In this document: positions 1 to 39,938 of the stretch, piece by piece
How the letters are laid out: every line of letters starts with the position of its first letter
Numbering within the stretch: the first letter of the stretch is position 1
Origin: Ruminococcus flavefaciens
GTDB taxonomy: Bacteria > Bacillota > Clostridia > Oscillospirales > Ruminococcaceae
Direction: 5' to 3'
Assembly: GCA_902760805.1 (NCBI GenBank)
Contig: CACWHY010000021.1
Location: 1-39,938, forward strand
Length of the DNA stretch: 39,938 bases
Made by a program: the position numbers and the translations under genes
Notes under the pieces: generated by a model
What the model saw: only the letters and a program-made list of their open reading frames with translations
Told to the model about the DNA's origin: nothing
Databases searched by the model: none

Positions 1-50
1 TTGCATTGTTCTGTTTTCAAGGTGCTGTGCTGTCAAGCGACAGCTTTAAT
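1..50 (-). other. 5' leader of an rRNA operon (partial, runs off the left edge)
   Basis: On the minus strand, just downstream of two consensus promoters, the sequence contains a GCTGTC/GACAGC hairpin (29-44) and then a CTTGAAAACAGAACA-like stretch. The latter resembles the leaders that precede 16S rRNA in Clostridia and Bacilli. No protein start or ribosome-binding site follows within the window. The rRNA gene itself is not visible, so its identity is inferred from the leader and promoter style. Confidence 0.6.
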
Positions 51-79
51 ATTATATCACTTCCGAACGCCTTTGTCAA
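51..79 (-). promoter_or_regulatory. Proximal promoter (P2) of the presumed rRNA operon
   Basis: On the minus strand there is a perfect TTGACA (74-79), a 17-bp spacer and a perfect TATAAT (51-56). An A/T-tract block at about 82-112 lies directly upstream of the -35 box and resembles an UP element. This is what a very strong, rRNA-type promoter looks like. Confidence 0.85.
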
Positions 80-135
80 TACCTTTTCAAAATTTTTTTT
101 AAATTTTTTCGACCGCCTCGTTCGGCAGTGATATT

Positions 136-164
136 ATTATATCATCATTTCCTGATTTTGTCAA
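136..164 (-). promoter_or_regulatory. Distal promoter (P1) of the presumed rRNA operon
   Basis: This is a second perfect TTGACA (159-164), 17-bp spacer and TATAAT (136-141) on the minus strand, 85 bp upstream of the proximal promoter. Tandem near-consensus promoters are typical of rRNA operons. Confidence 0.8.
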
Positions 165-573
165 CTACAAAATCAGGACAAATCACGTCATGAAATTGGT
201 GATTTTGTACACGAAAAGTATCTCTGCTTTATCCACAGGATCCGTTATCCACGGTAAATTGCACATTTTCGTCCCTTTTCATTTGTTTATTACGCTGTGG
301 CCGGCAAAAGGCTATCGTAATTCCCACATTTTTTGTTTGAATTATCTAAAGAGCATTTCGGCCAGTATTCAAAATTTGCCTTTCTCAAATGTTTCATTAT
401 TATTTTCATCTCCCATAAGGTACTTCTGTTCATCGTCTTGTTTGTCACTCTCATTCCAACGCAAGAGGCAAAGCTCTGTGAACTGATCTGGCCATATCCG
501 ATCGCAGTTGAAACTCCAGCTTCGGTTTCTTCTGCGGATAATATTGATCAAATACTCCGCCAAATAAAGAAAA
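165..573. other. Non-coding, AT-rich interval upstream of the rRNA promoters
   Basis: I see no convincing gene here. The open frames have no ribosome-binding site, are rich in Ser, Phe and Ile, and contradict each other. The only recognisable sites are two DnaA-box-like 9-mers at 229-253. A 71-codon minus-strand frame (369-584) would start inside the terminator hairpin at 574-592 and was not accepted. Confidence 0.5.
229..253 (+). promoter_or_regulatory. Pair of DnaA-box-like sites
   Basis: TTATCCACA (229-237) matches the DnaA box consensus exactly. TTATCCACG (245-253) differs at the last base. They share orientation and start 16 bp apart. No dnaA or dnaN is near, so this is either a DnaA-responsive site next to an rRNA promoter or a coincidence. 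Confidence 0.45.
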
Positions 574-592
574 CCGAGGGTCATGCCCTCGG
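574..592 (-). terminator. Intrinsic terminator after the first prepilin gene
   Basis: The hairpin is CCGAGGG / CCCTCGG with a 5-nt loop and U-rich flanks on both strands. It begins 12 nt after the stop of the minus-strand prepilin gene. Confidence 0.85.
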
Positions 593-604
593 TTTTTTAC
601 TTTA

Positions 605-1204
605 TCAGGTTCCTTCGCCTTCGCCCTCGCCTTCATCATCAGCAGGAGGAGCAACAGGTGTAAGCATGAACTGCCCCATAGGAGCGCTCTTGATACCGCC
701 GTCGCTGATATCCTCTCTCTGATCCTTATCCATCTGAAGAGTAGTCGTAGGATAAGAGCCGGGGTAACGGTCATTGTCGTTTCTGCCAGATGCAACGGAC
801 TGAACAATGTAATTATTGATGTAGATCTTGTAAACAGTCTCATCAGCGCCGGAGAAAACGTTGTTGATTTGAGTAGCCAAAGCTGTTGCCTCATCACTGG
901 TAGCAAGATCATCTACATCAGTTCCCTTGCAGGCAGTCGCCTTGCCGCCGTCCCAGTAAAGGATGAATTCGCCGCTTCCCATGAATTTCTTATCTTCTTC
1001 CTTGATCTTGCGTTCCTGGAAATTCAGCTTGATGGCGGCAGTCTGAGCTGCATTGAAAACTACCTTGCTGTTGTTATTCTGAGACTTCATTCTAGCCCTG
1101 CCCATGATATATGACCATGAGGGGAAGATGATAGCCGACAAAATTGCGATAATAGCCAAAACTATGATCAATTCGGTAAGGGTGAAGCCCTTTCTCTTCT
1201 TCAT
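605..1204 (-). CDS. Type IV prepilin (secondary or minor pilin)
   Basis: This 199-residue secreted pilin subunit is expected to be cleaved and methylated by the prepilin peptidase PilD. It has a class III leader KKRKG followed by FTLTE, with Gly at about position 6 and Glu at mature position 5, then a hydrophobic helix of about 20 residues. The tail is acidic, ending in alternating Glu-Gly. I chose the ATG at 1204 because GGAGG lies 6 nt before it; a GTG three codons upstream overlaps that ribosome-binding site. It has its own promoter and terminator, so it is monocistronic. It is less biased in codon use than the pilin at 2511-3023, which argues for a minor or alternative pilin rather than the main subunit. 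The pilin class is clear; the exact role is inferred. Confidence 0.88.
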   Translation of the reverse strand: MKKRKGFTLTELIIVLAIIAILSAIIFPSWSYIMGRARMKSQNNNSKVVFNAAQTAAIKLNFQERKIKEEDKKFMGSGEFILYWDGGKATACKGTDVDDLATSDEATALATQINNVFSGADETVYKIYINNYIVQSVASGRNDNDRYPGSYPTTTLQMDKDQREDISDGGIKSAPMGQFMLTPVAPPADDEGEGEGEGT

Positions 1205-1237
1205 AGTAAACACCTCCGAAAAATTATTCCCAATAAC

Positions 1238-1266
1238 ATTATATCAAACCATTCACAAATTGTCAA
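1238..1266 (-). promoter_or_regulatory. Promoter of the prepilin gene at 605-1204
   Basis: On the minus strand: perfect TTGACA (1261-1266), a 17-bp spacer and TATAAT (1238-1243). The -35 box and the start of the spacer are identical over 17 nt to those of the major pilin promoter at 3115-3143. Confidence 0.88.
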
Positions 1267-1316
1267 TATTTTTCCTCTGCCATTTCGTACAAATTTTACG
1301 GAGCGTAATTGTGCAA

Positions 1317-2447
1317 TCAGCCAAGGAGCTCCAGCGCCTTCTGAAGCTGGATATCATCGTCAGTTCCGATAAGATCAGGATCCATTTTCACCTCAATATC
1401 AGGGGCGATTCCCACGCCCTGCCAGCATGGCCAGTCACCTACGGTGAAGGTGCCGGCGGTGTAACGAAGAGTGGCTCCATTTATCGTTCCATTATTCTGG
1501 TAAATGCCCTTGCCGAATGTATTCTTACCAATCAAAGTCGCATCTGCGTATTGCTTGAGAAGCGATGTAAGGATTTCACCAGAGCTTGCAGTTTTAGCAT
1601 CTATCAAGACAACCATAGGCAAGTCATAGGTCTTACCATCAGTTGATTTATAAGTTGTACTATTACCTGCTTTATTAGTAAGCACAACTTCTGCTTCATC
1701 AATAAAGTAATCCGCAATCTTAACTGCCTGGTCAACATCTCCTCCGCCATTTTGACGAAGATCGAGCACAAGACTGTTCGGAGAATTATTGTTCAAAACA
1801 TCTTCGATTCCAGAAGCGGAAAAAATACTTATGCTCTCCAATTTAAGATACAAAATATCACCATACATTTTTTCCGTAACACCAGATGAAGCAAGCACAT
1901 CACAGGTAATAGGCAGCTTGACAGAAAAATTCTTTCCGCTTCTTTGAATAACAAGATCCACGGTAGTCCCCTCCTTTGCAGCTAGACCTCTAATGAACTT
2001 TTCATTAGCGCCTTCATCCTCGCCATTCACAGCGAGAATAATATCTCCGGCCTTCAATCCAGCCTCAGAAGCAGCCATTCCTTCTGTTATCTCAGAGAAA
2101 CTATAACCATCCTCGGGATCATATGCCACCTTAAATCCAGTTCCAAATGAAGCAGGTGAAGTATTAGCGTGAGACACATTATATTCCTGAGTTGTCATTT
2201 TTGCGTCAACACTTGTATAACGATCATTGTATAGCGAAAGATAACTGTTGTAAACTGTTACATCATCAGTAACCTCCGGAAGTCCAACTTCTGAATCCTT
2301 CATAAGCTCTTGAGCTTCCAGATACTGCGGGTATTTCTTCATAAAGCTAAGCTGATCTTTGTTTTTATAATACATGAGCCCTGCGCCAACCGCCATGCTA
2401 ACAGTTGCTGTTAGAATAAGCGATAGGGCATGGAATTCTTTATTCAT
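1317..2447 (-). CDS. S41 family C-terminal processing peptidase with PDZ domain
   Basis: This 376-residue membrane-anchored serine protease has one N-terminal transmembrane segment (about 7-27), a PDZ domain (about 100-180) and an S41 protease domain (about 195-360). The catalytic dyad is visible as Ser288 in TASSGE and Lys313 in TFGKG, 25 residues apart as in the CtpA/Prc family. The segment LDLRQNGGGD is the usual S41 core. A GGAGG precedes the ATG by 5 nt. The gene sits between two prepilin genes, with a terminator hairpin only about 13 nt upstream of its start. Family membership is secure. A role in processing pilins or other surface proteins is only suggested by position. Confidence 0.9.
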   Translation of the reverse strand: MNKEFHALSLILTATVSMAVGAGLMYYKNKDQLSFMKKYPQYLEAQELMKDSEVGLPEVTDDVTVYNSYLSLYNDRYTSVDAKMTTQEYNVSHANTSPASFGTGFKVAYDPEDGYSFSEITEGMAASEAGLKAGDIILAVNGEDEGANEKFIRGLAAKEGTTVDLVIQRSGKNFSVKLPITCDVLASSGVTEKMYGDILYLKLESISIFSASGIEDVLNNNSPNSLVLDLRQNGGGDVDQAVKIADYFIDEAEVVLTNKAGNSTTYKSTDGKTYDLPMVVLIDAKTASSGEILTSLLKQYADATLIGKNTFGKGIYQNNGTINGATLRYTAGTFTVGDWPCWQGVGIAPDIEVKMDPDLIGTDDDIQLQKALELLG

Positions 2448-2460
2448 CTATACCTCCTGA

Positions 2461-2491
2461 AAAAAATCCCCTCAAAATGAGGGGATTTTTT
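2461..2491 (-). terminator. Terminator between major pilin and S41 protease genes
   Basis: ATCCCCTC / GAGGGGAT stem (2466-2473 with 2479-2486), a 5-nt loop, and six U on the minus strand. It ends about 13 nt upstream of the protease start codon, so the protease is probably expressed by read-through, at a reduced level. Confidence 0.85.
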
Positions 2492-2510
2492 ATAAACTTT
2501 TCAATCAGCC

Positions 2511-3023
2511 TTACTTTTTAGATGTAGAAGCGTGCTTCTCAGCATACTTAGAAGAAGCATGAACCAGAGCATCAGTAAGCGAGCTAGGATCGAAGGTCTT
2601 GCCATCACCGTAGTTCTTGTTTGTGTAAACAATAGGAGAAGTACCATAGTAAGCACCGCTCTTAGCAGCAGAAGCTACAGCAGCACCAGAAATGATAGTA
2701 ACAGCGAAGTCGGTTGACTTTACATCGTCGTTGTACTCTTCCATGTACTCCCAGAGAAGATCCTCTGTAGCAGGATCAGCAGCATCATGGTAATGATTGC
2801 CCTGGAAGCTAGAGGCTCCAACATCGTAGCCAGCCTCGTCGAGCTCCTCGATAGCTGAGTTAGCAGCCTTGAGCATTGTAGAAGCAGCAGCGTTAGCAGA
2901 CTGGATCTTGGACTTCTTTACGTAGCCGAGCATAGCGGGTACGAGGATTGCTGCGAGAACACCGATGATAGCGATAACAACGATGAGCTCAATAAGGGTA
3001 AAACCTTTCTTTGTAGTTTTCAT
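2511..3023 (-). CDS. pilA: Type IV major pilin (probable)
   Basis: This is a 170-residue prepilin with leader MKTTKKG and mature start FTLIE, followed by the long hydrophobic N-terminal helix typical of type IVa pilins. The rest is Ala- and Ser-rich and contains no Cys. A strong AAGGAGGG lies before the ATG, and a near-consensus promoter and a strong terminator bracket the gene. Codon use is as biased as in the ribosomal protein genes of this window (many GCA/GCT, AAG and GTA codons), which points to very high expression. This suggests the main structural subunit of the pilus fibre. Pilins of this kind in Ruminococcus albus have been linked to adhesion to cellulose. That function is inferred here, not seen in the sequence. 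Confidence 0.88.
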   Translation of the reverse strand: MKTTKKGFTLIELIVVIAIIGVLAAILVPAMLGYVKKSKIQSANAAASTMLKAANSAIEELDEAGYDVGASSFQGNHYHDAADPATEDLLWEYMEEYNDDVKSTDFAVTIISGAAVASAAKSGAYYGTSPIVYTNKNYGDGKTFDPSSLTDALVHASSKYAEKHASTSKK

Positions 3024-3114
3024 AATGAAAACCCTCCTTTATAAATTTTTGTGCTTGTGCACGATTTTTAGGACCGGGGTATATTTTTTGTCCCCTTCCC
3101 TTTCCTGTGATTAT

Positions 3115-3143
3115 AGTATACCACGTCATTCACAAATTGTCAA
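3115..3143 (-). promoter_or_regulatory. Promoter of the major pilin gene
   Basis: On the minus strand: TTGACA (3138-3143), 17-bp spacer, TATACT (3115-3120). The transcript would have a leader of about 85 nt before the pilin start. Confidence 0.88.
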
Positions 3144-3374
3144 TAGATTCCCCAGAAAAAATTCACGAAAAACGCATTTTTTACATCAAAACGGTAAATC
3201 GGGCTTTTTTTGAGGGCTCTTTCGTCAATGTGCACAACGTTCTGTGAACTAGTTGAAAGATCTAGTTTATTTACAGTATAACATGATATTTCTATCCATT
3301 TTGTATATTCTCGTGTAACCGCTCTGTAATTACTTTATCGCTGATTTACAGGCCGTAAAAACTCCCAAAAAAGC
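3144..3374. other. AT-rich spacer between pilT and the pilin promoter
   Basis: No gene is supported here. A weak AACTAG/CTAGTT inverted repeat (3247-3267) is present. An isolated extended -10 (TGTTATACT on the minus strand, near 3279-3287) has no good -35 box. Confidence 0.5.
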
Positions 3375-3400
3375 ATCGGACGACCCTTGAGCCGTCCGAT
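3375..3400 (-). terminator. Terminator after pilT
   Basis: ATCGGACG / CGTCCGAT stem with a 10-nt loop, followed by a U tract on the minus strand (and another T tract on the plus strand). It lies 12 nt beyond the pilT stop. Confidence 0.85.
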
Positions 3401-3412
3401 AATGTTTTTTTA

Positions 3413-4486
3413 TTAAAGCTGTGCGAGGAAGCGGTAGAACTCCTGCTTGTCCTGGCACTTCTCCAGAGCGTCTGCCTCGTTGATAACATTGTTCTTTACC
3501 AGACGAGCCAGCTCCTGGTCCAGAGACATCATTCCCTGCTGCTTACCGGTCTGGATAGCAGACTGGATCAGGTGGATCTTGTTATCACGGATCATTGCGG
3601 AGATAGCGTCGGTAACGTTCAGGATCTCCATGCAGGCGATACGTCCTGTGTTATCCTTTCTGGGGATAAGGGTCTGGGAGATAACACCAACAAGGTTGTT
3701 AGCCAGCTGAGTTCTGATCTGCTGCTGCTGGTGCTCAGGGTAAACGTCGATGATACGGTTGATGGTATCAGCGGCAGATGTCGTATGAAGTGTGGACATT
3801 ACAAGGTGTCCGGTCTCGGCAGCGGTAACGGCAGCCTGAATGGTCTCGAAGTCACGCATTTCTCCTACGAGGATAACATCGGGGTCCTCACGGAGGGCTG
3901 CACGGAGGGCGAGAGCGAAGTCGGGAACGTCGTCGCCGATCTCTCTCTGGTTCACCATACATCTCTTATGCTCGTGAACGTACTCGATAGGGTCCTCAAC
4001 GGTGATGATGTGGGCACTTCTGTTGAGGTTTACGAAGTCGATCATACCTGCCAGAGTTGTTGACTTACCGGATCCGGTAGGACCTGTTACAAGAACAAGT
4101 CCACGGGGACGCATTGCGAAGTCAGCAAGGATCGGGGGAAGTCCCAGGTCCTCAAGGGTAGGGATGTCGTTTCTCAGAAGACGGATAGCGATAGCAGGCT
4201 TGCCCTTCTGGAAGTATACGTTTACACGGTGACGGTAACCGCTCTTTGTCTGGAAAGAGAAGTCCGTGTCGTGATGCTGGTTTACGCTGGTCTGCTGAGC
4301 ATCGTTGGTCATCTGGTTAACGATGTCCAGGATCTCCTCCTCGTCCATTTCGGGGTACTGTGAACGCATAGTTCTCAGAGTACCGTTCAGACGAACAACG
4401 GGAGCAATTGCGTTTGTGAAGTGAAGGTCCGAGCAGCCGAGGAGTCTTACCTCGTCAAGGATACGGTGAATATTGATGATACCCAT
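3413..4486 (-). CDS. pilT: Type IV pilus retraction ATPase PilT
   Basis: The protein has 357 residues, the usual PilT length. This cytoplasmic hexameric ATPase drives pilus disassembly and twitching. The Walker A motif GPTGSGKST lies at about 135-143, the Walker B region DPDVILVGE at about 201-209, and the His box TGHLVMSTLHT at about 225-235. No zinc module is present, as expected for PilT and unlike PilB. A GGGAGG lies 9 nt before the ATG. The gene starts 21 nt after pilB ends, so the two are co-transcribed and the extension and retraction motors are made together. A strong terminator follows. Confidence 0.95.
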   Translation of the reverse strand: MGIINIHRILDEVRLLGCSDLHFTNAIAPVVRLNGTLRTMRSQYPEMDEEEILDIVNQMTNDAQQTSVNQHHDTDFSFQTKSGYRHRVNVYFQKGKPAIAIRLLRNDIPTLEDLGLPPILADFAMRPRGLVLVTGPTGSGKSTTLAGMIDFVNLNRSAHIITVEDPIEYVHEHKRCMVNQREIGDDVPDFALALRAALREDPDVILVGEMRDFETIQAAVTAAETGHLVMSTLHTTSAADTINRIIDVYPEHQQQQIRTQLANNLVGVISQTLIPRKDNTGRIACMEILNVTDAISAMIRDNKIHLIQSAIQTGKQQGMMSLDQELARLVKNNVINEADALEKCQDKQEFYRFLAQL

Positions 4487-4507
4487 AATTATTAGCCTCC
4501 CGTTGGA

Positions 4508-6187
4508 TTATACAGTGTATGTTGTTCTGATGAGCTCATTGATGGAGGTCATACCGGCCTGAACAAGCTCAGAAACGTTATCACGCAGGAGCTTTGTGCC
4601 GTTAGCCTTAGCAGCCTCCTCAATGGCTTCCTTACCACCGCCGGAAGCGATGATGTTGCGGACATTTGCGGAGCAGTGGATGATCTCATGGATAGCAGTT
4701 CTTCCTCTGTAGCCGGTGCCGTTGCAGGCAGGACAGCCGCAGGGCTCATAGATGGTGATAGGTCCGGGGATGCCCATGAGCTCGTTCTCCTCGTCGGTGG
4801 AAAGTCTTCCCTGCTTGCACTCAGTACAAAGCACCTTAACAAGTCGCTGAGCGATAACACCGATAAGTGATGTAGCTACCATGTAAGGAGCAACGCCCAT
4901 ATCTACCAGACGGACAACTGTGGAAGCGGCGTCATTGGTATGCAGAGTTGAAAGAACAAGGTGTCCGGTGATAGCGGCACGGATACCGATATCTGCGGTC
5001 TCCGAGTCACGCATCTCTCCGACCATTACTACGTCAGGGTCCTGACGGAGGATAGAACGGAGGGCAGCGGCGAATGTCATACCGGCCTTCTGGTTTACCT
5101 GACACTGATTGATACCGTCGATGTTCTTCTCGACAGGGTCCTCAACGGTAACTACGTTAACGTTAGGCTTAGCGATCTCACCGAGAGCGGCGTACAGGGT
5201 AGTAGTTTTACCGGATCCGGTAGGTCCTGTTACCAGGATAACGCCCTGAGGAACTCTCAGCATAGACTCAAAGAGCTGATAGTTATAATCTGACATACCA
5301 AGATCGGTAATCTTACGAAGAGCGATCTGGCCAGTTGAAAGGATTCGGATAACGATCTTCTCACCGTTTACCATAGGAAGTGAGGATACACGGACGTCAA
5401 GAGTAGTGCCGTCAACGACCTGAGTGAAACGGCCGTCCTGAGGGATACGCTTCTCAGCGATGTTCATTCCGCTGATGAGCTTGAGACGAGTTGTAAGAGC
5501 ACTATGTACGGCTGAGGAGATGTTCATCAGCTCAACAAGGTCGCCGTTTACACGGATACGGATCCTTGTGTACTTCTCAAAGGGCTCGATGTGGATATCG
5601 GTAGCGTCGGCTCTGTAGGAGTTCTCAACGATAGTTGTAGCCAGCTTAACGATTGGAGCGCTCTCAACACGGTCCTTAGACTCCTCGTCCTCCATTGAGC
5701 CAAGGTCATTAGCGCCCATAGCGTTTACAGAGTCGATAACGTTGCCAACATTCTGCATTGAATAGCACTTACCAATAGCCTTGTTGATAGCTGAGGTAGT
5801 TGCAAGAACAGGCTTGGTATCCATACCTGTGGAAACCTTGATGTCCTCGAGGATGATGAAGTTTACAGGATCATTAGTAGCAACAGTCAGACGCTTACCG
5901 GTAACGGCGATAGCGATAACAGTGTGCTTTCTTGCAAGAGCCTCAGGTACCTTCTGAACAGCTTCCTCGTCGATCTCGATATTATCAAGGTCAACGTACT
6001 GAACGTTCAGCTTTCCAGCCAGAGCCTGAGTAAACTTGACCTCTGTCATGAATCCCAGCTCAACGACCAAGTCACCGAACTTCTTTGTGCCGCCGGATTC
6101 CTTCTGCTTCTCCAGGACCTGCTGCAGCTGCTCTTCTGTGATGAGCTCCTTGCTGACTAAGTAGTCGCCAATTCTCTCGTTTCTCAT
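4508..6187 (-). CDS. pilB: Type IV pilus assembly (extension) ATPase PilB/GspE
   Basis: This 559-residue cytoplasmic motor ATPase polymerises pilin. It has a GspE N-terminal domain (about 1-150), then the ATPase core with Walker A GPTGSGKTTT at 321-330, Walker B DPDVVMVGE at 383-391 and a His box TGHLVLSTLHT. The tetracysteine zinc module typical of PilB/GspE is formed by C454/C457 and C485/C488. A GGAGG precedes the ATG by 7 nt, and a short hairpin (6207-6226) lies just upstream of it. The gene is divergent from pilD and co-transcribed with pilT. I found no clear promoter for it in the divergent region. Confidence 0.96.
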   Translation of the reverse strand: MRNERIGDYLVSKELITEEQLQQVLEKQKESGGTKKFGDLVVELGFMTEVKFTQALAGKLNVQYVDLDNIEIDEEAVQKVPEALARKHTVIAIAVTGKRLTVATNDPVNFIILEDIKVSTGMDTKPVLATTSAINKAIGKCYSMQNVGNVIDSVNAMGANDLGSMEDEESKDRVESAPIVKLATTIVENSYRADATDIHIEPFEKYTRIRIRVNGDLVELMNISSAVHSALTTRLKLISGMNIAEKRIPQDGRFTQVVDGTTLDVRVSSLPMVNGEKIVIRILSTGQIALRKITDLGMSDYNYQLFESMLRVPQGVILVTGPTGSGKTTTLYAALGEIAKPNVNVVTVEDPVEKNIDGINQCQVNQKAGMTFAAALRSILRQDPDVVMVGEMRDSETADIGIRAAITGHLVLSTLHTNDAASTVVRLVDMGVAPYMVATSLIGVIAQRLVKVLCTECKQGRLSTDEENELMGIPGPITIYEPCGCPACNGTGYRGRTAIHEIIHCSANVRNIIASGGGKEAIEEAAKANGTKLLRDNVSELVQAGMTSINELIRTTYTV

Positions 6188-6206
6188 AAAAAACCTCCGC
6201 TATTCC

Positions 6207-6226
6207 AGAGCTTTTGGATAAGCTCT
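6207..6226 (-). other. Hairpin upstream of pilB ribosome-binding site
   Basis: AGAGCTT / AAGCTCT inverted repeat with a 6-nt loop lies in the presumed pilB leader, about 9 nt from the GGAGG. No U tract follows, so it is not a terminator. Confidence 0.5.
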
Positions 6227-6236
6227 TAATTTACAC

Positions 6237-6264
6237 TTGAAATTTTTGGTGATCGTGATATAAT
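6237..6264 (+). promoter_or_regulatory. Promoter of pilD
   Basis: TTGAAA (6237-6242), 16-bp spacer, extended -10 TGATATAAT with TATAAT at 6259-6264. The transcript reaches an AAAGGAGG ribosome-binding site just before the pilD ATG. Confidence 0.8.
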
Positions 6265-6275
6265 AGTATTATCAC
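6255..6275. promoter_or_regulatory. Imperfect palindrome over the pilD -10 box (possible operator)
   Basis: GTGATA(T)AATA-G-TATTATCAC reads almost identically on both strands, with one extra base on the left arm. It covers the -10 and the expected start of transcription, in the divergent pilB-pilD region. A regulator could act here on both genes. Confidence 0.4.
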
Positions 6276-6302
6276 AAATCTTTTTAAAGGAGGCGCAGTA
6301 CC

Positions 6303-7136
6303 ATGTTTGGATTTGAAAATATGCTCCATGATCAGTTTACTGACTGGCCTTTCAAACTAATGGTCTACACCGTAGTATTTCTTTTCGGCATTTGTATCGG
6401 CAGCTTTTTGAACGTTGTCATCATCAGAGTTCCCTTAGGCGAATCGCTGACGAAGCGCTCCAGTCACTGTATGACCTGCGGAGCAAAGATCAGGGTCATC
6501 GACCTTATCCCGGTATTCAGCTGGCTGGCTCTCAGAGGAAAGTGTCACAGCTGCGGATCCAAGATCTCGCCCCGATACCCCATTGTTGAGGCGCTTACGG
6601 GAATTCTTTTTGTGCTAACGTTCTATGTGCTTGACATAAATGCAAAAGCCATAATAACCTGCGTTCTGATGACAGTGCTTGTAGTCATCGCCTTCATTGA
6701 CTGGGACACCAAGGAGATACATCTTGAGCAGGTCGCTCTGATCCTTTTCCTTGCGGTACCCCTGGCGATACTGACTGATGATGTATCCCTTCTCAGCAGA
6801 GTAGCGGGAGCCTTCGTCATCAGCGTGCCATTCTTCCTTATCGGAGAGATAAGCCGTTCCTTCATCAAAAAGAAGTACGGCGAGGACTTCCGGGCCATCG
6901 AGCTGGGCGACACCATACTCATGATAGCAGCCGGCGCCTATCTTGGAACACAAGCTGTTATAGTTGCTGCATTCATCGGGATCGTTTCTGCTGGATTTAT
7001 CGGCTTCATCTATAAGAAGGTGAAGGGCGAATCGAAGTTCGCATTCGGCCCCTTCCTTTCAATAGGCATCGCCGTAGCAGCACTTTGGGGAAATGAGATA
7101 GCTCAGTGGTATCTGGCCCTCCCTAACCCACAGTAA
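6303..7136 (+). CDS. pilD: Prepilin peptidase PilD (A24 family, bifunctional)
   Basis: This 277-residue polytopic membrane enzyme cuts the leader from type IV prepilins and N-methylates the new N-terminus. The N-terminal cytoplasmic domain has the two CxxC pairs (CMTCG and CHSCG, about 57-82) seen in bifunctional PilD enzymes. The aspartyl protease signatures are FIDWDTKEI and ELGDTILM. The second usually reads GxGD, and here Glu-Leu replaces part of it. An AAAGGAGG precedes the ATG. It is the only pil gene on the plus strand and would serve all five class III leader proteins in this window. Confidence 0.95.
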   Translation: MFGFENMLHDQFTDWPFKLMVYTVVFLFGICIGSFLNVVIIRVPLGESLTKRSSHCMTCGAKIRVIDLIPVFSWLALRGKCHSCGSKISPRYPIVEALTGILFVLTFYVLDINAKAIITCVLMTVLVVIAFIDWDTKEIHLEQVALILFLAVPLAILTDDVSLLSRVAGAFVISVPFFLIGEISRSFIKKKYGEDFRAIELGDTILMIAAGAYLGTQAVIVAAFIGIVSAGFIGFIYKKVKGESKFAFGPFLSIGIAVAALWGNEIAQWYLALPNPQ

Positions 7137-7159
7137 TTCAAAAAAGCGCAAAATAAATC

Positions 7160-7189
7160 ACAGGCAGCAGCAATTTTACTGCTGCCTGT
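7160..7189. terminator. Bidirectional terminator between pilD and the pil operon
   Basis: ACAGGCAGCAG / CTGCTGCCTGT, an 11-bp perfect stem with an 8-nt loop, lies between two convergent genes. The plus side has a weak T-rich tail and the minus side reads into TGATTTATTTT. Confidence 0.8.
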
Positions 7190-7208
7190 TCTTTATTTGT
7201 GTTGTGGC

Positions 7209-8213
7209 TTAATCTAGATAAAGCTCGCTGGGGATAACGTAGATGAAGGTCAAGTTAGTAGAACCGCTTGCAGGAGCTGCTCCTGCAGCAGGGTACTTCT
7301 TGAACTGAGTTCTTGTAGGAACGACCTTCTCAACCTTGGGTGATAGGCCGTCTTCGCTCATCTCCTCTGTTCCGTCTGCCTTGAGCACCTTTTTAAGGTC
7401 TGTGGAAGCAACTCCTCCCGCATTGATCAAGTACATACTTAGAGTATTCATGTAGCATGGTGAAACGAATGTCCTTTTCCCTGAAACATCTATCATATTT
7501 CCCTCTCGGTAAGCTACTATTGACATAGCAAATCTGTTACTGTCAATAGTAATGCTCTCAGGCACCAGCTCGAAATATGTAGTTCTTGAATCCGGATGAT
7601 CTGTTGCTTCAAACTTAGAATAACCATAACTGTAAAAATAGCTGTAATCCTTTAGATAATCAGGATTGATCACCATATTACAAGAAAGCATAGAACATTC
7701 CGGAGCCTTTTTCTCAATGGTATCTCCATCCTCATCTACAAAGGAAGTACCTGAAGTAAACGAGTACACTGATTCCCATATCTCGCCGGGTTTTACGCTA
7801 TTTCCTCCGACTGTTACAGATGCTGTAGAGCTGTCCGGCTTTAAATAGGTATCCTGATTGATAATGTTCACAACATGGAGTTTACCCTTCATGTTCTGGA
7901 ACTTAGAGTCGATACAGCCGTCATAAAAAGCAGTAACAAAGTCCTTGACCATAGCTTCGGTATTGCTGTAGCCGCTGTCTGGCAGCTCACCTTCATACAC
8001 ACTCATATACTTTGCGTATCTTAATGAATGGTCAAGGTAGTCACTGATATTATCAACGTTTGCAGCACTCTGCTCTTTTACTGATGATCTGCTCATTACT
8101 CTTGCAAGAGGATCAGCGATTTTCATTACGCCCAGCATTATAATGCCGAAGATAGCCATTACAATGATAAGCTCGATAAGGGTAAAACCCTTTTGCGTCT
8201 TTTTAATTCTCAT
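7209..8213 (-). CDS. Minor prepilin, PilW/GspJ-like
   Basis: A 334-residue protein with class III leader MRIKKTQKG, mature start FTLIE and a hydrophobic helix to about residue 30. The soluble region is long and mixed alpha/beta and is not recognisable by motif. GGAGG lies upstream of the ATG. It is the last gene of the pilC operon, 17 nt after the previous prepilin. Its size and place next to a PilV/GspI-like and a GspK-like protein fit a minor pilin of the priming or tip complex. The exact orthology (PilW, GspJ) is an inference from size and order. Confidence 0.82.
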   Translation of the reverse strand: MRIKKTQKGFTLIELIIVMAIFGIIMLGVMKIADPLARVMSRSSVKEQSAANVDNISDYLDHSLRYAKYMSVYEGELPDSGYSNTEAMVKDFVTAFYDGCIDSKFQNMKGKLHVVNIINQDTYLKPDSSTASVTVGGNSVKPGEIWESVYSFTSGTSFVDEDGDTIEKKAPECSMLSCNMVINPDYLKDYSYFYSYGYSKFEATDHPDSRTTYFELVPESITIDSNRFAMSIVAYREGNMIDVSGKRTFVSPCYMNTLSMYLINAGGVASTDLKKVLKADGTEEMSEDGLSPKVEKVVPTRTQFKKYPAAGAAPASGSTNLTFIYVIPSELYLD

Positions 8214-8230
8214 TTCGTCATCCTCCTATC

Positions 8231-8599
8231 TTAATTAAGAGTGATGAACTTCAGATCAAGGTTTTCACCGGCAAGACCGGTCTCGTCCTCGGTATAAGCC
8301 TCTTCAACTGTATAGGCCTTACCCTTGACCTCGGCATACTTACTAAGATCGCTGGTGCTGTATCCAACATGGATAGAAACTTCATCATCGATCTTTGCAG
8401 CGTCATAGTCTGCGGTCTGACCAGTCTCAGCCAGAGGCTGCTCGTAAGCGACCTTCTTGTTGAGCCTTGTTGTTGCACGGTTATAAGTTTCGATAACACT
8501 TGCGTTTTTGGCAAGGAACAGGGTCATAATGCCCATGATCGCTACTGCTATCAAGACCTCTATAAGGGTCATGCCCTTGAGAGCTTTTTTCTTTTTCAT
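8231..8599 (-). CDS. Minor prepilin, PilV/GspI-like
   Basis: A short prepilin of 122 residues with leader MKKKKALKG and mature start MTLIEVLIA. Met replaces the usual Phe at +1, and Glu5 is present. I chose the ATG at 8599 because AAGGAGGG lies 7 nt upstream. A frame start 9 codons further up would overlap the end of the previous gene and lacks a site. The Ile-Glu-Val-Leu-Ile-Ala core is typical of GspI/PilV. It sits between the giant pilin-like gene and the PilW-like gene, matching the minor pilin order of type II secretion and type IVa pilus operons. Confidence 0.85.
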   Translation of the reverse strand: MKKKKALKGMTLIEVLIAVAIMGIMTLFLAKNASVIETYNRATTRLNKKVAYEQPLAETGQTADYDAAKIDDEVSIHVGYSTSDLSKYAEVKGKAYTVEEAYTEDETGLAGENLDLKFITLN

Positions 8600-8612
8600 G
8601 AGCTTTCCCTCC

Positions 8613-11600
8613 TTAGAACTCGTCATAATACAGTACCTTCAGCCAGTGTGATCTGTCTGCAGCATCATAGTGGTCTCCGTCTCCGCCTGTATCAGGTACA
8701 TAGAGGACCTTTACCATGTTTGAGAAACTTGCTTCATGTGCATTACAGCATCCTATCATGTACCAGGTATTTCCTGTGGAGATAGTAGATATATCTGTAC
8801 CATTGTAGATAACGCCATCTGTCATACCGGATCCATTTGTACCGTCTGCACCGACTGCGAGCTCCGGAGATACGATATTAGCAGTAACACCATTGAAGTT
8901 ATCGAACCAGAGTGTGGAATTGGTTCCGCCGTAAATATATACATTAGGAGAAGTATAGCCAAGATCATCCAGTGTAGGCGGATCATTTACCCATACAGAC
9001 TCAGTGTTGCCATCTTCGTCTATAACATCCTTATAGCTTCCCTTTCTGTATGAAGGATCAGTATAGATCTGGAATTTCTTTCCAGAATTGAACAGTGCAA
9101 GATACTTAGCTGTGATAAGTGTACCTGCCTGTGCAAAAGAAAGCTTAGAATTATCCTCAATGTAGAAGTATACCTTGCCGCTTGAATTGATATCGTCAAT
9201 AATGATGTTGAAATTATTGCATGAAGTGAAAGTACCCTTTATCACGATGACCATTCCATCAGCAGGAGGACGAACAACGATGCCCTTGTTAGGGATACCA
9301 GGACTATTCTGATATGGATTCACGTCTGCTAACGAGAAATTATCCAGTACACAGGAACCTGTGATTACAGGAGCACCTGAAAGTGTAGTTGAGGCTTCAT
9401 ACTGTAGCTTAGCTGCTTCCTCAGTTGTTGCATCAAGGATAGAGTTTGTAGCAACTTCCTTGAACTTGGCTATGATATCCATATCAGTATTAAATACAGG
9501 AAGTGAGCCATCTTCATAGTCTTCCTTAAACTGAGCTGGGATGCCTCTGTTGCTGTAAGGATTGATGACTCCGTTTTCGGAATCCAGGATATTCTCAAAT
9601 GTTTTAACGATCTGAGTCTGAGCGATAGGAAGATCATCAGCAGAATTAGGATCCTTCAGAGCCCTCATTCCAAGGATAACATCCTTCTCTGCATATGCAG
9701 GATAGATACTTGTATACTTGTATGCATCTGTACCAAGCTGACTTCCTGAATATGCCTCTTCCTTGGGAATGCGCTTATCATTTACAGTATCATAGTAATA
9801 TGTGCATTCTTTTTTAGCTTCTTCTTCAGTCCAGTGCTTGGGAGGATCTGAAGTATCTGTTGTATCGTAGTACCATGAAACTTCTGTTGTAGGTGTCTCG
9901 CCGATAAGAGTCTTGCCGTCCTTGTCGACTTCAACATAATAATCTCCAGGATTACCTGAGTATCCGTCCTTGATGTTATCTTTCTTGGCATCTACGGCTG
10001 CATAGAACTTACCAGAACCGCCATGTAAAGTTTTTACATCTCCGTTAGGTGTGGTGATATTCCAGTTACCTGAATTCTCATCAGCCTTTTCAACTGTCCA
10101 GTTGGTCCAGGGCGAACCCTCTTCAAACGGGAACTCCAGCCAATTAGCATGCCAGTTTTCGATCAGAGTGAATCTTGTATCGTCGATCTCTTCTCTGATC
10201 TCTACGCCGGGTTTGAGCTGGCTCGAATCTCCGCCAAGTGAACCGTCATAGTAGATATTTCCGCCAACATGAAGATTAGCTAATGTAACGCCTGTCATAT
10301 TTCCGCCTACTACCAGGTCTCCGCCGACCGTAAGCGAATTGTTATCGAGATTGAGGTCACCTTCGATCCTCATATCTCCGCCAACTGTCAAACTATTTCC
10401 TAACTTGAGGCTTCCCTTTGAGAAGAAGCTGCCGCCAACATATTTCTCAGCGTCATAGGATACAGTTTTGTTGATAACTGAAGCAGTCCAGCTGTTGAGC
10501 TTGCTCGGGTTAGCCTTGATATAAGATTCTTTACCAGCATCAAGGCAATAGATATCAGCAATAGCAACGAAAGTATTGCCTGACATCTGGATATCTCCAC
10601 AGAAAACATTGAGCGGATGATCGCTTTTGACAGCGATATTCTGTTCAGCAGAATCGCCAAGTATCATGTAGTTAGTTCCCTTGAGTGTACCATCTACGAA
10701 CATATATGGAATCTCGTTGAAATTTAATGATCCATTTATATCGTTGGAAACGACCTTAAACTGTGAACTGCTGTTTGAGACTTCCATATCTCCCCAGATA
10801 GCAATGCCCTTGCCCTTTCCTGGGATAATAAAGCCTTCACAGGTATCTGTTGTAACAGAGCCGTTTACCACACAGTCTGCTTCTACAACTGTTCCGGAAT
10901 TTTGGAAGCCAAGAACATAATCCTTCCAGTTGCCGAGTTCATCTTTATTAGTTCTGAGAACACGCCAATATGATTTCGTAGGATCAAGATAGTTTACTGT
11001 TGAACTAGCTTTACTGAGATTCTTGATATCATCAGTCAGCTCAGGAACATTTACGTAAGCACCGCCGTAAAGGCTGGTCTGACATTTAAGATTTGCACCG
11101 CCGGTGGTAACGAATCCTGCACCGCCGCCGCCTGTACCGGGATCTCCGTTAGGCGGATCAACAACGAGGTAAATCGCAGTTGTGGAGTTTGAACGTCCCA
11201 GATTTACATTGGAAACTACCTTGATAACGTCTCTGGACATCCAGCCTTTTTCAGACCCCTTTTCACCATCGCTGTAAAAACGCATCTTACCTTCGTAAGT
11301 TACAACGACATTGTCGATATCACCCATTGTGCCCAGTGCAGCATCTGAACCTGTTGATTCATGGATCGATACCGGTATCTCAATGCGCTTGTTGTTTTCA
11401 TCGACTGTGAAGAAGTAGTCTACATAGGCATCATTGCCCTCAAGAGTTATAGCCTTCAGTACACTCTCAGCCACTGTACGAGAAGTAACAGTGGTCTGAG
11501 CAGTGGAGTAGTTGATATGGGATCTGTGGTTAGCAGAAGACACCAAAATCATCGTGCCGGCCATGAAAACGACTAGCAGAGTCATTACAGCTACGACTGT

Positions 11601-11648
11601 AAACAGCACAGAGCCTTTTGCTTTTCTAATTTTTTCTGTTTTCATCAT
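8613..11648 (-). CDS. Giant prepilin-like surface protein (PilX/GspK-like, probable pilus tip)
   Basis: A 1011-residue protein with a short basic leader ending in AKG (Gly12) and a hydrophobic segment of about 24 residues, like PilX/GspK N-termini. The mature residue 5 is Thr, not Glu. GspK, which caps the pseudopilus, also lacks this Glu. A Gly-rich stretch (about 167-177) joins the stalk to a large exported region. Residues about 405-470 contain repeated VGGDL/VGGNI-type steps resembling the polymer-forming beta-helix of bactofilins. The C-terminal half is Asp-, Asn- and Ser-rich and otherwise unrecognised. It is the largest gene of the pil operon, preceded by PilO and followed by two minor pilins. 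A tip or adhesin role is inferred. Confidence 0.75.
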   Translation of the reverse strand: MMKTEKIRKAKGSVLFTVVAVMTLLVVFMAGTMILVSSANHRSHINYSTAQTTVTSRTVAESVLKAITLEGNDAYVDYFFTVDENNKRIEIPVSIHESTGSDAALGTMGDIDNVVVTYEGKMRFYSDGEKGSEKGWMSRDVIKVVSNVNLGRSNSTTAIYLVVDPPNGDPGTGGGGAGFVTTGGANLKCQTSLYGGAYVNVPELTDDIKNLSKASSTVNYLDPTKSYWRVLRTNKDELGNWKDYVLGFQNSGTVVEADCVVNGSVTTDTCEGFIIPGKGKGIAIWGDMEVSNSSSQFKVVSNDINGSLNFNEIPYMFVDGTLKGTNYMILGDSAEQNIAVKSDHPLNVFCGDIQMSGNTFVAIADIYCLDAGKESYIKANPSKLNSWTASVINKTVSYDAEKYVGGSFFSKGSLKLGNSLTVGGDMRIEGDLNLDNNSLTVGGDLVVGGNMTGVTLANLHVGGNIYYDGSLGGDSSQLKPGVEIREEIDDTRFTLIENWHANWLEFPFEEGSPWTNWTVEKADENSGNWNITTPNGDVKTLHGGSGKFYAAVDAKKDNIKDGYSGNPGDYYVEVDKDGKTLIGETPTTEVSWYYDTTDTSDPPKHWTEEEAKKECTYYYDTVNDKRIPKEEAYSGSQLGTDAYKYTSIYPAYAEKDVILGMRALKDPNSADDLPIAQTQIVKTFENILDSENGVINPYSNRGIPAQFKEDYEDGSLPVFNTDMDIIAKFKEVATNSILDATTEEAAKLQYEASTTLSGAPVITGSCVLDNFSLADVNPYQNSPGIPNKGIVVRPPADGMVIVIKGTFTSCNNFNIIIDDINSSGKVYFYIEDNSKLSFAQAGTLITAKYLALFNSGKKFQIYTDPSYRKGSYKDVIDEDGNTESVWVNDPPTLDDLGYTSPNVYIYGGTNSTLWFDNFNGVTANIVSPELAVGADGTNGSGMTDGVIYNGTDISTISTGNTWYMIGCCNAHEASFSNMVKVLYVPDTGGDGDHYDAADRSHWLKVLYYDEF

Positions 11649-11703
11649 TCTAACCGCCTTTCAAGTTATATTTATTTCTAATAACTATAGCGAAGGATAA
11701 GAA

Positions 11704-12453
11704 TTAGTCAGCGTCTGTGTTGGGCTTTGCCATATCGTAAACTGAATAGAGTGTAATAACAAATTGTACATCTGTCTTGCCTTCGTCATCGCCGAGGGCT
11801 GCCTTTTCCTCATCAGAAAGGTCCTCACCGAAGGTATAATCGGAGATAGCTACAGAATTGATGATAACTGCATCATCAATCTCCTTGATAGCGTCCATAT
11901 ATGCCCAGATGTCTTCCTTTTTGCCCTTTACGGAAACGCCGTACTGAGCAGACATTGCCTGGCCTTTTTCACGCTCGCCAAGAGCAGTGCTCTCAGCCTC
12001 ATCCTTTTCTCTGAGTGCCTGCTGGTCGCCGTTTACATCAGCTGATGCAAAGAGATCCTCAGACAGTGTGGTGGGCTTGAAATAGTAGTAATCGATAGTT
12101 CCGTTTGCAAGAGAACCAACATTCAGGGTAGAAACCTTAACATTGCACTTATCAGCATACTCCTGCATATACTGGTCGAGCAGGTCGGGAGTAAAGATAT
12201 CGTTGTACTCAACGAAATCGTCTACCATGTCGTTTGTTTCCTTATAAAGAGTGTCGATATCCTTCTTAAGAGGCTCGATCTCATCAATCTTCTTCTCGAT
12301 ATCTTTCTTTTCGGTCTGCTTTGCAGCCAGTGTCTTCTTATCGTCCTTTATATCCTGAGCCTTGGGCTTGATAAGTCCGAAGATACCAGCCAGGACAATG
12401 ATAAATGCCAGAACGGCGCCGAGAATTACTTTTTCTCTGTAATTTAATTTCAT
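11704..12453 (-). CDS. pilO: Type IV pilus inner-membrane alignment protein PilO-like
   Basis: A 249-residue bitopic protein. It has a short cytoplasmic start, one transmembrane segment (about 9-28), a Lys/Glu-rich coiled coil (about 33-80), then a ferredoxin-like extracytoplasmic region ending in an acidic tail. This architecture and its place directly after the PilM-PilN fusion match PilO, which pairs with PilN to connect the cytoplasmic PilM ring to the pilus base. An AGGGAGG-type site precedes the ATG. Sequence identity among PilO proteins is low, so the call rests mainly on architecture and gene order. Confidence 0.8.
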   Translation of the reverse strand: MKLNYREKVILGAVLAFIIVLAGIFGLIKPKAQDIKDDKKTLAAKQTEKKDIEKKIDEIEPLKKDIDTLYKETNDMVDDFVEYNDIFTPDLLDQYMQEYADKCNVKVSTLNVGSLANGTIDYYYFKPTTLSEDLFASADVNGDQQALREKDEAESTALGEREKGQAMSAQYGVSVKGKKEDIWAYMDAIKEIDDAVIINSVAISDYTFGEDLSDEEKAALGDDEGKTDVQFVITLYSVYDMAKPNTDAD

Positions 12454-12471
12454 CTTGATCAGCCTCCCTTA

Positions 12472-14109
12472 TTACTCTGCCGCTTCTTCCGCGGAGTCCT
12501 CATTTGAAGGATGATAAGCGCTCTCGCGTCCGTTGATAGCTGTACTTACGTTGAATGTAACGATAGTCTTCTCCTCGCTGCTTGCGTCATCGCCTTCGCC
12601 CTGAGACTCTGTCTGGACAGAAACATTATATCCTGAGTATGCAGCGTTTGCATAATAGCCCTTGTTCTCCTTGAAGTTCTTGTCAGTGAGATTCATGATG
12701 AACTGAGCAGGAACTTCCTCGATGAGTTTCTTTTCATCCGGCTGCTCATACTCAACAGCGAAGGTAAACACGCCGTTTGCATATGCAGGATGAAGGATCT
12801 TTGCTTCCTTGACTTCCAGCTCCTCAGCTGTCTTATCAAGAACAGCCTGGAGGGTATCATACTTATCGCCGTCAACTACAGGCTGTGAATAGAAGGCATC
12901 ATAAGCGTTCAGGATCTTTGTGTTATAATCGTTGACCTTTTCTTTCATAGCTATGAGCTTATCACGGTGATCGAGCTTCTTCTTGGTATCGGGAGAGTCG
13001 ATGAATTCCTGGATCTCATCGATATCGTTGTTGATGCTGTTGTCCTTGAGTGCCATAACGCCCCAGATACCGCCAACGATCGCAGCTGCACCAACGACCA
13101 GGCCAAGCATCAGGCCATAGCCGGCATTGTCGCCTCTTACCTTGTTCTTGATAACGGTACCCAGCTCAGTCTCGAGGAGGTTGATCTTCTCAGACTCTCT
13201 GTTACGCTTGAACATAGCGCCGATGGCGTTAGCATACAGTGAGAACTCAAGATTCTCATGGCCGTGGATCTGGGGAGGAACATTGATCAGGCTGGTCTTC
13301 AGATCCAGCTTCTCAAGCTCATCGGTAAGTCTCACATACTCGTGAGTATCGCCGTAGAAGATAACGTTCTCGATGACCTCACCGGTGTTACGGCTTCTGT
13401 GGAACTGTAACATACGGAAGATGTTCTCGTTAACAGCCTCGAAAACGTAATCCTCAGATCCGCCGTAATCCTCAGCGTCGATAGAAGCGAAACGTGAGAA
13501 TGCCAGCTGTCCGTTCTCATAAAGGTTGAGAGAGATGAAGTTGTTGTCGATCTGTACAGCCAGCAGAGGCATCTTAGACTTGATCTTAGTGTCAGCAAGC
13601 AGTACCTTTGTGATACAGTTACAGCCGACCATTACAGATCTGAGTGAGATACCCAGGAGCTTGAACACTTCTCTGTAGCTGTTTACGATCTCATAGGGGC
13701 AGGCTGTAGCCAGTACCTTGTAGATCGGGTTGCCGCCTTCAGATTTCTCTTCAGCTTCACCAACAATGATATATGTAACGCAGTAGCTGTCGTCGAGGTT
13801 GAGCTCGGCCTGCACCTGCTGCTTTACAGTCTTGGACATATCCTGATTTTTTTCCTTGACTACGGTAAGCTCCTTGAAGATAGTCAGGTTGGAGGAAATA
13901 CTTACGATAGCCTCCTTATCAGGCATCTTATTTCTCTTGAGGACACCGTTGATGAGTGTAGCCACATTGGGGACATCCTTAACGTGACCATTCTCGATGA
14001 GACCCTCCTCAACATTAAGGGTAGCAGCGGAGCTGATCTTGATCTTTCCGTTGCTCTCAACGCCCTTAACAACTCGTATGTTTCTATCGGTAATATCAAA
14101 TGAAAGCAT
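12472..14109 (-). CDS. pilMN: PilM-PilN fusion protein
   Basis: A 545-residue protein. Residues 1 to about 305 form an actin-like PilM domain, starting LSFDITDRNIRVV. The motif INLL at 309-312 is the segment by which separate PilN proteins bind PilM. A transmembrane helix (about 330-354), a coiled coil and a PilN-like extracytoplasmic domain follow. In most bacteria these are two genes. Fusion is known in Clostridia, where Clostridioides difficile has a pilMN gene. The covalent link fixes the PilM:PilN ratio at 1:1. The gene lies 22 nt after pilC and 18 nt before pilO, in one operon. The C-terminus is acidic. Confidence 0.87.
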   Translation of the reverse strand: MLSFDITDRNIRVVKGVESNGKIKISSAATLNVEEGLIENGHVKDVPNVATLINGVLKRNKMPDKEAIVSISSNLTIFKELTVVKEKNQDMSKTVKQQVQAELNLDDSYCVTYIIVGEAEEKSEGGNPIYKVLATACPYEIVNSYREVFKLLGISLRSVMVGCNCITKVLLADTKIKSKMPLLAVQIDNNFISLNLYENGQLAFSRFASIDAEDYGGSEDYVFEAVNENIFRMLQFHRSRNTGEVIENVIFYGDTHEYVRLTDELEKLDLKTSLINVPPQIHGHENLEFSLYANAIGAMFKRNRESEKINLLETELGTVIKNKVRGDNAGYGLMLGLVVGAAAIVGGIWGVMALKDNSINNDIDEIQEFIDSPDTKKKLDHRDKLIAMKEKVNDYNTKILNAYDAFYSQPVVDGDKYDTLQAVLDKTAEELEVKEAKILHPAYANGVFTFAVEYEQPDEKKLIEEVPAQFIMNLTDKNFKENKGYYANAAYSGYNVSVQTESQGEGDDASSEEKTIVTFNVSTAINGRESAYHPSNEDSAEEAAE

Positions 14110-14131
14110 TTAACTTTTCCACCTTTCCTTA

Positions 14132-15331
14132 TTATTCGTTCTCGAGGCCTTCCATTGAGCCATAGAGTGCGGGGTAAATTCCGACAACTACCAGACCGAT
14201 GATAAGTCCCATGAAGATGAGCAGGATAGGCTCAGTCATGCTTACCAGACGCTGTACAGCGGAGTCGGATTCTTCTTCGTAGTAATCTGAAGTTTTCTCA
14301 AGGATAGAGTCAAGAGCACCTGACTCCTCACCAACGTAGATTACTGAACAGAACATAGGCTCAAAGACCTCAGTTCTTGTGATAGCAGCTGAGAGAGACT
14401 CACCCTGCTTTACCTCGTCAACAACATCCTCGAACTTCTGATCGATGTAGGAGTTGCCGAGTACGGAGGAAGCTCTCTGCAAGCACTCTACCATGGGGAT
14501 ACCGCTTGAATAGAGTGAGGAAAGGGTTCTGGAGAAACGTCCTGTATAGATCTTAGTAATCAGCGGACCAAAGCCTGGTCCCTTGATCAGCAATCGATCC
14601 ATCTTCAGTCTCAGATCCGGTACCTTCAGAGCGTATCTGATGCCGAATACAGCAGCAGCTACGATGATAACGAGAATGTACCATCTGTATCTTAGGAAGT
14701 CAGAGAACGCAGCCATGACCTTGGTCAGAGCCGGCATCTGATCGGGATCCTCATACATTCCGATGAATGTAGGCATGATGAAGGTAAACAGGAAGATAAC
14801 GATAACGATACAAAGTACCAGCAGGATGATCGGGTAGATCATAGCGCCCTTGATCGTATTCTTCAGCTTGTTTTCCTTTGAGTAGTGATCAGACATTCTT
14901 GTCATGATAACGTCCAGCGAGCCGCTGGTCTCTCCAGCGCCGACCATTGAGATAAGGAAGTCGGGGAATGAGCCGGAGTGCATTTCGAGAGTCGAAGAGA
15001 AGGATTCACCCTTCTGAACGTTCTCGTAGATGTCCTGCCAGATAGCCTTAGCCTTGTCGTTCTCCTGCTCTTTGGTCAGGATGTCGATAGCCTTAACGAG
15101 GGTGAGGCCCGACGTGAGCATGGCGCTAAGCTGTCGGCAGCAGAATGACAGCTCCTTGGTGTTGAACTTGTAGATCGATTTTGAGTTTGTTGAATCGTCT
15201 TCCTTGTAATCGCTGATGTAGACTCCTCGTTCTTTCATTTTTTCGAGGAATTCCTGCTCATTCTCAGCGTTTGCCTTGCCTTTGACCTCTTTGCCTCTGG
15301 CATCTCTGGCAACGTAGGAATAACTCTTCAT
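14132..15331 (-). CDS. pilC: Type IV pilus inner-membrane platform protein PilC
   Basis: 399 residues, the typical PilC/GspF length. Two T2SSF domains (about 62-185 and 265-388) each end in hydrophobic segments; transmembrane helices are apparent at about 165-195, 217-236 and 370-392. The motif MVGAGETSGSLD and its second copy YVGEESGALD are the family signature. The protein turns with the PilB motor and loads pilins into the fibre. It is the first gene of the operon. Two promoters (15392-15420 and 15596-15624) lie upstream, the farther one giving a leader of about 257 nt. Confidence 0.95.
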   Translation of the reverse strand: MKSYSYVARDARGKEVKGKANAENEQEFLEKMKERGVYISDYKEDDSTNSKSIYKFNTKELSFCCRQLSAMLTSGLTLVKAIDILTKEQENDKAKAIWQDIYENVQKGESFSSTLEMHSGSFPDFLISMVGAGETSGSLDVIMTRMSDHYSKENKLKNTIKGAMIYPIILLVLCIVIVIFLFTFIMPTFIGMYEDPDQMPALTKVMAAFSDFLRYRWYILVIIVAAAVFGIRYALKVPDLRLKMDRLLIKGPGFGPLITKIYTGRFSRTLSSLYSSGIPMVECLQRASSVLGNSYIDQKFEDVVDEVKQGESLSAAITRTEVFEPMFCSVIYVGEESGALDSILEKTSDYYEEESDSAVQRLVSMTEPILLIFMGLIIGLVVVGIYPALYGSMEGLENE

Positions 15332-15391
15332 AAAACCACCTCCATAGTTGATAAATAAAGCCGGAACAGTTCACACTGCCTTAATATAACA

Positions 15392-15420
15392 ATTATAACA
15401 TTTTGTTTGTTACATTTCAA
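15392..15420 (-). promoter_or_regulatory. Proximal promoter of the pilC operon
   Basis: On the minus strand: TTGAAA (15415-15420), 17-bp spacer, TATAAT (15392-15397) with TG one base upstream (extended -10). It gives a leader of about 55 nt to pilC. Confidence 0.8.
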
Positions 15421-15541
15421 TCGTATTTTTGACCTAAATAATCGCCCCGTTTCTATTGATATTTACCAACTATTATACTTACGGTAAATTTAGGCAGACA
15501 CTAGACAGATTATTTCTACAAAAATCAAAAGCTCAAGGCAG

Positions 15542-15581
15542 AACAACGCACAGCATTGATGTCCCAATGCTGTACATTGTT
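15542..15581 (-). other. 17-bp hairpin near the 5' end of the long pil operon mRNA
   Basis: On the minus strand, AACAATGTACAGCATTG pairs over its whole length with CAATGCTGTGCGTTGTT (two G-U pairs) around the 6-nt loop GGACAT. It begins about 8 nt after the start predicted from the promoter at 15596-15624. No U tract follows, so it is not a terminator. Confidence 0.7.
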
Positions 15582-15595
15582 AAACTTTCACAAAT

Positions 15596-15624
15596 ATTAT
15601 ACCACAGTCCTCTAAAAATTGCAA
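15596..15624 (-). promoter_or_regulatory. Distal promoter of the pilC operon
   Basis: On the minus strand: TTGCAA (15619-15624), 17-bp spacer ending TGG, TATAAT (15596-15601). The extended -10 supports function. The start would fall near 15589. Confidence 0.75.
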
Positions 15625-15762
15625 CAGAAATCGGCGATTTCCGGAAATTCTTTCAGATAACTGTAAATTGTTACAAATTCATGAACTCATTTTTTTGCAT
15701 TTTGCACGGGATCTCCAGTTTTTTTCCGCTCATTTCACTTTATACTATTGTAAATATAAAGC

Positions 15763-15785
15763 GGGGACAGCCCTCAGCCGTCCCC
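15763..15785 (-). terminator. Terminator after asnB
   Basis: GGGGAC / GTCCCC stem with an 11-nt GC-rich loop, followed on the minus strand by GCTTTATATTT. It starts 6 nt past the asnB stop. The U tract is weak. Confidence 0.65.
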
Positions 15786-15791
15786 AAAAGC

Positions 15792-17618
15792 TCATACAAG
15801 CCTTATTTCAAAATGCCGCAGCCAGTAGTCCAGCTGCACGAAGTAGGCTATAGTTTGCGGCAAATTCATCAGCTGGCCGTACCACTGCACATGATCCTCC
15901 AGCTCAAGGAGCCGCTCCAGAGCAGGCCGCCGCACCAGCTCAGTCAAAGGGCCGTCCTCCTGCAAGATCCTCCTCAGCCGCTCCGCCGCCAAACCAAGGA
16001 AAGCCGGGTCGTGGGTCTTGGGATAGGGGCTTTTCTTCCGCCAGAGCACCTTCTCCGGCAGCCATTCCTTCATGGCCTCACGGAGCAAGCCCTTTTCCCT
16101 GCCCTGCCAGTCCTTGAACTCCCAGGGCACGTTGTACAGATACTCCGCTATCCGGTAGTCGCAGAAGGGCACCCTCACCTCAAGGCCGCTGTACATAGAC
16201 ATCCTGTCCTTTCGGTCAAGGAGGTTTTGCATGAACCAGTCGAAATTCAGCCTTGTCATCTCCCTCATGCGCACCTCAAGAGCACTGTCCTCCGGCAGCC
16301 GCTCCGCATCGTCAGCAGTCCGCCGATAAGCGCTGTAAACATAGTCCTCCGGGTCAAGCTGAGCGGCATATCTTTCGCAGAGGAAACCCTTCCGGTAAGC
16401 GGTGCTCTGAGCCCAAGGGAAGCCGTCTGTCATGCGGATATCCTCGTCCCGATACCAGGGATAGCCCCCGAAGATCTCGTCGGCGCACTCCCCGGAAAGA
16501 GCCACGGTACCGTGCTTTTTGATCTCACGGCAAAGCAGCAGCATGGAGGCGTCCACGTCGGCCATCCCGGGAAGGCCTCTTGCCTCCACCGCCTGATCCA
16601 GCGCACCGGCCAGCTCCTCCGCACCAATCACGACCCAGTGGTGGTCGCTGCCCAGATATTCGGCCATGCAGCGGATATATTCAGGGTCACTGTTTGGCTG
16701 AAAATGGCTCTTTTGGAAGAATTTCTCGTTGTTCTGATAGTCCACTGAGAAGGTGGGCAGCACCCTGCCCTGAGCCCTCATCTCAGCAGCCGCCACGGAG
16801 GAGATCAGACTGGAATCCAGACCTCCCGACAGGAAGGTGCAAACCGGCACGTCAGACACCAGCTGCCGCCGGATCGAGTCCAGCACCAGCTCACGGACAT
16901 GATCCGCAGTCTCCTCAAAGCTCTCCTCATGGGGCCTTGCCTTCAAACGCCAGTATTCCCTCAGACGCAGCCCCTCCCGGGTATACCAGCCGCACCAGCC
17001 GGCCTTCACCTCGCTTATCCCCCGGAGAACTCCGCAGCCCGGCGTTCTGCCCGGCGCCATGAGGATCAGCTCCCCGGCGCCCTGAGCGTCGATCTCATGG
17101 GGAACATCGGGGTGAGCCAGCAGCGCCGGGATCTCAGATGCGAAGATCAGCTTGCTGCCGTTTTCCCGGAAAAACAGCGGCTTTACGCCGATCCTGTCAC
17201 GGGCAAGGAAGACCCTCTGCCTGTTCTGGTCGTAGATCACGAAGGCGAAGATCCCGTTGAGCCGCTCCACGCAGTCCTCGCCCCACTTCATGAAGCTCCT
17301 CAGCACCACCTCTGTGTCAGAGCGTGTCCGGAAGGGCGCATCCTCCTCAAGCTGACTGCGGAGCTCCTCCGTGTTGTAGAGCTCGCCGTTGTAGACGATA
17401 GTGAAGCTGCCGGCCTCGCTCTGAGCAGTCATGGGCTGACGTCCCCCTGAGATGTCGATCACAGCCAGCCTTGTGTGGACAAGAGCCGCCTCCGGAAAGA
17501 GCACGATGCCCTTCTGGTCCGGCCCACGGCGCAGCAAAGCCCTCTGCATGAGCTCGCACGCCTCCATTTCTCCACGCATATCCTCGGCAAAGCTGATAAC
17601 TCCTGCGATCCCACACAT
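15792..17618 (-). CDS. asnB: Asparagine synthetase (glutamine-hydrolysing)
   Basis: A 608-residue cytoplasmic enzyme that converts aspartate, glutamine and ATP to asparagine. I chose the ATG at 17618 because it gives MCGIAG, exposing the catalytic Cys2 of the class II glutaminase domain, with AGGAG about 6 nt upstream; the longer frame would bury it. The glutaminase domain covers about 1-200 and the synthetase domain about 220-560, with the ATP-pyrophosphatase loop FLSGGLDSS. Gene GC content is clearly higher than in the flanking pil genes. It is alone between the pil operon and the divergent cellobiose phosphorylase. I saw no strong promoter. Confidence 0.93.
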   Translation of the reverse strand: MCGIAGVISFAEDMRGEMEACELMQRALLRRGPDQKGIVLFPEAALVHTRLAVIDISGGRQPMTAQSEAGSFTIVYNGELYNTEELRSQLEEDAPFRTRSDTEVVLRSFMKWGEDCVERLNGIFAFVIYDQNRQRVFLARDRIGVKPLFFRENGSKLIFASEIPALLAHPDVPHEIDAQGAGELILMAPGRTPGCGVLRGISEVKAGWCGWYTREGLRLREYWRLKARPHEESFEETADHVRELVLDSIRRQLVSDVPVCTFLSGGLDSSLISSVAAAEMRAQGRVLPTFSVDYQNNEKFFQKSHFQPNSDPEYIRCMAEYLGSDHHWVVIGAEELAGALDQAVEARGLPGMADVDASMLLLCREIKKHGTVALSGECADEIFGGYPWYRDEDIRMTDGFPWAQSTAYRKGFLCERYAAQLDPEDYVYSAYRRTADDAERLPEDSALEVRMREMTRLNFDWFMQNLLDRKDRMSMYSGLEVRVPFCDYRIAEYLYNVPWEFKDWQGREKGLLREAMKEWLPEKVLWRKKSPYPKTHDPAFLGLAAERLRRILQEDGPLTELVRRPALERLLELEDHVQWYGQLMNLPQTIAYFVQLDYWLRHFEIRLV

Positions 17619-17797
17619 ACCTGTCTCCTGCCGCTTTTCGGCATACGGCACGCCGGATTTACTACTATTTTATGCAGAAAACACAGGATAGTTGCCTGTC
17701 AGCCGCTGTATTGCCTCACAATAACCGCCTGCCAGATCAGGTCAAAATGCACAAAAATCACTAAAAAAATAATACACCGCAATTTTTGCATAATCTA

Positions 17798-17826
17798 TTG
17801 TAATAAAGTCAAAAGTATGGTATAAT
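17798..17826 (+). promoter_or_regulatory. Promoter of the cellobiose phosphorylase gene
   Basis: TTGTAA (17798-17803), 17-bp spacer ending ATGG (extended -10), TATAAT (17821-17826). The leader is about 50 nt and leads to AAGGAG. Confidence 0.8.
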
Positions 17827-17885
17827 GTTAGCAAATGCGGTGCATCTGCCCGCTTTTGGTTAACGTAAAGAAAAGGAGTATGATT

Positions 17886-20342
17886 ATGAAATTCGGATAT
17901 TTTGACGACACTAATAAGGAATATGTTATCAATTCCCCGAAGACCCCTTATCCGTGGATCAACTACCTCGGAACACAGAGCTTTTTCTCGCTCATCTCTA
18001 ACACAGCTGGCGGCTACTGCTTCTACAAGGACGCCCGCCTGAGACGTATCACCCGTTATCGCTATAACAACGTGCCTATCGACATGGGCGGACGTTATTT
18101 CTATATCAATGACAACGGTACGATCTGGAATCCCGGCTGGTCACCTGTTAAGACTCCCCTGGATTCTTATGAGTGCCGCCACGGTATGGGCTATACCATC
18201 ATCACAGGTAAGAAGAACGGCCTCAAGGCTGAGGTGACTTTCTTCGTTCCCCAGAATTACGACGGCGAAGTTCAGCAGGTAGTCCTCACAAATGAGAGCG
18301 ACTCCGCTAAGTCCTTCAAGCTCTTCTCTTTCGCTGAGTGGTGCCTTTGGGACGCTCAGGACGACTGCACGAACTTCCAGAGAAACTTCTCTACAGGCCG
18401 TGTTGAGGTAGTTGGCTCAACTATCTACCACAAGACCGAGTACAGAGACCGCCGTGACCACTTCGCATTCTACACAGTCAACGATACTATCGACGGCTAT
18501 GACACAGACCGTGATTCCTTCATCGGCCTGTACAACGGCTTCGGCGATCCTCAGGCTGTTACCGACGGCAAGGCTACAAATTCCTTCGCTGACGGCTGGT
18601 CACCTATCGCTTCTCACTACAAGGAGATCACTCTGGCTCCCGGCGAGTCAAAGACCCTGGTATTCATCCTGGGCTACGTTGAGATGCCTGTTGACAAGAA
18701 GTTCGAGGCTGACGGCGTAACTATCAACAAGGAAAAGGCTCTGGCTATGATCGAGCAGTACAACACTCCTGAGAAGGTAGCTGCCGGACTTGCTGAGCTG
18801 AGAAACGTTTGGGACGGCCTCCTGGGTATCTTCAACGTTAATACTCCCGATGACAAGGTAAACCGCATGGTAAATATCTGGAATCAGTATCAGTGCATGG
18901 TAACATTCAACCTGTCACGTTCTGCTTCCTACTTTGAGTCCGGTATTGGCCGTGGAATGGGCTTCCGTGACTCCAACCAGGATATCCTGGGCTTCGTTCA
19001 CCAGATCCCCGACAGAGCTAGAGAGCGTCTTATCGACATCGCTTCTACTCAGCTCCCCGACGGCGGCTGCTATCACCAGTATCAGCCCCTTACCAAGAAG
19101 GGCAACTCCGACATCGGCGGCGACTTCTCCGACGATCCGCTGTGGATGATCCTCTCAGTCAGCTCCTACATCAAGGAGACAGGCGACTGGGATATCCTCA
19201 ACGAGATGGTTCCTTACGACAATGACGAGTCTCTGGCTAAGCCTATGCTTGACCACCTGACCGTTTCCTTCTACCACATCGTAAACAACCTTGGTCCTCA
19301 CGGACTGCCTCTGGCAATGCGTGCTGACTGGAACGACTGTATCAACCTCTCCTGCTTCTCAGACAAGCCCGGCGAGAGCTTCCAGACCTACACCAACCCC
19401 AAGTTCGCTGCTGAGGGCGGCTACTCAAAGGTTGCTGAGTCTGTAATGGTAGCAACTCTCTTCACATACGTTGGACCCGCTTACGTTGGTATCCTCAAGC
19501 ACCTGGGCAAGGACGACGAGGCTGCTAAGGCTCAGGCTGAGATCGACAAGATGAAGAAGAACGTTATGGAGTCTGCCTTCGACGGCGACTGGTTCCTGAG
19601 AGCTTACGACGCATTCGGCAAGAAGATGGGCTCTAAGGAGTGCGAGGAGGGCAAGATCTTCATCGAGCCCCAGGGCTTCGCAGTTATGTCCGAGATCGGT
19701 AAGGATCAGGGCGCTGACATCAAGACTCTTGAGTCTATCGACAAGTACCTGAACACTAAGTACGGCCTTGTTCTGAACAACCCTGCTTTCACAAAGTACT
19801 ACATCCAGTACGGCGAGATCTCCACATATCCCGGCGGATATAAGGAGAACGCTGGTATCTTCACTCACAATAACGCTTGGATCATCTGCGCTGAGGCTTA
19901 TGCAGGCCGTGGTGACAAGGCATTCGAGTACTACAGCAAGATCGCTCCCGCTTTCAATGAGGAGATCTCAGACCTCCACAAGACCGAGCCTTACGTTTAC
20001 GGCCAGATGATCGCCGGTAAGGACGCAAGCCGCTTCGGTGAGGGCAAGAACAGCTGGCTCACTGGTACTGCTGCTTGGAACATGGTGGCTATTTCCCAGT
20101 ATATCCTGGGCGTACAGCCTGCATTCGACGGACTTATGGTAGATCCTTCCATTCCTCACGAGTGGGACGGCTTCACAGCAGTTCGTAAGTTCCGTGGCGC
20201 TACATACAACATCACAGTCAAGAATCCCGAGCACGTTTGCAAGGGCGTTAAGTCAATGACAGTTGACGGAAAGGCTGTTGAGGGCAACATCATTCCTGTA
20301 TGCGACGGCGGCACACATGAGGTCGAGGTCGTAATGGGCTAA
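17886..20342 (+). CDS. Cellobiose phosphorylase (GH94)
   Basis: This 818-residue cytoplasmic enzyme splits cellobiose with phosphate into glucose 1-phosphate and glucose, saving one ATP per disaccharide. Length and sequence fit cellobiose rather than cellodextrin phosphorylases. It has an N-terminal beta-sandwich (about 1-290), then the (alpha/alpha)6 barrel. The active-site motif RADWND carries the probable general acid Asp484, and FRDSNQD (about 360-366) lines the sugar site. I chose the ATG at 17886: AAGGAG lies 7 nt upstream, while an in-frame ATG two codons earlier is only 1 nt from it. Codon bias is very strong, so expression should be high. It has its own promoter and terminator. No transporter gene is adjacent. 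Confidence 0.94.
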
Positions 20343-20360
20343 GCCTAACGAATACGCAAA

Positions 20361-20386
20361 AAAGAGCGGACTTTTGTCCGCTCTTT
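20361..20386 (+). terminator. Terminator of cellobiose phosphorylase
   Basis: AAAGAGCGGAC / GTCCGCTCTTT, a perfect 11-bp stem with a TTTT loop, followed by CTTTTTT. It begins 18 nt past the stop. Confidence 0.92.
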
Positions 20387-20408
20387 CTTTTTTCCAAGAT
20401 CAAAAAAA

Positions 20409-20428
20409 CCAGACTCTGCTGAGTCCGG
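20409..20428 (-). terminator. Terminator of the SH3-domain lipoprotein gene
   Basis: CCAGACTC / GAGTCCGG stem with a TGCT loop and one mismatch, followed on the minus strand by seven U. It lies 25 nt past the stop of the minus-strand gene. Confidence 0.85.
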
Positions 20429-20453
20429 TTTTTCATGTTCACTATTCTGCTGA

Positions 20454-20945
20454 TCAGCAGCTGCCTGACGAGGTGAAGCACTGGCTGTAGATATAGCCGT
20501 AGTAAATGGGCGAGCTCTTATCTGCGTAGTATTTAACGAACAGCCATTCCCCGTCAGAGAGAACTCCAACGTGGGCGCCGCTGGGTATAGAGCCAAGCAC
20601 GGCGGAATTCGGATCACTGCTCTCATAGATGTTCACAGAGCCGGTATCGCTGAAAACCTCTCCGGTGGCGATGATACGGCTGCGGTCCTCATATTCGCCG
20701 TTCAGCGGAGACTGTATCACCTTTGCCTGGTTCCAGAAATCACCTGCCGAGCTGCCCGGCGGAGCGCCCTGAGCGTAGCTCTGACCTGTAGGCGAGCCTG
20801 AAGCTGTTCCCCCCTCATTGGTATCGTAGAAATGGACGGTAACTTCCCCCTGAAGGTGTACCGTATCACAGCCGTATAAGAAGGGGACGAATGTCAAAAC
20901 ACTGGCAGCCAATATCAGACTGCGCTTTCTGATAGTCTGTTTCAT
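20454..20945 (-). CDS. Lipoprotein with bacterial SH3 domain
   Basis: A 163-residue secreted lipoprotein. The signal peptide MKQTIRKRSLILAASV runs into the lipobox LYGC (Cys26), where lipidation and cleavage by signal peptidase II are expected. A Gly/Ser/Pro linker follows, then an SH3b domain (about 90-158) with the GSVNIYES...GEWLFVKY pattern, a fold that often binds peptidoglycan. I chose the ATG at 20945 from AGGAGGG placed 6 nt upstream; the longer frame has no site and would destroy the signal peptide. A consensus promoter and a terminator make it monocistronic. Specific function unknown. Confidence 0.85.
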   Translation of the reverse strand: MKQTIRKRSLILAASVLTFVPFLYGCDTVHLQGEVTVHFYDTNEGGTASGSPTGQSYAQGAPPGSSAGDFWNQAKVIQSPLNGEYEDRSRIIATGEVFSDTGSVNIYESSDPNSAVLGSIPSGAHVGVLSDGEWLFVKYYADKSSPIYYGYIYSQCFTSSGSC

Positions 20946-20976
20946 AGTGACCCTCCTATATTTTATTTTCAGCCTC

Positions 20977-21005
20977 ATTATAGCACACTGCATCAGTTTT
21001 GTCAA
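20977..21005 (-). promoter_or_regulatory. Promoter of the SH3-domain lipoprotein gene
   Basis: On the minus strand: perfect TTGACA (21000-21005), 17-bp spacer, perfect TATAAT (20977-20982). Confidence 0.9.
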
Positions 21006-21142
21006 CATTTTCCCAGCTGATTTGTAACTTCTTCCAGATCGTTCTAAGAAAAACTTCCCACAATGCCCAAAGGGCAGGACACAGATCTCCGATTTTGCGC
21101 ATGGAATTTTCCGCAGAGGGCGGCTTTCAGGCAAATAAAAAA

Positions 21143-21162
21143 GCTATGCCCGAAAGCATAGC
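21143..21162 (-). terminator. Terminator of the deoD / coiled-coil protein operon
   Basis: GCTATGC / GCATAGC stem with a 6-nt loop and six U on the minus strand. It lies about 105 nt past the stop of the gene at 21267-22181. Confidence 0.85.
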
Positions 21163-21266
21163 CGAAATGAAAAAATATAGAAGGGGAATTGGGGGATTAC
21201 TTAATCCACTTATAATATAACCACCCAACCTTAAAATAGTCTTAAAAAACAAGAAGAATTTCGGAG

Positions 21267-22181
21267 CTATTTAATTTCCGGCAGCTCAAAGCCTTTTTTG
21301 CACTCCTCCGGGACAGTTATCTCAGGGGAATAGTCCAAAGCTCCCAGAAGATCCCTGATCACCACAAGCCCGTCGCTAAAATAGGTCTCTCTGCGGCGGT
21401 CATCGTAGGGTATCACCCTGTAGCTTGAGGGGCAGTCGAAGTACCACTGCGCCCGTTTTTTATTGAATGAGATCTTGAAAAAGCTGTTTGCCTCAGAGGA
21501 GAGCCTTCCCATTTTGCCAAGGAGCTCATCACAATCCGCAGCATATCCCAGGGGACACATAAAAGTGCTCATTCCGTCGAAGGACAGGGCCGCCAGGATG
21601 ATCTTATCCTCCTCCATGGCCTTGTCCACAGCGGCCTTTGAGGGCAGCTTAGTGATGTCCATAAGGTAGCGCCTTGCGGTAAAGACACGCTCTGTGTTGA
21701 GCTGATCTCTTGCGGCACGCTCCTGAGCGACCGGCTCTATTTCGGGGATCTCAGCCCTTACGGGATCGAGCTCCTTGATAGGAACGCTTTCCTTGATAGG
21801 ATCACTGGCCTTCACCGGCGGCTCAGCCTTCACCGGAGCAGTCTCCTTTATCTTAGGCTCAGCCTTCACCGGAGCAGTCTCCTTGACCTTGGGGATCTCC
21901 TGACGGGCAGCTCTCAGAGCCTCCATCTGCTTTTTCGCTTCACGAGCCCTTCTGTTCTCCTCTTCCTTGCGGCGGCGTTCAGCGTCGATACGGCGGCGAT
22001 CTTCCTCCTGCTTTTGGCGCTGATCCTCCTGAGCCTTTCTTGCGGAGACCTCAGCCTTAAGCCGCTCAAGATCTCTCCGCCTTTTCTGAGCAGGGCTCTG
22101 CTTGCCGCCTTCGCTGTTCTTAGCAGCATTTATGACGATTGGCAGCACGATGCACAGCAATATGAAAAAAAATCCGCCCAT
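21267..22181 (-). CDS. Membrane-anchored coiled-coil protein of unknown function
   Basis: A 304-residue protein I cannot assign to a family. It has an N-terminal hydrophobic helix (about 2-20), then a strongly charged Arg/Lys/Glu coiled coil (about 28-95). A TonB-like rod follows (about 97-150), with repeated KETAPVKAEP-type units (Lys, Glu and Pro). The C-terminal domain (about 160-304) is mixed alpha/beta with no known catalytic motif. Its start is 4 nt after the deoD stop and only a weak GGCTGAG precedes it, so translation is probably coupled to deoD. The rod would let the C-terminal domain reach away from the membrane. Whether that domain is outside or inside the cell cannot be decided from the sequence. 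Confidence 0.75.
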   Translation of the reverse strand: MGGFFFILLCIVLPIVINAAKNSEGGKQSPAQKRRRDLERLKAEVSARKAQEDQRQKQEEDRRRIDAERRRKEEENRRAREAKKQMEALRAARQEIPKVKETAPVKAEPKIKETAPVKAEPPVKASDPIKESVPIKELDPVRAEIPEIEPVAQERAARDQLNTERVFTARRYLMDITKLPSKAAVDKAMEEDKIILAALSFDGMSTFMCPLGYAADCDELLGKMGRLSSEANSFFKISFNKKRAQWYFDCPSSYRVIPYDDRRRETYFSDGLVVIRDLLGALDYSPEITVPEECKKGFELPEIK

Positions 22182-22185
22182 AGAC

Positions 22186-22890
22186 TCAGCCCAGTTTTAC
22201 AGCAGTTTCCAGAGCTATCTCCATCATATCACGGAAGGTAGCCTGGCGCTCCTCAGCGGAGCATGAGAGCCCTCTCAGTGGACAATCCGAGATAGTTGCG
22301 ATACAAAGACCGTTCTTTCCGGCGTGGGCAGCGTTCATGTATAGAGCTGCGGCCTCCATCTCAACTGCAAGAACGCCCATTTTCTGCCACTTGGCAAGGG
22401 TGTCATCGTAGAAGGTGTCGCTGGAGAAGATATTTCCGACGTGGAATTTAGCACCCTGAGCCTTTGCAGCCTCAACAGCGGCAGAAAGGAGCTTCCACGA
22501 AGCTGTGGGAGCGTAGGTGCCGGGGAGGTCATACTGCCTGGCGTAGGCGGAATTAGTGCTCGTGCTCATACCGATAACGACATCACGGAGATTCACATTA
22601 TCAGCGATAGCGCCGGCAGTTCCCACACGAATGATGTTATCCACATCGTAGACGTTGAAAAGCTCCCAGGTGTAGATGCCGATTGAAGGCATACCCATAC
22701 CGCTTCCCTGAACAGAAACGGGAACGCCCTTGTACTTGCCGGTGAAGCCCAGCATACCTCTGACCTCGTTGTAGCAGACAGGGCTCTCAAGATAGTTCTC
22801 GGCGATGAATTTTGCTCTCAGGGGATCGCCGGGCATGAGGACGGTCTTGGCGATGTCGCCCTTGTTTGCGCTGTTGTGGGGTGTTGACAT
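22186..22890 (-). CDS. deoD: Purine nucleoside phosphorylase DeoD
   Basis: A 234-residue cytoplasmic enzyme of purine salvage that splits purine nucleosides with phosphate into base and (deoxy)ribose 1-phosphate. It is the length of the hexameric DeoD type. Visible features are the phosphate-binding MPGDPLRAKFIAE, the signature GSGMGMPSIGIY, and VEMEAAALY for the nucleoside site. The catalytic Asp region reads ISDCPLRG, where E. coli has SDHIRTHE, so the loop after Asp differs. AAGGAGG precedes the ATG. It is followed at once by the coiled-coil protein gene. Confidence 0.93.
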   Translation of the reverse strand: MSTPHNSANKGDIAKTVLMPGDPLRAKFIAENYLESPVCYNEVRGMLGFTGKYKGVPVSVQGSGMGMPSIGIYTWELFNVYDVDNIIRVGTAGAIADNVNLRDVVIGMSTSTNSAYARQYDLPGTYAPTASWKLLSAAVEAAKAQGAKFHVGNIFSSDTFYDDTLAKWQKMGVLAVEMEAAALYMNAAHAGKNGLCIATISDCPLRGLSCSAEERQATFRDMMEIALETAVKLG

Positions 22891-22925
22891 AGTTATTCCT
22901 CCTTACGGAAATGTATATTTTCACA

Positions 22926-22973
22926 GGTGAGCTCTATCCGTTCCGGCCGAGATCCAGCCGGGATAAGCTCACC
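22926..22973. other. Long hairpin between flippase and deoD
   Basis: The outer stem GGTGAGCT / AGCTCACC continues through TATCC/GGATA, and an inner CCGGC/GCCGG stem closes the tip. The T6 tract lies on the plus-strand side, although both flanking genes are on the minus strand, where no U tract follows. It is either an antisense-direction terminator or an mRNA-processing structure. Confidence 0.55.
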
Positions 22974-23007
22974 GTTTTTTGTGCAGTCAGCTCCTCAGGA
23001 GCTCTTA

Positions 23008-24435
23008 TCATCTGTGGAGCAGCTTCTTAGCCGTTACCAGCAGAGCCTGATAGTTCCAAGCGCAGATAACGCCGGTGAGGATGAACAGCCACAGTCCCCA
23101 GAGCGCCGGCTCGAAGACAGCGATAACGCACATCACCAGCAGTATAACTGTATTGGCGAAGCACTTGATGCCGTTGAACTTGAAGGGGACATAGTATCTT
23201 GCGTCGATGATCCTTGCCCAGAAGCAGATGAAATAGCTCAGGAATGTGGCGACTGATGCGCCCTGTATTCCCCAAACAGGGATCAGAGCGATGTTCATGA
23301 CGATGTTCACTGAGCAGGCGATAAAGGCTGTCCAGAAGGAGTTCTTGGTATGCTTTGTGGCGGAGTAGATGCTTCCCAGGAACTGATTTAAGCTCATGAA
23401 CAGCACCGCTGCCACCAGCACAGGGGTATATCTGTAGACCTCACCGTACTCTGAGTAGGTAGAGGTGTTGACAAAGATCGCCGTTACAGGCTTGATCAGC
23501 AGGATAAGTCCGGCTGAGGCGATGAACAGCAGAGCCTCATATGCGCCATAGACCTTCTCATAGAAGGTGCTGCGGTCTGCGGAATCGTTCTCAGTGATAG
23601 CAGACATATTCCACGCCTGGAAGAAGATCGTGGACACCATGGAGATCAGGTTGGGGACTCTGTTTGCGTAGCCGTAGATACCGACAGAGGCCTCGCCCAG
23701 CGGCACACGGTCGCTCTTCATCTCACGGATGAACATACGGTCGGAAAGGCTGGTGATGGTCCACATAACGATAGTTGGGATAAGCGGGCCTGCGAACTTC
23801 ATCATGGTGCCGGCCAGCTCTCCGCTGAAATACCGTATCCCCATGTAGTTTTTCAGCTTGCCCATGGTAAACAGGAAGGCTGCGGAAAGGGTATCCGACA
23901 GGATAACCGCCAGCATGAAGCCCTTAACGCCCATGTGCAGGCCTGCGATAAAGATCAGGTTGAATATGAACAGGGTCAGCGTCGCCAGGATACCGTCCAG
24001 CGAGAACAGCTTTACCATGTCTCTTGCCCGGACGAATTGCTGACAGAGCATTCGGAAGGAGGACATGGTGACGTAGGCGATCAGCAGCAGCGAATAGCCG
24101 CTGAGGAAGTCCAGTGCCTTTACAAATCGCAGTCCCGGCACGATCAGCGCCATGATCAGCATACCGATCGTAGTGATCACAGCAGAGGTGGTCAGCACCT
24201 GGCGCTTGTCGTAGTTCTTGTCCAGTCCGAAGCGGATCAGGTACTCCTGCAAGGCGAAGGTGAAGATCGGCTGTAGGAAGAGCGCAGTGGGCTCGATCAG
24301 CTCCTTTACGCCGGAATCCGCAGGGCTGAGGTACTTGGTGTAAAGACGGGTAAGCAGCAAGACTAGGATCTTTGAGCCGAAGCTGCCGATGGCGAACACC
24401 ACGGTGTTGAAGGCCAGCTTTTTGTATTTATTCAT
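23008..24435 (-). CDS. Polysaccharide flippase (Wzx/MATE-like, oligosaccharide exporter family)
   Basis: A 475-residue polytopic membrane protein with about 12-14 hydrophobic segments. The N-terminus (LAFNTVVFAIGSFGSKILVL) is typical of the polysaccharide biosynthesis flippase family, which moves lipid-linked oligosaccharides across the membrane. No glycosyltransferases are adjacent, so the substrate is unknown. The start follows a modest GGAG. A consensus promoter lies 42 nt upstream, divergent from the SOS-like promoter region. deoD lies 118 nt downstream behind a hairpin without a U tract, so read-through is possible. Confidence 0.88.
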   Translation of the reverse strand: MNKYKKLAFNTVVFAIGSFGSKILVLLLTRLYTKYLSPADSGVKELIEPTALFLQPIFTFALQEYLIRFGLDKNYDKRQVLTTSAVITTIGMLIMALIVPGLRFVKALDFLSGYSLLLIAYVTMSSFRMLCQQFVRARDMVKLFSLDGILATLTLFIFNLIFIAGLHMGVKGFMLAVILSDTLSAAFLFTMGKLKNYMGIRYFSGELAGTMMKFAGPLIPTIVMWTITSLSDRMFIREMKSDRVPLGEASVGIYGYANRVPNLISMVSTIFFQAWNMSAITENDSADRSTFYEKVYGAYEALLFIASAGLILLIKPVTAIFVNTSTYSEYGEVYRYTPVLVAAVLFMSLNQFLGSIYSATKHTKNSFWTAFIACSVNIVMNIALIPVWGIQGASVATFLSYFICFWARIIDARYYVPFKFNGIKCFANTVILLVMCVIAVFEPALWGLWLFILTGVICAWNYQALLVTAKKLLHR

Positions 24436-24476
24436 ATTTCACACTCCGAAGAATAGTAGTTTTCTTACAATAACTA

Positions 24477-24505
24477 AGTATACCATAATTTCCGGGAAAA
24501 ATCAA
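24477..24505 (-). promoter_or_regulatory. Promoter of the flippase gene
   Basis: On the minus strand: TTGATT (24500-24505), 17-bp spacer ending TGG, TATACT (24477-24482), an extended -10. Confidence 0.78.
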
Positions 24506-24557
24506 CTCTGGGGGCGGAGGTGGTATGATTAAAAGAAAAACAAATCTTTCGGAGGTA

Positions 24558-24586
24558 TTGACTTTAACGAACAAATGTTCTATAAT
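24558..24586 (+). promoter_or_regulatory. Promoter of the coiled-coil / sigma-like operon
   Basis: TTGACT (24558-24563), 17-bp spacer, TATAAT (24581-24586). A LexA-box-like palindrome fills most of the spacer. Confidence 0.85.
24568..24581 (+). promoter_or_regulatory. LexA/SOS-box-like operator 1
   Basis: CGAACAAATGTTCT matches the Gram-positive SOS box (CGAAC-RNRY-GTTYC) at 13 of 14 positions. It lies between the -35 and -10 boxes, where a bound repressor would block the promoter. Confidence 0.65.
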
Positions 24587-24601
24587 AAGTTCACAAGGAA
24601 T

Positions 24602-24615
24602 AAAACATTCGTTCG
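24602..24615 (-). promoter_or_regulatory. LexA/SOS-box-like operator 2
   Basis: On the minus strand CGAACGAATGTTTT matches the same consensus at 13 of 14 positions. It lies just downstream of the expected transcription start, with its centre 34 bp from that of operator 1. Confidence 0.55.
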
Positions 24616-24645
24616 GGGAACTCTTTCCAAAAAGGGGGACGTCCA

Positions 24646-24879
24646 GTGAAAAACATGATAAACGGCTATATCACAAGCTGCACACAGGTCAAGGAGCGCA
24701 TCGCTCAGCTGACTGAACAGAAAACTAAACTGAAAAAGCAGGGACGAACTGACCTTATCGACCAGCTCATGCTGGAAAGACGGATCCAGCTGCTTTACAC
24801 CGAGCACAGAGAAATGAAGGAGGTCATCGAATACCTTAGCGGCTATATGAGGAGGATCGAGCAGCGTGCCAAGACGTGA
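24646..24879 (+). CDS. Small coiled-coil protein, unknown
   Basis: A 77-residue protein, predicted almost entirely helical with heptad-like Leu/Ile spacing and many Lys, Glu and Gln (LTEQKTKLKKQGR). I do not recognise a family. The start is GTG with AAAGGGGGA about 8 nt upstream; an ATG three codons later is possible. Its 3' end overlaps the sigma-like gene by 14 nt, so the two are translationally coupled and probably work together, for example as a regulator with its anti-factor or partner. Two SOS-box-like sites sit in the promoter. Confidence 0.7.
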   Translation: MKNMINGYITSCTQVKERIAQLTEQKTKLKKQGRTDLIDQLMLERRIQLLYTEHREMKEVIEYLSGYMRRIEQRAKT

Positions 24880-25168
24880 AAGCTATTCCGATACCTTCAC
24901 AGGCCAGGCCGACAAAAATATCCGCCAGATCCTCTGTGAGGATCCGGACGAGGAGGACAACAGACAGCGGCTGCGGCGGATCCTGTTAAATGTTATTAAA
25001 AATGAGCTTACTCCGAGACAAAAGGAGATAATTATGCTATACTATTTTAAGAACATGGATATCGTCCAGATCGGAAAAATGCTGGGGATCACTCCTCAGG
25101 CAGTCTCGGCGGCTATGGCCCGTGGAAGGCTGAGAATGTACAGGATACTGAAATACTACTTGATATAG
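24866..25168 (+). CDS. Small sigma-70 region 4-like DNA-binding protein
   Basis: A 100-residue protein. Residues about 48-95 form a sigma-70 region 4 helix-turn-helix: LTPRQKEIIMLYYF, then IGKMLGITPQAVSAAMARGR. There is no region 2, so it cannot act as a full sigma factor alone. Proteins of this form occur as phage-type or accessory transcription factors. It overlaps the upstream small gene by 14 nt and ends 9 nt before the decarboxylase-family gene. With the SOS-box-like promoter it could be a damage-responsive regulator; that is inference. Confidence 0.8.
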   Translation: MPRRESYSDTFTGQADKNIRQILCEDPDEEDNRQRLRRILLNVIKNELTPRQKEIIMLYYFKNMDIVQIGKMLGITPQAVSAAMARGRLRMYRILKYYLI

Positions 25169-25177
25169 GAGAAATAT

Positions 25178-26503
25178 ATGGAAACACCGATCATTGATCT
25201 TTTGGAAAAATACGCCGGCGCAGGCACTCTGCGCTGCCATATGCCGGGACACAAGGGCTGCCGCCGGAGAGCTGTGGGGGAGGTCTTTCCCCTGGACATA
25301 ACCGAGATAAAGGGCGCCGACAGCCTCTTTGAGGCCAGCGGCATCATCAGGCGCAGCGAGAAGCTCATCTCCGGGCTCTATGGCACAGCGGACACCCTGT
25401 TCTCCGCAGGAGGCTCCACCCTCTGCATACAGGGTATGCTGGCCGCCATGAAGCTCACAGGCCGCCATGTGATCGCCGCAAGGAACGTCCACCGTGCCTT
25501 CCTCAACGCTGCGGCGCTGCTGGACATCCAGCCGGAATGGCTCATGCCTGAGTATTCCGGCAGCCTGCTCACCGGTGAGATCTCGCCGGAAAGGGCGGAG
25601 GAAATGCTCTGCAAGCAGAAGGATCCGGCCTGCCTTTATGTCACCTCCCCTGACTACACCGGGAAATGCGCCGACATCAAGGCGCTGGCGGAGGTCTGCC
25701 ACAGGCACGGGGCTCTGCTGATCGTGGATAACGCCCACGGCGCCCACCTGCACTTCTTCCCGGAAAGCCGCCACCCGATCGCTCTGGGAGCCGATATGTG
25801 CTGCGATTCCGCCCACAAAATGCTGCCTGCCCTGACCGGAGGAGCCTTCCTCCACACCGCACGGCCGGAGCTCGCCGGTCTGCTGAGGCAGGGAATGTCA
25901 ATGTTCGGCTCCACCAGCCCCTCCTACCTGATCATGGGCTCCCTGGAGCTGTGCGGCGAGTACATCGAGGAGGAGATCCGGGGCGATATACTGCGGCGGC
26001 TGCCCCTTATCAGCGGCCTGAAGGAGAGCTTTTCCGGAAGGCTGAAATTCGCAGAGGGCGAGCCCTTCCACATCACCGTAAAGGCTGCCGAGAGCGGCTT
26101 TGACGGGGACGAGCTTGGGGAGCTCCTGCGGAAAAACGGCGTGGAATGTGAGTATTCCGACAGGGAGCTGCTGATCCTGCTGATGTCGCCGGTGAGCCCG
26201 GAGAAGGACTTCACCCGGCTGAAAGAGGCGCTGGAAAGGGCGCTCTCACAGGCAAAACGCCACAAGGCCTCCACGGAGCCCTTTGCCATGGAGCTCCCCC
26301 GAAAGGCCATGACCATACGCCAGGCGGCGCTGTCGCCCTGCCGAGAGATCCCGGTGGAGGAGGCTCAGGGGCGGATCTGCGCATCGGTGAAGGTGCCCTG
26401 TCCCCCGGCGATCCCCATAGCTGCCAGCGGAGAGGTGATCTCAGCCGAGACCATAAATATTTTCAAAAGGTATGGCATTTCTTCCGTAATTGTGGTAGAA
26501 TAA
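25178..26503 (+). CDS. Orn/Lys/Arg decarboxylase family PLP enzyme (YaaO-like)
   Basis: A 441-residue PLP-dependent fold-type I protein. PLP motifs are visible: the GGSTLC loop (about 79-84), Asp184 in VDNAHGAH, and the Schiff-base Lys214 in DSAHK. The N-terminal CHMPGHKG is the usual start of this family. It lacks the wing domain of inducible amino-acid decarboxylases and has the length of B. subtilis YaaO. In B. subtilis yaaO also lies near holB and yaaT, so the synteny agrees. Arginine, lysine or agmatine-pathway activity cannot be told apart from sequence. AGGAGA precedes the ATG. Confidence 0.85.
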   Translation: METPIIDLLEKYAGAGTLRCHMPGHKGCRRRAVGEVFPLDITEIKGADSLFEASGIIRRSEKLISGLYGTADTLFSAGGSTLCIQGMLAAMKLTGRHVIAARNVHRAFLNAAALLDIQPEWLMPEYSGSLLTGEISPERAEEMLCKQKDPACLYVTSPDYTGKCADIKALAEVCHRHGALLIVDNAHGAHLHFFPESRHPIALGADMCCDSAHKMLPALTGGAFLHTARPELAGLLRQGMSMFGSTSPSYLIMGSLELCGEYIEEEIRGDILRRLPLISGLKESFSGRLKFAEGEPFHITVKAAESGFDGDELGELLRKNGVECEYSDRELLILLMSPVSPEKDFTRLKEALERALSQAKRHKASTEPFAMELPRKAMTIRQAALSPCREIPVEEAQGRICASVKVPCPPAIPIAASGEVISAETINIFKRYGISSVIVVE

Positions 26504-26660
26504 TAGTTGATAGCTGTTAGCCGTCAGCTATTAGTTTCCGACTTACGGCGGACGTATTTGAGATATGGATCGTAAGGGAGCCGCCATGGGCCTCCCGGCC
26601 GCACCCACGCTCATCAAAAACAGATAACTAGCCAAACATCAAGCAAAAAGTGAGGCTTTT
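26504..26660. repeat. Intergenic relic of the palindromic repeat family
   Basis: An ATAGCTG/CAGCTAT inverted repeat (26510-26531) is followed by a CTTACG/CGTAAG pair. A degenerate GGGAG...CCTCCCGGCC unit (26576-26600) resembles the repeats at 30528-30907. No gene or clear promoter is seen. Confidence 0.55.
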
Positions 26661-27644
26661 ATGAAAAAGATATATGGAAACGATGCGCTGATCGGGACCC
26701 TTAACGCCATGGTCCGCAGCGGAAGGACTGCACAGTCCCTCATCTTTTATGGCGAATCCGGCAGCGGCCGCTTTACCGCCGCCTCATACTATACGGCTCA
26801 GCTGGTGTGCCAGTCCCCCGTGGACAGCGCTCCCTGCGGAGAATGCCCGGCGTGCAGAGCTGTACGCTATGCCAGCCACCCGGACGTGACCCTCGTCCCC
26901 ACCAGCGGCAAGCTGGGAGGCTACTCTGTGGAAACTGCCCGTGCGGTCTGCGCAGATGCCTTCGTCAAGCCCAACAACCGCTCCGGCAGGAAGGTCTACA
27001 TCTTCCGCAACTGCCGAAATATGGACGTGCGCACTCAGAACACCCTCCTGAAGCTGATCGAGGAGCCCCCTGAGTACGCCACATTCCTCTTTACTGCGGA
27101 GTCAAAATATGAGTTCCTCCCAACGATCATCTCACGGTGTATCTGCTTCGGACTGTCCCTTTGCACCGAGGAGGAGTCCCGTATGGCGCTCCGGGAGGAG
27201 GGCTACGGCGAGGAGGAGATCGAGCGGGCTGTGAGCTGCTTTCACGGCAATGTGGGTATGTGCTCACGGTACATCATGGACGAAAAGCTCCGCAAGCTGG
27301 TGGATTTGACAAAAGCGCTGACTGATAGTATAATAAGAAAGGACGAGTACGGCCTCAACTGCGCTTTCTATTCAGTGGGAAGCGAAAGGGAAAACGTCAG
27401 GAACGTGCTCTCTATGACAGACAAGCTGTTCAGAGATGCCGCTGTTCTGGCAAAAGACAGCGACGCTAAAACTATCAGCTGCTTCCCCGACGGCGCCGCA
27501 AGGCTCTCTCAGACCATCACCGCTTATCAGTCCGCAAGGATCCACTATAAGCTGGAAAAGGCCTGGGACGCAGTTCAGCACAACGTCAGCGTACCCCTGG
27601 TGCTGGCCGGCCTTTGCGCCGAAATGATGGAGATCGTCAGCTGA
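26661..27644 (+). CDS. holB: DNA polymerase III delta' subunit
   Basis: A 327-residue AAA+ clamp-loader subunit. The P-loop reads GESGSGRF (31-38), with Arg where the essential Lys would be; delta' subunits do not bind ATP, so this is normal. A zinc module is formed by C50, C59, C62 and C65. The SRC motif appears in IISRCICF, and the sensor region is NTLLKLIEEPPEY. It helps load the beta clamp at the replication fork. It is followed 27 nt later by yaaT, the order found across Firmicutes, though tmk is not next to it here. Confidence 0.92.
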   Translation: MKKIYGNDALIGTLNAMVRSGRTAQSLIFYGESGSGRFTAASYYTAQLVCQSPVDSAPCGECPACRAVRYASHPDVTLVPTSGKLGGYSVETARAVCADAFVKPNNRSGRKVYIFRNCRNMDVRTQNTLLKLIEEPPEYATFLFTAESKYEFLPTIISRCICFGLSLCTEEESRMALREEGYGEEEIERAVSCFHGNVGMCSRYIMDEKLRKLVDLTKALTDSIIRKDEYGLNCAFYSVGSERENVRNVLSMTDKLFRDAAVLAKDSDAKTISCFPDGAARLSQTITAYQSARIHYKLEKAWDAVQHNVSVPLVLAGLCAEMMEIVS

Positions 27645-27671
27645 TATACCATATACAGATCGGAGTATTTT

Positions 27672-28538
27672 ATGAAAGAAATAGTTGGTATCCGCTTCAA
27701 AAAGGGCGGAAAGGTCTACTACTTCTCGCCGGAAAAGATCCGGGCCAATATCGGCGATATGGCTATCGTCGAGACTGTCCGTGGTGTCGAGTGCGGAGAG
27801 GTGGTCATCGCTAACAGAGAGATCGACGACAGCAATATCTCCTCCCCTCTCAAGCCCATAATCAGGCTTGCAGACGCAAACGACATGAAGACCCTTGAGC
27901 GCAACAAGCAGCGTGAGAAGGACGCCTTCCGTGTGTGCGAGGAGAAGATCGCCCTGCGCAAGCTGAATATGAAGCTGGTGGACGTGGAGTGTACCTTCGA
28001 CAACAACAAGCTGCTGTTCTACTTCACAGCAGAGAACCGTGTGGACTTCCGTGAGCTGGTCAAGGACCTGGCTGCGGTGTTCAGAACAAGGATCGAGCTG
28101 CGCCAGATAGGTGTCCGTGACGAGGCCAAGATCTTAGGCGGACTGGGTATCTGCGGAAGAGAATTCTGCTGCAAGAGCCACCTGGGCGACTTCCAGCCCG
28201 TTTCCATAAAAATGGCCAAGGAGCAGGGACTTTCCCTCAACCCCACCAAGATCTCAGGCACCTGCGGAAGACTTATGTGCTGCCTGAAAAACGAGCAGAA
28301 CGCCTATGAGGAGCTGCTGAAGATCACTCCCAAAATGGGAGCTCTGGTAGTTACTCCCGACGGCGATAAGGGCAGAGTTGAGGACGTTAACCTGATCACA
28401 GGCAAGCTCAGGATCAAGACCGAGAAGTCAGAGGTGCCCGTTACTCTTGACAGAAGCGAGGTCAAGCTGCTGAAGGACGGCCAGATCAAGATCCGCAAGG
28501 ACGAGCGTGACGCCCTGAAAAAGCTAGAGGACAAGTAA
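27672..28538 (+). CDS. yaaT: PSP1 domain protein YaaT (RicT)
   Basis: A 288-residue cytoplasmic protein. It carries the PSP1 C-terminal domain, with two cysteine clusters, CGREFCC (C161, C166, C167) and CGRLMCC (C198, C203, C204). In B. subtilis RicT these serve Fe-S binding in the Ric complex, which stimulates RNase Y-dependent mRNA maturation and affects sporulation, competence and biofilm. The position after holB is conserved. The next gene starts immediately after its stop. Confidence 0.92.
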   Translation: MKEIVGIRFKKGGKVYYFSPEKIRANIGDMAIVETVRGVECGEVVIANREIDDSNISSPLKPIIRLADANDMKTLERNKQREKDAFRVCEEKIALRKLNMKLVDVECTFDNNKLLFYFTAENRVDFRELVKDLAAVFRTRIELRQIGVRDEAKILGGLGICGREFCCKSHLGDFQPVSIKMAKEQGLSLNPTKISGTCGRLMCCLKNEQNAYEELLKITPKMGALVVTPDGDKGRVEDVNLITGKLRIKTEKSEVPVTLDRSEVKLLKDGQIKIRKDERDALKKLEDK

Positions 28539-29177
28539 GTGGAAAAAATAAATTACGGCAGGCTCCTTGACGATAAGCTCAGGGAGCTTGGCATTTCCGG
28601 AGAAAGGCCTTCCCTGCTGCTCCATGCCTGCTGTGCGCCGTGCAGCAGCCATACACTGTGGCTCCTGGATAAGTATTTCCGGATAACCCTTTATTTCTGC
28701 AACCCCAATATCGCTCCCGAGGAGGAGTACGACTACCGCCGGGAAGAGCTGAAAAGGCTGGTAAGGGAAATGAGGCTCAGTGTGCAGATCATCGAGGAGG
28801 ACTACGACCCGGCGCCCTTCTATGAGCTGGCAAAGGGTCTGGAGGATCAGCCGGAGCGTGGCGAGCGATGCCGGAAATGTATCGGCTATCGGCTGGAAAA
28901 GACCGCTCAGAAGGCCAAGGAGACCGGGGCGGAGTATTTCTCCACCACCCTCACCATAAGCCCCCACAAGGACTGCGCCTTCATCAACGAAAAGGGAGCA
29001 GAGCTCAGCGAAAAATACGGCGTGCCTTACCTTTTCTCCGACCTGAAAAAGCACGACGGCTACAAGCATTCGATCCAGCTTTCCAAGCAGTACAGCCTCT
29101 ATCGGCAGGACTACTGCGGCTGCATCTACAGCAAGATGAGCCGTGAGGCGCAGAAGGCTGAGGGAAGCCAAAAATGA
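28539..29177 (+). CDS. queH: Epoxyqueuosine reductase QueH
   Basis: A 212-residue enzyme catalysing the last step of queuosine synthesis in tRNA, the reduction of epoxyqueuosine. It is the non-cobalamin QueH type. Metal-site cysteines are visible: HACCAPC (C31, C32, C35), RCRKC (C111, C114) and DYCGC near the C-terminus. The start is a GTG directly after the yaaT TAA, with GAGG in the end of yaaT; the two are coupled. Its end overlaps the next gene by 4 nt (ATGA). Confidence 0.92.
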   Translation: MEKINYGRLLDDKLRELGISGERPSLLLHACCAPCSSHTLWLLDKYFRITLYFCNPNIAPEEEYDYRREELKRLVREMRLSVQIIEEDYDPAPFYELAKGLEDQPERGERCRKCIGYRLEKTAQKAKETGAEYFSTTLTISPHKDCAFINEKGAELSEKYGVPYLFSDLKKHDGYKHSIQLSKQYSLYRQDYCGCIYSKMSREAQKAEGSQK

Positions 29178-29965
29178 GCGGCGGGGCTGTTTTTTCCGGC
29201 AGCACAACGCTGGGATATTTCATTCTGGGAGCCTTCTATATCCTGCTCCCGGTGACCGCCTGGCTGGTGCTGAAAAAAGCCGGAACAGCGTCGGTCTGGC
29301 CTGTTGCAGTGGGAGCCGTTGTGTACTTCCTCACCACCCGGCTCAGCGACCTTTCCGCCTGCGTCATAGGCGCCTCCGGAGACCTGGCTTACAAGGCGGC
29401 GGTCAGTGCGGAGCTGGTCTGCGTTTTTGAGGAGGTGGGCCGCTATCTGGCCATGAGGTACCCCGTTGCCAACATCAAAACGATGAATTCGGCGGTTTGC
29501 TACGGCATCGGACACGCCGGTCTGGAGTGCTGGATCCGGGGCTTCGGCTCGCTGAAGATCATGAGCTACGGCAGCAGGAGCCTTGACAGCTTCACCGCCG
29601 GGAAAACTCCCGAAAAGGCGGCTCAGATCACAGAACGGCTGGCTGAACTGGCGGATCATCCGCTGTACATGAGCCTGCTGGACTGCATTTGCGCTTTGTC
29701 CGTTTTTGGTGTACATATCGCACTGAGCCTGCTGATCTTCACCAAGATCAATGACACCGGACTGCTGCGGTGGCTGCTGGCCGCGATCGGGCTGCACTAC
29801 TTCGTGAACTGCTCGGGCTGGCTGGCGTCCTTTGCGGAGATCCCGCTGGTGAGAGAACTTGTGGGGATAGGCAGCGGAATGATCGTGATAGCTGTAGTTT
29901 GCCGGATCATAGGCATAAAAGACCGTATCGGCCAGATCCGATACCCCGAATTCCGGGAGGAATGA
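29174..29965 (+). CDS. YhfC-family intramembrane metalloprotease-like protein
   Basis: A 263-residue polytopic membrane protein. The conserved family motifs are visible: EEVGRY (86-91), GIGHAGLE (111-118) and a later LHYFVN. These resemble the EExxR / H / H layout of CPBP-like intramembrane proteases. Activity and substrates of the family are poorly known. It overlaps queH by ATGA, so it is translated from the same message. The downstream ybaK starts 12 nt later. Confidence 0.82.
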   Translation: MSGGAVFSGSTTLGYFILGAFYILLPVTAWLVLKKAGTASVWPVAVGAVVYFLTTRLSDLSACVIGASGDLAYKAAVSAELVCVFEEVGRYLAMRYPVANIKTMNSAVCYGIGHAGLECWIRGFGSLKIMSYGSRSLDSFTAGKTPEKAAQITERLAELADHPLYMSLLDCICALSVFGVHIALSLLIFTKINDTGLLRWLLAAIGLHYFVNCSGWLASFAEIPLVRELVGIGSGMIVIAVVCRIIGIKDRIGQIRYPEFREE

Positions 29966-29977
29966 AAAGGAGAGACC

Positions 29978-30454
29978 ATGGGCAAGGAACTTAAAACTAA
30001 CGCTGTGCGCTTTCTGGAGAAATGCGGCATAGCCTACGAGATACAGACCTACGAATGCGAGGAATTCATCGACGGGATCCACGTTGCCGAAAAACTGGGG
30101 CAGCCCCTTGAGGAGACCTTCAAGACCCTGGTTGCACAGGGGAAGTCCGGCAGCTATTACTGCTTCCTGCTGCCCGTTGCGCTGGAGCTGGACCTGAAGA
30201 AGGCGGCGAAAAGCGTGGGCGAGAAGTCGGTGGAGCTGCTCCATGTCAAGGACATCACCAAGGTCACGGGCTACGTCCGGGGCGGCTGTACGCCGATCGG
30301 CATGAAGAAGCAGTTCATGACAGTTGTGGATAAGTCCGGCGAGGAGCTGGAGAAATTCTACATCAGCGGCGGACGTATCGGCACGCAGATCAGGCTGAGT
30401 CCCGGCCAGCTGGTAAAGGCGATCCGGGGAAAATTCGAGGACATCGTACAGTGA
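29978..30454 (+). CDS. ybaK: Cys-tRNA(Pro) deacylase YbaK/EbsC
   Basis: A 158-residue trans-editing enzyme that hydrolyses mischarged Cys-tRNA(Pro). The family core GYVRGGCTPIGMKK and the substrate-site Lys in FKTLVAQG are present. AAAAGGAGAG lies before the ATG. It is the last gene of the run that began at 24.6 kb and is followed at once by a terminator. Three of the last five genes of this run (queH, ybaK and yaaT) concern tRNA or RNA metabolism. Confidence 0.92.
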   Translation: MGKELKTNAVRFLEKCGIAYEIQTYECEEFIDGIHVAEKLGQPLEETFKTLVAQGKSGSYYCFLLPVALELDLKKAAKSVGEKSVELLHVKDITKVTGYVRGGCTPIGMKKQFMTVVDKSGEELEKFYISGGRIGTQIRLSPGQLVKAIRGKFEDIVQ

Positions 30455-30456
30455 AA

Positions 30457-30475
30457 GGGCGGACTTGTTCCGCCC
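30457..30475 (+). terminator. Terminator after ybaK
   Basis: GGGCGGA / TCCGCCC stem with a 5-nt loop, followed by CCATTTTTTA, 2 nt after the stop. Confidence 0.85.
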
Positions 30476-30527
30476 CCATTTTTTATGCTGTTCGCTCGGT
30501 CTTCTGCGAAATGTACCGATAATCGCA

Positions 30528-30907
30528 ATGTAGGGGACGGCGTCCTCGACGTCCCGTCCTTTGGGACAATGTATGCGGAAATGTAGGGGCGGATAATATC
30601 CGCCCTGCCTTCTGCAAAATGCACCAATCACCGCAATGTAGGGGAGGCCGCCCTCGGCCTCCCGGCCATTCCGAAAACATCTGCCGAAACGAATTGTAGG
30701 GGAGGTTGTCCTCGACGTCCCGGCCTTTGGGACAATGTATGCGGAAATGTAGGGGCGGATATTATCCGCCCGGCCATTTGAAAAACGTATCGTTTAACGA
30801 ATTGTAGGGGAGGCCGCCCTCGGCCTCCCGGCCATTCTCGATGTCCCGGCCTTTGGGACAACCTGTGCGGTAACAACATGGTGGGGCGATGTGGGCATCG
30901 CCCCCTA
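30528..30907. repeat. Cluster of TGTAGGGG palindromic repeats
   Basis: Seven GC-rich palindromes each begin GTAGGGG or TGGGG and end in the complementary CCCC or CGCCC, often followed by GGCC. They start near 30535, 30594, 30639, 30697, 30750, 30804 and 30880. Three closely related core types alternate: GGCGGATATTATCCGCC, GGAGGCCGCCCTCGGCCTCC and GGACG...CGTCC. Spacers of about 20-29 nt are themselves related, with TTTGGGACAATGTATGCG recurring. They resemble dispersed REP-like elements of Clostridia. Open frames here are artefacts of the repeats. Confidence 0.85.
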
Positions 30908-30942
30908 CGTTTTGTTGTCCGTCAGACCAACGCCTCGCAAAT

Positions 30943-31207
30943 GCAAAGAGGAACACCTCCTAGAGGGGAGGGGCAAAGGCAAGCCCACACAAAGGCCGCC
31001 TTCGGCTATGCACCAGATCTGCTTGCATATTTTCCGCCCTCTCGCACAGAGATCCCTTGCAATACATATAGTATGGCTGCGGGATCTCTGCACGATTTGA
31101 CGAAAAATCTGACTGCGCATCTCCGGCACATCCTTTGTGTGGTCTTGCCTAAAAAACCGGTACAAAAGCCGGTGCGCCCCTCCCCTCTATACGGTTTTCC
31201 TCTCTGC
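30943..31207. repeat. 265-bp imperfect long inverted repeat (hairpin element)
   Basis: Arms match in order from outside to centre. GCAAAGAGGAA (30943) pairs with TTCCTCTCTGC (ending 31207), TAGAGGGGAGGGGC (30961-30974) with GCCCCTCCCCTCTA (31176-31189), GGCAAG with CTTGCC, CCACACAAAGG (30985-30995) with CCTTTGTGTGG (31132-31142), and CAGAGATCCC (31047-31056) with GGGATCTCTG (31081-31090). The apical loop is 24 nt. The right arm has a side hairpin ACCGG/CCGGT (31156-31173). No open frame with a ribosome-binding site is present. Confidence 0.85.
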
Positions 31208-31257
31208 ACTCTCTTTTCCCTCACTCCCCACCCCCACCGGCTTTTGACTGTTCTTCG

Positions 31258-31345
31258 CCGGGCGGACACATGGGTCCGCCCCTACAATTCATTCGGGCAT
31301 ATGATGTCCAAAAGGCCGGGCGGATAATATTCGCCCCTACTCCAC
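31258..31345 (-). repeat. Two inverted copies of the TGTAGGGG palindrome
   Basis: GGGCGGACACATGGGTCCGCCC (with CTACAATTC after it, 31258-31290) and GGGCGGATAATATTCGCCCC (31316-31345) are minus-oriented copies of the repeats at 30528-30907. They flank the long inverted repeat on its other side. Confidence 0.8.
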
Positions 31346-31472
31346 ATCGTCCCGGTGTGGAAAATAATCTCTGCCGACCGCACCATTCTCCACATCCTCC
31401 TGACCGCTTCGGAAGAACTATGACAAATTGTGCTTTTTTTGCCGGCGTTAAGGCTAGAAATTGGCCAAAGCG

Positions 31473-31501
31473 TTGACAAATCTCCGTTTTTTTGCTATAA
31501 T
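31473..31501 (+). promoter_or_regulatory. Promoter of the rhamnogalacturonan lyase gene
   Basis: Perfect TTGACA (31473-31478), 17-bp spacer, perfect TATAAT (31496-31501). The leader is about 58 nt. Confidence 0.9.
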
Positions 31502-31565
31502 GTTATAAACAATAATGATTTACACAATTAGGCTTGCGTTCAAATTTCAATTAGGAGGAATAATT

Positions 31566-34500
31566 ATGAAAAAACGACCGCTTCCCCTCAGAGCCGCCTC
31601 TCTCGCTCTGAGCGCAGCCGTTGCTCTTGCGGCAGCTCCCACCATTCAGGCCGACGCTTCTGTGGTTGACGGCTACTACCTGGTGGGCGACATCGTTGGA
31701 AACGACGACGGAACTTCCGGATTAGACGCCCTTGCTATCATGGAATACGACGCCAAGGTCAGAGCTTTTTCCGATGATGAACTGATGTTCGCTGACGTTA
31801 ACCACAACGGCAAGGTCAACCTCAACGACGCTGTTGCGATACTTCAGTGGAACGCCGGCACGGTGTACAGATTGGCTACCTGCGCTGAGTATGTTACTCC
31901 GGAGCTGCAAAAAGTTCCCGACCAGGCCGCCTACAACGACCGCAGCGCCTGCCCAACGATCGTTTCTGAGGGCTCAAATTCCGGCGTGTGTGCCGACCTT
32001 TCCGCTATAAACAGCTACACTGTGGCCGAGGGCGATGCTTATTCTGTGGGAAACTACAAGGTCCGCCTGAGATACAAGAACGACTCAAACCAGGTCAAGA
32101 AGGTGAAGGTGGCCACGACTGACGGCTACATCATCGTTGACTGCGCTCCTACGGGAAGCGAATGGGGCGAGCAGGCCGTGGTCTTCCACCTCGACAAGAC
32201 CGGCCCCTTCCTCGTTTATATCACCGCTCAGGACACCGGCGGCCCGATCCTGGACACTCTCCAGGTTTGCCGCACCTCCAACGTGCAGGACAAGATCATC
32301 CCTCAGAGCGACGACCCTGTACCGCCCACAACTGAGCCGATCACAGATTCGCCTGTCACCACGACAGTCACCGCTCCTGTGACAACTACAACAGCTGCAC
32401 CCGAGACTACAGTTCCTGCAACTACAACAACAGCTGCTCCCTCATATGAGAAGCGCTACTACGCTTATGAGGCTAAATACTACGACAGCTGGGAGGAGGA
32501 CACCAACGCTGGCTTCGCAGGAAAGTGCTATATCAACTACAACAACGCTATCGGAAGCTACGTCGACTGGACAGTTGATGTACCCGCAGACGGCTCTTAT
32601 GAGGTGACTTTCAGATACTCAAACGGCTCCACTACCGACCGTCCTGTGAAGATCATGGTCAACGGCGAGCACAAGCAGGCTCTCTACCTTGACTGCGCAG
32701 GCACAGGCGCTTGGACAGATTGGGCAGAGACCACCCTCGTCCTCGACCTGAAGGCCGGAACAAATACCATCATGGCTAGAGCCACCACCACCGGCGGCGG
32801 CCCCAACATGGACTACATCGAGCTGAAGTCCACCGACAAGGCTGCTCAGGCTCTGGGGGCTGCAACTGACGGTAGGATCATGGAGAACCTCAACAGAGGC
32901 GTTTCCAACGCTCATGCAAAGGACGGAAACCTGGTAAGCTGGAGACATCTGGCCAACGATAACGCAAACACAACCTTCGACCTGTGGAGGATCAGGGAGA
33001 GCGGCAACGTCAAGCTGGGCACCTTCACCATGGAAGACGCCTCCACCTACTTCGATACCGAGGGTACAGCCAGTGACTGGTATACCATCGACACCTACGT
33101 TGACGGCGAGTGTACTGAATTCGCCAACGCTTCGATCAACCTGCCCAACACCAACTCCGGCCAGAGCGGAGCTTACTTCGACATCAATACTCAGACTCCC
33201 CCGGCTCAGACCATGCCTGACGGCTCCACCTGCACCTACACCGAGAATGACTGCTCCGTGGGCGACGTTGACGGCGACGGCCAGTACGAGATCTTCGTGA
33301 AGTGGGATCCTTCCAACTCGCAGGATAACTCAAAGACCGGCTATACAGGCAGCGTATACATTGACTGCTACAAGCTGGACAGCACCCTTCTGTGGCGTAT
33401 CGACCTTGGAAAGAATATCCGTGCCGGCGCTCACTATACTCAGTTCATGGTGGCTGACTTCGACCTTGACGGCAAGGCTGAGATGATCTGCAAGACAGCA
33501 GACGGCACAAAGGACGGTCAGGGCAATTCTATCGGAAATGCTTCTGCGGACTACCGCAATTCCTCCGGTACTGTCCTCTCAGGACCTGAGTACATCACTC
33601 TCTTCGACGGAGCCACCGGAAAGGCACTTGACACTCAGGACTACGACCCCGCAAGAGGCGAACAGAGCAAGGAAACATGGGGCGATAACTACGGCAACCG
33701 CAGCGAGCGCTATACAGCCTGCGTTGCCTACCTTGACGGCGAAAAGCCCAGCGCCTGCTTCGGAAGAGGCTACTACACAAGACTTGCAGTTGCTGCTTGG
33801 GACGTTGTGAACAAGAAGCTGTCTAAGCGCTGGGTATTCGACACAGGATTCAACTCCTCTGTTGCCGGATACGGCGACGGCAACCACCACGAGCTGGGAG
33901 CTGACGTTGACGGCGACGGCAAGGACGAGGTAGTTTGCGGATCGGCTGTTATCGACGATAACGGCAAGCTGCTCTACACCTCCGGCATGGCTCACGGCGA
34001 CGCTATCCACATCGGAGACTTCGTTCCCTCAAATCCCGGCGTTGAGATCTTCCAGTGCCTTGAGGACGAAAAGCACCCCAACGGCACAGCAGTAAACTTC
34101 GGAACAGTCCTCCGCTCCGGCAAGGACGGCACAGTGCTCTTCCGTGAGACCGCCGACGGAGATACCGGAAGATGTATCGCCGACAACCTTGTTGCCGGAA
34201 ACGAGGGCGCAGAGATGTGCGGAAGCCACAATGGCATCCTCTACGACTGCGTGACCGGCAAGCAGTTAAACGACCTGACCTTTGCGAGCATTACAAAGTG
34301 GGGACAGAACTCTGTAGTTTACTGGACAGACGTGCTTGAAAGAGCGGTTCTTGACAGGACAATGGCAGATCAGTACGGACAGGGACGAGTATTCACAGGC
34401 GACGGCGTTTCCTACAACAACTCCACCAAGTCCAACGCCTGCATCACCTGCGATCTCTTCGGCGACTGGCGAGAGGAAATGGTATTCCGCAAGAGCGACG

Positions 34501-34688
34501 GCGGCCTGAGAGTGTTCTCCACCACCTACACAACTGAGTACCCGATCTACACACTGATGCAGAATCCTCAGTACCGTGTTCAGGTGGCTGCTCAGAACAA
34601 CGGCTACAACCAGCCTCCTCACACTGATTACTTCCTCGGCACAGGCCATGCGCTGCCTGTAGCTCCTGAGATCAGAACAGCTGGCTAA
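31566..34688 (+). CDS. Dockerin- and CBM-bearing rhamnogalacturonan lyase (PL11)
   Basis: A 1040-residue secreted pectin-degrading enzyme that cuts the rhamnogalacturonan I backbone by beta-elimination. After a signal peptide (about 1-31) comes a dockerin-like domain (about 38-98). Its second calcium loop is good (ADVNHNGKVNLNDA), while the first (GDIVGNDDGTSGLDA) is altered. Next are a beta-rich module (about 140-240), a Thr/Pro linker (about 252-292), a CBM35-like domain (about 298-422) and the PL11 catalytic domain (about 437-1040). That domain begins RIMENLNRGVSNAH and contains many Asp-rich DVDGDG-type calcium loops of the beta-propeller. I chose the ATG at 31566 from AGGAGG 7 nt upstream. 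A dockerin at the N-terminus is less common than at the C-terminus. Confidence 0.9.
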   Translation: MKKRPLPLRAASLALSAAVALAAAPTIQADASVVDGYYLVGDIVGNDDGTSGLDALAIMEYDAKVRAFSDDELMFADVNHNGKVNLNDAVAILQWNAGTVYRLATCAEYVTPELQKVPDQAAYNDRSACPTIVSEGSNSGVCADLSAINSYTVAEGDAYSVGNYKVRLRYKNDSNQVKKVKVATTDGYIIVDCAPTGSEWGEQAVVFHLDKTGPFLVYITAQDTGGPILDTLQVCRTSNVQDKIIPQSDDPVPPTTEPITDSPVTTTVTAPVTTTTAAPETTVPATTTTAAPSYEKRYYAYEAKYYDSWEEDTNAGFAGKCYINYNNAIGSYVDWTVDVPADGSYEVTFRYSNGSTTDRPVKIMVNGEHKQALYLDCAGTGAWTDWAETTLVLDLKAGTNTIMARATTTGGGPNMDYIELKSTDKAAQALGAATDGRIMENLNRGVSNAHAKDGNLVSWRHLANDNANTTFDLWRIRESGNVKLGTFTMEDASTYFDTEGTASDWYTIDTYVDGECTEFANASINLPNTNSGQSGAYFDINTQTPPAQTMPDGSTCTYTENDCSVGDVDGDGQYEIFVKWDPSNSQDNSKTGYTGSVYIDCYKLDSTLLWRIDLGKNIRAGAHYTQFMVADFDLDGKAEMICKTADGTKDGQGNSIGNASADYRNSSGTVLSGPEYITLFDGATGKALDTQDYDPARGEQSKETWGDNYGNRSERYTACVAYLDGEKPSACFGRGYYTRLAVAAWDVVNKKLSKRWVFDTGFNSSVAGYGDGNHHELGADVDGDGKDEVVCGSAVIDDNGKLLYTSGMAHGDAIHIGDFVPSNPGVEIFQCLEDEKHPNGTAVNFGTVLRSGKDGTVLFRETADGDTGRCIADNLVAGNEGAEMCGSHNGILYDCVTGKQLNDLTFASITKWGQNSVVYWTDVLERAVLDRTMADQYGQGRVFTGDGVSYNNSTKSNACITCDLFGDWREEMVFRKSDGGLRVFSTTYTTEYPIYTLMQNPQYRVQVAAQNNGYNQPPHTDYFLGTGHALPVAPEIRTAG

Positions 34689-34696
34689 AAAAATTT

Positions 34697-34733
34697 ACAG
34701 GCTTATTCAACGGTTTTCCGCTGAATGAGCCTG
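34697..34733 (+). terminator. Terminator of the rhamnogalacturonan lyase gene
   Basis: ACAGGCT...TTCA pairs with TGAA...AGCCTGT around CGGTTTTCCG, followed by T7 (34734-34740). It begins 8 nt after the stop. Confidence 0.88.
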
Positions 34734-34786
34734 TTTTTTTGCGCTCTTAGGGAACACTGCGGAGTTCCCCCGAAAGGAGGAGCGTT

Positions 34787-35416
34787 TTGAAGATCTACGC
34801 TAAGGGGAAAACTATCCCCACCTATCAGTTCAGCCGGCTATTCGTTCAGGGCGAGCGCTGTGCCGAGCTGATCACATTCGTGCTTGACCGCTATCACTCC
34901 GGCACCGACCTGATGACCTGTGATTTCGTGATCCGGGGCTCCACAGAGGAGGACTGGGAGGCTCTTCAGGGGCTGACCAAGGAGCTCTCTGAGGACAAGA
35001 TCCTGCTGGATTGGCGGGTCAGCGACCTGTTCACCCTGAACGCCGGCAAGCTGGAGCTGGAGCTGAGAGCCTCACGCACCAGCCAGGACGTGGAGGAGAT
35101 CGTGATCAAGTTTCCCATGGAGCCGGTGAACGTCCTTCCGGCGGTAAGCGGAAAAAACGGCGCCCTGCCTGATACTGCGGAGCAGGCTGTCACCGCCATT
35201 GCTGCCGCCGTGGATCAGGCTCTCACCCAAATGGACGACACGATCGAGCGCTATGACCTGGAGCACACCGGCCAGCGCCTTGACCAGATCGAAGCTGATA
35301 CCGCCGTGTATCTGGCTCGCCCTGAGGTGATCCCCATGACCCGCCAGGAGTACGCCCGCTCGCCCCACAAGGCAAACGCCCTTTACGTTATCATTGATGA
35401 GGAGGTACAGCCATGA
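34787..35416 (+). CDS. Phage baseplate/tail-like protein (BppU-like)
   Basis: A 209-residue protein. The start is TTG with AAGGAGGAG upstream. The N-terminal 115 residues are beta-rich and compatible with the N-terminal domain of phage baseplate upper proteins. An Ala-rich helix (about 128-170) follows. The C-terminus RPEVIPMTRQEYA...NALYVIIDE matches a motif that recurs at the ends of tail-fibre and baseplate proteins of Firmicutes phages (xTQAEYxAL...TLYVI). No signal peptide. It overlaps the next gene by ATGA. It is the first of a tight three-gene set. I see no promoter between it and the terminator of the lyase gene, only a GGGAAC/GTTCCC hairpin (34750-34769). Confidence 0.65.
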   Translation: MKIYAKGKTIPTYQFSRLFVQGERCAELITFVLDRYHSGTDLMTCDFVIRGSTEEDWEALQGLTKELSEDKILLDWRVSDLFTLNAGKLELELRASRTSQDVEEIVIKFPMEPVNVLPAVSGKNGALPDTAEQAVTAIAAAVDQALTQMDDTIERYDLEHTGQRLDQIEADTAVYLARPEVIPMTRQEYARSPHKANALYVIIDEEVQP

Positions 35417-36345
35417 CAGGCACAGGCACAAAACTCGACCCATACATCATCCTGACTGCCGCCGACCTTCGCCTTATGGAGACCCTTGGCGGAAGCGGCG
35501 TCTACTTCGCCCTGGGAGCCAACATCGACTTCTGTCCGGAGCCAAATTCCGCCGAATTCCAGCCGATCCTGCTCAACTGCTCAGGCCTTGACGGAAGAGG
35601 CTATTATCTGCGGAACATCCTTGCCGGGATCCCCGGGGGCAGCATCTCAGTCTTCGCTATCCCGGCGGAGATCGGGGAGCTTTCCATCACCGACCTTAAC
35701 CTGGAAAACGCCGTGATCCGTGGCAGGAGCGCAACTCTCTTCCGCTCTGCCGGGACCTGTACCCTGGAGCTTTACCACTGTCAGTTCCTGTACATGATGT
35801 CGGTCTACACCAACGTCAGCGGCGGCAACGAGGACGGATTTTTCGCCTCATGCGACCTGACCGTGAACATGGAGCTGTGTACAGTGGCTGCAAGGCTGAA
35901 CTGGAACCAGCAGCGAATGTGTATGCGCTGGGGAACGATCAAAAGCTGTCAGTTCCGCCTTGAGGTGGAGTCCAGCCGAATGAACTCCAGTATTGGCGCA
36001 ACATGGGCGTTTTTCCGCTATGTGACCATAACCGACACCTGCTTTTTCATCAAGCTCAACGACCTTATCGGCCCCACGGTGAGCAAGGTCATGCGTATCG
36101 CCTACACCGAGACCACCTTCGCCAACTGCTACTTCGTGATCAGGAGCGACACCGAGATCACAGCCTGTATCGGCGGAGCGATCTCCTCGCCCTGCTTTTA
36201 CGATGCGGAGTCCGTAGGCAGCGCAGTGATCACTAAGACCTACACCTCTGACAACTACAGGCTGCTGGGGCTGACCACTGCTCAGTGCAAAAATGCTGAG
36301 TACCTGCGCAGCGTGGGATTTGTCTGCGGAGGAGGCGAGAGCTGA
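35413..36345 (+). CDS. Phage tail-fibre-like beta-helix protein
   Basis: A 310-residue protein. It starts MTGTGTKLDPYIILTAADL, a start widely seen in phage structural and tail-tip proteins, where GTGTxxDPYII leads a right-handed beta-helix. Many short strands with turns (for example LDGRGYYLRNI, ENAVIRGRSATLFRSAGTC) support this fold. About ten Cys and many Thr and aromatic residues are present, and no signal peptide. It overlaps both neighbours by a few bases and GAGGAGG precedes it. A receptor- or glycan-binding role is inferred from the fold. Confidence 0.6.
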   Translation: MTGTGTKLDPYIILTAADLRLMETLGGSGVYFALGANIDFCPEPNSAEFQPILLNCSGLDGRGYYLRNILAGIPGGSISVFAIPAEIGELSITDLNLENAVIRGRSATLFRSAGTCTLELYHCQFLYMMSVYTNVSGGNEDGFFASCDLTVNMELCTVAARLNWNQQRMCMRWGTIKSCQFRLEVESSRMNSSIGATWAFFRYVTITDTCFFIKLNDLIGPTVSKVMRIAYTETTFANCYFVIRSDTEITACIGGAISSPCFYDAESVGSAVITKTYTSDNYRLLGLTTAQCKNAEYLRSVGFVCGGGES

Positions 36346-36734
36346 TGGGATTTGTGATCATTCCGGAAAAAAACGCCGGCTATCCCTTCCACCAGGAGAT
36401 GCCGGAGATCGGCTATCTCAGGGAGCTCTCGCCGCCCTATCCCGGACAGATCTTCCGGCTCCACCCAGACGTGGAGGAGGGCTATCCCTTCATGCCGGGA
36501 ATGACTGAGCTCTGCTCTGCGGAGCTTCTCTGTGAGCCCTTCCCGGACTGGCTCATGGTCTCTGACTCGCAGGTGAGCCAGGGCTATCCCCTCTGTCGGG
36601 GGCTTCCTGCCATAAGCGGCACCTGCTACACCAAGCTGCTCAGCGGCGGAGCTCCGGTAAGGGAGCTCTTCTTCGGCGATAGTCCGGTATCTGCGGCCTA
36701 TTTCGGCGGCGAGACCGTGTTCCTGATAATATGA
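36345..36734 (+). CDS. Tail-cassette protein with GYP repeats
   Basis: A 129-residue protein of unknown family. Three spaced copies of a short motif are visible: NAGYPFHQEMPEI, EEGYPFMPGMTEL and SQGYPLCRGLPAI. Similar Gly-Tyr-Pro / Gly-Leu-Pro segments occur in phage tail proteins of related bacteria. It begins inside the stop codon of the preceding gene (TGATG), so the three genes are translationally coupled. A terminator follows 7 nt after the stop. No transmembrane segment and no signal peptide. Confidence 0.6.
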   Translation: MGFVIIPEKNAGYPFHQEMPEIGYLRELSPPYPGQIFRLHPDVEEGYPFMPGMTELCSAELLCEPFPDWLMVSDSQVSQGYPLCRGLPAISGTCYTKLLSGGAPVRELFFGDSPVSAAYFGGETVFLII

Positions 36735-36741
36735 GAAAAAC

Positions 36742-36764
36742 CGGCTGCCCATTACGGACAGCCG
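36742..36764. terminator. Bidirectional terminator between the tail-like cassette and the CAP-dockerin gene
   Basis: CGGCTG / CAGCCG stem extended by CC/GG inside, with ATTTTTTT on the plus side and GGTTTTTCTC on the minus side. The flanking genes converge. Confidence 0.85.
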
Positions 36765-36798
36765 ATTTTTTTGAACACACCTTTATAGACCTTCTTTT

Positions 36799-37575
36799 TT
36801 AACTTATTTCATATGGCAGATCCTTGTTCTTCCCCAGCAGGAAGTTTTTCAGGATCATTGCGTCAGCAGAGGTAACTGAGCCGTCCTTGAGACAGTCAGC
36901 AGCCTCCAGCTGGAGATCATTCAGATAAACAGACTTGTTGTCCAGATATTGCAGCAGCATGATGTAATCAAAGGTATCCACCACGCCGTCACCGGTAAGA
37001 TCGCCGGTAGTCTTGGGGACCACCTTGTAGCGCTCGGGGATGTACTGACCCTCGATCTCACGGCCCTCAGTGCAGGAAACGAAGATCTGCGCCCAATACC
37101 AGCGATAGGTGGAATCAGGTGCATAGCAAACGCCCACGCCCAGATGAGTGGCGGAGGGGTTGGTGATATTCGCCCAATGTCCTGCGGAATTCTTCCAGGA
37201 ATTGAACGTAGCCTCGGGAGTATTCAGGCCGGCAGCGATATTCTCAGCGGCGGCGCTGTAATGCACGATGGAATAGTCGATAGCTGTGATGAATTTCGAG
37301 CCGTCGGGACGCCTGTGGTCGAAGTGCTCAGAGCACTCTGTAGCACGGAGCTCAGCCACATCGTTGAGGTAAGGGACAACATAGACCGGCTCCAGGCCAA
37401 GCTCAGCACGAGCCTCATTTACCAGTAGCGCTATCTCCTCAGCCATGGCGTCAAGGTCATAGTCCTCCTCCCCTGCGGAGCTAGTCAGCGAGGAAAAGCC
37501 AAGCACGGCCAGCATGACAGCCACTGCTGAAATAACGGAAATTATTCTGTTCAGCCTTTTGATACAGGCCGTCAT
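36799..37575 (-). CDS. Secreted CAP-domain protein with C-terminal dockerin
   Basis: A 258-residue protein with a signal peptide (about 1-34, cleavage likely after TSSA). The CAP/SCP domain (about 42-170) shows SEHFDHR, AENIAAG, SAGHW and WAQIF. The dockerin type I domain (about 190-250) has loops GDLTGDGVVDTFDY and DCLKDGSVTSADA. The first loop is canonical and the second reads Lys-Asp-Gly. I chose the ATG at 37575 from GGGGAGG 8 nt upstream; the longer frame lacks a site and would spoil the signal peptide. CAP proteins with dockerins are common in Ruminococcus, but their role in the cellulosome is unknown. Confidence 0.88.
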   Translation of the reverse strand: MTACIKRLNRIISVISAVAVMLAVLGFSSLTSSAGEEDYDLDAMAEEIALLVNEARAELGLEPVYVVPYLNDVAELRATECSEHFDHRRPDGSKFITAIDYSIVHYSAAAENIAAGLNTPEATFNSWKNSAGHWANITNPSATHLGVGVCYAPDSTYRWYWAQIFVSCTEGREIEGQYIPERYKVVPKTTGDLTGDGVVDTFDYIMLLQYLDNKSVYLNDLQLEAADCLKDGSVTSADAMILKNFLLGKNKDLPYEIS

Positions 37576-37653
37576 GACGCACACCTCCCCTAAACGTTCA
37601 TCTGGATATATTTTATCACAACTCAACACATTATTAAAGTAGTTATGGGGCGT

Positions 37654-37693
37654 TTTGTGCAAATGCACAAATAAAATCTACGTTTTGTACAAA
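37654..37693. promoter_or_regulatory. Paired palindromic operator-like sites upstream of the CAP-dockerin gene
   Basis: TTTGTGCA-AA-TGCACAAA (37654-37671) is a perfect inverted repeat. TTTGTACAAA (37684-37693) is a second palindrome. CGTTTTGTGCAAA (from 37651) and CGTTTTGTACAAA (from 37681) are direct repeats 30 bp apart, about three helical turns. They lie about 80-120 bp upstream of the start codon. Confidence 0.55.
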
Positions 37694-37830
37694 CGAAAAT
37701 TTACTCATAGTATTATTAAAGTTCGATTATCCCGTTTAAGCGACCCACGCTCCAGCCCCTTTCCCCTGCCAGACTTCGACACAGAGACCGCCCTTCCGCC
37801 GTATCTTGGCCAATTCATCTGAACTATGTC

Positions 37831-37859
37831 TTGCAATTTGCTCAGGATCATGGTATAAT
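37831..37859 (+). promoter_or_regulatory. Promoter of the NUDIX hydrolase gene
   Basis: TTGCAA (37831-37836), 17-bp spacer ending TGG (extended -10), TATAAT (37854-37859). Confidence 0.8.
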
Positions 37860-37944
37860 AGATACTGAACCATCAACGGGCGCTTCGGCTCAGCCAAGAC
37901 AGCCCGAAAATATGCCGATCATCCCCGGCAAGAAAGGATAGACC

Positions 37945-38358
37945 ATGCTTCACGAAAAATCATGCGGAGCCATCGTTTACAGGAAATTCCACGGCAACAC
38001 CGAGATACTCCTCATCAAGCATATCAACAGCGGCCACTGGTCCTTTCCCAAGGGTCATGTGGAAGCCGGAGAAACTGAGGTAGAGACCGCTCGGCGTGAG
38101 ATCATGGAGGAGACCTCGATCGACGTGATCATCGACCCCACCTTCCGTGAGACCGTCAGCTATTCCCCAAGGAAGGACACCATGAAGGTGGTGGTCTACT
38201 TCCTGGCAAAGGCAAAAAACGTGGATTTTCACCCGCAGGAGGACGAGATCGCTGAGATCCGCTGGGTGGACATCTCCTACGCCGCAAATATCCTGTCCTA
38301 CGAGAACGACAAAACCATCGTGACCAAGGCAAAAACTGCGATAAAGGAAGCTCTGTAA
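37945..38358 (+). CDS. NUDIX hydrolase (Ap4A hydrolase-like)
   Basis: A 137-residue cytoplasmic enzyme. The Nudix box runs from Gly37 to Ile59 (GHVEAGE...REIMEETSI), with the metal-binding Glu52, Glu55 and Glu56 intact; Ser58 replaces the usual Gly. The start (CGAIVYRKF...ILLIKH) and the WSFPKGH segment before the box resemble bis(5'-nucleosyl)-tetraphosphatases, which clear Ap4A. AAGAAAGGA lies upstream of the ATG. It has its own promoter and terminator. Confidence 0.88.
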   Translation: MLHEKSCGAIVYRKFHGNTEILLIKHINSGHWSFPKGHVEAGETEVETARREIMEETSIDVIIDPTFRETVSYSPRKDTMKVVVYFLAKAKNVDFHPQEDEIAEIRWVDISYAANILSYENDKTIVTKAKTAIKEAL

Positions 38359-38364
38359 AGAAGG

Positions 38365-38388
38365 CCGGACTGCAAGATGCAGCTCCGG
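38365..38388 (+). terminator. Terminator after the NUDIX gene
   Basis: CCGGA-CTGC / GCAG-C-TCCGG stem with a 5-nt loop and one bulge, followed by TCAGTTTTCTTTT. Confidence 0.7.
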
Positions 38389-38409
38389 TCAGTTTTCTTT
38401 TCAGAAGTA

Positions 38410-38551
38410 GTCAGGCGGACTTGATCAAACAAATATCAAAAAATCCCCCCAAAAACCCTTGACAAACGCTCCTCCATGCGGTCTCGTCCGCCGTCAGGCG
38501 GACATGATCAAACAAATATCAAAAAATTCCCAAAAAGCCCTTGACAAACGC
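38410..38551 (+). repeat. 60-bp direct repeat carrying the rplJ -35 region
   Basis: 38410-38469 and 38493-38551 are nearly identical (GTCAGGCGGAC...TTGACAAACGC, a few mismatches and one 1-nt gap), offset by 83 bp. Both copies contain TTGACA. Only the second is followed by a TATAAT, so the first is an orphan -35 box. Confidence 0.85.
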
Positions 38552-38569
38552 CTTTTCCTGTGATATAAT
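38541..38569 (+). promoter_or_regulatory. Promoter of rplJ-rplL
   Basis: Perfect TTGACA (38541-38546), 17-bp spacer ending TGA, perfect TATAAT (38564-38569) with an extended -10. Confidence 0.93.
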
Positions 38570-38574
38570 GTTAA

Positions 38575-38726
38575 AGCTGTATTGATTACAGCTAAATATC
38601 GTATTCTAAAGACAGCTGGCAGGTTTATCCGTAAGTCCCGCCGAGGAATAGCAATTGAGTTCACGAACTTTTATTGTCCTTTTCTGAGCTGTCAGAGAAG
38701 GACTTTTTTGCTCTTCGGATACGATA
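38575..38726 (+). ncRNA. Ribosomal protein L10 leader (cis-regulatory RNA)
   Basis: An untranslated leader of about 175 nt lies before rplJ. It contains an AGCTGTA/TACAGCT hairpin (38575-38593) and the block GACAGCTGGCAGG...CCCGCCGAGG (38611-38646), a kink-turn-like L10 binding site as in Firmicutes. The long-range helix TATCGTATTC (38597-38606) with GGATACGATA (38717-38726) encloses the region. GACAGCT (38611-38617) is complementary to AGCTGTC (38687-38693) inside the terminator hairpin and could serve as an antiterminator. Binding of excess L10-L12 would free the terminator. Confidence 0.8.
38676..38703 (+). terminator. Attenuator terminator in the L10 leader
   Basis: GTCCTTTTCTGA / TCAGAGAAGGAC, a 12-bp stem (one G-U) with a GCTG loop, followed by T6. 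It lies upstream of rplJ and is therefore conditional. Confidence 0.88.
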
Positions 38727-38754
38727 ACAAACTATTCGGAGGTGAATACACACT

Positions 38755-39270
38755 ATGCCAAGCAATGCTGTACTCGAAGCTAAGAAGGCTAAGGTAGATC
38801 AGCTCACCGACCTCATCAAGAACTCTGTTTCAGGCGTTCTCGTTGACTACAAGGGTATCACCGTTGAGGAAGATACCAAGCTCAGAAAGGAACTCCGTGA
38901 GGGCGGCGTAAACTACTTCGTTGAGAAGAACACAATGCTTCTCCGTGCTTTCCAGGCTTGCGGTATCGAGGGCTTTGAAGAGGCTCTCAATGGTACAACT
39001 GCTCTCGCCCTTTCTAACGACGACCAGACTGCTCCTGCAAGAATTCTGGGTAAGTTCGCTGAGAAGGCTGGCGACGACAAGTTCAACCTTAAGGCAGGCT
39101 TCGTTGAGGGTGAGGTCTATGACCAGGCTGGAGTTATCGCTCTTTCCAAGATCCCTTCAAAGGACACTCTGCTCGCTCAGCTCGTTGGTTCCCTTCAGGG
39201 TCCCCTTCAGAAGCTGGCCGCAACACTTCAGGCTGTTGCAGACAAGAAGAACGAGGGCGACGCTGCATAA
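38755..39270 (+). CDS. rplJ: 50S ribosomal protein L10
   Basis: 171 residues, normal length. It anchors the L7/L12 dimers to the ribosome stalk and represses its own operon through the leader. The N-terminal RNA-binding domain includes SGVLVDYKGITVEEDTKLR and VEKNTMLLRAF. The C-terminal helix that carries L12 dimers ends KLAATLQAVAD. CGGAGG lies 9 nt before the ATG. Very strong codon bias. It is transcribed with rplL. Confidence 0.97.
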   Translation: MPSNAVLEAKKAKVDQLTDLIKNSVSGVLVDYKGITVEEDTKLRKELREGGVNYFVEKNTMLLRAFQACGIEGFEEALNGTTALALSNDDQTAPARILGKFAEKAGDDKFNLKAGFVEGEVYDQAGVIALSKIPSKDTLLAQLVGSLQGPLQKLAATLQAVADKKNEGDAA

Positions 39271-39285
39271 TTTCAGCAGGCTATC

Positions 39286-39332
39286 GTTCCAAAACGGGAA
39301 TAGTTCCCGGAAGAACGGCCGCTTAAGAGCCG
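39286..39332 (+). other. Hairpins in the rplJ-rplL spacer
   Basis: CGGGAA-TAG-TTCCCG (39295-39309) is nested inside GTTC...GAAC (39286-39316) and followed by CGGC...GCCG (39316-39332). No U tract follows. They may set mRNA processing or stability between L10 and the more abundant L12. Confidence 0.55.
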
Positions 39333-39382
39333 CATAACAAGCCCCATTGGGCAACTAAATTATTATAAAGGAGAAAATTATC

Positions 39383-39754
39383 ATGGCTTCAGAGAAGATC
39401 ACAAAATTTGTTGAAGATATCAAGACTCTTTCTGTTCTTGAGCTTTCCGAGCTCGTAGACGCTATCCAGGAGGAGTTCGGCGTAACAGCTGCTATCGCTG
39501 CTGCTCCCGCTGCTGGCGGCGCTGCTGCTGGTGCAGAGGCTAAGACAGAGTTCGACGTAATCCTCGCTTCCTTCGGCGACGCTAAGATGGGCGTTATCAA
39601 GGTTGCTAAGGAGGTTCTCGGTCTGGGTCTTAAGGAGGCTAAGGAAGTTGTTGAGTCCGCTCCTAAGGCTATCAAGGAGGGCGTTTCCGAGGCTGAGGCT
39701 AACGAGCTCAAGGAGAAGTTCGAGGCTGCTGGCGCTACAATCGAGATCAAGTAA
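39383..39754 (+). CDS. rplL: 50S ribosomal protein L7/L12
   Basis: 123 residues, normal length. This acidic stalk protein recruits translation GTPases. It has an N-terminal dimerisation domain (about 1-33), an Ala/Gly hinge (about 35-52) and the C-terminal factor-binding domain, with [20 protein letters not shown] near residues 71-90. AAAGGAG precedes the ATG. The strongest codon bias in the window, ending in a strong terminator. The 112-nt gap after rplJ is longer than usual and structured. Confidence 0.98.
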
Positions 39755-39770
39755 TTTCAGCTTGAACACC

Positions 39771-39794
39771 AAGGGACTGCTTAGGCAGTCCCTT
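39771..39794 (+). terminator. Terminator of rplJL
   Basis: AAGGGACTGC / GCAGTCCCTT perfect stem with a TTAG loop, running into a T tract of seven. Confidence 0.93.
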
Positions 39795-39808
39795 TTTTTG
39801 TTATCATT

Positions 39809-39864
39809 CGCCCGGCCATGGGGACAATGTATGCGTAAATGTAGGGGCGGATATTATCCGCCCG
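39809..39864 (+). repeat. Single copy of the TGTAGGGG palindromic repeat unit
   Basis: CCCGGCCATGGGGACAATG, then TATGCG and AAATGTAGGGGCGG...CCGCCC repeat the higher-order unit of about 55 bp seen at 30551-30606 and 30720-30774, with few changes. Confidence 0.85.
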
Positions 39865-39878
39865 CAGCTTGTCTAAAA

Positions 39879-39907
39879 AGCCCCTTTGCTGAGAGAGCAG
39901 AGGGGCT
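39879..39907 (-). terminator. Terminator of an unseen minus-strand gene beyond the right edge
   Basis: AGCCCCTTTGCT / AGCAGAGGGGCT, a 12-bp stem (one G-U) with a 5-nt loop, and T6 on the minus strand. The gene it ends must lie beyond the window. Confidence 0.75.
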
Positions 39908-39938
39908 GATTTCATGTAATATCAAGCAAAAACGAGAT

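Follow-up and report, generated by a model that had tools for sequence, protein, structure and literature searches.

The window analysed here, a stretch of 39,938 nucleotides of Ruminococcus flavefaciens DNA, contains a sigma-A-type promoter followed by two small genes, one for a coiled-coil protein (cc) and one for a sigma-like protein (mini-sigma), and by further genes on the same strand (Table 1). Two palindromes resembling the LexA box accompany the promoter. Box 1 occupies most of the spacer and shares the first base of the -10 element, while the plus-strand reading of box 2 is AAAACATTCGTTCG. A sequence-only reading of this DNA had placed a palindrome inside the promoter spacer and had described two 14-mers, 34 bp apart and each matching the Gram-positive LexA box at 13 of 14 positions; both descriptions were borne out, with box 1 lying between TTGACT and TATAAT and the 34 bp being measured from start to start.

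Table 1. Features of the locus and their positions in the window
Feature	Position	Strand	Remarks
Sigma-A-type promoter, TTGACT-17-TATAAT	24558..24586	+	11/12 consensus bases; retained in relatives; -35 TTGACT at 24558-24563, -10 TATAAT at 24581-24586, spacer 17 bp
LexA box 1 (putative), CGAACAAATGTTCT	24568..24581	+	1 mismatch from CGAACRNRYGTTYG
LexA box 2 (putative), CGAACGAATGTTTT	24602..24615	-	downstream, past the promoter; 1 mismatch from CGAACRNRYGTTYG
cc, 77-residue coiled-coil helical hairpin, orphan family	24646..24879	+	GTG start backed by homologues
mini-sigma, 100 residues, sigma-70 region 4 only	24866..25168	+	GTG start backed by homologues
Orn/Lys/Arg decarboxylase-like gene, PF01276	25178..26503	+	9 bp past the mini-sigma stop
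holB, DNA polymerase III delta' subunit	26661..27644	+	possible distal operon gene; PF13177; TIGR00678 below its curated cut-off
yaaT/ricT (PSP1)	27672..28538	+	possible distal operon gene

The cc and mini-sigma genes overlap by 14 nt, and the earlier gene calls (a 77-residue coiled-coil gene overlapping a 100-residue sigma region 4 gene) hold. The structure model of cc has a pLDDT of 97.1, with helices at residues 2-31 and 43-76; searches of Pfam, PHROG and PDB returned scattered weak or generic coiled-coil matches and no convincing family. Mini-sigma matched PF08281 (E 2.8e-11) and PF04545 (E 6.8e-10) above the Pfam cut-off and the region-4-like UPF0122 below it, and showed a weak match, also below cut-off, to the NCBIfam entry PRK06930, 'positive control sigma-like factor' (E 1.8e-4). 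Its model (pLDDT 81.8) consists of a short helix followed by the region 4 bundle, and the fold matches were mostly sigma region 4 structures, the best Foldseek hit having an E value of 2.8e-3 and none reaching 0.001. Region 2, which recognizes the -10 element and binds core polymerase, was not found in either protein, mini-sigma being matched in region 4 only. Given the region 4 fold and the adjacency of the two genes, it is plausible that cc and mini-sigma constitute a transcription factor with its partner.

Raw counts of the boxes were uninformative. Allowing up to two mismatches, CGAACNNNNGTTCG had 12 matches in the window compared to 13.8 in shuffles, and these counts were dropped as evidence because they showed no enrichment. 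The broad pattern RGAACRNNYGTTCY with one mismatch was also discarded, since its 76 places in the own genome were fewer than the 247 of the reversed control. With at most one mismatch, the consensus occurred at eight distinct places in the whole 2.73-Mb genome (nine rows, one palindrome being counted double; reversed-pattern control, 54), and boxes 1 and 2 are two of these eight. As the looser patterns were not enriched, the case for the boxes rests on their position and conservation. We also considered that the -10 element might force the 3' half of box 1. This accounts neither for the conserved GAAC half nor for box 2. A clade without LexA has lost the GAAC half and retained a promoter.

In the leader (24587-24645) and in those of relatives, CAAGGAAT often follows directly after the -10 element, and 56 of 86 have AAGGA within their first 24 nt. 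The leaders of many species carry UCUCCCU opposite the AGGAGG ribosome site, as if masking it. An alignment fold gave no consensus structure for the leader RNA, and when the window and six other loci were scanned against Rfam, no family attained its gathering score.

Downstream, holB and yaaT were found farther along the same strand, as claimed from the sequence, with a decarboxylase-like gene that had gone unmentioned separating holB from the pair. This gene likely shares an operon with cc and mini-sigma, and it lies downstream of them in 75 of 80 named loci. In 57 of the 80, holB was found downstream (flank examined up to 5 kb). The gap between the decarboxylase gene and holB ranged from 1 to 883 bp over 56 measured loci, was 105 bp or less in 47 of them and contained a promoter-like match in one; the gap in the window is 157 bp. 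A perfect TTGACA-17-TATAAT is present within holB itself (27306-27334, plus strand), upstream of yaaT/ricT. Judged by gene order alone, it is possible that induction of the pair is coupled to the clamp-loader gene holB and to ricT.

A uvrC gene lies between mini-sigma and the decarboxylase gene in 14 of the 80 named loci (L255, L278, L285, L287, L289, L292, L294, L297, L301, L305, L306, L312, L314 and L319). One was confirmed by scan (TIGR00194, E 1.6e-157), and the other 13 are 72-89% identical to it, L297 over a partial length. Among the 13 evaluable uvrC-bearing loci, nine had boxes and four had none. L381 and L391 instead have a uvrC-like frame, assigned by likeness, upstream of the pair.

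Conservation of the gene pair and its boxes in Ruminococcus

Relatives of mini-sigma were detected in 114 of 125 genus genomes, including 67 of the 68 good ones, and cc scored clearly next to mini-sigma in 96 of the 114. The named contigs bearing a relative were nearly all Ruminococcus, many of them labelled R. flavefaciens. Two loci labelled Alistipes (L293 and L306) carry a Ruminococcus-type locus and probably come from mislabelled bins.

Upstream regions were scanned from 190 to 520 bp before mini-sigma, the more distant promoter of G122 being judged by eye, and at least 300 bp of this stretch was available for 109 of the 114 genomes; seven second mini-sigma copies and a third, broken copy in G062 were excluded from the counts. 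Allowing up to two mismatches to AGAACANNTGTTCT, we found at least one box in 82 of the 109 orthologous promoters (shuffle mean 2.0, maximum 5) and at least two in 59 (shuffle mean 0.03). Conservation of the boxes at orthologous pairs, which the sequence-only reading had put forward as a check on its proposal, was thus observed. The position of the boxes was conserved as well: all 73 boxes (up to two mismatches) starting 0-20 bp past a strict -35 element did so at exactly 10 bp, and the distance from the start of box 1 to that of box 2 was 33-36 bp in 50 of the 62 promoters having both. Within the named loci, a set that overlaps the genus genomes, 63 of 78 evaluable promoters had a box. The genus consensus differs from CGAACRNRYGTTYG mainly at the outer bases, which are A...T and not C...G.

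The exact motif AGAACANNTGTTCT was present at 36 places in 60 genus genomes, 24 of which have any; the window's genome has none. By hand count, 19 of these places are at the promoter of the pair and five are directly upstream of a Y-family polymerase gene, and the remaining 12 are fewer than the 23 found with the reversed-pattern control.

Evidence linking the boxes to LexA

The clostridial LexA boxes are given as GAACN4GTTC/T (PMC4234289). Of the 30 Y-family polymerase loci among the matches listed, 13 had a box shortly before the gene, one of them in the genome of the window (AGAACATTTGTGCT), and no box lay close upstream in the other 17. Nineteen boxes fell within 3,030 near-upstream positions of the listed Y-family loci, compared to six in 101,971 positions elsewhere; two of these loci (L106 and L122) are incomplete and their offsets unreliable.

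The window's own genome encodes a full-length LexA (G000:C3, 193 aa) whose alignment to solved LexA spans the Ala-Gly, Ser and Lys stretches, which we take to be the cleavage and catalytic stretches, and this LexA is predicted to be cleavable. LexA above cut-off was missing in 14 of the 125 genus genomes. Of the 97 LexA-positive genomes, 80 had a box, as against 2 of the 12 evaluable ones without LexA (Fisher p 9e-6, ignoring ancestry). When G066 and G113 were recounted, post hoc, as LexA-less, the figures became 80 of 95 and 2 of 14. The LexA hits of these two genomes are nearly identical S24 repressors of mobile elements (L327 and L328), and the S24 gene in L327 adjoins one that resembles ImmA on visual inspection. 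Boxes were retained in G009 and G112 though no LexA was found there. Seventeen of the 97 LexA-positive genomes, G066 and G113 included, had no box at up to two mismatches, and some box-less LexA-positive genomes (G110, G126, G144 and G145) carry near-miss boxes.

Genomes lacking both LexA and boxes cluster on a rapidly built tree of the short cc and mini-sigma sequences. Five changes are needed on this tree to explain the co-absence, two of which are forced by well-supported branches; we read it as about three events, one in a ten-row clade to which G066 and G113 belong, one in the pair G017/G128 and one in G019. An independent-pairs test of LexA loss against box loss was not significant, with two pairs on the well-supported branches only.

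At the lexA and recA loci of the window's genome, the only genome in which recA was considered, no box was found by either consensus; the scan covered these loci, where each gene begins directly after an upstream gene. Classical SOS regulons differ from this genome in having a box at lexA. The comparison of consensus sequences at lexA and recA, which the sequence-only reading had also put forward, accordingly had no box at these genes to draw on. Among the matches listed, none of the 29 LexA-domain loci of relatives (0/29) had a box within 1.5 kb upstream, at least one of these loci (L133) being a mobile-element repressor rather than chromosomal lexA.

The genus-wide conservation, the boxes at Y-family polymerase genes, the co-absence of LexA and boxes, and the presence of uvrC in the cluster together lend good comparative support to the predicted SOS control of the two genes. 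The sequence-only reading had proposed a damage-induced small transcription factor with a partner. Its damage-induced part gains this support, and its factor-and-partner part is plausible.

Rewired promoters and relatives outside the genus and in prophages

Eleven of the 12 evaluable LexA-less genomes retain a promoter match in the scanned stretch. One Ruminococcus clade that lacks a chromosomal LexA carries another palindrome, TTCTAC-N7-GTAGAA, which spans the -10 element and replaces the LexA box. The strict pattern was found upstream of the pair in eight genomes (L039, L213, L216, L226, L227, L229, L231 and L233), and G114 nearly has it. No XRE gene was recognized by eye in the nine LexA-less loci examined, 12 having been fetched; L385, L387 and L388 were fetched and left out of the analysis.

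When 295 genomes of the order were searched with the genus profile of mini-sigma, 22 matched at E 1e-12, of which two belong to the genus itself. Neighbourhoods were obtained for 17 of the 20 non-genus genomes, three of one already represented genus being left out. A coiled-coil ORF was seen by eye to precede mini-sigma in 15 of the 17 loci, all but L374 and L380. Profile comparison indicates that the genus and non-genus coiled-coil families are related (probability 89.8, E 1.8e-6; 9 sequences against 60, nine of the 15 non-genus cc being aligned). Three of the 17 loci (L370, L375 and L377) had a LexA-type box within 350 bp of mini-sigma, and in four (L365, L367, L369 and L380) mini-sigma was flanked by a divergent XRE gene. 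The other ten had neither, with a box-like site 560-580 bp away in L372 and L374. In L365 and L367 the XRE gene is accompanied by an IrrE-like peptidase, an arrangement of the DdrO-IrrE or ImmR-ImmA type; in the two further loci it stands without a peptidase. Neither the window nor the Ruminococcus loci viewed by eye showed such genes next to cc and mini-sigma. DdrO/IrrE and ImmR/ImmA sense DNA damage, and the XRE/IrrE-like pairs found here may do likewise.

Seven genus genomes contain a second, intact mini-sigma among phage-like genes (L332-L338). Nine of ten scanned neighbour proteins (L332, L335 and L336) matched tape-measure, tail, distal tail, holin, peptidase and endolysin PHROGs; the single L338 neighbour protein scanned had no PHROG match, and L333, L334 and L337 were called phage-like by likeness. 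When six of the prophage mini-sigmas were aligned, the other five were 34-46% identical to the first, and the first was 40-46% identical to chromosomal forms. The prophage mini-sigmas match PHROG sigma-factor and transcription-regulation families. A cc partner was not found beside these second copies. Viral contigs yielded no relative for two queries and five weak partial ones for a third, and phage records gave just one and two weak hits. The chromosomal mini-sigma of the window lies outside any phage. It may be a domesticated phage regulator, or the transfer may have gone in the reverse direction; either would fit.

A candidate regulator pair under putative SOS control

We consider it probable that the locus is a LexA-repressed DNA-damage operon carrying an SOS-induced, phage-type mini-sigma regulator pair. 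LexA dimers bound to box 1, in the -35/-10 interval, and to box 2 would block RNA polymerase. Upon damage, activated RecA would trigger LexA self-cleavage, as expected from the LexA family, and the operon would be expressed. The two proteins would most likely act jointly as a small phage-type transcription regulator, in which region 4 may touch the -35 element and RNA polymerase and the hairpin may provide oligomerisation or a further contact with RNA polymerase. Because a protein with region 4 alone is not expected to substitute for a sigma factor, mini-sigma would serve as a co-activator at promoters, or damp others. The distal genes (the decarboxylase gene, uvrC in some species, then holB and ricT) may rise with the pair.

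A different reading of the palindromes is that they are auto-operators through which mini-sigma, alone or with cc, represses its own promoter, LexA being uninvolved. The promoter of the pair is indeed the main place of the exact motif (19/36, by hand count), and the boxes adjoin the regulator's own gene while lexA and the own recA have none. However, the same motif precedes Y-family polymerase genes and fits the known clostridial LexA boxes (PMC4234289), and in 10 of 12 genomes without LexA the pair stays and the boxes are gone; we regard self-repression as improbable. Control mainly by another repressor, of the XRE type or a mobile-element S24 protein, with the LexA-like boxes being secondary, seems to us very improbable. 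The divergent XRE genes in 4 of 17 non-genus loci, two with an IrrE-like peptidase, would agree with it, as would the different palindrome over the -10 element in the LexA-less Ruminococcus clade, but Pfam revealed no repressor among the ten window proteins around the pair, none was recognized by eye in the nine fetched LexA-less loci, and the LexA-like boxes are conserved through much of the genus.

SOS control could also be right and mini-sigma still be no activator. It might damp transcription, as a decoy competing for the beta flap or as an anti-activator, or it might have a repair role beside UvrC and HolB. Without regions 2 and 3, mini-sigma would not be expected to open promoters by itself, and several surrounding genes are replication and repair genes, both of which lend some weight to this idea. 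The PHROG matches of the prophage relatives, to sigma-factor and transcription-regulation families, speak against it, although family names are not functional proof. On balance, we judge such a role unlikely, and retain the LexA-repressed operon with a regulator pair as the preferred interpretation.

In box sequence and promoter position, the system resembles the LexA/SOS regulon of Firmicutes (B. subtilis, C. difficile), with which it also shares an error-prone polymerase as co-target and, in the cluster of some species, uvrC (PMC4234289; PMC3998124, on the SOS meta-regulon of the gut). It differs from that regulon in having no box at lexA or its own recA, and in that the most conserved target found here is the mini-sigma/coiled-coil pair. 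Among UV- or SOS-controlled sigma factors, UviA of Clostridium perfringens is reported to be under such control and is comparable in this respect, but it is larger and encoded on a bacteriocin plasmid. ArpU is another sigma-like regulator, acting on phage late genes. Xpf of the B. subtilis prophage PBSX, a sigma-like positive control factor, is described as connected with DNA damage (PMC10141391); it is about 20 kDa, is listed with sigma2 and sigma4, and is prophage-linked. Xpf and mini-sigma are alike in being small, sigma-like and tied to the DNA-damage response, for mini-sigma by its probable LexA control; unlike Xpf as described there, mini-sigma has region 4 only, is chromosomal and has a coiled-coil partner. 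The same source lists SigO-RsoA of B. subtilis, in which sigma function is divided over two small proteins, under acid stress (PMC10141391); unlike that pair, cc has no detectable region 2. Our literature search, which covered articles without their supplements, returned no description of an SOS response or LexA in Ruminococcus, or of a region-4 sigma protein with LexA, and the printed record may differ.

A broader model, which we offer tentatively and consider rather unlikely, is that the cc/mini-sigma pair adds a second tier to the DNA-damage response across the order. It would be a portable regulator of RNA polymerase made up of two proteins, wired interchangeably to LexA or to XRE/IrrE-type repressors and partly shared with prophages, through which damage would switch on a dedicated promoter class besides LexA derepression. 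The best-conserved SOS target here seems to be a regulator rather than lexA or recA, a pattern suggestive of a relay. Were the pair to act as proposed, a factor with region 4 only would pass the damage signal on to further genes, and lineages could swap the sensor (LexA, or XRE with an IrrE-like peptidase) while the output is kept. The pair would also offer a concrete link, in gut bacteria, from the damage response of the chromosome to the regulators of prophages.
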